A stretch of DNA of 64,000 bases from Verrucomicrobiota bacterium JB022. GTDB lineage: Bacteria; Verrucomicrobiota; Verrucomicrobiia; Opitutales; Oceanipulchritudinaceae. This document shows, piece by piece, positions 1 to 64,000 of this stretch (positions are counted from its first letter, which is position 1; every line of letters starts with the position of its first letter). The DNA is taken from contig JAUTCQ010000017.1 of assembly GCA_030673845.1 (NCBI GenBank), positions 124,001 to 188,000 of the forward strand. The letters are read 5' to 3'. A model generated the notes under the pieces. It ran no database searches. It was not told the origin of the DNA and saw only the letters and a program-made list of their open reading frames with translations. A program made the position numbers and the translations under genes.

Positions 1-41
1 CGTGCGATCAGGGGTAGGCATGAGAAAAGCGTAGCAGTACT

Positions 42-125
42 ATTAACCAGAAAAAGCAGATAAAAGCAGAAAAGATAGATTAAATTCAGGCCTGTTGTCT
101 TAATTTTCTGTCTTTTCTGGTTAAT
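42..125. repeat. AT-rich intergenic inverted repeat
   Basis: Two 13-base arms, attaaccagaaaa (42-54) and ttttctggttaat (113-125), are perfect inverted copies. The spacer contains further purine-rich agcaga/cagaaaag blocks on the left and ttttctg on the right, so a longer imperfect cruciform is possible. It lies just downstream of the stop of the minus-strand glycosyltransferase (142) and could act as a transcript end, but it lacks a GC-rich stem plus T tract, so I treat it as a repeat rather than a proven terminator. Confidence 0.55.
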
Positions 126-141
126 CTGACCTTCCCTTCAC

Positions 142-1599
142 CTACACGCGCAGGAGGGAGAACTTGGCGGGGTCGAGGAAGGAGGCGAGCAGCGCGGTGG
201 CGTCGTGGGAGCCGATTTCGCTGGGCGACGCTTTGCTCAGGCCGGTGTAGATGCCTTGCAGGCGCTCGCCGTAGGCCGGGAGGCTGTAGTGTTTGGCGAT
301 CAGCTTTTGATTGCGCGCGATCACCTTCGGGTCGACCGGCTCCAGCGCGGGGCGGCGGAGGTCGGCCGCCATGGTGGGATTGGCGCGCAGTTGCGTGATC
401 ACACGCTCCTGAAAGGTTTCGCTGAGTACGCCGAAGTCGATCCGCTTGTTGCGGACGGACGCTTCGACTGCCCGGTCGACGGCATCCTTGGGTGCCCGGT
501 GGCCGTAGGAGGCAAAGTAGCTTTTCAGCTCCTTCTCCAGCTGGATGCGCAACGGCCCTTCGCCCACGATGCCCAGCGGCACTTCGAGGCGTTCGTAGAG
601 GCCGGGGAACTCGATCCCGTGCTGCTTGAAATCCTGCGTAATGGCGGGCAGGTCGCGACCGACCACGCCCTTGCCGAAGAGATACGGCTCAAGGAAGGCC
701 AGCCCGAAGCCCTCCGCCACGCTCGTAGTGAGCAGGGCGTCGGCGCGGTGGATCAGGCCGGCAAAGGTGTATTGCTCGCGCTCGCCCACGCCAAACTCGA
801 CCGGCAGCATCTGCTCCTGGGCAAAGGCTTGCCAGCGGTTGTAGATCGGCTGCCACTCCGGGTTGGCCGGGCTCAGGGTGAGGGCAATCACGCTGCCCGC
901 CGGGGCGAGCAGCGAGAGCAACAGGCACTCGCCCACGTTCTTGCGCCGAATCGCGCGGGTGGGGTAGACGAAGACCTGCTTGGCGTCGGGAAACGGCGTC
1001 TCACCCTCCGGCTCGCGCTCCAGGTCGGGCACGGAAACCGGGTTGGGCAAGAGGTGCAGGCGATCTTCCGGCACGCCCATGTGCTGGAGGCTCTGGAAAT
1101 CGCGGGCGTTGAGCACGGCGTAGTGGACTTGCGCGCCCGCCGGATAAAGCCGCTCCCCGAGGGTGCCGATGTCGCGTTGCTTGTCGTAGACCTCCGCCTG
1201 CCGTCGGTAATTGGTGGGCCGCCCGTCTTCGGCAAAGTCGTGGATTTGCAACAACACCTTCGCGCCCTCGGCCAGCAGGCGATGGAGCACCTCCAGAAAT
1301 ACCACGTTTTTGCCCAAGCTGTGGTTGTGGATGTGCCACACATCGGGATCGCCGCCCAAGGCCTCGCGGGCGGCCGCCTGCATGCGCTGGGCAAGGGCGG
1401 CCGGATCCACGGCGCTGTAATCGCTCTGGTAGGCCAGCCCCTCGACCACCTGCACTTTAGGCAGGGCGTTACCGTCGTAGGGTTCGCCACAGAGGGCCAC
1501 GATGTCCACGCCGCGACCGTCGAGGGCCGCGACGGCATTCTCAATCACTCGGGTGACGCCACCGCGTTTGAGGTGGTAGTGGACTTGGGCGATCCGCAT
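142..1599 (-). CDS. Glycosyltransferase, GT4-like (GT-B fold)
   Basis: A 485-residue protein beginning MRIAQVHYHLKRGGVTRV, a typical GT4 N-terminal acceptor domain with a glycine-rich loop. HIHNHSLG near residue 88 and LPNPV near 186 mark the interdomain region; AEGFGLAFLEPYLFGKG near residue 300 is the C-terminal nucleotide-sugar loop, with E and GFG as in retaining GT-B enzymes. It follows gpgS by about 20 bases and is probably its last operon partner, so the acceptor may be glucosylglycerate or a related soluble glycoside. This is inference from position; a polysaccharide role is also possible. Donor and acceptor cannot be read from sequence. Confidence 0.8.
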   Translation of the reverse strand: MRIAQVHYHLKRGGVTRVIENAVAALDGRGVDIVALCGEPYDGNALPKVQVVEGLAYQSDYSAVDPAALAQRMQAAAREALGGDPDVWHIHNHSLGKNVVFLEVLHRLLAEGAKVLLQIHDFAEDGRPTNYRRQAEVYDKQRDIGTLGERLYPAGAQVHYAVLNARDFQSLQHMGVPEDRLHLLPNPVSVPDLEREPEGETPFPDAKQVFVYPTRAIRRKNVGECLLLSLLAPAGSVIALTLSPANPEWQPIYNRWQAFAQEQMLPVEFGVGEREQYTFAGLIHRADALLTTSVAEGFGLAFLEPYLFGKGVVGRDLPAITQDFKQHGIEFPGLYERLEVPLGIVGEGPLRIQLEKELKSYFASYGHRAPKDAVDRAVEASVRNKRIDFGVLSETFQERVITQLRANPTMAADLRRPALEPVDPKVIARNQKLIAKHYSLPAYGERLQGIYTGLSKASPSEIGSHDATALLASFLDPAKFSLLRV

Positions 1600-1619
1600 G
1601 GGGCGAGGGTGTTTGGGGG

Positions 1620-2624
1620 TTATTTGAGCGGGGGCAGGCCGAATTTTTTGCGGTATTCGGGGATGGTTTCCATCGGCGGGCGTTCTTCCTCGATGATCTC
1701 CTTTACCACCTGCTCGTAGCGGTTCCCTTCGGCTTGGAACTGCCTGAAGAAGTTGCTCATTTCCGGCAACTTATCAACCATTCCGTATGACTCCATTCGG
1801 TTGAGGAAGCTCTGCAGAATGCCGAAGCTCATCTTGCCGAGGTCGAGGGTCGTCTGGTTGCGGTGGACGCGCTGGTCGAGGTCGGTCTGGCCGAAGGCGT
1901 TGATGCCGCGCTTCATGTAGACGTCGATGATATGCGACGTTTCGACCCCGTAACCGATGGGAAATGGGATCTCCTGCAACACTTCGCGTCGCACCGCGTA
2001 TTCGCCGGAAAGCGGCTGGATGAGGCAGGTCAGCTCCGGGAAAAAGAGGGAGAAGAGCGGGCGCACGAGGATCTCCGTCACCCGGCCGCCACCGGAGGGG
2101 CGAATGCCGCCGCTGAAGGCCATTGGGCGGTCGTAGAACGCCTTCACGTAGTGCATGTCGTCGTTGTAGATCAACGGAGCGACGAGGCCGTAGACGAAGC
2201 GCGGGTGGATGTTTTTGATGTCGGCATCCACATAGCAGATGATGTCGCCCTTGAGCTGGTGGATGGCCTTCCAGAGGTTTTCGCCCTTGCCGCGCTTGAA
2301 GCCTTGGTCGGGCAGGATGTCGCCCGAGTAGTAGACGTCGGCCCCGAAGGCGGCGGCGACCTCCTGAGTCTTGTCTGTCGAGCCGGAGTCGATCACGGCA
2401 AATTCGTCGACCAGCGGGTAGCGGTCCATCAGCTCGCTCTTGAAGATGACGATCTCCTTACCGATCGTCTTTTCTTCGTTGAGCGTGGGGATACAGAGAC
2501 TGATCTTGAGGCCCTTGCGCTCTTTCTCGCGCACGAGGCTCAGCAAGTCCCAGAATTGGCCGTGGTGGAAGGTGTTTTTCTCCAGCCACTTGTCGATCTT
2601 CTTGCTGTCGGTTTTACTGCTCAT
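1620..2624 (-). CDS. gpgS: Glucosyl-3-phosphoglycerate synthase (GT81)
   Basis: A 334-residue GT-A enzyme. After a charged N-terminal segment comes SLCIPTLNEEKTIGKE (nucleotide binding), then IDSGSTDKT, the metal-binding DVDADIKN motif near residue 130, and SGEYAVRREVL, all matching the GpgS family. The enzyme transfers glucose from NDP-glucose to 3-phosphoglycerate, giving glucosyl-3-phosphoglycerate, the precursor of the osmolyte glucosylglycerate. Its start lies inside the 3' end of the M20 peptidase-like gene (11-base overlap), so the two are translationally coupled. No separate glucosyl-3-phosphoglycerate phosphatase is recognisable in the window. Length is normal for bacterial GpgS. Confidence 0.88.
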   Translation of the reverse strand: MSSKTDSKKIDKWLEKNTFHHGQFWDLLSLVREKERKGLKISLCIPTLNEEKTIGKEIVIFKSELMDRYPLVDEFAVIDSGSTDKTQEVAAAFGADVYYSGDILPDQGFKRGKGENLWKAIHQLKGDIICYVDADIKNIHPRFVYGLVAPLIYNDDMHYVKAFYDRPMAFSGGIRPSGGGRVTEILVRPLFSLFFPELTCLIQPLSGEYAVRREVLQEIPFPIGYGVETSHIIDVYMKRGINAFGQTDLDQRVHRNQTTLDLGKMSFGILQSFLNRMESYGMVDKLPEMSNFFRQFQAEGNRYEQVVKEIIEEERPPMETIPEYRKKFGLPPLK

Positions 2625-3792
2625 CCTGCAAGTCTCCGTCGATCACTTCCAGCAGGGCCACCAGTTGGGCCAGGCCGCGGAAGATGGGTTCGATGTAAAT
2701 GGTTTCGTTTTGCTCGTGCTTGTTGTCGCCGTAGGTGAGGCCCAGGGTCAGGCTCGGCACATTGTGGTCGAGCAGGGTGCTGAGTTCGCTGATGCTGGGC
2801 GCGGCCTTCGGCTTTACATCGAGGGCTTCCATGATCTTGCGCGCTGCCGCCGTGTAGCGGTGGCCAAAGCCGATGGTGCCCGGCTTGCGGCGGGCGACGA
2901 TGGTGTAGTGCGCGGTGGTCTGGTCTTCGGCATTGACCTCTTCCACGATCTCGCGGATCCGGTCGCTGATCTCGTTGACCATGCCGGGGGCTTCGCTGCG
3001 GATCTCGAAACGCAGGGTGGCGCGTTGGGGCGGCGTGTTGTAGGCGCTGCCGGCGCGGACCGAGCCGAGGATGATCGAGGTCTTGGGCTCTTCGGGGGTC
3101 CGGATCTCGAGGATCTGGCGTACCACGCGGTTCATCACCACGATGGCGCCGGTGCTGCCCCAGCGGGTGGAAAGGGTCTTGTCTTCGTGCGATTCCACGA
3201 CCAGCTCGCCCCGCTCCATACCCAGGCTGCTGTAGGAGAGGCGGCCCAGTTGCACGCCTTCCAGACAGACGGCGGCGCTCGGCGCACGTTGCGTGTTTTC
3301 GAGGAAGAAGCGCAGCCCGCCCAGGTCTCCCCGGCCCATGCTGCGGCTGGCGCCGAGCAGGATGAGGTTGCTTTTCAGCTTGATGCCGAGGCGCTCCAGC
3401 ATGTCGGGCACCGAGATCATGGTCGCGACGCCGAGGGAATTGTCGGCCACGCCCGCGCCGGTCAGGCGGTCGCCCGAGACGCTGACGGTGTGGTCGACAC
3501 CTTCTTCCCAGATCTTGTCGGTATGGGCCGCGATCAGGATGTTGTGCTTGCCCTCCGTCCCCGGGAGCATCGCGACGGCGTTGCCTGCCTCATCGGTGCC
3601 GATGTTTTGCAGTCCGCTTTCGGTAAAGCGGTCGTTAAGAAAACGTACCAGCCGTTCTTCCCGGAAGGTGGGGGAGGAAATTTCCCCGCACATCACGGTA
3701 TTGGCCAGAATGATTTCGCGTAAAGCAGAGAGTCTCAGGCGGTAGTCATCCACCCGACTCAGGACATCATTCAAAAGAGGATCCATCGCCAT
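2614..3792 (-). CDS. M20-family metallopeptidase-like protein
   Basis: A 392-residue cytosolic protein of the M20 peptidase fold. The first metal motif is ILIAAHTDKIWEEG (HxD), the bridging aspartate is in GAGVADNSLGVA, and a C-terminal histidine is in GDNKHEQNE. The region where M20 enzymes carry the catalytic Glu-Glu pair reads LGASRSMGRGDLGG, with no acidic pair, so hydrolytic activity is doubtful. A central dimerisation domain is present (GSVRAGSAYNTPP onwards). It is the first gene of the operon with gpgS and overlaps it by 11 bases. An alternative start is the second Met (3786). Substrate unknown; it may have become a binding or regulatory protein. Confidence 0.7.
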   Translation of the reverse strand: MAMDPLLNDVLSRVDDYRLRLSALREIILANTVMCGEISSPTFREERLVRFLNDRFTESGLQNIGTDEAGNAVAMLPGTEGKHNILIAAHTDKIWEEGVDHTVSVSGDRLTGAGVADNSLGVATMISVPDMLERLGIKLKSNLILLGASRSMGRGDLGGLRFFLENTQRAPSAAVCLEGVQLGRLSYSSLGMERGELVVESHEDKTLSTRWGSTGAIVVMNRVVRQILEIRTPEEPKTSIILGSVRAGSAYNTPPQRATLRFEIRSEAPGMVNEISDRIREIVEEVNAEDQTTAHYTIVARRKPGTIGFGHRYTAAARKIMEALDVKPKAAPSISELSTLLDHNVPSLTLGLTYGDNKHEQNETIYIEPIFRGLAQLVALLEVIDGDLQDEQ

Positions 3793-4012
3793 GGCGCTGT
3801 AAGCATATTGCGCGCCGGAAGCTCATGCCAAGCGCTTTTTGCTGATAGATCGCAACTTGGGATTTTTGGAGGGAGGCGAGCGGCGTTAGCGAGGCCGTGC
3901 AAAGTAGGGGTATTCACATGCGCAGCAGTTGCATTTTGCCTACAAAGAAGCGTTGATTCGAAACCCATCCTTCGCCGGAATAATGCATACGTTCCGCTAT
4001 CCTATGATCATG

Positions 4013-4480
4013 ATGAAACGACTTCGCCTCTGGATTGCTTCCCTTTTCCTATTCGCCGGCGCTCTCACCCTCTCTGCCGCCGAAGGCAAGGAGTGGCAGA
4101 CCGATGTAGCCAAGGCCCAGGAGGCCGCCGCCGCCGAAAACCAGCTCGTGCTGTACGATTTTACCGGGTCGGACTGGTGCCCGCCTTGTATGGCGCTCTC
4201 GCGCAACATTTTTAGCACCGAAGCCTTCGCGAAAGCGGTGGAGGGCAAATTTGTGCTCGTGGAGGTCGACTACCCCCGCGCCAAGCCGCAGTCGAATGCG
4301 TTAAAGCGCCAAAATCAACAACTTGCAGACAAATACGAGATCCAGGCTTTCCCCACGATTATCGTGACCGACGCCAAAGGAAACGAAATTTCCCGCATCA
4401 TGGGCTACCCGCAAGACGGATTGGAAGGCTTCCTGCAGTTCCTCAAGGACGCCCAGGCCAAGGCCAAGAAGAGCGCCTGA
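4013..4480 (+). CDS. Secreted thioredoxin-like protein
   Basis: About 155 residues with an N-terminal signal peptide (MKRLRLWIASLFLFAGALTL, cleavage near SAA-EG), then a thioredoxin fold of the Thioredoxin_7 type: DFTGSDWCPPCMAL carries the redox CPPC, and AFPTIIV supplies the cis-proline. It should act in the envelope as a thiol-disulfide oxidoreductase. Several in-frame Met codons lie upstream (3929, 3983, 4004, 4010); I chose 4013 because it gives a compact signal peptide with the KR immediately after Met. It stands alone between divergent and co-oriented genes. The precise partner (DsbD-like or cytochrome maturation) is unknown. Confidence 0.8.
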   Translation: MKRLRLWIASLFLFAGALTLSAAEGKEWQTDVAKAQEAAAAENQLVLYDFTGSDWCPPCMALSRNIFSTEAFAKAVEGKFVLVEVDYPRAKPQSNALKRQNQQLADKYEIQAFPTIIVTDAKGNEISRIMGYPQDGLEGFLQFLKDAQAKAKKSA

Positions 4481-4608
4481 GGGTAACCCGCACCCTCGCG
4501 GCGTAATTCCGCAACCATTCTTGACCCATCGGCCACTTCGTTGTCCTTTAACGCGAGTGGCCCGGTCGCTTCGGCCAGGCGCAGCCTCACCTCTGCGGGA
4601 TTTGCACG

Positions 4609-5901
4609 ATGCCGAAAAACTTTGGATTCGTCTCCACACGATTCGCCGGAACTGACGGCGTTTCCCTCGAAAGCGCCAAATGGGCTCACGTCCTTTGGCA
4701 CGACCGCCATATCAGCTACTGGTATAGCGGCCTCAGCGACCGCGCGGGAGACGTCTCGATGTGTATCCCCGAGGCCCACTTCGGCCACCCGGAGGTGCAG
4801 TGGATCAACGAGCGCATCTGGAGCTCCACCCGCCGTTCGCCCCTCGTCTCGCGCCGGATCCGCGACCTGGCCGACTACCTCAAGCGCACCCTCTACGTCT
4901 TCGTCGAGCGCCACAATATCGACGTGCTCGTGCCGGAGAACGCGCTGACGATCCCCATGAACCTGCCGCTCGGCATCGCGCTGACGGAGTTCATTGCCGA
5001 GACGGGTATCCCCTCGATCGCCCACCACCACGACTTTTACTGGGAGCGCACCCGCTTCTCGATCTCGTCGGTCACCGACCTGCTCGACCAGGCCTTCCCG
5101 CCCCGCCTGCCCAGCCTCGCGCACACCGTGATCAACCACGCGGCGCAGGAGCAGCTCTCGCTGCGCAAGGGCGTGGGCAGCCTGCTCATCCCCAACGTTT
5201 TCGACTTCGACCGCCCGCCGCCCGAGCCCGACGAATACTCCAAGGACGTGCGCGAAGAGCTGGGCCTGGAGCCGGACGACATCTTTATCCTCCAGCCGAC
5301 GCGCATCGTGCCGCGCAAGGGTATCGAGCACGCGATCAAGCTCGTGGCGATGCTCAACGACCCGAAGTACAAGCTCGTCATCTCCCACGATGCGGGCGAC
5401 GAAGGCTTTGAATACATGCACATGCTGGAAGAGCTGGCCCGCGAAGAAGGCGTCGACCTCCGCTTCATCGGCGAGCGTGTGAGCGAGGTGCGCCAGCTCG
5501 ACAGCCAGGGCCGCAAGCTCTATACCCTGTGGGATCTCTACCCGCATTGCGACCTTGTGACCTATCCGAGCACCTACGAGGGCTTCGGCAACGCCCTGCT
5601 GGAGGCGATCTACTTCAAGAAGCCCATCGTCATCAACCGCTACAGCATCTTTGTCGAAGACATCGAGCCCAAGGGCTTCAAGCTGGCGGTGATCGACGGC
5701 TTCATCACCCGCGAAGTCATCCGCACGGTCAGCCGCCTGCTGGAAGACGCGAAGTTCCGCGACGACACGGTCGAGCACAACTTCAAGGTCGCCAAGCGCT
5801 ACTACAGCTACACCGTCTTGCGCCGGACTTTGCGCATGCTCACGACCAACCTGACCGGCTTCACGCCCAAGAACAGCGCCGAGTCGAAGTCGAAAGGGTA
5901 G
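4609..5901 (+). CDS. Glycosyltransferase family 4 protein
   Basis: A 430-residue GT-B enzyme. The N-terminal domain contains STRFAGTDGVSLESAKWA (glycine-rich acceptor loop) and IAHHHDFYWERTRF; the C-terminal domain has QPTRIVPRKGIEHAI, then YPSTYEGFGNALLEAIYFKK, the donor-binding EX7E-type segment. It lies near the gpgS operon on the opposite strand. GT4 enzymes of this general shape include the synthases that add mannose to glucosylglycerate in some marine bacteria, so mannosylglucosylglycerate synthesis is a reasonable but unproven hypothesis. The ATG at 4609 follows a ttgcacg stretch without a strong ribosome site. Confidence 0.82.
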   Translation: MPKNFGFVSTRFAGTDGVSLESAKWAHVLWHDRHISYWYSGLSDRAGDVSMCIPEAHFGHPEVQWINERIWSSTRRSPLVSRRIRDLADYLKRTLYVFVERHNIDVLVPENALTIPMNLPLGIALTEFIAETGIPSIAHHHDFYWERTRFSISSVTDLLDQAFPPRLPSLAHTVINHAAQEQLSLRKGVGSLLIPNVFDFDRPPPEPDEYSKDVREELGLEPDDIFILQPTRIVPRKGIEHAIKLVAMLNDPKYKLVISHDAGDEGFEYMHMLEELAREEGVDLRFIGERVSEVRQLDSQGRKLYTLWDLYPHCDLVTYPSTYEGFGNALLEAIYFKKPIVINRYSIFVEDIEPKGFKLAVIDGFITREVIRTVSRLLEDAKFRDDTVEHNFKVAKRYYSYTVLRRTLRMLTTNLTGFTPKNSAESKSKG

Positions 5902-5961
5902 GGCAGTCGTCCAGAGATCTGCGTCTATCTGCGGCTCATATATCCTCTGTAGATCTCGCTC

Positions 5962-6765
5962 ATGCGCCAGTTCGACGCTCACCTCCACCTGCAGGATACT
6001 CGCCTCGACCCGCACCGGGAGCGCCTGATCGCCGCCTTGCGCGAGGCAGACGTGGCCGGGCTGGTAACCAACGGCACTTCCCCGGCGGACTGGCCGGCGG
6101 TGGAGGCCCTGGCGGAGGCGCACCCGGGATGGATTCGACCAGCCTACGGTCTGCACCCCTGGCGCGTGGGGCAAGAGCCAGCAGGCTGGCTTGAAGAGTT
6201 GAGACAACGCCTGCAGGATAATTCTGACGCGACAGTCGGCGAGGTGGGTCTGGACCAGTGGATCCCGGGGCACGACCTCGCCCGGCAGCGCCGCGCCTTC
6301 GAGCAGCAGCTCGATCTCGCCTGCGAATTGGGCCGCACCGTCACCATTCACTGCCTCAAGGCCTGGGGGCCGCTGCTGGAGACATTGCAGCGCCGGAGCG
6401 CATTGCCGCCGCGCATGCTCCTGCACTCGCCGGGCGCCAGCCCCGAGATGATCCACCAACTGGCTGAGATGGGCTGCTACTTCAGCGTCAGCGGCTATTT
6501 TTGCGCCCCGCACCGCACCAAATACCGCCAAGCCCTGCAGGCCTTTCCGCTCGATCGCCTCCTGATCGAGACCGATGCGCCCGACATGCTGGGGCCCGAG
6601 CATTGCCAGGTGGAGGAACTGCGCGATCTCGACCAGGCGCTGCTGAATAGTCCGCGAAATCTGCCGATGATCTACCAGTGCGTAGCCGACGCCAAGGGCA
6701 TAGCGATGGAGGAACTAGGGGAAAGTGCGGAGCGGCTTTTTTACACCCTTTTTGCAAGATCCTGA
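5962..6765 (+). CDS. TatD-family metal-dependent DNase
   Basis: A 267-residue TIM-barrel metal hydrolase. DAHLHLQD (first two His ligands), VGEVGLD (Glu), VTIHCLKAWG (His), MLLHSPGAS (His) and IETDAPDM (Asp) are the five metal-binding positions of TatD in the right order. Members are 3'-5' exonucleases acting on single-stranded DNA or RNA and are linked to DNA repair and fragmentation. Length matches the family. It is 60 bases downstream of the glycosyltransferase and may be cotranscribed with it, but functional linkage is unlikely. The short gap contains an atctgcgtctatctgcggct stretch that looks like one arm of an intergenic repeat. Confidence 0.88.
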   Translation: MRQFDAHLHLQDTRLDPHRERLIAALREADVAGLVTNGTSPADWPAVEALAEAHPGWIRPAYGLHPWRVGQEPAGWLEELRQRLQDNSDATVGEVGLDQWIPGHDLARQRRAFEQQLDLACELGRTVTIHCLKAWGPLLETLQRRSALPPRMLLHSPGASPEMIHQLAEMGCYFSVSGYFCAPHRTKYRQALQAFPLDRLLIETDAPDMLGPEHCQVEELRDLDQALLNSPRNLPMIYQCVADAKGIAMEELGESAERLFYTLFARS

Positions 6766-6858
6766 GCTTATTTTCGGCAGCGCTAGGTGGATAACTCGTA
6801 CTTGCTATTTTGGGATAATTACCCTAGTCTTGTCCGTAATCACTCGTATTGGATCTTC

Positions 6859-9800
6859 GTGAGCACTCAGCATCAACTTGTTAAGTCGTTCAGCTTAAAG
6901 CGCCGCCTTCCCACCACGTTGTGGCTCGCGATTTGCGCGGGCTTTGCCTCGACTGCACATGCTCAGTTTGCCTTTTACGAGAGTTTTACTTATTCCGCTG
7001 CCCCCGGCTGGCGGTTCAGCCAAGGCGATACCAGCCCCGGCCCTTACCTGACGGCGGGCACGGCGGTAGGCGATACCGAAGGCAACGGCTGGTTGCGTTT
7101 GACTACCCAGAACGTCGGTAACCAGTCCAACGCCGTCTTCCTCGACACGAAGATCCCGTCGAACAACAACACGATCGACATTTCGTTCGACCTCGCGATG
7201 TACGGCGGCACGGGCGCAGACGGCTTTACCTTCTTCCTCTACGACGCCTCGATCGACCTCTTTACGCCCGGCGCCTATGGCGGCTCGCTCGGCTACGCCA
7301 ACCGCTCTGGCGTGGGCGGCATGCCCGGCGGCTACGTGGGCATCGCCTTCGACAATTACGGCAACAACTCCAATAGCGGCGAAGGCCGTAACGGGGGCCT
7401 CAACCAGTACACGACCGGCTCCAGCACCACGCTCTACGACAATGCGATCGTCGTGCGCGGCCCCGACACCGGCGGTCTCGGTGGGCAAGACGGCTTCCAG
7501 TTCCTCGCCAGCACCGGCGGCGGCGGCATCAACGGCGTCAATACCACCATCCTCAACGGCAACGGCACCCCGACGACGGTCAACCGCCTGACCGAGCAGA
7601 TGGACTTTGCGGGCAGCGCGCGCCCCTCGGCCGAGGTCATGCGCAGCGCCCGAATCGTGATCGACGAGAACGACCTGATGACGATCTACATGCGCTTCGG
7701 CCTCACGGCGGAGTTCCTGGAAGTCATGCAGGTCGACATGAGCAACCTGGGTGTCGAGCGTCCGGACGAGCTGCGCCTGGGCTTTGCCGGCTCCACGGGC
7801 GGCAGCACGCAGACGATCGAGATGCGCCGCATCGACGTCGAAACCAGCGCCACCGGCGACACCTGGATCTGGGACAACAGCCAGGGCTCGGGCCAGAAGT
7901 ACTGGGGCAACGCCAACGACGGCCCCAATGGCGGCCACAAGGTCAACTGGCTGACGGATACCAACCCCGGCACCGGCCTCTCCGCCGGTCAGTCGCCCAA
8001 CGTCGTCTTCAACAACGCCTTCGTGAGCGAAGACCAGGCGATCACCGTGCAGGATGGCAACAAGACCATCGACTCGATGACGTTTGGCGGCCAATACCGC
8101 TATACGCTGAATCCCGACGCCACTCAGCCGGGCATCAAGATCATTTTCGACAATGGCAACGACTCCGGCGCCAGCTACCTCAACGTGCTCAACAACGCAC
8201 AAGGTAACGCCGAGCACACCCTCAATGTCGACCTCGAGCTGCAGAACGAGTTGCAGATCGACCACTACGTCGAAAAGACTCTGACGATCAACGGCGACAT
8301 CAAGACCAACGGCAACGTGCTCGACGTCGAGACCGTGAGCAAGGTCATCCTCGCCGGCGACATTGCCAGCAGCAACGAAATCCGCAAGGGCCAGCCCGGC
8401 ACCCTCGTGCTGCAGGGCGACAATTCCGCCTGGACAGGCGACCTCCAGATCAACGGCGGCACCGTCGTCGCCCGCACCAACACGGGTCTCGGCGTCCACA
8501 GCGGCAGCAACGCCGTGGATGTAAACGTCGCCAATGGGGCTACACTCGCCTTCGACGCGCTGAGCGGCAACGGCAGCTACCGGCCCAAGAGCATCGTGCT
8601 CAAAGGCGGCAGCGGAGCCGACGGCAAGGGTGCCCTCCAATCGCTCGCCGGCACGAACACGCTCGACAGCAATACCGTCGTGCGGATGGACGGCTCGACC
8701 ACGGTCGGCGCCTCGGCTGGTTCGACGCTGGTCATTAACCCCGGCATCACGACCAACGACCAGAACAACAACTACAACTTTACCAAGACCGGCGAAGGCA
8801 CCGTCGAGTTGAATGGCCGTAACGCCTATCGCGGCACCACCACGATCTCGCAAGGCACCCTCTCGGTGGGCGACAATGCTCCCAATGGCGGCAACGTCAC
8901 CGGCTCGCTCGGCAACGCCAGCAGCACCGTCGTCATTGGCAACAGCAGCACCGGCAGCAGCGATCTGGCGCTCGTCACCAACCGCAGCGGCATCACCGTC
9001 GCGCGCAACCTCAGCGTCAACAACTACGGCGGCAAGACGACGCTTGGCGGCACACACACCAGCGGCACCTCGTCCTTTACCGGGAATATCGACCTCTACA
9101 AGGACATCTACTTTACCGCGGCAGGGAACGGCACGGTCAACTTTACCGGCAACTTCAACAATTCCAATGGCCGCACCGCCACCAAGGTGGGCGAAGGCAC
9201 CGTAGTGCTCAGTGGTAGCAACTCGCTGGGCACCATGAACATCGAGGAAGGGCGGATCCGCATCGCCAACATCTCCTCCCTCAACGCCTGGCCCACGGTC
9301 AACCTCGCCGACCGCGCGGGCGCATCCTTTGAACTGGGCCTCTCCGGCGCGACGCGGGCCACCATCGGCTCGCTCAACGGCGGCGGCACCAACGGCGGCA
9401 ACGTCTACCTCAACGACGACACCCTGCGCATCGGCAACGGCGGCGTCGGTTATTCGAATTACGGCGGCGTAATCAGCGGCACCGGCAGCCTGGAGCTGCA
9501 CCACAGCCACGAGCTGACGCTGACGAACACGAGCACCTACAGCGGCGACACGATCCTGAACGACCGCGCCGTCATCTACCTGAACAACCAGAACGGGCAG
9601 TCGCTGGCCAATACCCGGGCCATCTACACGTCCAACGACGCCATCGTCCGCCTCGGGGCCGACAACCAGATCAACGACGACGCCAACTACTACTGGAACG
9701 GCGGCCGCTTCGATACCAACGGCTTCAGCGACATCCTCGGCGACTTTACCTTCCGCAACCAGTCCTACTTCGGCTTTACCGGCGATAGCAGCATCATCGA

Positions 9801-11877
9801 GTTCGACAACTGGGGCGGCACCGCCAGCGGCACCCTCTATGTGCAAGACTGGGATGGCGACGCCCAGTACGGTGGCGGGATCGACCAGTTCCTCGTCTCG
9901 CAAAATGTTTCCGGCAGTAGCACGCTGCTCAACAACATCCGCTTTTCCGACTGGGGCAATGCCACCGCCACCACCATCAATCGGGGTAACGGCATCTGGG
10001 AAATCGTGCCCCAGTTCTCCATCTCCTATACTTGGGACGGTTCCTCGAACAACAGTGGCTCCACCCGTAACGACTGGCTCCAGCGAGACACCTACAGCCT
10101 CTGGGGCTACACCTGGAACGGGCCTTACGAGAACTGGGTCGACGATCCCTACAATCAGCCGCAAGGCGTGGGCGTAGCCATCTACATGCCCGATGTCGAC
10201 AATTCGTACGACAATTGGGACGTGGACCCCAACGGCTCCATCACGCTCGGCTACTGGATGTTCTCCGGCCAGGACGACTACACGATCCGCCAGACTTCCG
10301 ACAACAGCGGCAGTGCGAGCAACAAGATCATCCTTGATGCCAGCACCGGCCCCGCCCGTATCTCGATGACGGGCGACGGCGACCGCATCATCGGCGCGGA
10401 ACTGCAGCTCAACGACGACCTCATCTGGTCCAACAGCGGCACCGGCACCGTCCTCAAGAACGGGAGCAACCTCAACCTGAACGGGAAGGACATCACCTTC
10501 CGCGGCACCGGCACCACCACCGTCAGTTCCGCCATCGTCGGCAACAACAGCTCCGACCTGACGAAGGAAGGCTCCGGCACGCTCGTCCTCTCGGGCAACA
10601 ACACTTACGGCGGCACCACCACCATCAAAGGCGGCATCCTGATGGCGGCGCACAACAACGCCCTGGGCAGCAACAACAGTGGCACTACGGTGCAAAATGG
10701 CGGCACGCTCGGCCTCTCCGGCGGCATCACCATCACCAACGAGAACCTCACGCTCAACGGTGCGGGCCACGACAACCTCGGTGCGCTCTACAACGCTTCT
10801 GGAAACAATACCTACAACGGCAGCATCACGCTCGGCAGCAACTCCGCCATCGGCGCCGCTGCCGGCACGGAGCTGACGATCCAGAAAGGCATCAGCGGCT
10901 CGGCCGGCCTGGTGAAGGTGGGCGACGGCACGGTCGACCTCAAGGCCAACAATTCCTTTACCGGCGATGTCCATGTGGCCGCCGGCACGCTCAAGCTGAG
11001 CGCCAACGACAACATCGGCAACAACGCCAACCTCAGCCTCGCCAACCAGACCGGCGCGCGCGTCGTGCTCAATGGCCGCGACGAAACGGTCGGCAGCCTC
11101 AGTGGCGGCGGCAGCAACGGCGGTAACGTCGAGCTCGGCTCCAACACGCTCACGACCGGCGGCAACAACGCCAGCACCGTCTACGGCGGCTCGATCAGCG
11201 GCACCGGCAACCTCGTCAAGAACGGCACCGGCACGCTCACGCTCACCGGCGAGAGCACGATGACGGGCAACATCACCGTCAACAACAGCACGCTGAACCT
11301 GGCTTCGGCCAACGGCCCGGCGATTGACGGCGCGAACAAGATCAACATCAACGGCGGCACGCTCCTCCTCTCCGACCACGAGCAGGTGGCCGGCGGCACC
11401 GCGCTCGCGCTCAACAACGCCAAGCTGGACACCCAAGGCTTCAGCAATACCGACTTTGGCAAGCTGACCCTCGCGAGCAGCAGCACCTTCGACCTCGGCG
11501 CGGGCGCGAGCATCCTCAAGTTTGAAGACAGCTCCTCGCTCGCCGGCTCCTGGACCTCTTCGGACTTCCTGATCATCGAAAACTGGTCGGGCAAGCGCAG
11601 CGGGGGCGGCACCGACCAGATCTTCTTCGGTTCCGACGCCAGCGCGCTGACCAGCGGCCAGGTAAGCCGTATCTTCTTCAAAAACCCCAACGGGTTTGGC
11701 GAAGGCTACTGGGCCGCCATGTTGCTCGAAAACGGTGAGCTTGTGCCCGTGCCCGAGCCTGCCACCATCCTCGGGGCCAGCGCCCTCGTGCTGCTCATCG
11801 GCGGCCACGGCTACCGCCGCCATCGCCAGAGGCAGGCCGCGCAAGCCACCGCCGAGACGCCGGAAAAGCAGGCCTAG
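6859..11877 (+). CDS. Giant PEP-CTERM protein with lectin domain and beta-strand repeats
   Basis: About 1672 residues from a GTG start at 6859, chosen because it gives a signal peptide (SLKRRLPTTLWLAICAGFAS, ending TAHA-Q). First comes a bacterial L-type lectin-like domain (FYESFTYS; GADGFTFFLYD; GGYVGIAFDNYGN). Then many autotransporter-associated beta-strand repeats, for example GTVELNGRNAYRGTTTISQG, GTLVLSGNNTYGGTTTIKGG and GTLTLTGESTMTGNITVNN. There is no outer-membrane beta-barrel; instead it ends with VPVPEPATILGASALVLLIG plus a basic cluster, the PEP-CTERM sorting signal read by exosortase. Unusually, about 20 residues rich in Ala, Gln and Glu follow the basic cluster. Very rich in Asn, Gly, Thr and Ser, without Cys clusters: likely a long beta-helical surface adhesin. 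Confidence 0.85.
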   Translation: MSTQHQLVKSFSLKRRLPTTLWLAICAGFASTAHAQFAFYESFTYSAAPGWRFSQGDTSPGPYLTAGTAVGDTEGNGWLRLTTQNVGNQSNAVFLDTKIPSNNNTIDISFDLAMYGGTGADGFTFFLYDASIDLFTPGAYGGSLGYANRSGVGGMPGGYVGIAFDNYGNNSNSGEGRNGGLNQYTTGSSTTLYDNAIVVRGPDTGGLGGQDGFQFLASTGGGGINGVNTTILNGNGTPTTVNRLTEQMDFAGSARPSAEVMRSARIVIDENDLMTIYMRFGLTAEFLEVMQVDMSNLGVERPDELRLGFAGSTGGSTQTIEMRRIDVETSATGDTWIWDNSQGSGQKYWGNANDGPNGGHKVNWLTDTNPGTGLSAGQSPNVVFNNAFVSEDQAITVQDGNKTIDSMTFGGQYRYTLNPDATQPGIKIIFDNGNDSGASYLNVLNNAQGNAEHTLNVDLELQNELQIDHYVEKTLTINGDIKTNGNVLDVETVSKVILAGDIASSNEIRKGQPGTLVLQGDNSAWTGDLQINGGTVVARTNTGLGVHSGSNAVDVNVANGATLAFDALSGNGSYRPKSIVLKGGSGADGKGALQSLAGTNTLDSNTVVRMDGSTTVGASAGSTLVINPGITTNDQNNNYNFTKTGEGTVELNGRNAYRGTTTISQGTLSVGDNAPNGGNVTGSLGNASSTVVIGNSSTGSSDLALVTNRSGITVARNLSVNNYGGKTTLGGTHTSGTSSFTGNIDLYKDIYFTAAGNGTVNFTGNFNNSNGRTATKVGEGTVVLSGSNSLGTMNIEEGRIRIANISSLNAWPTVNLADRAGASFELGLSGATRATIGSLNGGGTNGGNVYLNDDTLRIGNGGVGYSNYGGVISGTGSLELHHSHELTLTNTSTYSGDTILNDRAVIYLNNQNGQSLANTRAIYTSNDAIVRLGADNQINDDANYYWNGGRFDTNGFSDILGDFTFRNQSYFGFTGDSSIIEFDNWGGTASGTLYVQDWDGDAQYGGGIDQFLVSQNVSGSSTLLNNIRFSDWGNATATTINRGNGIWEIVPQFSISYTWDGSSNNSGSTRNDWLQRDTYSLWGYTWNGPYENWVDDPYNQPQGVGVAIYMPDVDNSYDNWDVDPNGSITLGYWMFSGQDDYTIRQTSDNSGSASNKIILDASTGPARISMTGDGDRIIGAELQLNDDLIWSNSGTGTVLKNGSNLNLNGKDITFRGTGTTTVSSAIVGNNSSDLTKEGSGTLVLSGNNTYGGTTTIKGGILMAAHNNALGSNNSGTTVQNGGTLGLSGGITITNENLTLNGAGHDNLGALYNASGNNTYNGSITLGSNSAIGAAAGTELTIQKGISGSAGLVKVGDGTVDLKANNSFTGDVHVAAGTLKLSANDNIGNNANLSLANQTGARVVLNGRDETVGSLSGGGSNGGNVELGSNTLTTGGNNASTVYGGSISGTGNLVKNGTGTLTLTGESTMTGNITVNNSTLNLASANGPAIDGANKININGGTLLLSDHEQVAGGTALALNNAKLDTQGFSNTDFGKLTLASSSTFDLGAGASILKFEDSSSLAGSWTSSDFLIIENWSGKRSGGGTDQIFFGSDASALTSGQVSRIFFKNPNGFGEGYWAAMLLENGELVPVPEPATILGASALVLLIGGHGYRRHRQRQAAQATAETPEKQA

Positions 11878-11917
11878 CCCGTGTGCGGGATTGCCCTCCC
11901 GCTACGCATCGCCTTGG

Positions 11918-12235
11918 ATGGCCCCCATGCAGACCGAAGCCGAAGTGCGCGACCTGGCCTGGCTGGGCGACGCCGTGCTGGGCCTTTTCGCCCGCCAGTA
12001 CATCCTCACGCAGCCCCTGCCGGGCAACCTCTCCCGGCACGAGCTGTATGAGCAGATGACGAGCAACCAGTTCCTCTCCGGCCTCGGCGAGCCCACCCGC
12101 ATGGAGGCGCAGATCGGCGTCGTGTATCGAGAGCAGGGCCTCGACGCCGCCTTCACCTACATCGAGCAGGACATCCTGCCCCTCTTCCAGAAGCAGTTGC
12201 AGAAGGGTATGCGCGCCCGCCGTGGCAAAAAATAG
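11918..12235 (+). CDS. Mini-RNase III-like protein
   Basis: About 105 residues beginning MAPMQTEAEVRDLAWLGDAVLGLFARQYI. The stretch LAWLGDAVLGLFAR matches the RNase III helix signature (LEWLGDAVL), with the conserved Asp. There is no double-stranded RNA-binding domain, so it resembles the Mini-III class, which matures 23S rRNA in Bacillus, but it is shorter than typical Mini-III (about 130-145 residues). Start could be 11918 or 11927. Its last 14 bases overlap the next gene. Inference: an RNA-processing enzyme, with activity unverified because the second acidic cluster is not obvious to me. Confidence 0.65.
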   Translation: MAPMQTEAEVRDLAWLGDAVLGLFARQYILTQPLPGNLSRHELYEQMTSNQFLSGLGEPTRMEAQIGVVYREQGLDAAFTYIEQDILPLFQKQLQKGMRARRGKK

Positions 12236-12722
12236 CTATTACTGGTTCGACGTTCGCACACACGAGCCCCGCGGCCCCTACGACGCGGAGCAGCTACGCC
12301 AGTTGATCGGGCAGGGGATCGTCCTGCCGCAGAGTTTCCTTGCCCGGGCAGGCGATGTCGATTGGCGCCGTGCCGCCGAATTCCCCGAGCTGGCCGACGC
12401 CTTCCCGGTCGCGCGTCGGCTGGCCCTGCGCGAGCAGCGCTCGGCGGCTACCCCCGATACCGCCCCGCCGGTCGACCCCCGCCAGATCGTGCGCGACAAC
12501 CAGAGCCGCCTGCCGCCCGAGGTTCTCGACGATTTGCCACACCCCCTCTGGAATGCGGGCAACGCCCGCCTGGTGGTCGCCTTCTCGCTGCTCAACCTCC
12601 CGCTCGGGCTCCTGCTGGCGCTCATCGGCCTGGGCGCGCCGCTCTTTCTCGTGCTGATCATCGCCGGCGTAGTGCTCAACGCCCTGCTCGCCTGGATGCT
12701 TTTGGTCGTTTTTCGCCCCTAA
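12222..12722 (+). CDS. GYF-like domain membrane protein
   Basis: A 166-residue protein starting with GTG inside the previous gene. Residues 5-50 (YYWFDVRTHEPRGPYDAEQL, then GIVLPQSFLARAG) match the GYF_2/DUF4339 module (W-x-V, GP-x-s, L, i-x-p-x-t-x-v-w), usually a protein-interaction domain. A charged linker follows, then two hydrophobic segments near residues 118-160 (VVAFSLLNLPLGLLLALIGL and a second helix). Such proteins are common in Verrucomicrobia and lack defined functions. The 14-base overlap with the Mini-III-like gene indicates cotranslation. Confidence 0.7.
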   Translation: MAKNSYYWFDVRTHEPRGPYDAEQLRQLIGQGIVLPQSFLARAGDVDWRRAAEFPELADAFPVARRLALREQRSAATPDTAPPVDPRQIVRDNQSRLPPEVLDDLPHPLWNAGNARLVVAFSLLNLPLGLLLALIGLGAPLFLVLIIAGVVLNALLAWMLLVVFRP

Positions 12723-12787
12723 GGTCGATTTTCCTCGTTTGCAGGCTTGACTCCGGGCCGTCGATACGCGTTGATGGACCTTTGTTT

Positions 12788-12865
12788 CGGGCTGTGGCGC
12801 AGTCTGGCTAGCGCACTTGCATGGGGTGCAAGGGGTCGCAGGTTCGAATCCTGTCAGCCCGACCA
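12788..12865 (+). tRNA. tRNA-Pro (anticodon GGG)
   Basis: A complete cloverleaf of 78 bases including an encoded CCA. The acceptor stem cgggctg pairs with cagcccg and has the C1:G72 pair and A73 typical of bacterial tRNA-Pro. D stem gcgc/gcgc, anticodon stem cttgc/gcaag with loop atggggt (anticodon ggg), T stem gcagg/cctgt with loop ttcgaat. A run of T follows directly (ttttt), suggesting local termination. Confidence 0.97.
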
Positions 12866-13177
12866 TTTTTTGAGTCTCGGAGAGCGTCACCTCCAGTTAT
12901 GACTCAAGCTTCCGTTAAAGGGGGCAGTGGTTTCTCACCACAAAGGCATAAGACTCTCCAATGAGTTTTTGCTGTATGGCTCCCAAGGTAATGCCGCAGG
13001 CGGGGTTCCACCGCCTGAGCGATGAAAGACGTTCATAGCCTTTACATTGCAGGCGGACGGCGCTATCACTCGCATCGAGTTTGACCGGTCGTTTTGGGGC
13101 GCCCTGCGGTGGATGGACGGTGAATGGGCAGCCGACAAGCGCCGGGCATTGCCTTGTCCACCTCTGCCATCCACCGA
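12866..13177. other. Intergenic region between tRNA-Pro and nhaC
   Basis: No convincing gene. It contains a perfect 7-base-pair hairpin, caggcgg (12997-13003) and ccgcctg (13011-13017) with a 7-base loop, and a stretch ggtttctcaccacaaaggca (12930s-12940s) that resembles half of a widespread intergenic repeat. An open reading frame on the minus strand here has no recognisable composition and is a shadow. Any control region for the antiporter must lie here, but I cannot identify a promoter or riboswitch. Confidence 0.5.
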
Positions 13178-14626
13178 ATGGAGAAGCTCGATCCTACCTC
13201 GCCCTTGGCGCACCCACCACTCGGTGTGGCGCTGGTCCCCGTTATCGCGCTCATTGCCCTGCTGGGCGTGAATGTGCTCGTCTTTCAGGGCGATCCGCAC
13301 ATCCCCCTGCTGCTGGCTTCGGTCATCGCGGCCGTTACCTGTCTGGCGCTGGGCAGCTCGTGGCGTGAGTTGGAGGAGCGCATGATCGAGAGCGTGACGG
13401 TCGCCATCAAGCCCATCCTCATCCTGCTGGTGGTGGGCGTGCTGATCGGCCTCTGGATCATTTCGGGCGTGGTGCCGCTGCTGATCTATTACGGGCTGAT
13501 GTTCATTTCACCGGCGGTGTTTCTGCCGACGGCCTGCCTTTTGTGCGCGGTCGTCTCGCTGGCGATCGGCAGTAGCTGGTCCACTGCCGGCACGGTGGGG
13601 GTCGCGTTGATGGCGATTGGTGGGGGCATGGGGATGCCGTTGCCCCTGGTGGCCGGGGCGGTCGTTTCCGGGGCTTACTTTGGCGACAAGATGTCGCCGC
13701 TCTCCGAGACGACCAACCTCAGCCCGGCGGTGGCCGGTTGCGAGCTGTTCGAGCACATCCGCCACATGGTCTACTCGACGCTGCCGCCCTTTTTGATCGC
13801 GCTTGTCCTCTATGCCGTCATCGGCTTCACGCTCGACACCTCGGGCAGTCGCCTGGCCGATATCGAGACGCTGCTGGCCATTTTGCGGACGGAGTTCAAC
13901 CTCTCGCCGCTGCTCCTGCTGGCCCCGGGAGTCACGTTTGGGCTCGTGTTGCTGAAGGTGGACGCGCTGCCCAGCCTGATCGTCGGTTGCCTCGTGGGCG
14001 CGCTGCTGGGGGCCGTTTTCCAGGGCGTGCCGCTGGCCACGTTGCTCTCAACCGCCCAAAACGGCCTCGCCCTCGAAACTTCTTCGCCGGAGCTGAACGA
14101 GCTGCTCAACCGGGGTGGGCTCGACAGCATGTACTGGACGGTCGGCTTGATTATCCTCGCGATGGTCTTTGGTGGCATCATGGAGGCGGGCGGCCTGCTC
14201 CAGAGCATCAGTGCGGCGATCCTGCGCGTGGCGCGGGGGCAAAAGGGCGTGCTCTTCTCAGCCCTGTGCTCGTGCGTGGGCATCAACCTCCTCGCGTCCG
14301 ACCAATACCTCTCGATCGTGGTGCCCGGGCGCATGTTCCGCCCGGCGGTGGCCGAGAGCGGCCTGCACCTCAAGAACCTGTCGCGCGTGCTCGAAGACGG
14401 CGGCACCGTCAGCTCGCCCCTCATTTTCTGGAACACCTGCGGCGCCTACATGGGCTCGGTGCTCGGGGTCTCGGCCCTGGCCTACGCGCCGTATACGTTC
14501 TTCAACCTGCTGGTGCCCGTCATGTCGACGCTCATCATCTTCAGCGGCTGGACGCTCGTTCCCTCGCAGGAAGCGGTGGCGCAGGAGGCTGAAGCAGCGG
14601 AGGAAATGGAGGCCGAGAGTGCGTAG
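13178..14626 (+). CDS. nhaC: Na+/H+ antiporter, NhaC family
   Basis: About 482 residues and roughly 11-12 membrane helices. NhaC-family hallmarks are visible: AIGSSWSTAGTVGVALMAIG, GAYFGDKMSPLSETTNLSP with acidic and polar residues inside helices, and NLLASDQYLSIVVPGRM in the C-terminal half. It should exchange cytoplasmic Na+ for external H+, consistent with a saline habitat and with the osmolyte genes at the window start. The start at 13178 (MEKLDPTSP) is preferred over an upstream Met at 13124 because it precedes a short cytoplasmic segment before the first helix. The last residues are acidic (EAEAAEEMEAESA). Confidence 0.88.
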   Translation: MEKLDPTSPLAHPPLGVALVPVIALIALLGVNVLVFQGDPHIPLLLASVIAAVTCLALGSSWRELEERMIESVTVAIKPILILLVVGVLIGLWIISGVVPLLIYYGLMFISPAVFLPTACLLCAVVSLAIGSSWSTAGTVGVALMAIGGGMGMPLPLVAGAVVSGAYFGDKMSPLSETTNLSPAVAGCELFEHIRHMVYSTLPPFLIALVLYAVIGFTLDTSGSRLADIETLLAILRTEFNLSPLLLLAPGVTFGLVLLKVDALPSLIVGCLVGALLGAVFQGVPLATLLSTAQNGLALETSSPELNELLNRGGLDSMYWTVGLIILAMVFGGIMEAGGLLQSISAAILRVARGQKGVLFSALCSCVGINLLASDQYLSIVVPGRMFRPAVAESGLHLKNLSRVLEDGGTVSSPLIFWNTCGAYMGSVLGVSALAYAPYTFFNLLVPVMSTLIIFSGWTLVPSQEAVAQEAEAAEEMEAESA

Positions 14627-14743
14627 CGTGCTAACCGCCGGTCCGCATTTTTAACCGTTTACGCTCAGGGGCATGCCTTGTGTGGCGCTAGGGACAATCC
14701 GCGCTCGCCATTGCCGCCGCGATGCCTACTTTCTGCGCCTGAC

Positions 14744-15874
14744 ATGATTGCACACCTGCTCTCTGACAAGGCTGCCCGTGCCTCTCGCGCACTCCTGCTC
14801 GGCAGTCTCGCGTTGATGGTTTCCTCCCTGGCGGCCGATGAAGTCCGCGTCTCCGATGGTTCTGTCCTCAAAGGCACGATCGAGAAGATTCACGACGGGA
14901 AGGTCCATCTCAAGACGGCCTACGCTGGCACCTTGGTGATCCCGCAGGATCAAGTGGTCAGCTTTATGACCGACGAACCTGTGGCCGTGCGCCTGGAAGG
15001 CGGCAACGTGGCCCAAGGCCCCGTGCGCCCGACCGCCGGCAACCAGCTCCAGATCCAGACCAACGCCGGCACCATGACGTCCAACGTCGGTGCGGTCGAG
15101 GCCTCCTGGCCCGCCGGCGGCACCGATCCGGATGTGGCGGCGACTGAAGCGGCCCTGCGCGGCCAACTGCGCACCTGGGCCTACCAGGCCAGCCTCGACC
15201 TCTCGGGCAAGGCCGGTAACACCGAAAAGACGAGCACCTCCGCCCGCGTGCAGGCCACGCTCGAAGGCCCGTCCGACCGCCTCCGCCTCTACTCGGCCTT
15301 TGAGTATGCCAACGACGGCGATGACACCACGGCCAAGGAAATCATCGGCGGCTTCAATTACACCAACTTCTTCACGGAGAAGTGGGGCTGGTACGTCCGC
15401 GAAGAGCTGGAGAAAGACGAGTTCGAAGGCATCGACCTGCGCTCCCTCACCGGCGCCGGCGCCAACTACCGCTTTTACAACTACCAGGACTTCAAGCTGG
15501 AAGGCCGAACCGGTTTGAGCTACCGCTACGAATCCTACGTGCCGGTGACGGGTGACAACCCCGACACGCCCGTGATTGAGACCACCTACACGCCTGACAG
15601 CGAAGGCTACCTCGGTCTCGACTTCGGTCTCGACCTCTACTGGAAGTTTGCCGCCTGGGGCGACCTGCAGTCCAAGTGGACCTACACGCCCGCGTTCGAA
15701 GACTTCAACCAGTACATCGTGCAGCAAGACACCAGCGTGAACATCCCGCTGGCCTTCTCCGACCAGTGGAAGCTCGGCATCGGGGTGAGCAACACCTACA
15801 ACTCCAAGCCCGAGGGCGATAAGGAAAACCTCGATACCACCTACTTCACCCGCCTGATCCTCAACTGGAAATAG
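14744..15874 (+). CDS. DUF481-type outer-membrane beta-barrel protein
   Basis: About 376 residues with a signal peptide (ALLLGSLALMVSSLAADE). Residues 40-85 form a small beta domain (VRVSDGSVLKGTIEKIHDGK, then VIPQDQVVSF) seen in proteins with paired SH3-like modules. From about residue 140 onward there are alternating amphipathic strands (YQASLDLSGKAGNTEKTSTS, FNYTNFFTEKWGWYVREEL) ending in an aromatic-plus-Lys terminus RLILNWK, as in the YdiY/DUF481 family of predicted outer-membrane barrels. ATG at 14744 was chosen to start at the signal peptide. Function is unknown; salt-responsive or cation-related roles have been suggested for DUF481 proteins. A terminator follows. Confidence 0.78.
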   Translation: MIAHLLSDKAARASRALLLGSLALMVSSLAADEVRVSDGSVLKGTIEKIHDGKVHLKTAYAGTLVIPQDQVVSFMTDEPVAVRLEGGNVAQGPVRPTAGNQLQIQTNAGTMTSNVGAVEASWPAGGTDPDVAATEAALRGQLRTWAYQASLDLSGKAGNTEKTSTSARVQATLEGPSDRLRLYSAFEYANDGDDTTAKEIIGGFNYTNFFTEKWGWYVREELEKDEFEGIDLRSLTGAGANYRFYNYQDFKLEGRTGLSYRYESYVPVTGDNPDTPVIETTYTPDSEGYLGLDFGLDLYWKFAAWGDLQSKWTYTPAFEDFNQYIVQQDTSVNIPLAFSDQWKLGIGVSNTYNSKPEGDKENLDTTYFTRLILNWK

Positions 15875-15903
15875 GGCAGGGCAGCCAAGTGGTTCCCTTT
15901 CTG

Positions 15904-15937
15904 GCCGGTGGCACTGATGGTGCGACCGGCTTTTTTG
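15904..15937 (+). terminator. Intrinsic terminator after DUF481 gene
   Basis: Stem gccggt (15904-15909) pairs with accggc (15925-15930), with an inner gcac/gtgc helix, followed by six T. It sits 30 bases beyond the stop. Confidence 0.75.
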
Positions 15938-16057
15938 GGTCTGCAGCGCGTCGGGGGCAGGAGAATTCCCACCGTTTTTGTGCCTCGTGCTCCGCCCAAC
16001 GTGCAGGCGGGCCGCAAATACTTTGCCTTTTGGGGGCAATCGTCTTTCGGTGGAAGG

Positions 16058-16861
16058 ATGCGAATCCTTTTTCTTGGGGACATTGTCGGAAAGCCCGGCC
16101 GCGAAGCGGTGAAGAAAATGCTGCCCGGCCTCCGCTCGCAATATGGCGCCGACATCGTCGTGGCCAACGGCGAAAACTCGGCCGCAGGGGCGGGGATCAA
16201 CCTCCAGATCGCCCGCGAACTGCGTGAAGCCGGTGTCGACGCCATCACCTTGGGCGACCACTGCTGGGACCAGCGCGGCTTTGAGAACGACATCGGCCAG
16301 ATCGACTATATCTGCCGCCCCGGCAACCTTCCCAAAGTCTGCCCTGGCCGCGAGCACCTCATCGTGGAGAAAAACGGGTTTCGCCTCGGCGTCTTCACCG
16401 TGCTCGGCTCGCAGTTCATGAAGATCAGCGCCGACAACGGCTTCGCCTATGCCGACCAGAAGCTGCTCGAGCTGCGCGAGCTGTGTGACGCCGTAATCGT
16501 GGAGATTCACGCCGAAGCCACCTCCGAGAAGATCGCCATGGGCTGGTTCCTCGACGGGCGCGTGGCGCTGGTCGTCGGTACCCACACCCACGTGCCGACC
16601 GCCGATGGCCGGGTGCTCCCCCGCGGCACCGCTTACCTGACCGACGCCGGCATGAGCGGGCCCTACGAGAGCGTCCTGGGCCGCGAAATTCCGCCCGTTA
16701 TCGCCCGTTTTGTCGATGGCATGCCCCGCCGTTTCGGCATTGCGGAAGGCGATGTGCGCATCTGCGGCTGTATCGTCGACATCGATACGAAGACGGGCAA
16801 GGCGATCAAGATCGACCGCCTCGAAATCGCCGCCTCGACTCTCTCGCTGCTGGGCGATTAG
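16058..16861 (+). CDS. ymdB: YmdB/TIGR00282-family metallophosphoesterase
   Basis: A 267-residue single-domain phosphodiesterase. MRILFLGDIVGKPGRE opens the family; VVANGENSA, ITLGDHCWDQ, IVEIHAEATSEK and VVGTHTHVPTAD give the dinuclear metal ligands. In characterised members the third motif is usually GNH; here the Asn is Asp (GDH). Homologues hydrolyse 2',3'-cyclic nucleotides or cAMP and in Bacillus influence RNase Y-dependent mRNA decay and biofilm formation. In Bacillus ymdB sits beside rny, whereas here rny is about 15 kb away. The ATG at 16058 follows ggtggaagg, a close ribosome-binding sequence. Confidence 0.85.
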   Translation: MRILFLGDIVGKPGREAVKKMLPGLRSQYGADIVVANGENSAAGAGINLQIARELREAGVDAITLGDHCWDQRGFENDIGQIDYICRPGNLPKVCPGREHLIVEKNGFRLGVFTVLGSQFMKISADNGFAYADQKLLELRELCDAVIVEIHAEATSEKIAMGWFLDGRVALVVGTHTHVPTADGRVLPRGTAYLTDAGMSGPYESVLGREIPPVIARFVDGMPRRFGIAEGDVRICGCIVDIDTKTGKAIKIDRLEIAASTLSLLGD

Positions 16862-16960
16862 ATCTGGCGCGGCGGGAATACAGGTGGTTGATGAGGCTCC
16901 ACCTGACTGTCCGGCAAAATCGCGGTTGTGGCAGGTGTGAGGGGGGCGTAGCCTACGGGC

Positions 16961-18190
16961 ATGTTACCCCTCCGTTACCCTTTCCTTGTTTTCCTGTTGA
17001 GCCTCTTGTCTTGCGCCTGGGCAGCTCCCGCCCCGGCAGACGACGGCGCGAGCCAACGTGCTTACCAGGTAGAGGTGACGCAACGGATCATCGAGCCCGT
17101 GCTCCGGGCCGGTGCTGGCAATACCCTCAAGGACGAGCTGCCCAAGCTGGGGAAGCCGCGCGACGCCTTTGCCCCGCTGGAGGCGATTGGCCGCACGCTG
17201 GCGGGCGTGGCCCCTTGGCTGGAATTGGGTCCGGGTGACGACGCCGAAGGCAAGCTGCGCGCCCGCTACATCGAGCTTGCGGTAAAGACGCTCGAAAACG
17301 CCGTCGATCCCGACTCGCCGGGCCACCTCGACTTTGCGGAGGGCAAGCAGTCGCTCGTTGATGCTGCCTTTGTCGCGCAAGCTTTGCTGCGTGCGCCGAA
17401 CCAGCTGTGGGCAAACCTGGATGCCGAGGCGCAGGCCAATATGATCCGCGAGCTGAAGGCCACACGCGCGATCGAGCCATACCCCAGCAACTGGTTGCTC
17501 TTCAGCGCGATGGTGGAGGCGGCCCTGCTGGAGTTCACCGGCGAATGCGAAATGGGGCCTATCGAGCACGCGGTGAACCGCCACCTTGAGTGGTACGTCG
17601 GCGACGGCACTTATGGTGACGGCCCGGAGTGGCACTGGGACTATTACAACAGCTTTGTCATCCAGCCGATGCTGGTGGAAGTGCTCGAAGTGTGCGCCCG
17701 CCACGACCAGGAGCTGGGCCAGCACCTGCCGCGTGTAAAGGCCCGTAGCCAGCGCTACGCCGCCGTGCTCGAGCGCATGATCTCGCCGGAAGGGACCTAC
17801 CCCGTTATCGGGCGCTCGTCGGCCTACCGCTTCGGCGCCCTGCAGTCGCTCTCCATGGCCGCCCTGCGCCACGAGCTGGTGGAGCCGGCCACCCCGGGCG
17901 GCGTCCGCAATGCCTTGACCGCAGTCATTCACCGCATGATCGAAGCCCCCGGCACGTTCGACGAGCAAGGTTGGTTGCGCATCGGCGTGGTGGGCCACCA
18001 GCCGGGGATGGCGGAGGAATACATCAACCACGGCAGCATCTACCTCTGCACCTTTGGCCTCATGCAGCTCGGCCTGCCTGCCGACGACCCTTTCTGGACG
18101 GTGCCCGCCGAGCCGTGGACGCAGCGCCGCATCTGGCAGGGCGAAAACCTCTCGGCCGACCACGCTTATCATGAGCCGCGCTCGAAGTAG
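16961..18190 (+). CDS. DUF2264 secreted protein (glycoside-hydrolase-like)
   Basis: A 409-residue protein with signal peptide (YPFLVFLLSLLSCAWA-AP) and an (alpha/alpha) barrel-like sequence rich in Trp and Tyr: HLEWYVGDGTYGDGPEWHWD, FVIQPMLVEVLEVCARHD, YPVIGRSSAYRFG and YINHGSIYLCTFGLMQLGLP are the signature stretches of DUF2264. Part of this family is, as I recall, now classed as GH154 with beta-glucuronidase activity, which would fit degradation of algal or glycosaminoglycan sugars. It is not in an obvious polysaccharide-utilisation cluster. The next gene, an SDR, starts 66 bases later and could be co-transcribed. Substrate is inference. Confidence 0.75.
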   Translation: MLPLRYPFLVFLLSLLSCAWAAPAPADDGASQRAYQVEVTQRIIEPVLRAGAGNTLKDELPKLGKPRDAFAPLEAIGRTLAGVAPWLELGPGDDAEGKLRARYIELAVKTLENAVDPDSPGHLDFAEGKQSLVDAAFVAQALLRAPNQLWANLDAEAQANMIRELKATRAIEPYPSNWLLFSAMVEAALLEFTGECEMGPIEHAVNRHLEWYVGDGTYGDGPEWHWDYYNSFVIQPMLVEVLEVCARHDQELGQHLPRVKARSQRYAAVLERMISPEGTYPVIGRSSAYRFGALQSLSMAALRHELVEPATPGGVRNALTAVIHRMIEAPGTFDEQGWLRIGVVGHQPGMAEEYINHGSIYLCTFGLMQLGLPADDPFWTVPAEPWTQRRIWQGENLSADHAYHEPRSK

Positions 18191-18256
18191 GAATTAGACT
18201 ACCAGATTCGCACCGCCTCGCTTTGCGCGCGCCCGCGACCCGGTATAGAGTGGGGG

Positions 18257-18994
18257 ATGAGTGCACCTGTCGCGATGATTACCGGGGGCGAGCGCGGCAT
18301 CGGCCGTGGCATTGCCCAAACACTGTTGCGCCGTGGCTACCGCGTGCTGATTGCCGGCCTGGACGAAGACGCCGCCGCCGAGGCGCTGCCCACCCTCAAG
18401 CAGCTCGGCCCGGTGCACTTCTGCCGCTGCAATGTAGGCTACCCGGAGGCCGTTTGCTCCTCCATCTCCTGGATTCGCGAAAACTGGGGCCGCCTCGATG
18501 CGCTCGTCTGCAACGCCGGCCATGCCAACCCCGAGCGTAAGCCCATCACGGAGCTGTCGCTCGACGAATGGCAGGAAGTCATCCGCACCAACCTTACGGG
18601 CGCTTTCATCTGCGCACAGGCCGCCACGCCCCTCTTGCACGAAAGCCAGGGCGCGATCGTCAACATCGCCTCCACTCGCGCCTACCAGTCCGAGCCCAAC
18701 ACCTTTGCCTACACTGCGAGCAAGGGCGGGATCGTGGCGCTCACCCATTCGCTCGCGATCAGTCTCGGGCCCGACATCCGCGCCAACGCCATCGCCCCCG
18801 GCTGGATCCAGAACGAAGACTACGACGACCTCCGCCCGGTCGACCACGACCAGCACCCGGCCGGCCGCGTCGGCCAACCGGCAGACATTGCGGAGCTGTG
18901 CGCCTTCCTGCTCAGCCCCGCCGCCCGCTTCATCACCGGGCAAGACTTTGTCGTCGACGGCGGCATGACCCGCAAGATGATCTACGCGCACTAG
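18257..18994 (+). CDS. Short-chain dehydrogenase/reductase (SDR)
   Basis: A 245-residue classical [15 protein letters not shown] is the NAD(P)-binding glycine motif, NAGHANPE follows, the catalytic Ser is in [11 protein letters not shown] and the Tyr/Lys pair in YTASKGG; the C-terminal [12 protein letters not shown] and [11 protein letters not shown] complete the fold. Loss of a basic residue after the second strand (IAGLDEDA, Asp at the strand end) favours NAD over NADP. Substrate unknown; adjacency to the DUF2264 gene hints at sugar-derived alcohols or keto acids. Its stop overlaps by four bases the stop of the convergent W-rich gene. Confidence 0.85.
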
Positions 18995-19563
18995 CGCTCG
19001 TAAGGCTGGGCCTTGAGGATGAATGTGTCTTCCACCTGTATCGCATGGACGCCAGAGGTATGCCCGTGGGCGATGATCTTGCCTTGACCGGAGAGTCGCG
19101 TCTCGAACGAAAGGTGGATGGAGGCCGCGCACGGGTTGCCTTCGCCATCTGCGTAGCTCACCAGAATCAGGATTTCGCCCGTGGAGTCATCGGCAACATA
19201 GCTCCAGGTGCCTGGACGGGAGTTTTCGGAACCTCGTACGAACACACTGGCGGCGCTGTCCGGAAAGAACGTATACTCGACCCACGGCATCTCGGTGGCC
19301 ATCTGGAGTCGGTAGGCTCCAGTTCCACCGAAGATCTTGCTGACGAGGAAGCTCTCCTGGGCCAGCGGGTTAAAGATCCACGTCTGGCCGCTGTTGGACC
19401 ATGCGAGGGGGGCGCGGTCGCCAAAGTAGATCCAGTCTTCGCTCTCTTGCGCCCAGATCCACGGCTCACCCTCGCCGTGGTAATACCAGGCGGCCTGGGC
19501 AGGGGCAGCGAGACCGAGTAGAGATGCGGCTAAAGAGATAAACGCGGTTGTGGTAGGTTTCAT
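18991..19563 (-). CDS. Secreted tryptophan-rich protein
   Basis: A 190-residue protein with signal peptide ([20 protein letters not shown]). Right after cleavage come short Trp/Tyr repeats: [35 protein letters not shown]. The remaining two thirds look like a beta-sandwich ([32 protein letters not shown]). The W-rich repeats are of the same type as those at the C-termini of the proteins at 45010-45822 and 45890-47634, though here they sit at the N-terminus. I do not know a function; such repeats recur in extracellular proteins of marine Opitutae. It is a single gene, convergent with the SDR and divergent from the aminotransferase. Confidence 0.7.
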
Positions 19564-19702
19564 ACGGGCCGATCTTTCTACTCAAAAGATCAGATGCAAG
19601 CTCAACTGCGGGAGGTAGGGAAGGACAGTAGGGCTTTTGCTGACCATCTGCGCCCGCAAATAAACTTTTCACCGGCGGGTGGGTGAGGTTAGAGTGGGTT
19701 TC

Positions 19703-20809
19703 ATGGCCGTGCCTTTGCTCGATCTTTCCCGCCAGCATCAACCCCTCCAGGCCCAACTGGAAGCCGTCAGCGCCAACGTGCTGCGCTCCGGCCGCTTCAT
19801 CCTCAGCGAGGAAGTGACCGCCTTTGAGCAGGAGGTGGCCGCCTACGCAGGCGCAAAGCACGCCATCTCGATCAGCAGCGGCACCGACGCCCTGCTCATC
19901 GCGCTGATGGCCCTCGGCATCGGCCCGGGTGACGAAGTGCTCTGCCCGGCCTTCACCTTTTTTGCCACCGCCGGCTCGGTCTCCCGCGTCGGGGCGACTC
20001 CGGTGTGGGTGGATGTGCGCGAAGACGACTTCAATATCGACCTCGCCGACGCCGAGAGCAAGATCGGCCCCAAGACGAAGGCGATCATCCCCGTCCACCT
20101 CTTCGGCCAAATGGCGTCGATGGACTGCGTGATGGCGCTCGCCAAGCAGCACAATCTGGGCGTGGTCGAAGACGCCGCTCAGAGCCTCGGCGCCCGCTAT
20201 GAGGGCAAGATGGCCGGTAGCATCGGCGACATCGGCTGCTACAGCTTTTACCCGACGAAGAATCTTGGCGGCTTCGGTGACGGCGGCATGGTCACCACCC
20301 AGAGCGATGAGCTGGCCGAGAAGCTCCTGCGCCTGCGCAACCACGGCATGGCCCCGCGCTACTACCACCGCGAGGTAGGCGGCAACTTCCGCCTCGACGC
20401 CATCCAGTGCGCCCTGCTGCGCGTGAAGCTGCCTCACCTGGAGAGCTACCACGACGCCCGCCGCGTCCACGCCGCAGCCTACCTCGAAGCCCTTGCGGGC
20501 GTGAAGACCTTCGAGCTGCCGGCCGAGCTGGAAGACCGCCACCACGTGTGGAACCAGTTTACGATTCGCGTGCCCGGTGGCCGCCGCGACGCCCTGCGCA
20601 CCTACCTCAACGAGCGCAAGATCGGCAGCGAAATCTACTACCCGCTCACGCTCGACCGGCAGGAATGCTTCAAGGGTGTGGGGCGTGGCAGCGACCGCCT
20701 CGCCACCGCCCACCGCCTCGCCGACGAAGTCCTCAGCATCCCCGTCTTCCCCGAGATGACCGAAGCCGAACGCAACGAGGTGATCGAGGCGTTGAAAGCC
20801 TGGGCGTAG
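19703..20809 (+). CDS. DegT/DnrJ/EryC1-family sugar aminotransferase
   Basis: A 368-residue PLP enzyme. Landmarks: ISSGTDALLIALMALGIGPG (N-terminal), AFTFFATAGS, HLFGQMASMD, EDAAQSLGARYEGK, and the PLP lysine in SFYPTKNLGGFGDGG; RLDAIQCALLRVKLPHLE follows. Such enzymes aminate nucleotide-linked keto-sugars for surface polysaccharides, usually with glutamate as donor. MAVPLLDLSRQH at 19703 matches the usual family start; the eight residues upstream are not conserved. No epimerase or dehydratase partner is adjacent; the CMP-sugar synthetase-like gene is at 51.8 kb. Precise sugar is unknown. Confidence 0.88.
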   Translation: MAVPLLDLSRQHQPLQAQLEAVSANVLRSGRFILSEEVTAFEQEVAAYAGAKHAISISSGTDALLIALMALGIGPGDEVLCPAFTFFATAGSVSRVGATPVWVDVREDDFNIDLADAESKIGPKTKAIIPVHLFGQMASMDCVMALAKQHNLGVVEDAAQSLGARYEGKMAGSIGDIGCYSFYPTKNLGGFGDGGMVTTQSDELAEKLLRLRNHGMAPRYYHREVGGNFRLDAIQCALLRVKLPHLESYHDARRVHAAAYLEALAGVKTFELPAELEDRHHVWNQFTIRVPGGRRDALRTYLNERKIGSEIYYPLTLDRQECFKGVGRGSDRLATAHRLADEVLSIPVFPEMTEAERNEVIEALKAWA

Positions 20810-20887
20810 AGCCGTGGTTTTCGACGAAAGTGTCGACCGCCTCGAAATCTGATCGCTAACCGCCCGAGGCTTTACTTCAATGGTGCA

Positions 20888-21991
20888 GTGGAAACGCCCG
20901 CTGCTGCCTTGACTCCTGATAAGCCGCGCTGGATCGCCTGGCTCGGCTACATCATCGCCTTCTTTGGGCTGTTGGCCTTGGTGGAGATGGTCGTCGGGCT
21001 GTTTTTCGGTTCGTTTCATCTCAATTTTGCCCTGCTGTTTCTTTGGCTGGGCCCCGGTATTGCCCAATACCATTGGCGCAGTGCGTGCACCTTCTCCGTT
21101 TGCTTCCTGCTCTTGGCGGGAGGAGCGGGTCCGCTCTTTCTCCTGGTGGTCCTTATCAACGCCGACTCCCTATCGACGGAAAGTGCGATTTGGTGCGCGG
21201 GAATTGCTTCTGTTTCGATTGGATTGGCGATTCTGCTGTTCCGCCAGAAAAAGCACTTTGATTGCGAGACGATCAAGATCTCGCCACGCGACATCCCTCG
21301 CAACCTATGGCCGAGTGTAGGGGTCGTGTCTGGATTGGCGGTAGCGAGCTCTGTTGTCGGCTGGCTGCGCGCCTCGGAGGATGAGCGAATCCGGCATGCT
21401 TTCTCTCGCGTATCCTCGCGAGACGGCTCCCTCGCCGACTTCGTGGCCAATTCTGTCGTCGACTTCTCCTTGCGCGGATGGGTTTGGGCCGTGGCAGTCG
21501 CCGCCTGGGTGGGAGTGGGGTGGTATATCGCCCGTGCGCTTCGTAGCGGAGAGAGAGTCAAGGCATTCCACTGGCCCAACTTGCCGCACTGGAAAGGCCC
21601 GACCGTGCTGGTCCTGCTTCTGTTGGTGGGTCAGTTGACCTTCGTGGCTGCCACCTGGCCGGATCAACGTCAAATCGTGTCGCAAGTGCGTGAGTTTACC
21701 CTACGGGTCGAGGCCTACGATGCTGTCACACAAGAGCCGCTGCCGCATGCTGGTTACGGTTTTCCGCGTTTTGACCCGACGGTATACATTGGTGAAGCGC
21801 GGGTGCAATTTGCGCCTCCTAGTGCTTTGGTGGCTAACCTGTATGGCACACTACCTTTAAGCGGCACCATCCAGGTCAAAGCAGAGGATTATGAAGGGCA
21901 GGCGGCCCGCTTTACCTTTACCGGCGAAGAGGGTGAACAGACCCTCAAGGTCTACTTGCAGCCTCTCGGGCAGGCGAACGAGCGGGAATGA
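20888..21991 (+). CDS. Polytopic membrane protein of unknown function
   Basis: A 367-residue protein (GTG start) with about six to seven hydrophobic helices: WIAWLGYIIAFFGLLALVEM, LLFLWLGPGIAQYH, FSVCFLLLAGGAGPLFLLVV, IASVSIGLAILLF, VGVVSGLAVASSVVGW, WVWAVAVAAWVGVGWYIA and VLVLLLLVGQLTFVAA. The last 90 residues are soluble and beta-rich (LRVEAYDAVTQEPLPHAGYG, then TIQVKAEDYEGQAARFTFTG). I cannot assign a family. Base composition is somewhat less GC-biased than the flanking genes. It stands alone, followed by an intergenic repeat. Confidence 0.6.
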   Translation: METPAAALTPDKPRWIAWLGYIIAFFGLLALVEMVVGLFFGSFHLNFALLFLWLGPGIAQYHWRSACTFSVCFLLLAGGAGPLFLLVVLINADSLSTESAIWCAGIASVSIGLAILLFRQKKHFDCETIKISPRDIPRNLWPSVGVVSGLAVASSVVGWLRASEDERIRHAFSRVSSRDGSLADFVANSVVDFSLRGWVWAVAVAAWVGVGWYIARALRSGERVKAFHWPNLPHWKGPTVLVLLLLVGQLTFVAATWPDQRQIVSQVREFTLRVEAYDAVTQEPLPHAGYGFPRFDPTVYIGEARVQFAPPSALVANLYGTLPLSGTIQVKAEDYEGQAARFTFTGEEGEQTLKVYLQPLGQANERE

Positions 21992-22059
21992 AGCCGTTAC
22001 CTTGCGGGATATTACAGTCTTGCTTTGACTGCGGCGCAGAGCCTCTCAACGGCGGGCCG

Positions 22060-22172
22060 TTTCTCACGCCAAGGCGCAGAGCCGCGAAGGAAATTCTGGT
22101 TGAGGAACCTTCCAGCGATAATGCGCCGACGAGGGTTCTATTCTCAGCGCCTTGGCGGCTTCGCGTGAGGCC
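22060..22172. repeat. Intergenic inverted repeat, ctcacgccaaggcgc family (copy 1)
   Basis: Left arm near 22060-22092 (ttctcacgccaaggcgcaga, then gccgcgaagg) and right arm near 22148-22172 (cgccttggcggcttcgcgtg, then aggcc) are imperfect inverted copies separated by about 55 bases. The same arms recur at 32889-33020 and, more degraded, at 44914-45002. It lies between the convergent ends of the membrane protein and the 64-codon gene, so the whole unit is likely to be transcribed into a long hairpin. Confidence 0.7.
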
Positions 22173-22181
22173 AATCGCTCC

Positions 22182-22376
22182 TTACGACGCCTTCGGCTCC
22201 AGGCCTGCGATTTCCAAAGTGACTTGGCGGCTCAGATCGCGGTCGATCTGGCCGTTGGCGACAATGCTGCGGAGCTTCGGGTCGCTCGACTCGCGCAAGA
22301 CCTTCACCAGCAGCTCCTCCCGCGAAATGTTCGCGATGAGGGAACGTCGTTTAGCTAGTTTTTGTTCGCGCGTCAT
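22182..22376 (-). CDS. Small 64-residue protein overlapping the GAF gene
   Basis: Begins MTREQKLAKRRSLIANISRE, with no recognised domain; likely two or three helices (LLVKVLRESSDPKLRSIVAN, then QIDRDLSRQVTLEIAG). Its ATG overlaps the last 26 bases of the upstream GAF gene in another frame, a translational-coupling arrangement that argues it is real. A longer in-frame Met at 22454 lies deep in the GAF gene and is less likely. No function is known. Confidence 0.55.
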   Translation of the reverse strand: MTREQKLAKRRSLIANISREELLVKVLRESSDPKLRSIVANGQIDRDLSRQVTLEIAGLEPKAS

Positions 22377-23235
22377 ACTCGTATAATCGGTAAGATTTCT
22401 TCGGCAGTTTACCGATACTGGCCAGAATCGCAAGGTATTCCTGCCGGATCCCATCCAGCAGCTTCGGGGCTTCGCTTTCGCTCAATTCGAAGCCTAGCCC
22501 GTCTAGCACCAGAACGCCAAGAGGATTGTGGTGTTCGCCCGCCAATGGGAGGCCGAGGGTCCAACGCAGGTCGGGGCTGATCCGGCGCAGGTGCTCGTTG
22601 GTGAGAGTATAGGAAGCAGGCCAGACATACACCCCGTTTTCGAGGCGGGCAGAGACAAACTGCGTGCGCTGCTGCAGGAAGACTGAACCGACCAGCCCTT
22701 CGCCAGGAAAGAAGACAATCTCCCGCTCGGCCCCAAAGGGGAAATTGACCATGAGGTCGTCGTTGGTCGAAAGGATACCGAGGCGTTCGGAGTCACGGTA
22801 GTTGGGCAGGAAGACGGCTACGCGGATGTCTCCGGTCCCGATCTCGTGGCCGAGGGCGGCCTGTGCCGTCTCGATGGCCCGCTGTTGCAGGAATTCCAGC
22901 AAGATGGGCAACTCGTGCTCGGCCGGCAGTACCTGGGGCAAGATCACGACACGCTTTTCCCAGATGGGTGCCGGCTGCGTTTCGCCCCGCGAGGAAAATA
23001 CAGCGATCAGGACAGCGAGAAAAAGCAAGGCCATCAGCCCCATCAGCACGAGCAGGACAGGATCGCCCAGGCCGGTATAGAGGGCACCGCCAACGGCTAT
23101 GATCGCGAGCACGGCGACCAATACCGCGACGGTCTTGACCACATTCAGCCAGGCCGGTGCACCTGGAGTGGGTAATAACGCCTGCCGCAGGAGCTTTGCC
23201 AGCTCTTGAACGGCGGTTTTAGCGACATTACCCAT
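22351..23235 (-). CDS. Membrane-anchored GAF-like protein
   Basis: A 294-residue protein. After a short amphipathic start, two adjacent membrane helices (VVKTVAVLVAVLAIIAVGGA and LLVLMGLMALLFLAVLIAVF, residues 30-80) anchor a soluble domain of about 200 residues. That domain has GAF-like features: ILSTNDDLMVNFPFG, FFPGEGLVGSVFLQQRTQFV, RISPDLRWTLGLPLAG, and PLGVLVLDGLGFELSES. GAF domains of this shape often bind small ligands, but no output domain (kinase, cyclase) is attached, so signal transfer would need a partner. It is divergent to nothing and follows pyrD on the same strand in reverse order, close to its 3' end. Confidence 0.65.
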   Translation of the reverse strand: MGNVAKTAVQELAKLLRQALLPTPGAPAWLNVVKTVAVLVAVLAIIAVGGALYTGLGDPVLLVLMGLMALLFLAVLIAVFSSRGETQPAPIWEKRVVILPQVLPAEHELPILLEFLQQRAIETAQAALGHEIGTGDIRVAVFLPNYRDSERLGILSTNDDLMVNFPFGAEREIVFFPGEGLVGSVFLQQRTQFVSARLENGVYVWPASYTLTNEHLRRISPDLRWTLGLPLAGEHHNPLGVLVLDGLGFELSESEAPKLLDGIRQEYLAILASIGKLPKKSYRLYEYDARTKTS

Positions 23236-23256
23236 GTTATGCTGGGAAGAAGTGCC

Positions 23257-24357
23257 CTACCGCCTTACCCGGCGGCTTTTGACCCAGTCGCGGTGGCGGG
23301 GGGCGAGGGCTTTGGCGATTTCGGCGGGGAAGAAAGGCCCGCCGTAGATGAAGCCGCTGTAGACCTGCACGAGGCTGGCCCCGGCGTCCATCATCATCGA
23401 GGCACGGTCAGGCGTGGTGATACCGCCAACGCCGATGATGGGCAGGTTGCCGTCGGTCGCGCGCGAGAGGTAGTTGACCACTTCCAGCGAGCGGCGGAAG
23501 AGGGGCTTGCCGCTGAGGCCGCCCGCTTCGTTGACCTTGGCGAAGGTGCCCGGGCGGGCAATCGTCGTATTGGTCGCGATGACGCCGCTGACGCCCGTTT
23601 CGTAGACCACCTGGATGACTTCGTCGACCTGGCGGAACGTGAGATCGGGCGCGATCTTGAGCAGCAGGGGGATCGGGTTGTCGCCCAAGCGCTTCGCGCG
23701 GGCCTGGTTGGCGCGGCTCAGCTCGCCCAGCAGCACTTGCAGGTGCTCCTGCCCCTGCAGCTTGCGCAGGTCGGGCGTGTTGGGGCTACTGACGTTGATC
23801 GCGATGTAGTCCGCGTAGTCGGCCAGCAGGTTGAAAGAGGTCAGGTAGTCCTCGGCGGCCTGCTCCAGCGGCACCACCTTGGTCTTGCCGATGTTGACGC
23901 CGAGGGGGATGAGGCGCTGCTTGCCTTTGGCGTGGGCCTTGAGGCGCTGCGCGATGGCTTCGGCGCCGTCGTTGTTGAAGCCCATGCGGTTGATGATGGC
24001 TTCTTCCGGCGGGTAGCGGAACAGGCGAGGCCGGTCGTTGCCGGGCTGCCGCCGCGCCGTGACCGTGCCGATCTCGACGTGGCCGAAGCCGTAGGCGGCC
24101 GCCGCCTGCCAGGCGCGCGCGTTCTTGTCCATCCCGGCTGCCATGCCCACTGCGGTGGGGAATTGCAGCCCGAACAGCTCGATCGGGCGCGTGCCGTTTG
24201 GCTGCACCGCCTTTTGCATCGCACGACACAGCCAGCCGAAACGGCCCAAGGTCTCCATGACGGAGATTGCCATCTCGTGCGCGTTTTCCGGGTCCATCGC
24301 AAACAGGCGCGGACGGATCACCTTCTCATACCAGAGGCCCATGTAGCTGCGCATCAT
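23257..24357 (-). CDS. pyrD: Dihydroorotate dehydrogenase (quinone), class 2
   Basis: About 366 residues. The N-terminal membrane-associated helix (MGLWYEKVIRPRLFAMDPEN) is typical of class 2 enzymes that pass electrons from dihydroorotate to quinone. FMN and substrate motifs include GMAAGMDKNARA, NRMGFNNDG, INVSSPNTPDLRKLQG (catalytic Ser region), KIAPDL, TNTT, and GVGGITTPDRA. It is the fourth step of pyrimidine synthesis. The start is at 24357 (MMRSYMG) or 24387 (MALVF); a much longer frame upstream is an antisense shadow of the acidic protein. It diverges from that gene across about 100 bases. Confidence 0.92.
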   Translation of the reverse strand: MMRSYMGLWYEKVIRPRLFAMDPENAHEMAISVMETLGRFGWLCRAMQKAVQPNGTRPIELFGLQFPTAVGMAAGMDKNARAWQAAAAYGFGHVEIGTVTARRQPGNDRPRLFRYPPEEAIINRMGFNNDGAEAIAQRLKAHAKGKQRLIPLGVNIGKTKVVPLEQAAEDYLTSFNLLADYADYIAINVSSPNTPDLRKLQGQEHLQVLLGELSRANQARAKRLGDNPIPLLLKIAPDLTFRQVDEVIQVVYETGVSGVIATNTTIARPGTFAKVNEAGGLSGKPLFRRSLEVVNYLSRATDGNLPIIGVGGITTPDRASMMMDAGASLVQVYSGFIYGGPFFPAEIAKALAPRHRDWVKSRRVRR

Positions 24358-24495
24358 TGGAAGAGGGCGGGAAAACACAAGCGCCATGTTATTTCTCACG
24401 TTTCCGAGCAAAAACCTTTGACTTCGGCGACTCCCCCTTGAACAAAAACGGCGCGTAGCAACCCAAAGAACTTTTTTGCATATCGTTGACTCCTT

Positions 24496-25263
24496 ATGGC
24501 GGCCAATACGAACAAGCTCGAATGGTGCCTCGTGCGCCTTGGTGAAGACATGAACTGGTGGGTGATGGAGACATCCGACCCCATCCACTGGGATGTGGAC
24601 GGTCTTGGCATCCTCGACCCCCGCCAGATGGCGTACATCCTCGAACAGTGCGAGGCCCTTCGCGAATACGGCTTCGACGCCGACGTGATCGAAGACGCCT
24701 TTTTCTCCTTCTCCATCCAGAACGAAGAAGGCGAGGACGGTCGCGTCCGTCTCCAGCGCACCCGCGAAAGCCTGCTGGAAGACGACGAGGCCACCCTCTT
24801 TGCCCTCCCCGACATCGTGGACGAGGAGAAGGGGCCCTATGCCGACTTCATCGACCAGATCACCCGGCATCGCGTCAAGATGCTCAACGACCTGATCGAC
24901 TTCGACCAGAACCTCACCGTCGACGAGCTCGAAGAAGAGATCCGCGAGCGCCAGAACCAGGAATACCTGGAAGGCCGCGCGGTGCACCCCTTCTCCGAGA
25001 TCACGGCCATCCTCGATTACGTGCCCGAAGGCTACGAGCTGGAAGACGACGAGGGCGGCAAGCGCGGTGAAGAAGAAGACATCGACGACATCCCCGACTT
25101 CGAAGACGACGAGGAAGAGAAGATCGAGGAAGACGAAACGATGCGCTGGGACGAGGACGAAGACGAAGATAAGGACGACTTCGACGATGATGACGACGAA
25201 GACGATGATGATGACGACGAGGATGAGGACGATGATGACGACGACGACGATTTCCGTCGCTAG
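24496..25263 (+). CDS. Protein with long Asp/Glu C-terminal tail
   Basis: A 255-residue protein. Residues 1-180 form a predicted globular helical domain (LEWCLVRLGEDMNWWVMETS; HWDVDGLGILDPRQMAYILE; LLEDDEATLFALPDIV), with no family I recognise. The last about 70 residues are almost pure Asp and Glu with a few Arg and Lys, ending in a run of Asp and FRR. Comparable acidic tails occur in chromatin-like or RNA/ribosome-interacting proteins and in chaperones, but no claim is possible from sequence alone. It starts 110 bases from pyrD on the opposite strand and ends just before the export lipoprotein. Confidence 0.65.
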   Translation: MAANTNKLEWCLVRLGEDMNWWVMETSDPIHWDVDGLGILDPRQMAYILEQCEALREYGFDADVIEDAFFSFSIQNEEGEDGRVRLQRTRESLLEDDEATLFALPDIVDEEKGPYADFIDQITRHRVKMLNDLIDFDQNLTVDELEEEIRERQNQEYLEGRAVHPFSEITAILDYVPEGYELEDDEGGKRGEEEDIDDIPDFEDDEEEKIEEDETMRWDEDEDEDKDDFDDDDDEDDDDDDEDEDDDDDDDDFRR

Positions 25264-25308
25264 CATCCCCGCCTGATCCTCCTCCCACCTCCACCCCCCC
25301 CTACGCGG

Positions 25309-25923
25309 TTGACCCACCTCCAAGCCCTCCCGCGCTGGATTGCGACCACCCTCCTCCTGCTGGCCCTCGGCTGGTGGGCGCTGGGCTGCCAGCAGACGCC
25401 AGCGGCGCGCGAAGGGGTGGGGCGCAACCCGCAGCCCCCCGCCGGAGACGTGGCCAGCCTGCGCCCCGGCGACACCGTGCTGGTCGAGCTGCAAGGCATC
25501 CCCGACCCGGCACAGTTCAGCCTCCAGCTCGACGATCAGGGCCGCATCAGCCTGCGCTACCTCGGCCAGGTCGAGGCGGCTGGGCAGACGGCGTCGTCCC
25601 TCGCCCAGGAAATCCGCGACCTCTATCTGGAGCGCGACATCTACCGCCAGATCAACGTCTCCGTCGTGCTGGCGGAGCGCTACGTCTACGTCGGCGGCGA
25701 AGTCCAGCGCCCCGGCCCCGTCACCTGGTCAAATGATCTCACGCTGACCAAAGCCATCACCGCGGCCGGCGGCTTCGGCCTCTACGCCCGCGAACAAGGC
25801 GTGCAACTCAGCCGCGACGAGCGTAGTTACACCCTAGACGCCCGCCTCGCCCAACGCACCCCCACCGAAGACGTCCGCCTCCTCCCCGGCGACACGATCT
25901 TCGTGCCGAGGAGCGCGTTTTAG
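25309..25923 (+). CDS. Wza-type polysaccharide export lipoprotein
   Basis: A 204-residue protein from a TTG start. Its signal sequence ends in a lipobox-like LALGWWALGC-Q. Then a polysaccharide biosynthesis/export domain: LRPGDTVLVELQGIPDP, the core QLDDQGRISLRYLGQVEAAG and ITAAGGFG, followed by a SLBB-like repeat (YVYVGGEVQRPGPVTW) and LLPGDTIFVPRS at the end. It should form the outer-membrane part of an exopolysaccharide secretion channel. Only this single component of the system is present in the window; the exosortase lies about 3.6 kb further on, a pairing frequent in exosortase-carrying genomes. TTG start is chosen because no ATG precedes the signal sequence. Confidence 0.82.
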   Translation: MTHLQALPRWIATTLLLLALGWWALGCQQTPAAREGVGRNPQPPAGDVASLRPGDTVLVELQGIPDPAQFSLQLDDQGRISLRYLGQVEAAGQTASSLAQEIRDLYLERDIYRQINVSVVLAERYVYVGGEVQRPGPVTWSNDLTLTKAITAAGGFGLYAREQGVQLSRDERSYTLDARLAQRTPTEDVRLLPGDTIFVPRSAF

Positions 25924-25942
25924 AGGGGGGAATGGTTTGCCT

Positions 25943-27421
25943 TCAGGGCAGCGGTAGCCACTTGTTGCGTTGCCATTGCTGGCGGACGTCGGGGTGGCGG
26001 TCGAGGTAGCTCTGGAGGGCGGCTTCCATCTCGCCGATGCTGCCGGCGCGGTCGGAGGTTTCCTTGAGCAGTGCCCGCATGGTGCGGGGCAGGGAGGCGA
26101 GCACCTCCTTGTTGGGGCGTTCCTCGGCCATGGGCAGCGCGATCAGCGCGTGGTAGGCTGCCCCCTGCAGGTTGCGCTCGCGGATCCACTGCTCGGGCGT
26201 TGTCTTCGCCCACGCGACGTAGAGGTAGGCAAGCCGCGCGTGAACGTTGCTCTGATCGCGGGTTGAAGTCGTGTAGCTGAGGGTAAGATGGCAGGTGTGC
26301 TCTGCCTCCGCGAACTTCTCCTGCCGGAGATAGCAAAACGCGCGGTTCTGGTAGAGGTGGCAAAGTGGTCCCGTTTCTCCCGCTTCTGCCAGGAGAGCTT
26401 CGGCCTCGTCCAGATGGCGGTGAGCGTTTTCGTAGTCGCCTACGCCCATTTCCGCCCGCGCAACTTGGCCCACCAGATCGGCGCGGCCTTTTAAGTCGCC
26501 CGGTTCGACGTGCTCCAGCCCTCGCAAAAAGATCTCCTTGGCGAGGCCGTTCCGGCGCTGCATCGCATGAACAATCCCGAGCCAGTAGTAGGCCTGAGAT
26601 ACGTCTTTGTGGCCATAGCGGAGCTTTAGCTCCACTGCCTGTTCGAGCAGCATCTGGGCCTTCAGCATCTCGCGCAGGTCGACATACGTGATGCCGAGGT
26701 AATAGCAAGCTTGGCCCACCATCTCGGGATCGTCAGCCTGGGCGGCCTTGAGTGCTTCGTGCCCCAGCTCGGCTGCCTGCTTCCACTGATTCATCTCGTT
26801 GGTCGTATGGGCCAGCTGCACCCGTGCTTCGACCACCGCTTTGGCGTGGCCCATCGCCTGCCCTTCCTCGATTGCGGCGGTGAAGGCGGCTTGGGCGTCT
26901 TTCAGCCGGTGCAACCCGAGGTAGGCATTGCCGTAGAGCAGACTTTGCGGCAACGCACGCTGGCGCGATGACGTCTGGTCCAGCCAGGCGTCGGTTTGGG
27001 CCAGCTCGGCCAGCGCAGCCTCTTCTGCGCCATCCTTGATCAAGGCATAGGCGGCCAATTGGTGGCCTAACAGGAGGACCTCCGGGCGTTGGGCGGCCTG
27101 CTCCAGGCTGATAAATTGGTGCGCGTGCTCTGCCGCTTGCTCCCAGCGCTTCAGGCGCAGGTTGCCGAGCGCGGCATAGAGATGCATTGCCGGGAGCCCG
27201 GCGGATGATCGCTTGGCGCGCTGGATCGCCTTCTCCAGTTTCTTCAGCGCCGCTTCCCGCGATTTGTCCGTCGCTTGCTCGGCGTTCAGTTGCTCCTGCA
27301 GCGCCTCGATCTGGAGCATAGCTTGTCCCTCAAGGCTCAACTCCGCTGGCACGGTGAACTGCGCGGCGGGCAATGCCAAAGGGCTGAATAGGGCCAACAG
27401 GAGGATCGGGCGGCGGAACAT
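25943..27421 (-). CDS. Secreted TPR-repeat protein
   Basis: A 492-residue protein with signal peptide (PILLLALFSPLALPAA) and about ten tetratricopeptide-like helix pairs, for example LYAALGNLRLKRWEQAAEHA, LLYGNAYLGLHRLKDAQAAF, ACYYLGITYVDLREMLKAQM, AYYWLGIVHAMQRRNGLAKE and NRAFCYLRQEKFAEAEHTCH. TPR arrays mediate protein-protein contacts; no enzymatic domain is attached. It is convergent with the export lipoprotein, separated by about 20 bases. Function unknown, presumably an envelope scaffold. Confidence 0.78.
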   Translation of the reverse strand: MFRRPILLLALFSPLALPAAQFTVPAELSLEGQAMLQIEALQEQLNAEQATDKSREAALKKLEKAIQRAKRSSAGLPAMHLYAALGNLRLKRWEQAAEHAHQFISLEQAAQRPEVLLLGHQLAAYALIKDGAEEAALAELAQTDAWLDQTSSRQRALPQSLLYGNAYLGLHRLKDAQAAFTAAIEEGQAMGHAKAVVEARVQLAHTTNEMNQWKQAAELGHEALKAAQADDPEMVGQACYYLGITYVDLREMLKAQMLLEQAVELKLRYGHKDVSQAYYWLGIVHAMQRRNGLAKEIFLRGLEHVEPGDLKGRADLVGQVARAEMGVGDYENAHRHLDEAEALLAEAGETGPLCHLYQNRAFCYLRQEKFAEAEHTCHLTLSYTTSTRDQSNVHARLAYLYVAWAKTTPEQWIRERNLQGAAYHALIALPMAEERPNKEVLASLPRTMRALLKETSDRAGSIGEMEAALQSYLDRHPDVRQQWQRNKWLPLP

Positions 27422-27474
27422 GCCTTATATGAACCAAGCGTTACTTCATCACTCAAGCGTAGATTGCACCGACG

Positions 27475-28272
27475 CTAGGCTTGGCAGAACTCAAAGAAGG
27501 ATTGCCAGTAGTTGAGGGGGATGCCGCCATGGTTACGGTAACTGTTTGGCTGCCGAAGGACCTGATGTGGAATCTGAAATTGGTACAAATACGGTGCCAC
27601 TACCGTGCTGACACCCCTACCAATGATGATGACTTTACAAGGCTGGGCGGCTGCAACCTGCGCCTGTGTCCAATGTTGCCAGGAAGCTTCGAGTATAGCT
27701 TCCACCTGTTGGGGAATAGGGCGAGGCGCTCTCGGTTTATAAATAGCTGGCAGGCTAGCGTCCAAAAGCCAAATGCCCCGCTCCCTCATTTGCTCCAGAA
27801 CGGCGATCTTGTTGGCTAGACGCTGTGCGGGGTTGGCTTGGCCACTAATCAATATCGGGGCAAAATCAGTATTGTCAATCACCTGGTTCACACAGGCATA
27901 GAAGATCTTCCAGAACTGCCACGTTCCCGGGTTTTTGCTTACCCCGGGGGCCAATGTGCGCTCTCCGTATCCGAGGCAGTATACAAGGCGGACAAATGCA
28001 TGCGGGAGAGCCAGAGGAGCCAGCTGCGCATATTGTTCGTAGTTCAAATCATGCGCGGCCTCTTGTGGCGTCGTCGCCACGTGCGACTCCGCCAACAGCA
28101 ATACCTTTACTTTGTTCGGGCGCCAACGCTCCCGGTGAGCATGAGCTGCCTCTAATTCAGGAGCTGCAATTTCCCATGACGGGAGTTCGATAAGAGGATT
28201 AACTTGGCCACAAATGGCATTATAAGCTCGTTGCACTTTAATTCTTATAGCAAGCGGCGATAGGCTAAGCAA
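27475..28272 (-). CDS. Orphan protein with UDG-superfamily-like layout
   Basis: A 265-residue protein with no clear family. Its order of hydrophobic strands and polar loops resembles uracil-DNA glycosylase folds: KVLLLAESHV near residue 55, YCLGYGE, GTWQFWKIF, RGIWLLDASLPA (compare the GVLLLN strand), KVIIIGRGVSTVV (compare the later conserved strand) and NSYRNHGG (compare the His loop). None of the catalytic Asp/Asn signatures is unambiguous, so this is a weak structural guess. Base composition is visibly AT-richer than both neighbours, suggesting acquisition. It abuts the glycosyltransferase stop by 2 bases on the same strand. Confidence 0.45.
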   Translation of the reverse strand: MLSLSPLAIRIKVQRAYNAICGQVNPLIELPSWEIAAPELEAAHAHRERWRPNKVKVLLLAESHVATTPQEAAHDLNYEQYAQLAPLALPHAFVRLVYCLGYGERTLAPGVSKNPGTWQFWKIFYACVNQVIDNTDFAPILISGQANPAQRLANKIAVLEQMRERGIWLLDASLPAIYKPRAPRPIPQQVEAILEASWQHWTQAQVAAAQPCKVIIIGRGVSTVVAPYLYQFQIPHQVLRQPNSYRNHGGIPLNYWQSFFEFCQA

Positions 28273-28274
28273 GC

Positions 28275-29393
28275 CTAAATCTGCTCCAACGCATCCCTCA
28301 ACCCCCGCTCGAACACCTCCAGCGCGTAATGGGCCTCGTAATGGGCGCGGAGTTGGTGCATGAGCGCCGTCCTGTCCTGCGCGAAGAGCACGCGCAGGGC
28401 GTTCGCCACGGCAACGGGCGACGGTTCGGGCGCGTAGTGGGGATAATCGGTCGGGAGCAGGTCGGGGATGCCGCGCCAGGGAGTGGTGACGACGGGCAAG
28501 CCGGCGTTGAGGGCTTCGATCAGCACCAGCGGGAAGCCCTCGTTGCGGTAGTGGGTGGGGAAGACGAGCGCGTCGGCCTCGGCCAGCAGGGTGCGCTTGT
28601 GGGCCTCATCGGCAAAGCCCACGTATTCGATTGTGGCCGGGCCGGGATGGTGCAGCGCGGCCTCGATCTCCGCCCGTTCTTGTTGGGAGACGTAGCCGCC
28701 GGCCAGGCGCAGACGCACGGGGCCGTGGCGGGCCAGCTCGTGGGCGGCGGCCATCGCGGTCAGCACGCCCTTTTCGATCTGGAGATTCGAGAGGTAGAGC
28801 AGCTCGCGGCGGTGGGTGGGGTCGTCCAGGCGAGCGGCCCGGGCGGCGATGACTTCCGCCGCGTCGGGGCAGGCGTCGGGCAAGCCGTTGGGCAACACCA
28901 CCGCTTGTTCCGAGGCAAAATAGAGGGCGTCGAAGCCCACGCGTGGGCTCTGGACCAGTGATAGCGTGGCGTGCCGATAGATGCGGCGCACGGCCAGCCG
29001 CAGGGGCAGGGGAAGGGCTTGCACCCGCTCGCTCAACCCCACGGCCTGCCAATGGAGGATGGTATGCGGCACGCGGGCGCGGATGGCGGGCAGCAGCAGG
29101 GCGTCGCGCAACATCGGCACCAGTTGGCCGGGGGCCGGCACGTAATAAACCGCGTCGGGCCGCTCGCGGCGGATCACCGCCAGCGCTTCGCGTCTGCAGG
29201 CTGCGAGTGCGGCCAGTTTGCGCGGCTGGGGCTCGCCGATGTCGTCGCTCGTGGCCGAGAGGCGGAGGTTGACGTGGCAGACGCGCCAGTCCGGGTCGGC
29301 CTGCAAGGTATCGAGCACGCGCTGCACCATCGCGCTTTGCCCGTGGTGGGGCGGGGGCGTCTGGGCAAGCAGGAGCAGGGTGCGGCGCGGCAT
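28275..29393 (-). CDS. Glycosyltransferase family 4 protein
   Basis: About 372 residues. MPRRTLLLLAQTPPPHHGQS opens the N-terminal GT-B domain with the glycine loop; LVQSPRVGFDALYF and VVLPNGLPDA mark the hinge; RELLYLSNLQIEKGVLTAM and ALVFPTHYRNEGFPLVLIEA (with the conserved E...FPLV...E) form the donor domain. It diverges from the exosortase by about 110 bases and may share its promoter region. A role in exopolysaccharide assembly alongside the Wza-type protein is inference. Alternative start at 29414 adds seven residues. Confidence 0.8.
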   Translation of the reverse strand: MPRRTLLLLAQTPPPHHGQSAMVQRVLDTLQADPDWRVCHVNLRLSATSDDIGEPQPRKLAALAACRREALAVIRRERPDAVYYVPAPGQLVPMLRDALLLPAIRARVPHTILHWQAVGLSERVQALPLPLRLAVRRIYRHATLSLVQSPRVGFDALYFASEQAVVLPNGLPDACPDAAEVIAARAARLDDPTHRRELLYLSNLQIEKGVLTAMAAAHELARHGPVRLRLAGGYVSQQERAEIEAALHHPGPATIEYVGFADEAHKRTLLAEADALVFPTHYRNEGFPLVLIEALNAGLPVVTTPWRGIPDLLPTDYPHYAPEPSPVAVANALRVLFAQDRTALMHQLRAHYEAHYALEVFERGLRDALEQI

Positions 29394-29500
29394 GGCGCTG
29401 CTCAGCATCACCAATGGGCGACGGGAGACAAAAGCTTTCTTGTCTTTCTGCTGCCGCCTCGCCTTGCCAGCCGCACCGCCTTGGCCTCAGATGGGGGCCG

Positions 29501-31129
29501 ATGGCAGACGCGGGCACCAAGAGCATGGCCGGTGGGCGCTGGTGGGCAGGCATTGCCCTGGCGCTGGGCGGGTTTGTGCTCTTCCAGTGGTGGGGCAACG
29601 CCACGCGCGGCTACATCGACACGGGCTCGGTCTTCGTCTGGTGGATGAGCCAGTGGTTCAACGACGGCTCCGATGCCGAACACGGGCCGCTGGTGCTGCT
29701 GCTCGCGGGTTACCTGCTTTACCACAACCTCCAGCGGTGGAAGGCGCTCGATCTGCAGCCGCGCGTGTGGCGGGGTGGGGCGTGGCTGGTGGGGGCCGTG
29801 GTGCTCAACGCGCTCGGTTTTTTCGTGCAGGAGACGCGGCTCAACATTCTGGGGGTGCTGGCTTGGCTTCAAGGCATGGCGTGGCTGCTGGGCGGTGAAC
29901 GCTGGGGCAGGGCGGCCCGGTTTCCGCTCCTGCTGATGCTCTTCAGCATCCCGCTCAACTTCGTGCAAGACTTCATCGGCGCGCACCTGCGGTATGCCGT
30001 CATCGCCAGTGTGCACGGGATCACCGAGCTGCTGGGGCTGGAGGTCGAGCGCGTAGGCACGGTGCTGATGTCGCCTGGTCGGGATTACGTCTACGATGTG
30101 GCCCCGGCCTGTTCGGGCATCCGTTCGCTGCTGGTGGTGGGCGTGCTCAGCCTCGTGGCGAGCTACTTCACCTTTCAACGCAATGGGCGGCGTGCCCTGC
30201 TACTGGCCCTCGCGCTGCCCTTCGCGTTCGTCGGCAACCTCCTGCGCGTGCTTGCGATCGTCCTGGTCGGCCATTTTGCGGGCAGCGAATGGGGTCTGCG
30301 CGTGCACGATTACAGCGGCTTCGTGGTGTTCGCGGTCGTGCTGGGGCTGGCGCTGCTGACGGCTCACCTATTGGAGAAGTTCGTGCCCGAAAAGCCCGTT
30401 GTAGAGCGCCCCGCTAAAACGCGGCAGGCGGCGCGACATTTCTGGCTGGCGCCCGTGACGGTGCTTGCGCTGGCGGCCTTGAGCGTCGCCGCGCTGGAGC
30501 CGCTCAAGCGGCAGGATGTGGACCGCCTGCAGGTAGGGTTGCCCCTGACCCCGAGGGGTGAACTGGAGGCGCTGCCCGACGTGTTGCCGGGGCCGTGGCT
30601 GGGCTACACGCTGCCGATGAGCGAGGCCGAGCGCCTGGTGTTGCCGCCCGATACCGGCTTTGCGCGCGCCCTCTATCGCAGCCTCCACCGCGAGCAGGTG
30701 CTGTATACGCAGGTGCTGAGCGGGCTCGACCGCAGCTCGATCCACCGCCCCGAGATCTGCCTGCGCGCACAGGGCTGGGAAATCCGGCAGAGCGAGGCGC
30801 AGGAATTAGGAGTGACGCAAGGCGACGTTTGGCCCGCCACGGTGATGCTGGCGGCGCAGCCTTCGCGGGAAGGCGAGGGCGTTACGTATGCGTTGCTTGG
30901 CTACTGGTTTGTCAGCGGTCGCGATGAGGCCGGCACCCACCACGCGCGACGGCTGCTCGATTTGCGGTATCGCCTGCAAGGGGAGGCCCATCGGTGGGCG
31001 TATGTGCTGGTACAAACGCCTTTGAGCCCAGAAGAAGCGCAGTTGGCGTCTAACGGTGGCCTGCCGACGGAGGCCCTGCTACGACTGGCGCGAGTGGGTG
31101 CAAGCGTGCGCCAAGCTCAGGCAAATTAA
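29501..31129 (+). CDS. Exosortase fused to EpsI-type domain
   Basis: About 542 residues, ATG at 29501. Residues 1-300 are an eight-helix exosortase with all three catalytic positions: Cys204 (APACSGIRSL), Arg249 (GNLLRVLAIV) and His269 (VHDYSGF). Exosortases cut and transfer PEP-CTERM proteins at the membrane. After a linker (about residue 310) and one further helix (APVTVLALAALSVAALEP), a soluble EpsI/DUF3485-like domain follows with HRPEICLRAQGW, LLGYWFVSGRDE and RWAYVLVQTPL. Fusions of the two occur in several lineages. Substrates in this window are the PEP-CTERM proteins at 6859-11877, 51052-51750 and 60678-61223. Confidence 0.93.
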   Translation: MADAGTKSMAGGRWWAGIALALGGFVLFQWWGNATRGYIDTGSVFVWWMSQWFNDGSDAEHGPLVLLLAGYLLYHNLQRWKALDLQPRVWRGGAWLVGAVVLNALGFFVQETRLNILGVLAWLQGMAWLLGGERWGRAARFPLLLMLFSIPLNFVQDFIGAHLRYAVIASVHGITELLGLEVERVGTVLMSPGRDYVYDVAPACSGIRSLLVVGVLSLVASYFTFQRNGRRALLLALALPFAFVGNLLRVLAIVLVGHFAGSEWGLRVHDYSGFVVFAVVLGLALLTAHLLEKFVPEKPVVERPAKTRQAARHFWLAPVTVLALAALSVAALEPLKRQDVDRLQVGLPLTPRGELEALPDVLPGPWLGYTLPMSEAERLVLPPDTGFARALYRSLHREQVLYTQVLSGLDRSSIHRPEICLRAQGWEIRQSEAQELGVTQGDVWPATVMLAAQPSREGEGVTYALLGYWFVSGRDEAGTHHARRLLDLRYRLQGEAHRWAYVLVQTPLSPEEAQLASNGGLPTEALLRLARVGASVRQAQAN

Positions 31130-31250
31130 GTATCTTGGTTTATAGGGACTTCACCACTGGCTTGACACATCAAACGGGACCGGTTTCTCATCCCGCGTCG
31201 CGGTATCGCCTCGCAATGTTCAAAAAAGCCGCTACATTTTTGGAAAAAAT

Positions 31251-32801
31251 ATGTTCACACTCGCTCAAACCCCTCTCGCCACGCATTTGGCCCTCTTTGT
31301 CGGTGGAGCCTTGGTGGCGGTGGTGATCGGGTATTGGTGGTTTATCCGCTGGTACCGCAGCGCACGCGAGCAGTTGGACGAGCAGCGCAAGATGGGCGAG
31401 CGCGAGAATGAACTGCAGTTGCGCGACCTGAAGGCCAAGCAGGAGCTGGAGTGGGAAAAGAAGCGCATGCAGTTGGAGAGCGACTGGCAACAGCGCCTGC
31501 GCGACGCCGAGCACCAGGAGCGCGTGGCCGGCCAGCGCCGCGAAGAATTTGAAGAGACCCAGAAGCGCCTGCAGGAAGAACGGAGCGAGCAGGAGTCTCA
31601 GCGCCAAAAGCTGCGCGAGCAACGCGAACAGCTCAACAAGGAGCAGCAGGAGTTTCAGGGCCGGCTGGAGTCGTTGACCCACTTCGACCGCGACGCCGCC
31701 CGCACCGCGCTGATGGAAGAGGTGCGCCGCGAGTGCGACCACGAGGTGCGCGAGCTGCGCAGCGAGATCCTCGGCAAGGCGGAAAAAGAGATCAACCACG
31801 ACGCCCGCCGCGTGCTGCTCACCGCCATGCAGCGCCTCTCCACCACCACGCAGCACGACGTGACGGCCACCATCGTCTCCCTGCCGACGGAAGACATGAA
31901 GGGCCGCATCATCGGCCGCGAAGGGCGCAACATCAAGAGCTTCGAGTCGATGACCGGCACCACGCTGCTGATCGACGAAACGCCCAACAGCGTGCTCATC
32001 TCCAGCTTCGACCCGGTGCGCCGCGAGGTGGCCCGGCTGGCGCTGGAATCCCTCGTGCGAGACGGCCGCATCCACCCCAGCTCGATCGAAGATGCGGTGG
32101 CTGCGGCCGAGACCGAGGTGAAGCAAAGCGTGATCGAATACGGTGAAGAGGCCCTCCGCCGCCTGCGCCTGGGCCGCCTGCACCCCGAGGTGGTCACCTG
32201 CATCGGCCGCCTGCACTACCGCCTTTCCAACAACCAGAACACGCTCGATCACTCGGTGGAGGTGGCCAACCTTTGCGCCCTGATGGCAGCCGAGCTAGGC
32301 CTGGATATCGACCTCGCCAAACGCGCCGGCCTGCTGCACGACATCGGCAAGGTGCTCGACGAGCAATACGAAGGCAGCCACGCCGTCGCCGGTGCCAACT
32401 TCCTCAAACGCTACGGCGAGGAAGACGACCGCGTGATCAACGCCGTGGCCGCGCACCACCACGAAATTGCTGCCACCAGCGCCTACTCACCCCTCGTGGT
32501 GGTGGCCGACAGCCTCTCGGCCATGCGCCCGGGTGCCCGTGCGGACAGCTTCGACGGCTACATCCAGCGCGTGCGCAACCTCGAGAAGATCGCCCGCAGC
32601 TTCGAAGGCGTCACCGACGCCTACGCAATCCAGGCGGGCCGCGAAATCCGCGTTATCGTCTCCCCGGAGAAGATCGACGACAGCAGCGCGCGCCGCATCG
32701 CCCGCGAAGTGCGCCGCCGCATCGAAGACGAGCTGCAGTACCCCGGTACGATCAAAGTCACCGTCATCCGCGAAAGCCGCATCACCGAGACGGCCAAGTA
32801 G
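31251..32801 (+). CDS. rny: Ribonuclease Y
   Basis: A 516-residue endoribonuclease. One N-terminal membrane helix ([20 protein letters not shown]), a long charged coiled coil to about residue 195, a KH domain ([17 protein letters not shown], about 217-233), and an HD domain whose metal motif is in [12 protein letters not shown] (His363-Asp364), with AAHHHEIAA later. RNase Y initiates mRNA decay. It is a monocistronic-looking gene; the previous stop is 120 bases away. No SD is evident before the ATG. Compared with Bacillus, the ymdB partner is 15 kb away instead of adjacent. Confidence 0.95.
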
Positions 32802-32821
32802 GCTGCAGGGCGGAGGTTCTT

Positions 32822-33060
32822 TAGCCGCAGGTGGACGCAAATTTTCGCGGATAAAATTAGCCTTTAGAGCGATTGGGGCAGGTGTTCATGTCTCACGCCA
32901 AGGCGCGGAGCCGTCAAGAAGAGAAGGAGTCGACTATTCCCACCTTCGAGACTCTTCTAACCTTTAAGAACCTATAGTCTTAAAAAACACCTTCGCGGCT
33001 TGGCGCCTTTGCGTGAGGCCCCTTTCTTTCTGTTTTTATCCGCGAAAACCTGCGGCTGGA
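32822..33060. repeat. Nested pair of inverted repeats between rny and apaG-like gene
   Basis: Outer arms: tagccgcaggtggacgcaa with cgcggataaaa (32822-32856) and tttttatccgcgaaaacctg with cggctgga (33033-33060). Inner arms: ctcacgccaaggcgcggagc (about 32891-32910) and cggcttggcgcctttgcgtg with agg (about 32996-33018), the same family as at 22060. The inner arms enclose about 85 bases of AT-richer DNA. The arrangement suggests one element inserted into another. It lies between convergent genes and would fold into a long hairpin in either transcript. Confidence 0.75.
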
Positions 33061-33067
33061 AACCGGT

Positions 33068-33472
33068 CTAATCTCTCCGGTACTTGCCCGGGATCGGCAT
33101 TTCAAACGACGGGATACGCACGTGGACGCGGTTGTCGCCGTCGTCGAGGCCGAAGAAGGCCCCTTGGGCGATACAGTCTCGTCCGGTAAGGTGAAAGCTG
33201 TTGTAGCTGAAGTGGTCACCCGGGTGCAGCACAGGCTCCTGCCCCACGATCTTGTCGCCCTCCACCACATCCATCTCGCCATCGGGGTAGGTGATCACCC
33301 ACTTGCGCGCCAGTAAGGTCACGCGGCGGTCGGAATCGTTCTGGATCGTGAGGTGGTAGATGAAGAGGTGGGGCCGGTCAGGCGAAGCCTGTTCGGGCTC
33401 GAAGCGGTGCTCCAGCGCGTCGAGGCTCACATAAAGACCCTCGGGGGTATAGCTGTCGGTCGGGTGCGCCAT
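33068..33472 (-). CDS. apaG: ApaG-domain protein
   Basis: A 134-residue protein. LEHRFEPEQASPDRPHLFIY, LTIQNDSDRRVTLLARKWVI, YPDGEMDVVEGDKIVGQEPV, LHPGDHFSYNSFHLTG and GAFFGLDDGDNRVHVRIPSF match the ApaG/DUF525 fold, a fibronectin-like beta sandwich, over its whole length. ApaG is best known as a neighbour of diadenosine tetraphosphatase ApaH, and eukaryotic relatives are polymerase-delta-interacting; the bacterial protein's role is unclear. It lies 11 bases downstream of thiS on the same strand. Confidence 0.85.
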   Translation of the reverse strand: MAHPTDSYTPEGLYVSLDALEHRFEPEQASPDRPHLFIYHLTIQNDSDRRVTLLARKWVITYPDGEMDVVEGDKIVGQEPVLHPGDHFSYNSFHLTGRDCIAQGAFFGLDDGDNRVHVRIPSFEMPIPGKYRRD

Positions 33473-33483
33473 ACAAGTGGGGC

Positions 33484-33699
33484 TCAGCCTCCGGCGACGA
33501 TGCGCACGATTTCCAGGCGGTCGCCGGCGGCCAGCGTCGTCTGCTCGGCCTCGGCCGGGGTGAGGGCCTCGCCATTGCGCTCTACCACCACGCGCCGCAC
33601 GGCCTGGCCACGCTGCTCCAGAAAGGCGGGCAGGGGCGTGCCGAGGGCGATCTGGTAGGTTTGCCCGTTGGCGACGATCTCGATCTGTGCAACGTCCAT
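33484..33699 (-). CDS. thiS: Sulfur-carrier protein ThiS
   Basis: A 71-residue ubiquitin-like protein (start at 33699) ending in GG, as needed for C-terminal thiocarboxylation. Core: IEIVANGQTYQIALGTPLPA, RVVVERNGEALTPAEAEQTT, LAAGDRLEIVRIVAGG. It supplies sulfur for the thiazole of thiamine together with ThiF and ThiG, which are not in the window. No thiamine riboswitch is visible upstream. An in-frame upstream Met at 33735 is unlikely. Confidence 0.85.
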   Translation of the reverse strand: MDVAQIEIVANGQTYQIALGTPLPAFLEQRGQAVRRVVVERNGEALTPAEAEQTTLAAGDRLEIVRIVAGG

Positions 33700-33852
33700 G
33701 CCCAGCACGATGGAGCCTTCTCGCGGAAAGTGCAAACTTCTGTAAATTAAGAGACTGCGCGGCTAATTTTTACGATTAGCTGACGGCATGCCTACTTGCC
33801 ACTGGGCCGCTTCTGGCTAAGATCTGGGTTATTGTCCACCCGGTTCACCTTG

Positions 33853-34224
33853 ATGAAGTCGTCCGTCTCTCGCGCATCTGTCTCTTCCGCCGCGGTCCCA
33901 TCCCCGGCGGCCCTTTCCGAAACCGTCCACGACACGCGGGAGCTCTTCCGCGTGGCCCGTGAGCTCGGCCTCGACGCCCGGCAAGTCGAAGCCGTCGAGC
34001 GCCTTCTCACCACCACCCACCGCCGCCGCCAGGAGATCGACTACGAGTGGCGCGCCAAGGGAGACGAGGAAGCTTTTCAGATGTGGTGGCGACGGTTGAC
34101 GGACTTGCACCGCTGGGTCGACCAAGAAATCGAGCGCTTGCTTCGGCCCGAGCAATACGGCACCTGGCGCCGCTGCCGCGAGCTGCGCCTCACCCTTGTC
34201 GGCACGCACCAGCTTTCGGCCTAG
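33853..34224 (+). CDS. Small helical protein of unknown function
   Basis: A 123-residue protein (start at 33853), mainly charged helices: ELFRVARELGLDARQVEAVE, RRRQEIDYEWRAKGDEEAFQ, WWRRLTDLHRWVDQEIERLL. The ending LLRPEQYGTWRRCRELRL has the flavour of Spy/LTxxQ-type metal-sensing proteins, but no signal peptide is seen. Possible operon with the secreted protein that follows is unlikely because a good promoter lies between them. Function unknown. Confidence 0.55.
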   Translation: MKSSVSRASVSSAAVPSPAALSETVHDTRELFRVARELGLDARQVEAVERLLTTTHRRRQEIDYEWRAKGDEEAFQMWWRRLTDLHRWVDQEIERLLRPEQYGTWRRCRELRLTLVGTHQLSA

Positions 34225-34321
34225 CGCCGAGCGGTAAAGAGTCACCATCAGGAGGCGGGAAAGGACGGAGAGCCGGGAAATTTTCCCCAGCGCAAGAGGC
34301 CGGGCAAAAAGTCCTTTTTTG

Positions 34322-34349
34322 TTGGCACAATCGTTAACCGCTTTAGAAT
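34322..34349 (+). promoter_or_regulatory. Sigma-70-type promoter for the secreted Spy-like gene
   Basis: ttggca (34322-34327) and tagaat (34344-34349), each five of six consensus matches, with a 16-base spacer, 58 bases before the ATG at 34407. Confidence 0.5.
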
Positions 34350-34406
34350 GTGCAGCTTAAGATACCCATGCCCGCGCTGGCAAGAATGCTGCAACCCCGG
34401 AAGACG

Positions 34407-34901
34407 ATGAACAACACTGGATTACCCAACCGCTCCCACCTGCGTAACTGGCTTTTGATCGGCACGGTTGCCTGGCTGGGCATTTCTCAACTCGGCGCTC
34501 AGGGTTTCGGCCCTCGGCCCGGCGAAGGCCGTTTGACTCCCGAAGAGGTTATAGAGCGTATGATCTCTCGCATGGATGACCGCCTGGACCTGACGGACGA
34601 GCAGGAGGCCGAAGTCCGCGAAATCCTCAAGGAGAGCCAGGAAAAACGCGCTCTCTACCTCGATGCCGCCCGCGACGCGGAGTCCGAAGGCGAGGCGCGC
34701 GAGCAGATCAAGAAGGCGCACGACGTGGGCAAGGAGGCGAACAAGGAAATCGCCGAACTGCTCGACCGGAAGCAGCGCAAGGAATTCAAGGAGATGCAGA
34801 AGCGCATGGAACAACTGCGCGGCCGCATCGGCAACCGTGGCGCATTTCCTTCCAAAGGAAATGCCGGCGGCCCGCCTCCGGAAGACGCTGGCGAGTATTA
34901 G
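34407..34901 (+). CDS. Secreted Spy-like helical protein
   Basis: About 164 residues with a signal anchor (RNWLLIGTVAWLGISQLGAQ). The mature part is a charged antiparallel helical bundle (RLTPEEVIERMISRMDDRLD, LTDEQEAEVREILKESQEKR, LLDRKQRKEFKEMQKRMEQL). The D(L/L)TDEQ and LDRKQRKEFKE helices echo the LTxxQ/CpxP-Spy family of periplasmic chaperones and metal sensors. It ends in a Gly/Pro tail (GNAGGPPPEDAGEY). Distinct function not known. Start 34407 chosen over 34350 because it leads directly into the signal peptide. Confidence 0.65.
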   Translation: MNNTGLPNRSHLRNWLLIGTVAWLGISQLGAQGFGPRPGEGRLTPEEVIERMISRMDDRLDLTDEQEAEVREILKESQEKRALYLDAARDAESEGEAREQIKKAHDVGKEANKEIAELLDRKQRKEFKEMQKRMEQLRGRIGNRGAFPSKGNAGGPPPEDAGEY

Positions 34902-34938
34902 AGCGAGCTAGCCTCCAGAGGCATCCGGCTTGGTCCTT

Positions 34939-34990
34939 CGCGCTCTGGAATGCTGGGCTGGGCCCAGATCTGGATGCTGAAGCAGGCTGC
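34939..34990. repeat. Solo arm of the ctggaatgc...cagatctgga repeat family
   Basis: cgcgctctggaatgctgggc followed by tgggcccagatctggatgct is one arm of the terminal inverted repeats seen complete at 38497-38632 and 54983-55129. No opposite arm is present nearby, so this is a truncated copy. It sits just after the stop of the secreted helical protein. Confidence 0.6.
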
Positions 34991-35074
34991 ATCCGCTGCT
35001 GCTCCGCAACCTCTCTGCCATAAAACAGTCGACGAACTCCCAGGGGTGAGTTCGACCAAATTGCGTTCTTCTTC

Positions 35075-35103
35075 GCCCCGGTCATGGGTGTACCGGGGCT
35101 TTC
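35075..35103 (+). terminator. Possible intrinsic terminator
   Basis: gccccggt (35075-35082) pairs with accggggc (35092-35099), then ttt. The T tract is short. It lies in the convergent gap before namZ and would serve the plus-strand gene ending at 34901. Confidence 0.45.
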
Positions 35104-35121
35104 TCATGTCCCACCGCGGGT

Positions 35122-36378
35122 CTACTCGTAGAGCCACCAGCGGCGGCTCTGCTGCTGGAACGCCTTGGCCTGTTGCGTCCAGCGGTTGACGAAGCCTCGC
35201 ACGTCGGCTTGTGCGCCCTTTTGCTCCAGCTCTTCCCACCAGGCGTAGCTGCCTACGTGCTTGTTGAAGAGCAGCTGCTGGGAGTCCGGTGCGGCGCGGA
35301 AAGGGTTTCCCCGGCTCCACCCGGCGGCAATCGTCATCAGGTGGAAGCTCAGCTCCGTCGGGCGCACGGTCTGCCAATCCGTCACCAGCACGTAGACGCC
35401 CCGGTGCGGCTTTCCCTTGACGTCAAAGGGCACCACGCGGAACTCGACGCCCGGGATGCGACGCGCCTCCAGGGCCGCCTCGATCTCCTCCGGCGTCTTG
35501 CCGCTAAACTGGAGCACGCGGAAGGGGTATTGCGAGCCGAAGCCATGCTTGAAGCCGCCGAGCTGACAGCCGAGGCCCGTCATGCTATAGCCCATCGCGG
35601 CGGAAAGGTCGGGGATGGCGGGGGAGGTAGGCACCCAGGCCAGCTCGGTTTGCGGCCACATCATGCTGCGTCGCCAGCCCGTCATGGGCACGATGGTCAG
35701 GCGACCGCGCTGGCGCACCTCGTCCGACACCTGGAGCACGCCCGGCTGGTCTTTGGCCATCCGCGCCAGTTCGCCAATCGTCAGGCCATGCACGTAGGGC
35801 ACCGGGAACGCGCCCACGTAGCTTTCCAGCCCCTTGTCGAGCATCGGGCCGTCGACCTTCAGGCCGCCCAGTGGGTTGGGCCGGTCGAGCACCACCACTT
35901 CGGTGCCGGCCTCGAAGCATGCCTCCATCGTGTAGCGCATGGCGCTGACGTAGGTGTAGCTGCGCACCCCGAGGTCTTGCAGGTCGATCACCATCACGTC
36001 GATCCGGTCGAGCATCTCGGGGCTCGGGCGGCGATACTTGCCATAGAGCGAGTAGACGGGCAGGCCGGTGCGGCGGTCGGTCCGGTCCTGGATGTCCTCG
36101 TTGGCCTTCTCGTCGCCATAGATGCCGTGCTCGGGGCCGAAGAGCGCCACAAGGTTCACCCCCGGTGCCTGACGCAGCACGTCGATCGTGCTGGTGCCAA
36201 AGCGGTTGACCCCGGCGGGGTGGGTGAGCAGGCCCACGCGCTTGCCTTGCAGCACGTCGAAATCACGGGATTTGAGCGTGTCGATGCCGAGGCCGATCCG
36301 GGCGGCGGCTAGGGTGGGGAGGATGAGGAAGAGCAGCCAGGGCAGGAGCCAGCGGCCAGCAGTGCGCGATAGAGCCAT
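35122..36378 (-). CDS. namZ: Exo-beta-N-acetylmuramidase NamZ (DUF1343, GH171)
   Basis: A 418-residue protein with signal peptide ([17 protein letters not shown]). Family landmarks: [90 protein letters not shown], and [14 protein letters not shown]. NamZ removes terminal N-acetylmuramic acid from peptidoglycan fragments during wall recovery. The full DUF1343 length is present. It is adjacent to glycerate kinase, 60 bases apart on the same strand, without a recognised recycling operon. Confidence 0.88.
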
Positions 36379-36438
36379 GGTGCAGCATTGACCGCGTAGA
36401 GGCGGCCTGCCGCAAGCAGAATCGCGCAGCCGGTAAGC

Positions 36439-37623
36439 TTAATCCAACGCCGCCAACTGCTTCCGCAACGCTTCTTCGCCTTCGGCCAAGCGCCGCTCGA
36501 TCGGCCAGTCGTCTGGCGTAAGGGCCACCGCCTCCAGCCCGGGCAGCGTTTGCGCCGCCTGCTCCACTGCGGCCGGGTCGAGGCCGCCGCAGAGCAGCAG
36601 CTTGCGCGCGTCCTTGCGGGCGGCAGTCAATACGCTCAGCGGGCCCTTGCCGTCGAGCGAGCTGGAATCGAAGCGCCCTTCGCCCGTCAGCACGAGATCG
36701 GCTGCGGCCAGCTTGTCGTGCAAGCTCAGCAGCTCGGCCACCAGCGGGAAGCCCTCGACAAAGCGCGCTTGCGGGAAGGCCGTGCGCAAGCCAAAGCCCA
36801 GGCCGCCCGCCGCGCCCGCGCCCGGCTCGTTCAGCCGCTCCTCGTGGGTGCTGAGGGGGTGCCCGAAGAGGCCCAGCAGGCGCCGCCCCATCTTGTCCAT
36901 CTGGCGTTCGAGGCTCGGCTGGTCGTCGGGCTGCAGGCCCTTTTGCGGGCCGAAGACGCTGGTCGCGCCGCGTTCGCCGGTCAAAGGGTTGCGCACGTCG
37001 CAGGCGATGCGGATGGGTGGAAACTGGTCGCGGTAGTTCACGAGGCCGCCCAGGCTGTTGATGCGCTTCCACTGGTCGGGCGAAAGGTGCGTCACGGGCT
37101 GCAGCTCACGGTCGTAGGCCTTCATGCCGAGGGCTTCGAGGGCACCCGCGCCCGCGTCGTTGGTCGCGCTGCCGCCAATGCCCACGAGGATGGCGGAGGC
37201 ACCGCTTTCGACCGCGTAGCGGATCAGCTCGCCCACGCCGTAGGTGGTGGTATGCCACGGGTTGCGCTGGTCCGCCGGCACGTCGAGGAAGCCGGCGGCC
37301 TGCGCCATTTCGATAATGGCCAGCTTGCCGGTGTCGGGCACATCGAGGCGACTCTTGGCCGAGACGGGCACCGCAGCGAGCTGCACCCAGCCGATTAGGG
37401 CCTCTTTGGGCTGCCAGAGGGGCCCGGTGACTTTGCGGGGCTCGGTGTAGCCGCCGAGGCAGTGGGTGAGGATCTGCACAAAGCCCTCGCCGCCATCGGT
37501 CAGCGGAGCCTCGTCGATCTGCCAGTCCCCATGCCGCTGCTGCAACACTTCCCGTGCTGCCGCGCAGGCCTGCCCCGCCGTCATGCTGCCCTTGAACTTG
37601 TCGAATGCCAGTAACACGCGCAT
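36439..37623 (-). CDS. glxK: Glycerate kinase (GlxK-type, GK-I)
   Basis: A 394-residue kinase. MRVLLAFDKFKGSMTAGQAC, LTDGGEGFVQ, GIGGSATNDAGAGALEALG, ACDVRNPLTGERGAT, FGPQKGL, GAAGGLGFGL, and VLTGEGRFDSSSLDGKGPL are the diagnostic motifs of the GK-I family. It phosphorylates D-glycerate, generally to 2-phosphoglycerate. In this genome it could recover glycerate released when glucosylglycerate osmolytes are hydrolysed, an inferred link to gpgS at the window start. Confidence 0.92.
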   Translation of the reverse strand: MRVLLAFDKFKGSMTAGQACAAAREVLQQRHGDWQIDEAPLTDGGEGFVQILTHCLGGYTEPRKVTGPLWQPKEALIGWVQLAAVPVSAKSRLDVPDTGKLAIIEMAQAAGFLDVPADQRNPWHTTTYGVGELIRYAVESGASAILVGIGGSATNDAGAGALEALGMKAYDRELQPVTHLSPDQWKRINSLGGLVNYRDQFPPIRIACDVRNPLTGERGATSVFGPQKGLQPDDQPSLERQMDKMGRRLLGLFGHPLSTHEERLNEPGAGAAGGLGFGLRTAFPQARFVEGFPLVAELLSLHDKLAAADLVLTGEGRFDSSSLDGKGPLSVLTAARKDARKLLLCGGLDPAAVEQAAQTLPGLEAVALTPDDWPIERRLAEGEEALRKQLAALD

Positions 37624-37831
37624 AGCAGCAAGGTTGCCCGCTCCGCGCCCGCGTCAAGCCCGTGCGCAGATGAGCGGCAGGCCGCGAAAGGTGTTTTTTA
37701 GGGTGTCCGCTTTATTTGCTTTTGACATTGATGGAAGCAGCGGCGCTTAGTTACGGCTTGCTCACGTGCTAAGAGATAGACTGCTTTGATTACGCGTGGG
37801 CTCGTTAAAAACCTGTTGATCCTGTAACTGC

Positions 37832-38407
37832 ATGTTCAAGCACACTGTTTGTTTCGCGGCGGCTGCCGTGGCGTTCGCAACTGCCGGTAACGCGGCTTTC
37901 GCCCAGGCTTCCGGTCCCGACTGGCGCTTCCAGATCGGCCTCAGCTATACCAGCGGCTTTAGTGATCTGGTGGACGAGTTCGAAGCGGAAGGCTACGAGA
38001 TGGATTGGGAATGGCCGGTCGGCGTGAATTTCCTCGTCGGTCAGGACTTCGCCAACGGCCTGGGCTGGGATGCCACGATTGGGCCCATGGTCTTCATCTT
38101 TGGCGATGCCGACGCCTACGTGATTCCGCTGGGCGTAGGTGGCCGCTACACCTTCACCCCGGAGGCCAACATCGCTCCCTATGTGCGGGCGGGCCTCAGC
38201 TACGCCTTTGCCGGTGGCGATTACCTCGACACGGGCGATCTGGGCTACACGGGTGCCGTGGGAGTCGAGTTCAACCGCGACCGCCGTATGAGCTTCGGCC
38301 TCGAAGCTTCTTACAACAGCGCGACGGTGGAGTTCGACCACTATTGGGAGAATGATGCCGACGTGAAGACCCACGAGTGGCAAATCGGCGCGTTTATCGC
38401 GTTCTAA
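37832..38407 (+). CDS. Small outer-membrane beta-barrel protein
   Basis: A 191-residue protein with signal peptide (FAAAAVAFATAGNAAFA) and about eight short amphipathic strands: WRFQIGLSYTSGFSDL, VGVNFLVGQDF, WDATIGPMVFIFGD, VGGRYTFTPEANI, YVRAGLSYAFAGGDY, GAVGVEFNRDRRMSFGLEAS, ending with the aromatic terminus WQIGAFIAF. The layout is an OmpA/OmpW-like 8-strand barrel, no specific family recognised. A clear terminator follows its stop. A ttgaca at 37722 might be a -35 element, but the -10 match is weak. Confidence 0.72.
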   Translation: MFKHTVCFAAAAVAFATAGNAAFAQASGPDWRFQIGLSYTSGFSDLVDEFEAEGYEMDWEWPVGVNFLVGQDFANGLGWDATIGPMVFIFGDADAYVIPLGVGGRYTFTPEANIAPYVRAGLSYAFAGGDYLDTGDLGYTGAVGVEFNRDRRMSFGLEASYNSATVEFDHYWENDADVKTHEWQIGAFIAF

Positions 38408-38431
38408 GGCGCTCGCACCGCGCACGATTAC

Positions 38432-38465
38432 AAAAAAGGGAACCCAGTTTGCGGTTCCCTTTTCT
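38432..38465. terminator. Bidirectional intrinsic terminator
   Basis: aaaaaagggaacc (38432-38444) pairs with ggttcccttttct (about 38453-38465); a T run follows on both strands. Serves the barrel gene on plus and the chemotaxis receptor on minus. Confidence 0.8.
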
Positions 38466-38496
38466 TGTACCCGAGCAGGACCAATTCACCCTGCGG

Positions 38497-38632
38497 GCTG
38501 TGGGAGTGCTGGGCTCCGCCCAGATCTGGATTTTAAGACAGGGGTCCGTATGCAAGGAGGTATGTATTGGGCGCTGGGCAGCTCGTTTTCCAATCCAGGT
38601 CGGTGCAAAGCACCGCACTCCAGAGCGCGTCA
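38497..38632. repeat. Intergenic inverted repeat, ggagtgc...cagatctgga family (complete copy)
   Basis: Left arm tgtgggagtgctgggctccg and cccagatctggatttt (38498-38534); right arm ccaatccaggtcggtgcaaa and gcaccgcactccagagcgcg (38590-38629). Arms are inverted imperfect copies about 55 bases apart. The 3' part of the unit translates to spurious reading frames similar to those from the other copies, so annotated hypothetical proteins here are likely artefacts. Confidence 0.7.
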
Positions 38633-38670
38633 GACGAGAGCGGATGCGACAAGCCAACGCTCGTGGTTTC

Positions 38671-40683
38671 CTACCGGCGGAAAAAGCTGAGGGGCGAGCG
38701 TTCGTCCTTGGGCGCCTCAGGCTTCGGCTCGGGGGCGTCTTCGTCTGCATCGCGGGGCACCTCCAGCTTGCGCTCGGGCAGGTCGTGGGGCAGGGCAGGG
38801 CCTTTGCCTGCAGGGGTAAAGAAGACGTAGGGCGCGTCGCTCGACTGCTTCTTCGGGGCGGGTTTGGCTGCCTCCGCCTCGCCGGGTTCGGATGTCGGCG
38901 CCTGGGGGGTGCGGCGGCGCTGGCCGTAGACCATGCGGTTGAGGTCGCGCGTGATGCGTTCGAGCTGGCCCACCTGCTCGTCGAGTTCGCTGGCGGCGGC
39001 GGCCACTTCCTCGCTCTGGGCGGCATTGCGTTGGACGGCCTGCTCGATGGTCTGGAGCGAGTCGTTGATCTGGGAGCTGCCCCGGGCCTGCTCGCGAGAG
39101 GAAATCGCAATCTGCTCCACTGCGGTGCGCAGGCGCATGGTGTCCTGGTCGACCGTCGTGAACGCCTCGACCGTCTCGCGGGAGAGGCGTTGACCGTCCT
39201 TGATGCGCTTGAAGGTGGCCTCGATAATATCGGTGGTCGAGCGGGCGGCCTCGGCGGCGCGGCGGGCGAGGCTGCGCACCTCGTCGGCCACCACGGCAAA
39301 ACCGGCTCCGGCCTCTCCGGCGCGAGCGGCTTCCACGGCGGCGTTGAGCGCGAGCAGGTTGGTCTGGAAAGCGATTTCGTCGATCGTCTTGATGATCTTC
39401 TGCGTGTGCTGGCTCTGTTGCTCGATGGCGGCAATGCTCTCGTCGAGGCTGTGCATGCGCTTCAGCGCCTGGCGGATATGCGCCTCGGTCGAGCGGGCGA
39501 CCGTTTCGGCCTCCTTGGCGCGCTCGCCGTTGGCGTGGGTGGTCGCGTGCATCTCCTCCATGCTGGCGGAGGTCTGCTCGATGGAGGCGGCCTGCTCGCT
39601 GCTGGTATCGGCAATCGTGCGGCTGTTGCTCACCAGCTGGTCCGAGGCGTGGCCAAGGCCGCGGTGCGTGTGGCCGAGGCGACGGATGGCGCGGCGGATC
39701 GGCAGCGTCAGGCGATTACCGGCATAGCCGGCCACGAGGATCGACGCCGCGAGGATGGCGAGGCCCTGCAGGGCGAGGTTGAGGCGCATCGCGGCTACGG
39801 GGGCGAGGATCTCACGCTCCGGCATGGCCACGAGCACCCGCCAGGGGCGCTCGACCAGCCCATGCAGCGCCACGACTTCGTTGCCCGCCTCCTGCCCGAT
39901 GTAGTCGAGGCGAGATTGGTCGGCGGCCACGGCATCTAGGGCCGCGACGAGGGCCGGGGTGGTTATCGTGGCGGCCACTTGGGAGGCGTCGCGGTGGGCA
40001 AGGATACGTTGCTGTCGGTCGACCACCAAGGCGTAGCTCTCCTCCGAGAGGCGCGTGTCCTGCAACAGCTTGGTCAGGTAACCCAGTCTGAAGGCGCCGC
40101 CGAGCACGCCTTGCATCTGGCCCTCGTCATCGAGGATGGGCGCGGCCAGTTGCACCACCGGCTCGCCTCCCTCCGGGAACTCCGGCTCGCTGAAAATTGC
40201 CTCCTGGTGCTCCAGCAGCTCCGCAAACCACGGGGCGTCGGCCAGTTGCAGCGAGGTAAAAGGGCTCGCCCCGTCCTGAGCGTTCTGGTGTACGCTCACG
40301 ATCACCTCGCCTTGGAGGTTGGCCAGCCAGAAGCCCTGGTAGACGTCCTGGTGCGGCTCCAGCAGCGAGGCGAGCAGGGCCTCCATGCTGCGCTTGGCGG
40401 GGGCAGACATGCCGGCCAGCTTGCTCTGCGCCGCCTTCAGCTTGCGGTCGAGCCCGGGCATGCGGCCAAGGCTGCGCATCAAGATCGCCTGGTTGCGCAA
40501 CTGGTGGTCGATGGCTTGGGTCAAGTCGTCGGCCTTTTCGATCATCAAGGCCTCACCGCGCTCCTGCAGGGCAGCGGTGGCATGTCGCTGGGCCGCCCAG
40601 GAGGTGAGCACGACGCTCACGGTCACGAGGGCGGCGGCAAAGAGTGCAATCTGGATGCGGATGGAGAGCGGACGGCGCGGCAT
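38671..40683 (-). CDS. Methyl-accepting chemotaxis protein
   Basis: A 670-residue receptor. A first membrane helix ([20 protein letters not shown]), a periplasmic dCache-like sensor (about 30-300; [20 protein letters not shown] and [20 protein letters not shown]), a second helix ([20 protein letters not shown]), then HAMP and the signalling hairpin tip ([35 protein letters not shown]), which docks CheA/CheW. The C-terminus has an about 80-residue Pro/Glu/Lys-rich tail ending SPLSFFRR; whether it tethers methylation enzymes is unknown. No che genes are nearby. Confidence 0.92.
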
Positions 40684-40835
40684 AGGGGTTTGCGGGTGCG
40701 TGAGCTGGAGGTTTACCCCGCAGATCGGCCACCGCCAGCCCTTCTTTATCTACCCCCGGAGCCGCTAAATTGAACAAACTTTTACAAATCGCGGGCCATA
40801 AAAGATTTGGCGAAGTGGTGTCGCCTCCCTGTCAC

Positions 40836-41579
40836 CTACCAGACGCCCAAGTTTAACAATTCCTGTTTCGGCCGTTCGGGCCATTCGCGGTTGGCGATGG
40901 GGCTGGCGGGGGCCGGGTGGATGATCTGGCCCACCGTGGGCAGCTTTTCCAGCGGCAGCAAGCCCACCACCTGGTCGATCTGCTTGCGCGCATAGGCCCC
41001 CACGCCCACGATGAACTCCGGCTTGAGCGCGGTGAGGCAGCGGATGAGGTGGTCCTGACACGCGATATCCAGCTCGGCCCGTTCGGCAGCCTTCAGCTTG
41101 TCCGGCGTGTAATTGGCGCCCGTTTCGGTCATGAAGACGAGCGGGCAAAAGTTGAGCACGAAATGCTGGTCGAAGAAGTCCTCCGCTTGCGGGTATTTGA
41201 CCGCAAACAGCTCGCGCCACAGCCGACGGCCGCTCACCTCGCTGCGGTGGCAGTCGAAGCCCTGCACCGGGCGCTTCGGGTGTGTGCGCTCGGGCTGGCC
41301 GATGGGCACCTCGATGCCCATCCAGCTCTTCACCGCCTCGATCTCGCCAAAGGGCACGCCCGTCTGCGTCATGCCAAACGGCCCCGGATTCATGCCGAGG
41401 AAGACCGTGCGCCGGGTGCCCGTCACAAATTTGCGCACGTAGGCCTCGTAACCCGCCCAGGCGTAGCTCAGCGGGTTGTAGACCCAGGCCACCGGGGCGG
41501 CAAAGTGGAGGGAATCGACGGTCTGGCGGAGGTCGCGCGCGGCCTGCAGCACCTCGGCGGTTACGGGGTGTTCGCTCAT
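40836..41579 (-). CDS. SMUG1-type uracil-DNA glycosylase
   Basis: A 247-residue enzyme (start 41579). The active-site loop GMNPGPFGMTQTGVPFGE and the later histidine loop HPAPASPIAN correspond to motifs 1 and 2 of family 3 single-strand-selective glycosylases; FVLNFCPLVFM and IVGVGAYARKQID supply the strand scaffold. It excises uracil and oxidised pyrimidines during base excision repair. In-frame upstream extension to 41903 lies in the intergenic gap and has low-complexity sequence. It diverges from rodA. Confidence 0.9.
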   Translation of the reverse strand: MSEHPVTAEVLQAARDLRQTVDSLHFAAPVAWVYNPLSYAWAGYEAYVRKFVTGTRRTVFLGMNPGPFGMTQTGVPFGEIEAVKSWMGIEVPIGQPERTHPKRPVQGFDCHRSEVSGRRLWRELFAVKYPQAEDFFDQHFVLNFCPLVFMTETGANYTPDKLKAAERAELDIACQDHLIRCLTALKPEFIVGVGAYARKQIDQVVGLLPLEKLPTVGQIIHPAPASPIANREWPERPKQELLNLGVW

Positions 41580-41717
41580 GGGCACGAACTTCTCCGCTTC
41601 CGCCGCGCTGGCAAGGGCAAAGCGCGGATGGGGCGGGGTGCTGCGCTCTTTTACCCACTGCCGCCGCTTTACCCTTTGCGTGTGCGGTGGATTGTGCTGT
41701 AGTGTACTGTTTTTACT

Positions 41718-42971
41718 ATGGGTGCCGTTCGTCGCCTGGACAGTGAACATCTCCTGGATACGACCAGACAGTGGATCCGCGCTTCGTCGAAGCTGCGTTT
41801 CGACTGGGTTGCGCCTGTGTGCATGCTGCTGCTCAGCCTGATCGGCGTCGCCTTTATCTACTCGGCCCACGCCTTCACCGTTACGGATTTCTGGCTCAAG
41901 CAACTGGTCTGGATCGGGCTTGGCGGGGCGTTGTATACGGCTGTCGCGCTGATCGACTACCGCTTCTACCTGCAGAACGCCATCTGGTTCTACCTGGCGG
42001 GTCTGTTTCTGCTCCTGCTCATCTTTACTCCGCTGGGCTTGACGCGGGAGGGGGCGACGCGGTGGCTCAACTTCGTGGTGCTGGCCTACCAGCCCTCGGA
42101 GGCAGCCAAGGTGTGCACGCTCATTATGGTGTCGTCGGTCCTGGCCACCACGCGGATCGGCAAGATCACGGACTCGGTGCGTGTGCTGTTGATAGTCTTT
42201 GGCTTGGCTGCATTGCCAATGTTCTTGATTTTTCTGCAGCCCGACCTAGGTTCGTGCCTGATTATTCCGCCAATGGTTTTGGCTTTGCTGTATGTGTCGA
42301 AGCTGTCGATACGCTTCTTTCTGATTGGATTCGCCATTGTTGTCTTGATGGCGAGCGTCCTGAGCTTCGACCTTTACCACTACGCCAAGGCGCTCAAGGA
42401 GAGCGGCCTCTCGGCCCAGGACTTCCGTGGGCAATACCAGTCGGAATCGCTGATGCCGCTGCGCGACTACCAGCGCGAGCGGATCATGACTTTCGCCTAC
42501 CCGCAGATTGTCGACCCCACCGGCACCGGGGCGGCGTGGAATGCCATCCAGGCCGAGTCGGCCGTCGGTTCGGGTGGGCTTACGGGCCGGGGCTACAGTA
42601 ACGGGCAGCAGGCCCGTCTGGGCTACCTGCCGCGCACGGTAGCGCACAACGATTTTATCTTCGCCGTCTTCGCCGAGGAACAAGGATTTCTGGGCGGAAT
42701 GCTGATGGTTGGTTTGTTTGGTGTCCTGATCGGCAACGGCGTCCGTGTCGCCGGCCAGGCCCGTGACCGTTTCGGCATGCTCCTCTGTGTGGGCGTGTCC
42801 GTGATCTTTCTGATTCACGTTTTTGTGAACATTGGAATGACGATTGGTCTCACTCCAATTACCGGCCTTCCGTTGCCCTTTGTCAGTTACGGAGGCTCCT
42901 TCATTTTAAGCTGCTGCATCCTGCAGGGGATCGTCCAAAGTGTTTACCGCCATCGCCGAGCATTCGAATGA
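41718..42971 (+). CDS. rodA: Peptidoglycan glycosyltransferase RodA
   Basis: A 417-residue SEDS protein with about 10 helices. RWLNFVVLAYQPSEAAKVCT is the SEDS region carrying the polymerase's catalytic Asp-containing loop neighbourhood; FLQPDLGSCLIIPPM, AHNDFIFAVFAEEQG, and TPITGLPLPFVSYGG complete the signature (the canonical W in RTVAHND and GLPLPF). RodA polymerises lateral peptidoglycan with a class B PBP. An unusual insertion occurs between AKALKESGLSAQD and DYQRERIMTF (about 25 residues). The rng gene follows 110 bases later; the mreBCD cluster is absent. Confidence 0.93.
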   Translation: MGAVRRLDSEHLLDTTRQWIRASSKLRFDWVAPVCMLLLSLIGVAFIYSAHAFTVTDFWLKQLVWIGLGGALYTAVALIDYRFYLQNAIWFYLAGLFLLLLIFTPLGLTREGATRWLNFVVLAYQPSEAAKVCTLIMVSSVLATTRIGKITDSVRVLLIVFGLAALPMFLIFLQPDLGSCLIIPPMVLALLYVSKLSIRFFLIGFAIVVLMASVLSFDLYHYAKALKESGLSAQDFRGQYQSESLMPLRDYQRERIMTFAYPQIVDPTGTGAAWNAIQAESAVGSGGLTGRGYSNGQQARLGYLPRTVAHNDFIFAVFAEEQGFLGGMLMVGLFGVLIGNGVRVAGQARDRFGMLLCVGVSVIFLIHVFVNIGMTIGLTPITGLPLPFVSYGGSFILSCCILQGIVQSVYRHRRAFE

Positions 42972-43082
42972 TGACGCACCGACACTACGATACCTCACCT
43001 GCGAACCGCCGAGGCGGGCAGCACGGACAGAGAATGAGGGGGCACCATCACCTTCAACCTTATCACGCTGGTTCAATACATC

Positions 43083-44822
<1,740 letters not shown>

Positions 44823-44865
44823 AGCGCCCGCTCCCGTCTGTCAGTTCGCCAGAAACCACTTTCTC

Positions 44866-44900
44866 GCCGCCTCCCGGATCTCACCGGAGGCGGCTTTTTT
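44866..44900 (+). terminator. Intrinsic terminator after rng
   Basis: gccgcctcc (44866-44874) pairs with ggaggcggc (44886-44894), followed by tttttt. Confidence 0.85.
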
Positions 44901-44913
44901 GTGTAAAGAGGGT

Positions 44914-45002
44914 GGTGATGTGGACCACGCCAGGCCGCCAAGAGTAGACTCAGGCGGCGGTCAGCGCATCCCTTGGCGTTTTCGCGCCTTGGCGTGAGGC
45001 AA
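44914..45002. repeat. Degraded copy of the ctcacgccaaggcgc repeat
   Basis: Left remnant accacgccaggccgccaaga (about 44924-44943) and right arm cgcgccttggcgtgaggcaa (about 44983-45002), with an additional cccttggcgttttcgcgcct block inside. The arms match the family at 22060 and 32889. The plus-strand rng terminator lies just before it. Confidence 0.55.
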
Positions 45003-45009
45003 TGTGGTT

Positions 45010-45822
45010 TTAAAACTTTTTCCAGACCTCTTCCTCGTAGCTCCAGTACCACTTCGGGGTGTCTGGATTGCGGTTGTGGAAGATCCAGCCCTCGTCTGGC
45101 TTCCAGAGGTGTGGGTAGACAGTCTCGCTGGTCCAGAGCCAGCCGGCGGTTGGGTGATACATCCAGATGTTGAACGGATCGAGCCCGGAGAGGTAAAACC
45201 ACCCCGTATCCTTCCGCCATACCCACGGCCAGTCGAAATCCCAGAACCAGCCAAACCAGCCCTTGCGCCAGCCATCAGGCGAATATTGCGTGAACTGCAG
45301 GGGAAGCTCGCCCACGATGGTGTAGCCCCAAAACGCGGCACCTCCTACGTCTATTTTTGGATGGTTGTGCGTAACCGAGATCCAGGTGTCCAGATTGCTT
45401 TCGATGTATGACGGCCAGCTATCCAGGATTTCAGGCGAGGCATCAGTGAAGCGGAGGAATTCAGCGTTCCAGTTCCACCGCGAGAAATCGGTGGGCAATG
45501 CATGTGGAACAGAGGGATCGGTAAGACCGGATATGTAGTCACCGTTGATGGAGTCGCTCCCGCGATATATGTTCACGACGACCATCGGCAATAGACCGAG
45601 CTCGCTGAATAATCCTGGTTTGTAATCTGGGCGTCTCCAGACTTCAATCAGCTGCCTTGCGTATGCAATGTCATCCTCTTCTTGCAAGGATACAATATAA
45701 GAATCACGCTTGTTGTCGTCCAGTGAGGTGCTCCCTATCACAAAAGCACGACCTTGCGTCGCGACTTGGGCACATAGTGAGATCGAAGTAAAGACAAGAA
45801 AAGGTAATAAATGGATTTTCAT
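45010..45822 (-). CDS. Secreted protein with C-terminal tryptophan-rich repeats
   Basis: A 270-residue protein; ATG at 45822 gives a signal peptide (IHLLPFLVFTSISLCAQ). Middle part (residues 20-170) is of unknown fold. The C-terminal 90 residues are a striking series of W/Y-rich blocks: WRKGWFGWFWDFDWPWVW, DTGWFYLSG, PFNIWMYHPTAGWLW, YPHLWKPDEGWIFH and PKWYWSYEEEVW. The same repeat style ends the adjacent subtilase. Such blocks recur in extracellular proteins of marine Opitutae; no function is established. It is 67 bases downstream of the subtilase on the same strand, so both probably share a transcript. Composition is AT-richer than the average of this window. Confidence 0.65.
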   Translation of the reverse strand: MKIHLLPFLVFTSISLCAQVATQGRAFVIGSTSLDDNKRDSYIVSLQEEDDIAYARQLIEVWRRPDYKPGLFSELGLLPMVVVNIYRGSDSINGDYISGLTDPSVPHALPTDFSRWNWNAEFLRFTDASPEILDSWPSYIESNLDTWISVTHNHPKIDVGGAAFWGYTIVGELPLQFTQYSPDGWRKGWFGWFWDFDWPWVWRKDTGWFYLSGLDPFNIWMYHPTAGWLWTSETVYPHLWKPDEGWIFHNRNPDTPKWYWSYEEEVWKKF

Positions 45823-45889
45823 GATGCGGAGAAAACGACCTGCATCCAGGCTGCAGGTCGTATGGGAGGTGATAGATATGCTAGGAGTT

Positions 45890-47634
45890 TTATTCGTTGT
45901 AAGCTTCCCAGCCCTGGGTGGAGTCATTCCAGAACATCCAATGATTTGCACCCGTGCTGTGGAAATTAATCCAAGCGTTGTCACTGTAGCGCCAGAACCA
46001 AGGATGTGTGCTAGGATCTACAGAAATCCAGCCTAGATTTTCGCGCCATACCGTATGCGTTGTCATCGGTTCATCACTGTCAGCCCATTCTTTCAGGCCA
46101 TCCTGTTGATTGCACTGAAAGGGGTAGAACCATGAGTTAATGAAGAGCATTCTGTTTGCTGAACCACCAAGAGAGCCGGTGATCTTTCCAATAGAGGCTT
46201 GATTCTTGATTGCCTGTTGGACTTGATCCGGTGTAAGCGATGGGGATTGCTCTAAAATTCGTGCCGCTGCCCCAGCCACATGGGGAGAAGCTGAAGACGT
46301 CCCGCCTTCATGCCAGAAAGCATAGTCATAATTATCATTATGGCTTGCGGAATAGAGTTCATCAGCAGGGCCCCAGACATCTACGACACTACCGTAATTT
46401 GAGTAGGGGCTTTTTGCATCGTCCCGAGTCAAGGCCCCCACTGTAATTGCATTAATGATGCGGGCAGGAGACCTGTTTGCTGCGTTTGTCGATTCGTTTC
46501 CAGCTGAAACAACAACGACGATGCCCTCGCTAATCATTTGTTCGACGGCTTGGTCCATGGCCGGAGAAGGATTACCCCCAAGGCTCATGTTTGCTACACC
46601 TGCTTGACTGATATTATGATCCGCTAAGACTGCATTAATACAGGAGATGATTGTGCTGGTCGAGCTATGGGGATTAGCGCGGGTATGAAACCACTTGTAA
46701 GAGTGAATTGTGGCGTGTTTTGCAACTCCAAAATATGTGCCTGCGGCTAGTCCCGCGACGAATGTTCCGTGGTTCTCGGAATCCTGAACGCCTTGGCCTG
46801 TGGCATCATATAAAGTGCCTACTCGACCGCTAAAGTCTTGGTGGGTTGCGTTGAGCCCGGTGTCGATAATGTAGATGTGAACACCGTCGCCCTCATAATC
46901 ATATCGATAAGTGCTGTCCTCAGGTGTGCTTTGATTTCGTTGGTCTATTCTGCTAAGATTCCAAGGCGCTAACTGATCAGTATATGAAAGTGCAAAGGGC
47001 TTGTCCGCCTCTACGCTCTTCACGCCAGGCAGCTTGGCCAGAGCGGTCGCTTGTTCGGCGGTGAGCTGGGCGGAGAAGCCAGCGATGGCAAAGTTCCAGG
47101 CAGAGTGGAGTTCGCCGCCGACTTCGGAGACGAGGCGCTCGGCCAAGGCGTCGAGGGTTTCACCCGCGTCGGTCACGCGCTTGCTCTCGTAGCGGGACTC
47201 GGCGACCAGCTTGTAGGGGAATAGTGATTCGTCGAAGGTAACGATGTACTGGTCCGGTACCGCGTCGAGGCCCATCGAGTGGGCGAAGTTGGCGCGGGCG
47301 GCATAGCTGGAGCCCGCGCGTTGGATTTCAGCGGCGTTGGGCTGGCGGGTGGTGACGGTGAGCCAGCTAGGCACCGGCTCCAGGTCGGCCAGCTCTTCCT
47401 TGAAGAGCTGAGAGCGCAGTGCGCGGGCTTCAGCTTGCGCGTCTGCGCGCTGGAAGCGGATTTCAGCAATACCGGCCTTCAGCGCCTCTTCGCTGGGCGG
47501 AGCGGGGGTGTAGGTGGGCGCCGGCGTCAGTGGCCCATAATCAGGCATCGGCGTCGTGGGCTGTGCGGCCAGCGGCAGCGCAGCGATGGAGGTCAGAAGG
47601 GCGAGCGAGAAACGCCCGAGGGGGGGGGGTACAT
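45890..47634 (-). CDS. Secreted subtilase with G-tract-disrupted start
   Basis: S8 serine protease. Residues just after the start encode a signal peptide (FSLALLTSIAALPLAA), then an I9-type prodomain (DQYIVTFDESLF), the catalytic domain with Asp (IYIIDTGLNATHQD), His (ENHGTFVAGLAAG), oxyanion Asn (VVSAGNES) and Ser (GGTSSASPHVAG), and C-terminal W-rich blocks (WRENLGWISV, PWFWRYSDNAWINF, ANHWMFWNDSTQGW). A run of ten G (47620-47629 on plus) separates likely ATG codons from the signal-peptide frame: ATG at 47634 is in frame only with 11 G, ATG at 47642 only with 9 G. As written, translation would begin at 47548, which would lack the signal peptide. Slippage-controlled expression or a sequencing error are both possible. 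Confidence 0.85.
47620..47629. repeat. G10 homopolymer tract at start of subtilase gene
   Basis: Ten consecutive G on the plus strand (C on the coding strand), located five bases after one candidate ATG and thirteen after another. One-base changes restore one or the other start into the reading frame, so only 10 (and multiples) would be the off state. Long G tracts at starts of surface genes are a classic contingency-locus form, but also a common assembly error. Confidence 0.7.
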
Positions 47635-47798
47635 TTTGTCATGTTAATGCGATATGTATAGCCAGAAGGCGTGCTTCTTTTGCATTGATGACAACGATAG
47701 GTCAACTATTTTTCGAGTGATAATGGTGAGCTTAAAACATCGCTTGGGTAAGGTATAAGTAACGTTTTTGATTTTCTGATTTCATTATCGTTTGCTCC

Positions 47799-48770
47799 CT
47801 ACTCCCCCTGCCCGCCGAACATCTGGGCGGCCATGCGGAATTGACCGATCTGGAGGACGAGTTGCTGCTCCTGATTGCGGCGGAAGACCTCGAGTTGCGC
47901 GGGCGTGAGGTAGGGCACGACGGCTTGGGCGACGAGTTCGTTGGCCTGACGCATCTCGGTGGCGTAGGTGTCGATGTTGGCTTCGTTGATGCGGGTGAGG
48001 TCGCTGTTGTTGGGGTCGGTGACGAAGGTGGAGGTAAAGGGATACTGGCGGCGCGTCTCGTGGATTACGTCGACGAGCTGATTGTAGGTATCGGCCCCGA
48101 GGGGTTCGCCGGTGTTGCGCAGGTTGCCCGCGAGCCCGTCGAGCTCCATGCGGATGCCGAGGGTGTCTTCGAAGTAGTTGAAGGCGGCCATGTCTTCCTC
48201 GCTGTTGAGGAAGGTGCGGAGGTCTTCGCGCATCTGGGCCTCCGTCTCCTGCATCTGCTGGAGGGCGGCGGCTCGCTCCTCATCGGTCACGCTGCTGCGC
48301 ATGCCGAGCAGGCCAAAGTTGACGCGCCCCATCTGACGGGCCAGCAGCAAGTCGTAGAAGTATTCCCGCTCCTCCGGGGCAAAGTCGTACTGCTCTGCCA
48401 GCCGCCGGTAGAGGACTTCCATGGTGCTGCGCTGCTGGGCGGTCACCATCTCGCTCATTGCGGGGTTGTTCTCAATCATGTTGGCCATCTCGTCCATCAG
48501 GGTCGACTCCTGACGCTGGCGGGTGGAAGCTGCCGCGGGTGGGGTGGCGACCGCTTGGGTGCGGACGTCCTCCAGCTCGGCCTTGAGACGTTCGACTTCG
48601 CGCACCATGGCAAGCTCGGCCGGCTCCTGGGTGGTGATGGCGGTCGACTGGGCGAGGGCTTCGGCCAATTGGGCGTGCAGGCGGTCGATCTGGCGGTGTT
48701 GGAACAGGGCGAGCCCGGCGAGGGCCGCGCTGAGCAGGGTCAGGAGAAGGAGGGGCGTTTGTCGGCGCAT
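47799..48770 (-). CDS. Membrane-anchored coiled-coil protein
   Basis: A 323-residue protein. A single N-terminal hydrophobic helix (TPLLLLTLLSAALAGLALFQ) with RR before it, then coiled coil (RLHAQLAEALAQ; REVERLKAELEDVRTQAVA), a Pro/Ala linker, and a soluble helical domain (LYRRLAEQYDFAPEEREYFY, LLLARQMGRVNFGLLGMRSS, YNQLVDVIHETRRQYPF, PYLTPAQLEVFRRNQEQQLV). The PYLTPAQLEVF helix resembles Spy/LTxxQ-like stretches. No family assigned. It diverges from the next gene across about 90 bases. Confidence 0.6.
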   Translation of the reverse strand: MRRQTPLLLLTLLSAALAGLALFQHRQIDRLHAQLAEALAQSTAITTQEPAELAMVREVERLKAELEDVRTQAVATPPAAASTRQRQESTLMDEMANMIENNPAMSEMVTAQQRSTMEVLYRRLAEQYDFAPEEREYFYDLLLARQMGRVNFGLLGMRSSVTDEERAAALQQMQETEAQMREDLRTFLNSEEDMAAFNYFEDTLGIRMELDGLAGNLRNTGEPLGADTYNQLVDVIHETRRQYPFTSTFVTDPNNSDLTRINEANIDTYATEMRQANELVAQAVVPYLTPAQLEVFRRNQEQQLVLQIGQFRMAAQMFGGQGE

Positions 48771-48862
48771 GATAGCGTTAGTATGCCAGCCGTAAGCATG
48801 AATGGCAATGCCGAAAAGTGAGGCTGGCCACTGGCGCTGCCAAGCGTTTTCATGCTCGGCAC

Positions 48863-49372
48863 ATGATGCAGCGGCCGGAGGTGAGACGATCGGTACGGAC
48901 GAGTCAAACACTCGGCTGGGGCTATGCCGCGCTCGGTGCGCTGGGGGTGGTGGGGCTGCTCTTCGACCGCTCGTGGCTCACGTGGCTGGGTATCGTGGTG
49001 CCGCTGATCATCGGGGCGGGCGAGCTGGTGCTGAGCCGCCGCCTGCAGGCTGCTCCGGGCCCGGGGACCGCGCGTGCGCTCTGTTGGCACCAGTTGTGGA
49101 TCCTCGTCTTGTGGGCACTGACTTCCTGGGCGCTGTGGGCGCTGGATTTCGAGGCGCTTTTTGCCGAGCTGCCGCCGTTGCTGCAACAGGGGGTGGAGCA
49201 GGCCGTGGCGCCCATGGGGTGGACGGGTGCGGACTACTTGCGCATCGTCTGGCACGGCACGTTGGTCGTGATGAGCGGCGTCCTGGGGGGCAAGCTGCTG
49301 ATTGTGGCCTGGGTGCACCACCGGGCGGTGCGCAGCTTCAGGCTTCCGCCCCCGAGGCCAGCATCCATTTGA
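48863..49372 (+). CDS. Small membrane protein, three helices
   Basis: A 169-residue protein. Hydrophobic segments: WGYAALGALGVVGLLFDR, WLTWLGIVVPLIIGAGELVL, LWILVLWALTSWALWALDF and VVMSGVLGGKLLIVAWVHH. No recognised family. Its 3' end overlaps the convergent esterase gene by 35 bases. Confidence 0.55.
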   Translation: MMQRPEVRRSVRTSQTLGWGYAALGALGVVGLLFDRSWLTWLGIVVPLIIGAGELVLSRRLQAAPGPGTARALCWHQLWILVLWALTSWALWALDFEALFAELPPLLQQGVEQAVAPMGWTGADYLRIVWHGTLVVMSGVLGGKLLIVAWVHHRAVRSFRLPPPRPASI

Positions 49373-50123
49373 GGGCGGTCTGGATGTGTGTGTCCCAGTA
49401 GCCCCAATCGTGCGCCCCTTCGTTCTCGACGTATTCGACCGGCACCCCGCACTTGTGGGCGTGGGCGATGAAGCGGCGGTTATCGGGCAGCAAAAAGTCG
49501 TCGCGCCCGCAACAGGCCCAGAGGCGTGGCAGCACGCGGCCGGTCATTTCCGCCTCATCGATCAGCCGCAACAGGTTGTCGGGGGAGTCGACGAGGCGCT
49601 TGTGGGTGCCGAAGATGCGGACAAAGTCGTCGTGGATACGCTCCTCGCACGGGCGGTTGGCGAGATCGAGCGCACCGGAGAGGCTGGCGGCCGCGCCCCA
49701 CTTCTCCGGCTGGCGCAGGGCAAGCTTGAAGGCCCCGTAGCCGCCCATGCTCAGCCCGGCGACGAAGTTGTCTTCCCGCGCGGCGGAGAGGCGGAAAAAG
49801 CTGCGGGCGACCTCGGGCACCTCTTCGCTCACATACGTCCAGTAGCGCCCGCCGGAGTGCATGTCCGTATAAAAGCTGCGGTGCACGTTGGGCATCACGA
49901 CGGCGAGGCCGAGCGGTGCCACGTAGCGCTCGATGCTCGTGCGCCGGCACCAGATCGTATGATCGTCCGAGAGGCCGTGCAGCAGGTAGAGCGTGGGGTG
50001 GGGGCCGTCGCTTGCGCGCCCTTGGAGGCCGATCTGGCGGTGGGTGCGCTCGGGCAAAATGACATTGAGCGTGCTCGCCATCTCGAGCACTTCGGAGAAA
50101 AAGTTGACCTGCAAAAACGCCAT
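49338..50123 (-). CDS. Alpha/beta-hydrolase esterase (EstA/esterase-D-like)
   Basis: A 261-residue enzyme, start MAFLQVNFFSEVLEMASTLN at 50123. TLYLLHGLSDDHTIWCRRTS precedes the nucleophile elbow GLSMGGYGAFKLAL (Ser); Asp is in WACCGRDDFLLPDN and His in ENEGAHDWGYWD. It resembles tributyrin esterase/acetyl-esterase and feruloyl-esterase-like hydrolases of the esterase D superfamily. No signal peptide. A possible target is acetyl groups on polysaccharides. It overlaps the convergent membrane protein by 35 bases. Confidence 0.83.
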   Translation of the reverse strand: MAFLQVNFFSEVLEMASTLNVILPERTHRQIGLQGRASDGPHPTLYLLHGLSDDHTIWCRRTSIERYVAPLGLAVVMPNVHRSFYTDMHSGGRYWTYVSEEVPEVARSFFRLSAAREDNFVAGLSMGGYGAFKLALRQPEKWGAAASLSGALDLANRPCEERIHDDFVRIFGTHKRLVDSPDNLLRLIDEAEMTGRVLPRLWACCGRDDFLLPDNRRFIAHAHKCGVPVEYVENEGAHDWGYWDTHIQTALKWMLASGAEA

Positions 50124-50279
50124 CGTTCCGAACAAGGGGTTACTGGGGACAAGACCTCCTGAGCCAATCCGATCGGCAGCCAGTGGCCAAGCTCCTTTGG
50201 GACGGACGGTAAGACGAATCGACCGATTTGAAAAGGCCTGCGCGGCAGTTTCCGCCGTCTCGGGCGCCCTGTTTGGGCA

Positions 50280-50308
50280 CAAAAAAACCTGTCCACCGAA
50301 GTGAACAG
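50280..50308 (-). terminator. Intrinsic terminator of the small basic protein gene
   Basis: On the minus strand cctgttcac (50308-50300) pairs with gtggacagg (50295-50287) across a ttcg tetraloop, followed by a run of T (50286-50281). UUCG-capped, strong. Confidence 0.8.
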
Positions 50309-50333
50309 GCCGGAAAGTGGGTCGGGGACAGAC

Positions 50334-50492
50334 CTATTCCTCGGGCAGCGTCTTGCGCAGGCCCTGGACGCGGTCGCCTTCCTTCCACTGGCCACGCTTC
50401 TTGAGCAGGGCAATGCGTTGGAAACGCTTCAGAACGTTGCGCGCCTTCTTTTTGCCGCTGCCGCCGGCCTTGAAACTGGGATGTTGGGACAT
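50334..50492 (-). CDS. Small basic protein, verrucomicrobial type
   Basis: A 52-residue basic protein beginning MSQHPSFKAGGSGKKKARNV and containing LKRFQRIALLKKRGQWKEGD. It matches a short family of unknown function characteristic of Verrucomicrobia and relatives (TIGR04137 style), often highly expressed and thought to be ribosome or rRNA-associated. Followed by a strong terminator. The ATG at 50492 is the only sensible start; the longer frame in the same phase reads through the intergenic gap. Confidence 0.85.
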   Translation of the reverse strand: MSQHPSFKAGGSGKKKARNVLKRFQRIALLKKRGQWKEGDRVQGLRKTLPEE

Positions 50493-50565
50493 GGTCTGTA
50501 TTCCGTTGAAAATGGATGGTCGAAACCAGGAAAAGCGGCAAAGAAAGCACTTCGCGGGAGGGAGA

Positions 50566-50901
50566 TCAAGCGTTTTCTTGCTCGGAGAGGCAAGAACGGC
50601 GTACCCAGCGTGCATATTCCGGCGCTGCCCGCTCCACCGGCACGGCCAGCCACTCCGGAGTATCGTAGGGATGCTCGCGCTGGATAAAGCGTTCCAGCTC
50701 CACCAGCTTCTCGCGTGGGAACTTCACCACCAGGCGGTATTCCGCCTCACGCTTCAATTCGCCCTGCCAGCGGTAGAACGAGCGCACCGGCCCCTCCACC
50801 TGCACACAAGCCGCCAGCTTTTGCTCAACCAGCCTGCCCGCCAGCGCCTCCGCTTGGCCCTCATCTTCGAGTGTCGTATAGCCAATCCAGATCTCTGCCA
50901 T
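50566..50901 (-). CDS. cutA: Divalent-cation tolerance protein CutA1
   Basis: A 111-residue protein. IWIGYTTLEDEGQAEALAGR, VEQKLAACVQVEGPVRSFYR, WQGELKREAEYRLVVKF, VELERFIQREHPYDTPEWLA and VPVERAAPEYARWVRRSC follow the CutA1 fold, a trimeric ferredoxin-like protein. Role is uncertain beyond metal tolerance. It lies upstream of the small basic protein gene and could share its transcript, with a 73-base gap. Confidence 0.9.
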   Translation of the reverse strand: MAEIWIGYTTLEDEGQAEALAGRLVEQKLAACVQVEGPVRSFYRWQGELKREAEYRLVVKFPREKLVELERFIQREHPYDTPEWLAVPVERAAPEYARWVRRSCLSEQENA

Positions 50902-51051
50902 GTCGGACAAAATATGTCTTTTGGCGCAGAATGCCAGAGAGAGCTGCCTTTCGAGGCGCTGCCAGGTGATAACTATCGATCGCGTTGCTAATACTCTTGT
51001 CTTCTTCGGCTGCTCGCATATCACCAGCCTCAGCCTCTTCTCCGTTGCTCT

Positions 51052-51750
51052 ATGCGTTCCTGTGTCCTACTTGCTTCTTCGGCTGCGCTGTTTGCCGCTC
51101 CTTCTCTGTCCGCCATCGTCATGTTCACGGCCACCGGCACCGTCTCCCATGCCGACGGTACCGCTTTTTCTCTAGGCCAGACCCTGACGCTGGTGTTGGT
51201 GACTCACCCGGCTCTCGACGCCCTCGCGCCCAACACCACCAACGACACGACTGCCGTCGAATACTCCTACACCATCGAAGGCGAGACGCCGATCTGGAGT
51301 CAGGTGGCACTCACGGGCACGACTGGCCAATGGGCGGACACCCCCGATGGCCTCGATCCTCACAGTTTCGTGTATAGTGACGATCTTTCGGCCATTTCCA
51401 TGATTGCCAGTACGGACCGTGACGGCGGGATCGGCCTCTTCGCGGGCAACGTGGAGATTCAGACGATCTGGCTGACGGTCGAAGGGCTCAACCCGGGCTT
51501 CGAGACCTTTCCGGGGGACGAGACGGCGAACCCCAACACTATCTGGGACGCCGACGGCATTGGCGATTTCGCCTTTGGGGCCTTCACCATCACCGCGCTG
51601 AATTCCGGCAATGAGTTCGAGTATTACGACGTCGATCTCACTTCTTTCACGGTTACTGCCGGTTCGGCGATTCCCGAACCTGCCACCACGGCGGGAGTGC
51701 TTGGTCTGCTCGCCGTGTGCGTCGTGGGCTGGAGGCGCTGGAGAAGATAA
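51052..51750 (+). CDS. PEP-CTERM secreted protein
   Basis: A 232-residue protein with signal peptide (CVLLASSAALFAAPSLSA-I), a beta-rich body (YSYTIEGETPIWSQVALTGT, HSFVYSDDLSAISMIASTDR, FDVDLTSFTVT) and the sorting tail IPEPATTAGVLGLLAVCVVG followed by WRRWRR. The exosortase at 29501-31129 should process it. Its stop abuts the stop of the minus-strand CMP-sugar synthetase-like gene (51751) with no gap and no terminator seen. Function of the body is unknown. Confidence 0.85.
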   Translation: MRSCVLLASSAALFAAPSLSAIVMFTATGTVSHADGTAFSLGQTLTLVLVTHPALDALAPNTTNDTTAVEYSYTIEGETPIWSQVALTGTTGQWADTPDGLDPHSFVYSDDLSAISMIASTDRDGGIGLFAGNVEIQTIWLTVEGLNPGFETFPGDETANPNTIWDADGIGDFAFGAFTITALNSGNEFEYYDVDLTSFTVTAGSAIPEPATTAGVLGLLAVCVVGWRRWRR

Positions 51751-52434
51751 TTACTTGATGCCCAAGATGCGCTCGGCCTCCTGGAGATCGGCCATGGTGT
51801 CGATGTCGAGGGCGTATTGGGGCTCCACGGGGTAAAGCAGGGGCTTGTTGCCGATGCGGCAGCCGGTGCGGAAGACGGCGTCGCGCGTGATGGCGTAGAG
51901 GCCCGTCGTTTCGAGCAGATACATGGCGTCCTGAGAGCGGGGCAGGCCGTCGGGGCGGTGCGGGTCGTAATTGATCGCCTTGCCTTGATACCAGATCCAA
52001 CCCGGCTCCTCCGTCACGAGAAACATCGAGTCGTACTGGTCGAGGCAGTTGAGGAACTGCGTCACGCTTTCCATCAGGATCTCGCCCTTCAGGGTCACTG
52101 CCGTCACGAACACCTGCAGGTAAGCGTCGTATTCGTGGTGCTGGAGCGCGAACTGGTGGATCAGGTGGTTGCCGTTGGCCTGATCGCCCGCAAACCACGG
52201 GAGGCGCTGGTGGAACTTGAGGCGGTCGCCATAGCGCGCGCCCAGCATGTCCATGACGGATTCGTGCTCGGAATCGACGTAGAGGTCCCACTCGGGCGGG
52301 GCGCACCGCACCAGCTCGTCCAGCAGCCAGCAGCAGAGCGGCTTGCCGCAGAGGTCGCGGAAATTCTTGTTGGGCACCCGGGTGCTCGTCCGGGCTTTGA
52401 TCGGGATTTGAACCGCCACGCGCATGGCAGGCAC
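51751..52434 (-). CDS. CMP-sugar synthetase-like nucleotidyltransferase
   Basis: A 227-residue GT-A-type nucleotidyltransferase. VAVQIPIKARTSTRVPNKNF is the P-loop-like motif of NeuA/KdsB enzymes (compare the usual R-x-x-S-x-R-x-P-x-K-N), followed by LCGKPLCCWLLDEL, VDSEHESVMDMLGARYGD, and YALDIDTMADLQEAERILGI at the end. It would activate a nonulosonate or similar sugar with CTP for surface glycans, consistent with a DegT-type aminotransferase at 19.7 kb. The usual RGGSK is altered (KARTSTR), so substrate is uncertain. A strain-specific acidic sugar is inference. Confidence 0.72.
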   Translation of the reverse strand: MPAMRVAVQIPIKARTSTRVPNKNFRDLCGKPLCCWLLDELVRCAPPEWDLYVDSEHESVMDMLGARYGDRLKFHQRLPWFAGDQANGNHLIHQFALQHHEYDAYLQVFVTAVTLKGEILMESVTQFLNCLDQYDSMFLVTEEPGWIWYQGKAINYDPHRPDGLPRSQDAMYLLETTGLYAITRDAVFRTGCRIGNKPLLYPVEPQYALDIDTMADLQEAERILGIK

Positions 52435-52521
52435 ATTAAGCGCTGCTTTTGGAGGAGCGAGTGCAAAGTAGGGGTGGCAGAGGGAGCTGCTCGCTTCTAT
52501 AAGGTTGCCTTCTGATAAGTT

Positions 52522-52550
52522 TTGTTAATCCAAGGCATGTTTTGCATAAA
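52522..52550 (+). promoter_or_regulatory. Candidate promoter upstream of the cobalamin riboswitch
   Basis: ttgtta (52522-52527) and cataaa (52545-52550) with a 17-base spacer, about 25 bases before the first riboswitch helix. Moderate matches only. Confidence 0.4.
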
Positions 52551-52574
52551 GAAAACTTGACTGAAGGCCGGCTC

Positions 52575-52700
52575 CGGGCATGATCGGCCTCGACTTCTCG
52601 GGAGCCATCCGGGGAGCTTCGGGGGAATCCCGTGTGAATCGGGAGCTGACGCGCAACTGTGACTGCCCACGCCGGGTGGGAGCCAGAATGCCCACGAACG
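52575..52700 (+). promoter_or_regulatory. Cobalamin (B12) riboswitch
   Basis: Core sequence elements in order: ggggaatcccgtgtgaatcg (52622 onward, compare the GGGAA-N-CCGGTG-N-GAATCCGG core), the conserved gcgcaactgtgac (52651 onward), the hairpin cccacgccgggtggg, and the B12-box-like gagccagaatgccc (52680-52693). The order and spacing match cobalamin riboswitches; ends are approximate. It precedes the ATG at 52801 by about 100 bases; no poly-U terminator is visible between, so control is probably at translation, with the ribosome site masked. Confidence 0.85.
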
Positions 52701-52800
52701 ACCATCGATCCCGCGTCTGGAGGGTGGCCTGCGCGGCGCGCCGACATGTGGCGAGTCCGGGGGCCGCTATGCCAACGCCCCATAGACCCTGTCGCCGCAC

Positions 52801-54417
52801 ATGAACTCAACCATATTCGAGACCATCCTGAGCAACCCGCTGCTGGTGCTCTTCGGCCTGATCGGCCTCGGCCTGCTGCTGGGCAATCTCCAGTTTCGCG
52901 GGATCAACCTCGGCTCGTCCGGCGTGATCTTCGTCGCGCTGCTGGCGGGCCACCTGGGGATGAAAGTGCCCGCCGGGGTAGGGCAGATCGGCCTGGTGCT
53001 CTTCGTCTACAGCGTCGGCATCGGTGCGGGCGCCCGGTTTTTTGGCGCGATGAAGCGCGAAGGCAGCCAGTTGGCCAAGCTCGCGGTGCTGGTCGTCGGC
53101 TCCGGCGCGCTGACCGCCCTGCTGGCCGCCTGGATCTTCCACATCGAGCCGGGCCTCATCGCGGGGATCTTTGCCGGCGCGCTCACCAGCACGCCCGCCC
53201 TCGCGGCGGCGATCGAGGGAGCCGGGCAGGGCGCGGCCGGCCCGGTAGTGGTCGGCTATGGTATCGCCTACCCCTTTGGGGTGATTGGCGTGGTGCTCTT
53301 TGTGCAACTCCTGCCCAAGCTGCTCGGCAAGCGTTTGGAAGACGAGGCGGGCGAAGAAGAAACTGCCCCGACGCCTACCGTTACCCGTCGCCTGATCGAG
53401 GTGACGAATCCCAACCTTTTCGGCCAGCGTTTTGCGGAGAGCAAGCTGCCGCAGCTCGGCGCCTGCCTTGTCTCGCGCGTCTGGCGCAACGAGCGCCTGG
53501 AGCCCGTGACCTACGAAGACACCTTCGAGCCCGGCCAGTTGCTCCTGCTGGTGGGCGAGCCCAGTGCGCTGGAGCTGGCGACCGAGTTCGTGGGTCGCGC
53601 GAGCGACCGCAAGGTGGTGCTGGATGCCGACAACGAGCGCCAGGTGATGGTCGTGACGAGTCAGGACGTGGTCGGCAAGTCGCTCAAGGAGATCGACCCG
53701 TTGCGCAACCACGGGGTGGTGATCACCCGGATGAGTCGGCTGGAGTTCACGCTCGTGCCCCAGCTGGACACGCGACTGGAAAAGGGCGACTTCATCACGG
53801 TGGTCGGCTCGGAAAACCGCCTGAAGAAGTTCGCCAAAATCGTGGGCCACCATGCCAACGCTTACACCGAGACGAGCCTCGTCTCGCTCGCCATCGGCAT
53901 CGCGCTGGGCATCGTCCTCGGGCTGATTACGGTGCCTCTGCCGTGGGGCGGCACCTTTTCGCTCGGCCTCTCCGGCGGCCCCTTGATGGTGGCGCTGCTG
54001 CTCGGCCACTTCGGCAAGGTGGGCGGCATCCTCGGCTACATCCCGCGCCCCACGCGCCTGCTGCTGCAAGAGATGGGCCTCGTGCTCTTCCTCGCCGATG
54101 CCGGCACCAAGGGCGGCGCTACCATGGCCGAAGCCATCGCCAGCCAAGGCGCGATCATCTTTGTGATCGGTGCTGTCGTGACGCTCGTCCCGATGCTCTT
54201 CGGTTTCCTCGCCGCCCGGAAGATCTTCCGCATGCCGCTCCCGCAAGCCCTCGGCGGCATCTGCGGCGGCATGACGAGCACCCCCGCCCTCGGCACTATT
54301 GTCGCCAAGACGCCCCTGCAGGCCCCCATCGTCAGCTACGCCACCGTCTACCCCGTCGCGGTCATCCTCATGGCCCTGCTCGCCAAGCTGCTCATGCAGG
54401 CCGTCGGGATGCTGTAG
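52801..54417 (+). CDS. AspT/YidE-type transporter with RCK_C domains
   Basis: A 538-residue membrane protein of the AAE (aspartate:alanine exchanger-like) family. The N-half has about five helices (LLVLFGLIGLGLLLGNLQF, GAGARFFGAMKREGSQLAKL, GALTSTPALAAAIEGAG). A central soluble region with two TrkA-C/RCK_C modules follows (KLPQLGACLVSRVWRNERLE, and KSLKEIDPLRNHGVVITRMS). The C-half repeats GGICGGMTSTPALGTIVAK. Substrates of this family are amino acids or other anions. Because a cobalamin riboswitch sits directly upstream, a role in B12, cobalt, or a B12-linked metabolite is suggested; this is inference. A TTG/GTG alternative start is unlikely. Confidence 0.85.
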   Translation: MNSTIFETILSNPLLVLFGLIGLGLLLGNLQFRGINLGSSGVIFVALLAGHLGMKVPAGVGQIGLVLFVYSVGIGAGARFFGAMKREGSQLAKLAVLVVGSGALTALLAAWIFHIEPGLIAGIFAGALTSTPALAAAIEGAGQGAAGPVVVGYGIAYPFGVIGVVLFVQLLPKLLGKRLEDEAGEEETAPTPTVTRRLIEVTNPNLFGQRFAESKLPQLGACLVSRVWRNERLEPVTYEDTFEPGQLLLLVGEPSALELATEFVGRASDRKVVLDADNERQVMVVTSQDVVGKSLKEIDPLRNHGVVITRMSRLEFTLVPQLDTRLEKGDFITVVGSENRLKKFAKIVGHHANAYTETSLVSLAIGIALGIVLGLITVPLPWGGTFSLGLSGGPLMVALLLGHFGKVGGILGYIPRPTRLLLQEMGLVLFLADAGTKGGATMAEAIASQGAIIFVIGAVVTLVPMLFGFLAARKIFRMPLPQALGGICGGMTSTPALGTIVAKTPLQAPIVSYATVYPVAVILMALLAKLLMQAVGML

Positions 54418-54466
54418 GGGGAGCAATCGTTCTTGCGCTCCCTCGCTCAGGCAAAATGCTAGATGC

Positions 54467-54943
54467 ATGAAGCGTTTTTGGATCGGCTTGGCGGTGGGAG
54501 GATTTCTCGGAGTGGTCGGTGGCTTTGTCGCCGGGGTCTGGCTTGGCCACGCGGCGGGAGTGGAGGAACCTAAGCCGTTCCAGCTGGGCACCACGGCTTC
54601 TCCTGAGGGCGTGAAAGTGCATACTGTAGGGTCGGCGCACATGTCTCGGGTGAACGGCAAGAGGAGCTTTCGCGTGACGTCGGCCGCGATCGACTTCGAG
54701 GCGGCTCAACTTGGGCAGCCGTTGAATGAGTTTCTGGAAGCGATTCATGCTCCCCAAATGCCCTACGGAGGATCCACGCCGACGGGCGAATTAATTTGCG
54801 AGCGCCTGGTCGAGGATCGGATTGAGTTTCGCGTTTACAAGCTCAAGAAGGGCATTGTTACCGAGCAAATCGACGCCGGTGAGCGCGACGCTCCGGCAGA
54901 CAATCTCGATTACGCCTTTCCGTTATCGAATTCGGAGCCCTAG
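54467..54943 (+). CDS. Membrane-anchored protein of unknown function
   Basis: A 158-residue protein. N-terminal glycine-rich helix (FWIGLAVGGFLGVVGGFVAG) precedes a soluble domain (AIDFEAAQLGQPLNEFLEAI; PYGGSTPTGELICERLVEDR; IEFRVYKLKKGIVTEQIDAG). No family recognised. Starts 50 bases after the transporter's stop and may be co-expressed with it under the riboswitch, which is speculation. Confidence 0.55.
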   Translation: MKRFWIGLAVGGFLGVVGGFVAGVWLGHAAGVEEPKPFQLGTTASPEGVKVHTVGSAHMSRVNGKRSFRVTSAAIDFEAAQLGQPLNEFLEAIHAPQMPYGGSTPTGELICERLVEDRIEFRVYKLKKGIVTEQIDAGERDAPADNLDYAFPLSNSEP

Positions 54944-54982
54944 GAGCGATAGCGGCTGGAAGGAAGCTGCACCCACGATTTG

Positions 54983-55129
54983 CCTAACGCGCTGTGGAGT
55001 GCGGCGCTTCGCGCCGATCTGGTTTTTGAAGTCCGGCTGGAAGCTTCCAAAGACTTACGATAGGAGTTGTGCGCCGCTTCTATTCCAATCCAGATCGGTG
55101 CAGAGCACCGCACTCTATAGCGCGTTAGG
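54983..55129. repeat. Intergenic inverted repeat with taacgcgct termini (best copy)
   Basis: Left arm ctaacgcgctgtggagtgcg with gcgcttcgcgccgatctggt (54983-55022), right arm ttccaatccagatcggtgca with gagcaccgcactctatagcg and cgttagg (55083-55129). Outer ends taacgcgct/agcgcgtta are perfect. About 55 bases separate the arms. It resembles a miniature non-coding element; a complete copy is at 38497-38632 and a solo arm at 34939-34990. Confidence 0.75.
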
Positions 55130-55151
55130 AAACTAGAGGAACCTCATTTAT

Positions 55152-55932
55152 TTATCGTACCCGCTTGTCGGCGGCGGAGGCGAGTAGCTCTTGCGTGTAG
55201 GGGTGTTGGGGGGCGTGCAGGACGTTTTCGGCGGGGCCTTGCTCGACGACTTCGCCGCGGCGCATGACGGCGACCCGGTCGGCCCAGTAGCCGACGAGTT
55301 CGAGGTCGTGCGTGATGAAGACAAACGTCAGCCCCAGCTCGCGGCGGAGGGATTCCAGCAGGTTGAGGATCTGGGCTTGGATGGAGACGTCGAGGGCGGA
55401 GACGGGCTCGTCGGCCACCACCACGCTGGGCTGGGGCAGGAGCGCGCGGGCGATGGCGATACGTTGGCGTTGACCGCCGGAAAACTCGTGCGGGTAGCGT
55501 TGGGCGGCGTCGGCCGGCAGGCCCACGCGGTCCAGCCAGTGCTCGATCTCGCGACGTGCGGCCTTGGCGTCCATGCGACCCGGGCGGCAGCGCAGGGCCT
55601 CCAGCAGCGATTCGCGGACCGTCAGGCGCGGGTTGAGCGAGGCGTGCGGGTCCTGAAACACCATTTGCACGCGGTGGCGTTGACGCCGTAGCGCGGTGCC
55701 GCGCAGGCTGCTCCATTCGAGGTCATCGAGCCAGATACGCCCGGCGTCCATCGTCTGCAGGTGCAGGATGCTGCGGGCGAGGGTGCTTTTGCCGCTGCCG
55801 GACTCGCCGACGAGGCCCAACACTTCGCCGGGCCGGGCTTCAAGCGATACGCCTTTGAGCGCCTGCACCGGTTGGCTCTTGCCGCGCGCGGGGAACGTCA
55901 CCCGCACGTCTTCGATGCGCATATGTCCTTGC

Positions 55933-55940
<8 letters not shown>
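55152..55940 (-). CDS. oppF: Oligopeptide ABC transporter ATP-binding protein OppF-like
   Basis: A 262-residue ATPase: Walker A GLVGESGSGKSTLARSIL, signature HEFSGGQRQRIAIARALL, Walker B SVVVADEPVSALD, with the switch His in FVFITHDLELVGYW. It has a short C-terminus without the extended oligo_HPY module. GTG start at 55940 overlaps oppD by 8 bases; an ATG at 55922 is an alternative. It energises peptide uptake with OppABCD. Confidence 0.92.
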
Positions 55941-56940
<1,000 letters not shown>

Positions 56941-56941
56941 C

Positions 56942-57835
56942 TCAGTGGCGGCGGGATTGGGGGTCGAGGGCGTCGCGCAGGCCGTCCCCGAGGAAGTTGA
57001 GGCAAAAGAGCGTCACGCTGAAAAACGCGGCGGGGATGATCAGCAGGTGCGGCGAGCCCGTCATCTGCTCCGCCCCCAGCTTGATCAGCGAACCCCACGA
57101 GGGGTCCGGCGGCTGCACGCCCAGCCCGAGGAAGCTGAGGAAGCTTTCCAGCAGGATTACAGTGGGCACCGTGAGGGTGGCATACACGACGATCACGCCC
57201 AGCACGTTGGGCAGCAGGTGGCGGCGCACGATCTCCCACCACGGGGTGCCGAGCATCCGGGCCGCGAGCACAAAGTCCCGCTCCTTCAGCGAACGCACCT
57301 GGCCGTAGACCATACGGGCCATCGTCAGCCATTCCACTGCCGCGATGGCGACGAACAACAGCCAGAAGTTACGCCCGAAAAACGCCAGCAGCATGATCAC
57401 AAAGATCGTGAACGGCATCGCGTAAAGCACGTCGACCAGCCGCATCATGAGGCCGCCGATGCGCCCGCCCGCGTAGCCTGCCACGGCCCCGTAGGTGACG
57501 CCAATCAGCAGCGTGATGGCGGTCGCGACAATGCCGATGCCCAGCGAGACGCGCCCGCCCACCATCACACGCACCAGTTGATCGCGGCCCAGGTCGTCGG
57601 TGCCGAAGGGAAACGCGGCGGAGGGTGGGGCGTAGATGCGGCTGTAATCCTGCGCGTCGAAGCCGTAGCCGCGCAGCCAGGGGCCCACGACGCAAAAGAG
57701 TGTGATACCGATGAGGATGACGAGGCTCGCCAGCGCCAGCCGGTTGCGCGCGAGGCGGCTCCAGGCGTCGCCCCAGAAGGAGCGAGACGGCGGCGGCAGT
57801 TCGTCGACGATGGGGGTGGCGTGCGGCTCAACCAT
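56942..57835 (-). CDS. oppC: Oligopeptide ABC transporter permease OppC-like
   Basis: A 297-residue permease with six or so helices (LASLVILIGITLFCVVGPWL and FTIFVIMLLAFFGRNFWLLF). The EAA-loop region MARMVYGQVRSLKERDFVLA fits the OppC/DppC family. The N-terminus is a short soluble extension containing proline-rich HATPIVDELPPPSRS. It overlaps oppB by 8 bases. Confidence 0.92.
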   Translation of the reverse strand: MVEPHATPIVDELPPPSRSFWGDAWSRLARNRLALASLVILIGITLFCVVGPWLRGYGFDAQDYSRIYAPPSAAFPFGTDDLGRDQLVRVMVGGRVSLGIGIVATAITLLIGVTYGAVAGYAGGRIGGLMMRLVDVLYAMPFTIFVIMLLAFFGRNFWLLFVAIAAVEWLTMARMVYGQVRSLKERDFVLAARMLGTPWWEIVRRHLLPNVLGVIVVYATLTVPTVILLESFLSFLGLGVQPPDPSWGSLIKLGAEQMTGSPHLLIIPAAFFSVTLFCLNFLGDGLRDALDPQSRRH

Positions 57836-58748
57836 GGCGGGCCTTGACGCGGGGGTCGAGCCAGCCGACCGCCAAGTCGACCAGCAGATTGAAGAGCGTG
57901 ACGAAGCCTACGTAGACGCTGACCGTGCCCAGCACGAGCATCTGGTCGCGCCCCAGCGCAGCTTGCACAAACTGTCGGCCGAGGCCCGGCACCTGGAAGA
58001 TCGTCTCGATCACAAACGAGCCGCTGACCACCCCGGCCATCGCCGGCCCGAGGAACGACACCGTGGGCAGCAGGCCGCCGCGCAGCGTGTGGCGCAGGAG
58101 GATCTGCATGGGCGGCAGGCCCTTGGCGCGGGCCGTCTTGAGGAAGTCCTGGTTGAGCACCTCCAGCATGCCGCCCCGGGTCACGCGGGCCACAATGGCC
58201 CCGTAAACGAGCCCCAGCGTAAGCGCAGGCAGGATGCGGTGCTCCGGGTAAAACCAGCCGCTGACAGGCAGTAGTCGCCACTCCACGCCAAAAAGCCACG
58301 AAAAGAGCGGGCCGAGCACGAAGGTGGGCAGGCAGATGCCGATCATGGCAAACGACATCACGGTGTAGTCGGGCCAGCGGTTGTGATGCAGCGCGGCGGC
58401 CATGCCGGCGCTGAGGCCGATGGCCAGTGCCACGAGCAGCGACCACGCGCCCAGCTCCAGCGATACGGGTACCGTCTGCGCGAGGATCTCCCCCACGCTG
58501 CGCGAGCTGTGGTAGCTGGGCCCAAACTCACCCTGGAAGAGGTTGGCGAAGTAGCGCACGTATTGCACCGGGGCGGGCTGGTCGAGGCCGTAAAGCGTGT
58601 TGAGCTGCGCCTGCACCTGCGGGCTCAAGGCGCGCTCGGAGCTGAAGGGGCTGCCGGGCGTCATCTGCAGCATGACAAACGAGAGCGTGACGGCGGCCCA
58701 CCACACCACCACGGCCTGCAGGAGGCGTTGCAACACGTAGCGGCCCAT
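57828..58748 (-). CDS. oppB: Oligopeptide ABC transporter permease OppB-like
   Basis: A 306-residue permease (start 58748). Hydrophobic N-helix (VVVWWAAVTLSFVMLQMTPG), then EFGPSYHSSRSVGEILAQTV, and the conserved ARVTRGGMLEVLNQDFLKTA coupling helix followed by RAKGLPPMQILLRHTLRGGL. The start at 58748 follows oppA's stop by four bases; the longer upstream frame is a shadow. Confidence 0.92.
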   Translation of the reverse strand: MGRYVLQRLLQAVVVWWAAVTLSFVMLQMTPGSPFSSERALSPQVQAQLNTLYGLDQPAPVQYVRYFANLFQGEFGPSYHSSRSVGEILAQTVPVSLELGAWSLLVALAIGLSAGMAAALHHNRWPDYTVMSFAMIGICLPTFVLGPLFSWLFGVEWRLLPVSGWFYPEHRILPALTLGLVYGAIVARVTRGGMLEVLNQDFLKTARAKGLPPMQILLRHTLRGGLLPTVSFLGPAMAGVVSGSFVIETIFQVPGLGRQFVQAALGRDQMLVLGTVSVYVGFVTLFNLLVDLAVGWLDPRVKARHG

Positions 58749-58752
58749 GGTC

Positions 58753-60372
58753 TCAGTTCCCGCCTTCGAGCGAAACAAACTGGTAGGGGTGCTGGTCGAG
58801 CAGGTTGAAGTGCCAGCCCTGCACGCGCTCATCCTGCAGCCAGCGGCGGGCGTAGAAGTAGACGGGCACCACCGGCATCTCCTCCATCAGGATCGCTTCG
58901 GCGGCGGCCATCTGGCGCCCGCGCGCGGCCATGTCGGGCTCGCGCATGGCCTGGGCCACCAGCCGGTCGTATTCGGCGTTGCTCCAGTTGCTGTCGTTGT
59001 TGCCGCTTTCGCTGATCATGATCTCCAGAAACGTCAGGGGGTCATAATAGTCAGCGACCCACCCCATTCGTCCAATCTGAAATTCGCCTTGTGCGCGCCG
59101 TTCGAGGTAGGTCCGCCACTCGATGTTCTCCAGCCGCACCCCGATGCCCAGGTTTTCGCGCCACAGGTTGGCCACGGCTTCGGCGATACGGCGGTGGCCC
59201 TCCAGCGTGTTGTAGGTCAGCGTCAGCTCGGGGAAGCCTGCCCCATTGGGGAATCCGGCTTCGGCCAGGAGCCGCCTTGCCTCCGCCGGCTTGTAGCGGG
59301 CCGGGCCTTCGTAGGCGTACTGGTTGAAGCCGTCGGGCACAAAACGGTGGGCCGGGCGCTCGCCGCTGCGGGTGATGTGCTGGACGATCACGCTACGATC
59401 CAGCGCCAAGGCGAGCGCGCGCCGCACGCGGGCGTCGTCGAGCGGCTTCCGGTCGGTATTGAGGGCGTAGTAATAGGTGCCCAGTTGCTGGCCCTCGACC
59501 AGGGTGGGATCGCCGCGCATCTTGCGCCGCTCATAGTCGGAAGTCGGCAGGCTGTGCGTGAGGTGCAGCTCGCCCGCGTCGAACATCCGGGCGCTGGTCT
59601 CGTCGTTCTCGATCGGGAAAAAGTCGATCCCCTTGAGCGCCACGTTTTCACGGTTCCAGTAAAAACGGTTGGGGCGGGCCTGCAGGCGGCTGTTGGGCTC
59701 CCAGCGCGTGAGGACAAAGGGCCCGTTGCCCACGATGTTGCCCGGGCGGGTCCACGCGCCGCTACGATCAAACAAGCCGCCGTGGGCCTCGATGGTGCCG
59801 ATGGGCACGGGATACCATGCGTAGTGGGTGAGCAGGGTGGGGAAATACGGGGTGGGGCCGACGAGGGTGAGCTGCAGCGTGTGCTCGTCGAGCGCCTTGA
59901 CGCCCACTTTGCCGAAGTTGCTCAGCCGGCCCTGATGGTAGTCTTCCGCATTTTTGAGCCGGTAGAGCAGCGTCACGAAGTCTGCCGCCAGCTCAGGCGA
60001 AAGCATGCGCTGGTAAGAGCGCACGAAGTCGTGGGCAGTCAGCGCCGAGCCGTCGGACCACCGGGCATTTTCGCGCAGGCGGAAGGTCCAGACGCTGGCA
60101 TCGTCGTTGTGCTCCCACTCTTCCGCTACTCCGGGCAACACCTCGCCCTCGCGCTCCGGGTGGGGCACGAGCAGCCCCTCAAAGAGCGCCACGATGACCT
60201 TGTGCTCCGGCTGGCCGGAGGCGAGTTGAGGGTCGAGCGTGGCGGGCTCTGCGCCGCTGTCGATCAACAGGATGCCTTCCTTCGCCGCCCGGTCGACGGG
60301 GGCTTCACGTTGGCCGCAGCCCGCCAGCAGGGCGAGCGAGAGCACCCAAAGGCACACTGAAGCAATTCGCAT
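58753..60372 (-). CDS. oppA: Oligopeptide ABC transporter substrate-binding lipoprotein OppA-like
   Basis: A 539-residue lipoprotein, start at 60372 (ATG). Signal sequence ends in the lipobox SLALLAGC. The SBP family 5 domain follows: DSGAEPATLDPQLASGQPEH, GLLVPHPEREGEVLPGVAEE, WSDGSALTAHDFVRSYQRML, and PVGPTPYFPTLLTHYAWYPV in the middle; VFVTFQ-like C-lobe ends YQFVSLEGGN. It binds peptides in the periplasm for the OppBCDF translocator and heads the five-gene operon. The genes follow each other with gaps or overlaps of under ten bases. Confidence 0.92.
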   Translation of the reverse strand: MRIASVCLWVLSLALLAGCGQREAPVDRAAKEGILLIDSGAEPATLDPQLASGQPEHKVIVALFEGLLVPHPEREGEVLPGVAEEWEHNDDASVWTFRLRENARWSDGSALTAHDFVRSYQRMLSPELAADFVTLLYRLKNAEDYHQGRLSNFGKVGVKALDEHTLQLTLVGPTPYFPTLLTHYAWYPVPIGTIEAHGGLFDRSGAWTRPGNIVGNGPFVLTRWEPNSRLQARPNRFYWNRENVALKGIDFFPIENDETSARMFDAGELHLTHSLPTSDYERRKMRGDPTLVEGQQLGTYYYALNTDRKPLDDARVRRALALALDRSVIVQHITRSGERPAHRFVPDGFNQYAYEGPARYKPAEARRLLAEAGFPNGAGFPELTLTYNTLEGHRRIAEAVANLWRENLGIGVRLENIEWRTYLERRAQGEFQIGRMGWVADYYDPLTFLEIMISESGNNDSNWSNAEYDRLVAQAMREPDMAARGRQMAAAEAILMEEMPVVPVYFYARRWLQDERVQGWHFNLLDQHPYQFVSLEGGN

Positions 60373-60677
60373 GGCCCCAGTGTAGAGGGATTCCGCCGCT
60401 ACTGGCAATGATGAGCGGGAGTTTTAAAAAGCGAAAGGGCAGGAATCGCTTCCCGCCCCTGCGTGTATTATTGAGATCGTCGAGGCTCGGGGCCTGTCCG
60501 CCATCATGGACCCTACAAGGTTGAGAGCCTCTGATTTTGGGACTCAGGCAGCATCCTGGAGGGATGCCATCTCTGTAGCCTGCAGTTGAGGTTCGCGAAG
60601 CGAAACGACACTGCAGGAAACGTCCGCCCCGCAAGCATCCTGGAGGGATGCCACCCGGGAAAGAGCGATGCTACGGC
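60373..60677. other. Intergenic region with gcatcctggagggatgcc direct repeats and a ctgcag hairpin
   Basis: Two identical 18-base copies of gcatcctggagggatgcc at 60551-60568 and 60635-60652. Each can fold on itself (gcatcc / ggatgc). Between them, cctgcag (60579-60585) and ctgcagg (about 60611-60617) can pair around ttcgcgaagcgaa. A further gaggctc/gagcctc pair occurs at 60482-60488 and 60525-60531. No gene. Repeats of this kind are often dispersed; others cannot be located in this window. Confidence 0.6.
60423..60459 (-). terminator. Likely terminator upstream of oppA
   Basis: On minus, gggcgggaa (60458-60450) pairs with ttcctgccc (60445-60437) with one mismatch, then tttcgcttttt. It probably ends the transcript of the PEP-CTERM gene and insulates the opp operon. 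Confidence 0.5.
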
Positions 60678-61223
60678 TTATGCCTTGCGGCGACGCTGGA
60701 CGGCCACGAAGCCCAGCGCGGCGGCACCCATCAGGGCGGCGACGGTCGTCGGCTCGGGCACGACCGGCGTGCCGACGGTCAGCGTGATCGGCCCGACCGG
60801 AGAGGTGACAGTGGTCGAGCCCTCAATGAAGTTGCTGTAGTCGACGTTCAGGAGGGTCGAGCCGGAGACGACAATCGAACTGTTGCCGGAGATCCCGGCG
60901 CGGGCGCCGAGGTAGTTGCCTCCGCTCAGGAGACCGACCATTTCAATTTCGTAGGGCGCAAACGCCGTGCCGCCGTCGACGCTGATCATGATGTCGCCCA
61001 CGGGCCCATCATTGACATATACACTCGAGCCAATCAGGAGGGTCTCCGTGTTTTGGTAGCGGATGAAGGCGTCGGAAAAAGGGGCGTCGAAGGTATTCGA
61101 ACCGGAGTAGGCGAGCAGGATCTGCCCGGCGCCAGCATCGGTGATGCTGATGTTAATCATGGCGTGGGCCGCAGACGAAAGGCCGAGAACGCCAGCAAGA
61201 GTGAGGAAAGGAGTGAGACGCAT
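60678..61223 (-). CDS. PEP-CTERM secreted protein
   Basis: A 181-residue protein with signal peptide (PFLTLAGVLGLSSAAHA-MI), a beta-rich body (MISVDGGTAFAPYEIEMVGL; STTVTSPVGPITLTVGTP) and the sorting tail VVPEPTTVAALMGAAALGFV with VQRRRKA. The exosortase at 29501-31129 is the expected processing enzyme. It is preceded by an AT-rich upstream region (ttataccta) that could contain a promoter. Function of the body is unknown. Confidence 0.85.
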   Translation of the reverse strand: MRLTPFLTLAGVLGLSSAAHAMINISITDAGAGQILLAYSGSNTFDAPFSDAFIRYQNTETLLIGSSVYVNDGPVGDIMISVDGGTAFAPYEIEMVGLLSGGNYLGARAGISGNSSIVVSGSTLLNVDYSNFIEGSTTVTSPVGPITLTVGTPVVPEPTTVAALMGAAALGFVAVQRRRKA

Positions 61224-61411
61224 GGTGGTGTGAATAAGGAAATAGGTATAAACCTCTTGGCGGTTATGGGTGGCATGCGTTGGTGGAGCAAAGGGAAATA
61301 CCTCTGATGACGCCTTTTACAGTCTTGTGACAAGCCCTTGTCTCGCCTCAGGGTGGTTCGCCGGGCATTTTCCGGTTGCCCTGCCGCGCCCCGGTGCCTT
61401 CCTAGTGAGCG

Positions 61412-62119
61412 ATGGACGCACCTTGGCGAAAACTGGATGCTGCCGGGCAGGAAGCGTTGACGACCTACCTCGAAGGCTTCGCCACGCCCGAGCGTTGCGA
61501 GCGGATGCGCGACGTGCTCTCGCGCCGCATCGGCAACCTGCGCGTGGTGCTCGAAGACCTGCAGGACCCGCACAACAGCAGCGCCTGCCTCCGCACGACG
61601 GAGATCTTTGGCCTGCAGCACCTCTACAACATCCAGAACCTCTACAAGTTTTACATCAACCGCGACGTCGCGATGGGTGCCCACAAGTGGTTGACCCTGC
61701 ACCGCTACTCGCGCCGGCAGCAAGACAACACCACGGCGTGTCTGGAAGAGCTGAAGGGGCAGGGCTTTACCATCGTGGCCGCTGCGCTGGCGGAAGACTC
61801 CGTCTCGCTCTACGACTTGCCGGTCGACCGCCCGCTGGCTATCTGCTTCGGCAACGAGCGCAACGGCCTCAGCCCACGCGCGCTGGAGCTGGCCGACGTG
61901 ACGATGCAGATCCCCATGCTGGGCTTCACCCAGAGCTTCAACATCTCCGTGAGCGTGGCGCTGACCCTGCAGGAGCTGACCCGTCGCATTCGCCTCGGCA
62001 CCGGCTGGGAGCTACCCGCCGACGAGCAGCGCGAGACTTACCTCGCCTGGCTCAGCAAGACGATCCCACGCCCCGAGCTGCACATGCGCGCCTTCTTCAA
62101 TGCCCGAGCCAGCGCGTGA
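61412..62119 (+). CDS. trmH: tRNA (guanosine-2'-O-)-methyltransferase, TrmH-like
   Basis: A 235-residue SpoU/TrmH-class enzyme. NLRVVLEDLQDPHNSSACLR and EIFGLQHLYNI (motif 1), FGNERNGLSPRALELADVTM (motif 2), IPMLGFTQSFNISVSVALTL (motif 3, knot) match the family, followed by a short C-terminal helix (YLAWLSKTIPRPELHMRAFF). It would methylate the 2'-O of G18 in tRNAs. Start at 61412 is the first Met; N-terminal extension (LDAAGQEALTTYLEGFATPE) is as in TrmH. Alternative: a 23S rRNA methyltransferase of the same class. Confidence 0.88.
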   Translation: MDAPWRKLDAAGQEALTTYLEGFATPERCERMRDVLSRRIGNLRVVLEDLQDPHNSSACLRTTEIFGLQHLYNIQNLYKFYINRDVAMGAHKWLTLHRYSRRQQDNTTACLEELKGQGFTIVAAALAEDSVSLYDLPVDRPLAICFGNERNGLSPRALELADVTMQIPMLGFTQSFNISVSVALTLQELTRRIRLGTGWELPADEQRETYLAWLSKTIPRPELHMRAFFNARASA

Positions 62120-62189
62120 CGCGTGCACACGCTCGCAACAGTCGCTCCGCCAGTCTTGACGTCTGCCGGTAGAGGCACTTTTTCGAGCA

Positions 62190-62267
62190 CGTTGGATTGC
62201 TTTTGGTCCTGAGGACCAAAAAGAACGCCCCCTGCTAGCGACAGGGGGCATACTGGTAATCCCAACG
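62190..62267 (+). ncRNA. Candidate structured RNA: three-way junction
   Basis: P1: cgttggatt (62190-62198) with aatcccaacg (62258-62267), one bulge. P2: ttttggtcc (62201-62209) with ggaccaaaa (62213-62221). P3: gccccctg (62227-62234) with cagggggc (62242-62249). All three helices are nearly perfect, compact and enclosed by P1. It is followed directly by a consensus ribosome site. No known RNA family is recognised; strand is inferred from the ORF that follows. Confidence 0.5.
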
Positions 62268-62280
62268 AAAGGAGGTCGGA
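62268..62280 (+). promoter_or_regulatory. Strong Shine-Dalgarno (aaaggagg)
   Basis: aaaggagg (62268-62275) is fully complementary to the 16S 3' end and lies five bases before an ATG, the best such match seen in this region although most genes in the window have weak ones. Confidence 0.6.
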
Positions 62281-62310
62281 ATGGAAATCCTATTCCTGAT
62301 TTCGGTTTAG
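62281..62310 (+). CDS. Nine-codon ORF behind strong Shine-Dalgarno
   Basis: Encodes MEILFLISV then TAG. Hydrophobic, too short for a stable protein; could be a leader peptide or a remnant. The ATG is inside a small hairpin (ggaatgga / tcctattcc). No gene follows on the plus strand, so a leader role lacks a target within the window. Confidence 0.35.
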   Translation: MEILFLISV

Positions 62311-62333
62311 AAACGTTCCGAAGTCAAGCCTGC

Positions 62334-64000
62334 CTACGGTGCGCTGAACTCCAGTCGGTAGAGCTGAGCTTCGGCGGTGCTGGGAGCGGCGACTTCAAAT
62401 TCCAGCGTGTCGAAGACCGTCCACTCGCTGTCCCCTTCGCGCAAGAGCAGTTCGGCACGCAAGGTCTGGCCCGCTACGTCGATCGTCATCTCGCCGACGG
62501 TCACTTCGAGCGTGATCGGGCTGCCTGCGGAGAGGCCGTAAGCGCCCGGGTTGGCGAGCACGGTATCGATGCCTTCCTGACGGGCGGTGTCGACTTGGGG
62601 GGCCGTATACAGGCCGTAGTCGCCCGGGCTGGCCACGACGGTGTCGATCCCCGCTTGGCGGGCGGCATCGCGCTCTGTGGCGGTAAAGAGGTTGTAGCTG
62701 GCAGGGTTGGAGACGACGGTGTTGATGCCCTCCTGCCGCGCCGCTTCCACTTGAGCGGCGGAGTAGAGCCCGAGCAGCCCGGGATTGTCACTGATGGCGT
62801 CGACAAAGGCCGAGTCGTCGTGGGTCGGGTCGAGCCCGTTGTCGACCTCCTGCTTGTCCGTCAAACCATCGCCATCGGTGTCTTTTTTGGTATCGTCGGT
62901 GCCGTAGAGCACATATTCCTGATACGCCGTCAGGCCATCGCCGTCGGCATCGGTCAAGTCTTGCCCAAAGTTGGCGGTGATCTCTACATCGTCGGTCACG
63001 ATGATTTCCAGCGGGTTGGTGCTGCCGGTCGCCCCGCCGCTCCACTCGGTAAAGACGTAGCCCAACCTGGGCTTGGCGGTCAGCGTCGTCTCCTTGTCGT
63101 GCTCGACCTGAAAAACGCCGATCACGGTGCCCGCGTTGTCCGGCGCGACGACGGGGGTGACGGTATGGATCAGCTCAAGCTCGTTGCCATCCTCGTAAGG
63201 GCCGAAGTCGACCACATCGTCCTGCACCCGGCGAAAGTTCGACATATCGCGCGCGAGCCCTTCGGTCGTGTTGCCATCGGCATCAAGGTCGCGCCGGTCG
63301 GGCGGCACCAGCGCGTTGCTGCCTGCGTTGATCGCCGGAGAGCCGGCGGCGTGGCGGAAGCCATCGTCGAGCGTGCCGAGGCGGCCGTCGAGCCCCAGCG
63401 GGTTTTGCGCGTCGCGGAATAGAGGCTGGGCATTGACGATCTCGGGGATGCTGCCGGTATAGCCCGGGATCATGACCGGATGGAAAGGCGAGGGCAGGGG
63501 AGTGCCCGGGTCGAAGAGGCGATCTTGGGCGAGGCTGCCAAGGACGACGATGGAATTGGTGGTGGGAGAGCCCGCAAAGAGGTAGCTGCCGGAGTTGGCC
63601 AGCTGCGGCTCGTAAAAGAGCGATTGCGCGGCGGAGGTCCTCGAGCTGACCGGCTGCAAGAACGTCGTACGCACAAAGGCGACTTGCGAGAAGGTTTCGC
63701 GCCCGGTGGCCGGCGTCCCGGTGCTGGGATCGAGCGAGGCGTTGAGCAACATGGTACGGCTCAGCAGTGGGCTTTTGCCCAGCGTTACGGCCGGGCGTGC
63801 GCTGCTGACGTTCGTTACGACCACCGTATCGGTCTCGTGCAGTACGGCGTCAATCGCGCCCTCGACCCAAGTGTTGCTAAAGCTGCCCTCCAGGCGGACG
63901 CGCCCCGTGCTCTGGCTGAAACGGCTGCCGTCGGCCTCGATCGCGATTTCCCCGGGCGTCCCGAGGTTCACGAACAGATCCGTGTTGGACAGGTCGGGGT
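62334..64000 (-). CDS. Large secreted repeat protein, C-terminal part (continues beyond window)
   Basis: At least 555 residues, open to the right edge, so N-terminus is missing. It contains a parallel beta-helix-like region with surface motifs (SNTWVEGAIDAVLHETDTVV), then a divergent InlB-type repeat (LTAKPRLGYVFTEWSGGATG), a thrombospondin-type-3/calcium-binding strip (DADGDGLTAYQEYV, DTDGDGLTDKQEVDNGLDPT), and four 26-residue-spaced repeats of the form LYTAPQVDTARQEGIDTV, with A-N-P-x-x-Y-G-L endings (residues near 430-520 of the visible part). No signal peptide is visible since the start lies outside. A calcium-stabilised extracellular protein is likely. Confidence 0.75.
   Translation of the reverse strand, partial: PDLSNTDLFVNLGTPGEIAIEADGSRFSQSTGRVRLEGSFSNTWVEGAIDAVLHETDTVVVTNVSSARPAVTLGKSPLLSRTMLLNASLDPSTGTPATGRETFSQVAFVRTTFLQPVSSRTSAAQSLFYEPQLANSGSYLFAGSPTTNSIVVLGSLAQDRLFDPGTPLPSPFHPVMIPGYTGSIPEIVNAQPLFRDAQNPLGLDGRLGTLDDGFRHAAGSPAINAGSNALVPPDRRDLDADGNTTEGLARDMSNFRRVQDDVVDFGPYEDGNELELIHTVTPVVAPDNAGTVIGVFQVEHDKETTLTAKPRLGYVFTEWSGGATGSTNPLEIIVTDDVEITANFGQDLTDADGDGLTAYQEYVLYGTDDTKKDTDGDGLTDKQEVDNGLDPTHDDSAFVDAISDNPGLLGLYSAAQVEAARQEGINTVVSNPASYNLFTATERDAARQAGIDTVVASPGDYGLYTAPQVDTARQEGIDTVLANPGAYGLSAGSPITLEVTVGEMTIDVAGQTLRAELLLREGDSEWTVFDTLEFEVAAPSTAEAQLYRLEFSAP

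Follow-up and report, generated by a model that had tools for sequence, protein, structure and literature searches.

What has to be explained at this locus is a signal peptide without a start codon ahead of an otherwise open subtilase gene. The tract of ten C residues beside it is in itself not surprising. G10 was present in 26 of 100 dinucleotide shuffles of the window (the whole stretch of 64,000 nucleotides analysed here; mean 0.40 matches), and the C10 tract by itself is within chance expectation and unremarkable. The genome of the window (G000; 4.35 Mb in 25 contigs) contains 19 overlapping G10 matches in five tracts, with lengths of 16, 16, 12, 10 and 10, respectively; with five such tracts genome-wide, long tracts are not enriched. 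G/C tracts of at least 8 bases in this genome are often found at gene edges, which counts against reading the C10 tract as a switch. When the start-less 5' extensions of window ORFs of at least 150 codons were ranked (genes and non-genes together), the hydrophobic stretch of the subtilase came fourth of 86; it is unusual, not unique, in the window.

Reading frames at the 5' end of the gene

The gene is on the minus strand, where the tract reads as C10 (exactly ten G on the plus strand; Table 1). Two ATG codons upstream of the tract (47642-47640 and 47634-47632) are in the two frames other than that of the gene. In the subtilase frame, no ATG, GTG or TTG was found from the TGA at 47641-47639 to the ATG at 47548-47546. 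At C10, the ORF from the farther ATG has 33 codons (stop at 47543-47541) and that from the nearer ATG 13 codons (stop at 47595-47593).

Tract lengths of 6 to 14 were modelled. With C6, C9 or C12 the signal peptide is joined to ATG47642 (the product at C9 begins MTKCTPPLGRFSLALL), with C8, C11 or C14 to ATG47634 (the product at C11 begins MYPPPLGRFSLALL), and with C7, C10 or C13 it is left without ATG, GTG or TTG start. Lengths of 3n and 3n+2 each join one ATG and lengths of 3n+1 neither, so two of the three length classes are ON, and the length of this 5'-terminal G/C run fixes the frame in which the coding region is read. The first-pass annotation had described C10 as blocking the gene below an upstream TGA, with C9 and C11 opening it, and the frame scan bore this out; ten is the only length from nine to eleven that leaves both ATGs out of frame, as it had proposed, and the wider scan adds C7 and C13. 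The two or three prolines in the n-region of the signal peptides made at C9 and C11 count against a switch.

Codon usage was non-coding in all three frames before the tract (log-odds -9.8 to -15.0), and after the tract favoured the frame of the signal peptide (+1.9, compared with -15.5 and -6.1 for the other frames). As the coding signal is present only after the tract, the tract is the most likely place for translation to begin, rather than 47548. The first-pass annotation had named a conserved start at 47548 with no signal peptide as the finding that would speak against a switch; this was not supported: codon usage upstream of 47548 is coding-like in the frame of the gene, and in two related genes described below (G002:C134 and G002:C80) the N-terminus upstream of that region is hydrophobic and in frame. 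We also rejected a start other than ATG for the signal peptide at C10, the frame having no ATG, GTG or TTG before 47548; the CTG and ATC codons before 47548 were rejected as starts as well, both being within the hydrophobic stretch.

Table 1. Features of the subtilase gene and its 5' region (window positions)
Feature	Position	Strand	Basis
Farther ATG; in frame with the signal peptide at C6, C9, C12	47640..47642	-	Frame scan
TGA shutting the signal-peptide frame upstream at C10	47639..47641	-	Frame scan
Nearer ATG; in frame with the signal peptide at C8, C11, C14	47632..47634	-	Frame scan
C10 tract, proposed slippage site	47620..47629	-	Sequence reading
Putative signal-peptide segment GRFSLALLTSIAALPLAA; at C10 out of frame with both ATGs	47564..47617	-	Frames, codon usage, hydropathy ranking
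33-codon ORF from the farther ATG at C10; stop just past ATG 47548	47541..47642	-	Frame scan
Subtilase frame from first in-frame ATG, 552 codons + stop	45890..47548	-	ORF
Inhibitor_I9 propeptide, residues 100-185	46994..47251	-	Pfam
Composition step, head (GC3 about 0.8) to catalytic part (GC3 about 0.47)	46945..47094	-	GC3
Peptidase_S8 catalytic domain, residues 220-451	46196..46891	-	Pfam, alignment

Protein domains and export

Including the signal-peptide part, the open frame is 582 codons long and encodes an I9 propeptide and an S8 domain. The latter aligned with aqualysin I (4dzt; 4.1e-64) and proteinase K (5.3e-37) across the catalytic regions (DTG, HGT and GTSxAxPH motifs); the protein is of the proteinase K/aqualysin type. 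It has the I9 propeptide and an alignable catalytic domain in common with these enzymes, but differs from them by about 95 extra residues before the propeptide, common only to the genes of one other genome (G002, see below), and by a C-terminus without Pfam match. The signal-peptide-like segment in the frame of the gene, together with a protease family that is usually exported, suggests that the product is exported. Structure prediction from a 10-row alignment gave a mean pLDDT of 53.1 and was set aside. In the region 44800-48000, Rfam searches at gathering scores gave no match, and a promoter scan gave 7 promoter-like sites compared with 1.6 in shuffles, none of the 7 upstream of the tract.

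By eye, the C-terminal regions of the subtilase (45893-46141) and of the protein encoded at 45010-45825 are alike and rich in Trp. The latter region matches protein ends in 18 of 28 relatives, with at most 23 matches per genome. Neither belongs to a Pfam family, apart from a borderline BP74_N match in the 45010-45825 protein, and the region may function in this lineage as a surface or sorting domain.

Relatives sharing the head

The N-terminal head is clade-specific and was found in four genes: the window gene and three paralogues in G002, a MAG of the same family and a different genus. Among 372 genomes of the order, members of the clade were present only in G000 and G002, and 387 genomes of the phylum (a sample that overlaps with that of the order and does not contain G002) yielded no full member beyond G000. 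The sole other match across the two samples was a partial one (G589, residues 87-195, 6.4e-9). A contig scan returned 52 loci, of which only the three G002 records match the head before about residue 75; in a scan of viral contigs with the head 25 stretches matched, none of them a relative.

The only other full-length member found, G002:C5, is out of frame as well. It has a G9 tract (L049:4493-4501) where the hydrophobic core of its signal peptide ends, and as assembled its signal-peptide ORF stops before reaching the mature frame. When lengths of 6 to 13 were modelled, only G8 and G11 joined an ATG-started signal peptide to that frame. The combination of a repeat and a frame break thus recurs in a homologue, and since the two tracts are unlike in base and position, they have separate origins. 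This out-of-frame G9 in the nearest full-length relative is independent support for a switch, which the first-pass annotation lacked. By eye, an ORF like a transposase is present at L049:86-1165, about 3.3 kb upstream of the G002:C5 protease.

The other two G002 paralogues are in frame at their signal peptides. G002:C134 has a G7 tract; stop codons end its ORF at the head/catalytic junction, with 118 bases of contig left. G002:C80, which has no tract, leaves its contig at the same junction; its 5' end contains a perfect 22-bp tandem duplication (L045:2111-2154) with ambiguous starts. This duplication was considered as a third switch, in which a single copy would bring GTG 2086 of L045 in frame, and was dropped because a TTG in frame, as well as GTG codons, can serve as the start of that signal peptide in the present sequence.

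A related gene in another genus is thus broken in the corresponding place by a G run of its own, and this points to an on/off switch like those described mostly in pathogens. Judged from the sequences, we give a probability of about 0.6 to slipped-strand phase variation of a secreted protease, caught in the OFF state. Slipped-strand mispairing during replication would add or remove single C residues in the tract. At lengths of 3n+1, such as the C10 found here, the signal peptide would lack a start codon and no protease would be exported (OFF). At 3n and 3n+2 it would be fused to one of the two close ATGs (ON), giving two versions of a proteinase K-like secreted enzyme, with I9 propeptide, that differ slightly in their N-terminal regions, and the OFF state would be reversible in cells.

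It is possible, albeit unlikely, that the OFF state is fixed: a single slippage or indel at the tract would have killed export, separately so in G002:C5, and the genes would be early pseudogenes. The rarity of the clade fits this explanation, as does G002:C134, where the stop at the head/catalytic junction means that one copy may be broken. The GeneTack study defines a phase-variation cluster by five or more homologous frameshifted genes and regards occurrence in few genera as a trait of pseudogenes (PMC3711429); here few genera and few frameshifted members are involved, and with two such genes, one of them the only one out of frame among the three G002 paralogues, the set is too small to call by those criteria. 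Against a fixed OFF state, both out-of-frame genes are open over more than 550 codons apart from the start, and the sole break in each coincides with a G/C homopolymer (9 or 10 bases).

Comparison across 81 subtilase ORFs

Of the 181 loci collected, 110 (L001-L020, L044-L052 and L055-L135) entered a comparison of subtilase 5' ends, the rest comprising tract and neighbour loci, additional copies, matches of other proteins, and L167 (the partial match in G589). From these 110 we dropped 1 without a match, 4 cut at the 5' end, 18 duplicates, 4 of more than 720 residues and 2 start-less upstream, leaving 81 ORFs. The N-terminus was scored leniently, as the best 11-residue hydropathy over every possible start upstream of the match.

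With a threshold of 1.9, chosen after the gap in the values had been seen, only the window gene (0.79) and G002:C5 (0.32) were below it, the next value among the 81 being 1.93; all 77 controls had a hydrophobic N-terminus in frame. The same two genes were the only ones of the 81 with a 5' G/C tract of at least 9 bases. At a minimum of 7 bases, G002:C134 and one of the 77 controls (L122) were added. The window gene was left out of the Fisher comparison since it had been chosen for its tract; without it, tracts of at least 7 bases were present in 2 of 3 clade members and 1 of 77 controls (p 0.003), a value that is a guide and not a strict test because the three are paralogues from one MAG.

Homopolymers elsewhere and remaining explanations

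An assembly or sequencing error, with a true tract of nine or eleven and a gene that is simply ON, is improbable. Ten-base tracts are the hardest to call, but the homopolymers elsewhere argue against such an error. Those of the window (at least 5 G/C or at least 6 A/T; n = 115) were scored by codon usage: 49 were in frame within genes, 5 showed a frame change, all at junctions of adjacent ORFs on the same strand, and 61 were at edges, between opposite strands or in unscored DNA. No other homopolymer among the 115 breaks a gene, which makes the error proposed as an alternative in the first-pass annotation less likely; nearly all have 5-7 bases, with one other reaching eight, so that they speak only weakly about ten-base tracts. 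For the longer tracts in the genome of the window (at least 8 bases), 4 of 23 had an in-frame position inside a gene by the same score, and a fifth comes after an ATG and is in frame with it; 13 tracts in G001, a genome of the same genus, were also codon-scored.

In addition, G002 has the same kind of break, and the study from which this MAG is inferred to come used Illumina HiSeq4000 2 x 150 reads and MEGAHIT (PMC6704655). Seventeen of 20 places with G002 tracts of at least 9 bases were read: by codon score six were in frame in a gene, one showed a frame change at a gene junction (L154), three were at edges and seven, including that of the protease itself, were unscored.

Function at C10, with polymerase or ribosome slippage giving some export or re-initiation at ATG47548 giving a cytoplasmic form, is very unlikely: re-initiation would be permitted by the position of this ATG, two bases upstream of the stop that ends the 33-codon ORF, but a start there omits the signal peptide that all the controls have, G002:C5 has no such layout (its first in-frame ATG is at L049:4630), and transcriptional slippage is described, in the GeneTack study, mainly for A or T runs (PMC3711429).

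Comparison with known switches

Homopolymer phase variation is already known as a kind, and the setting here is unusual. Repeat-driven phase variation has been studied mainly in host-adapted pathogens. The lic2A-like switches of Haemophilus influenzae have start codons in several frames before the repeat, so that two of three lengths are readable. The window gene has multiple start frames before its repeat in common with them; their repeats are tetranucleotides, whereas that of the window is a homopolymer. Opitutales and Akkermansia both belong to the Verrucomicrobiota. In Akkermansia muciniphila, 17 genes have been reported to contain tracts longer than 8 bases; phase variation was proposed, with capsule genes highlighted (PMC3048395); here, in contrast, a secreted protease and a relative of the same layout would be concerned.

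The closest precedent is NalP of Neisseria meningitidis, which is described as a phase-variable subtilisin-like autotransporter with a poly-C tract (PMC5472700). Both proteins are subtilisin-like serine proteases and NalP is exported. However, NalP is an autotransporter lipoprotein with a beta-domain, whereas in the window protein Pfam detected I9 and S8 only and no autotransporter beta-domain. The tract of NalP is within the coding region, unlike the tract of the window, which is at the start codons before the signal peptide. Switching has been shown for NalP and is predicted for the window gene.

Our literature search found no account of slipped-strand mispairing or phase variation in Opitutales. 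If the switch is real in this order, with one of the bacteria from soda-lake sediment, it could represent bet-hedging over a costly shared enzyme outside hosts; the pressure could alternatively be phage or a predator.

Composition of the gene

The step in GC3 adjoins the boundary of the propeptide and the catalytic domain, and the two parts also differ in their closest relatives. The head finds its nearest counterparts in the heads of G002 (38% and 36% identity). The catalytic domain shows 42-43% identity to enzymes of Chloroflexi, Caldilineae and Luteimonas, 40% to an enzyme of another Opitutales genome (G052) and only 31% to G002:C5. The subtilase is likeliest a mosaic, as judged by composition and identity, in which a clade-specific local head is fused to a catalytic domain of other origin; in view of the 40% identity to the G052 enzyme, the donor may belong to the same order.

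In G001 the protease had no match beyond residues 490-551. This genome contains a relative of the neighbouring gene 47799-48773 (47%) among other genes; the 20 kb surrounding that relative contain no further ORF with a match in the window.

The head on a domain of foreign composition and kinship, together with two G002 heads that end at or near the same junction, also raises the doubtful idea of a switchable module, made up of signal peptide, clade-specific stretch and propeptide and slippery at its 5' tract, to which different catalytic domains can be attached, so that environmental Opitutales would both switch and swap their secreted proteases.

Other C tracts in the genome

The two longest G/C tracts of the genome (G000:C2:13644-13659 and 13770-13785; L023) are each C16 on the coding strand. 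Both are upstream of a gene with a MACPF/perforin domain, the nearer one 8 bases before its ATG, and may form a switch in the leader or promoter of this pore-forming protein. Among 19 genomes searched, this protein is whole only in the genome of the window; G009 matches its C-terminal part. At L042 (G000:C23:46432-46440), a C9 tract precedes by 8 bases the ATG of a small protein whose N-terminus resembles a signal peptide. In the window, a C8 tract (25294-25301) lies 7 bases before the TTG of 25309-25923, by eye a polysaccharide-export lipoprotein; it was considered as a second switch and is taken for a leader tract, because the gene can start from this TTG, which is in frame and downstream of the C8. 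C tracts shortly before the starts of exported proteins may be a pattern in this genome. G/C tracts of at least 9 bases number 70 and 89 in two other genomes of the family (G003 and G005, respectively), compared with 10 in that of the window, which may reflect either biology or a sequencing artefact.
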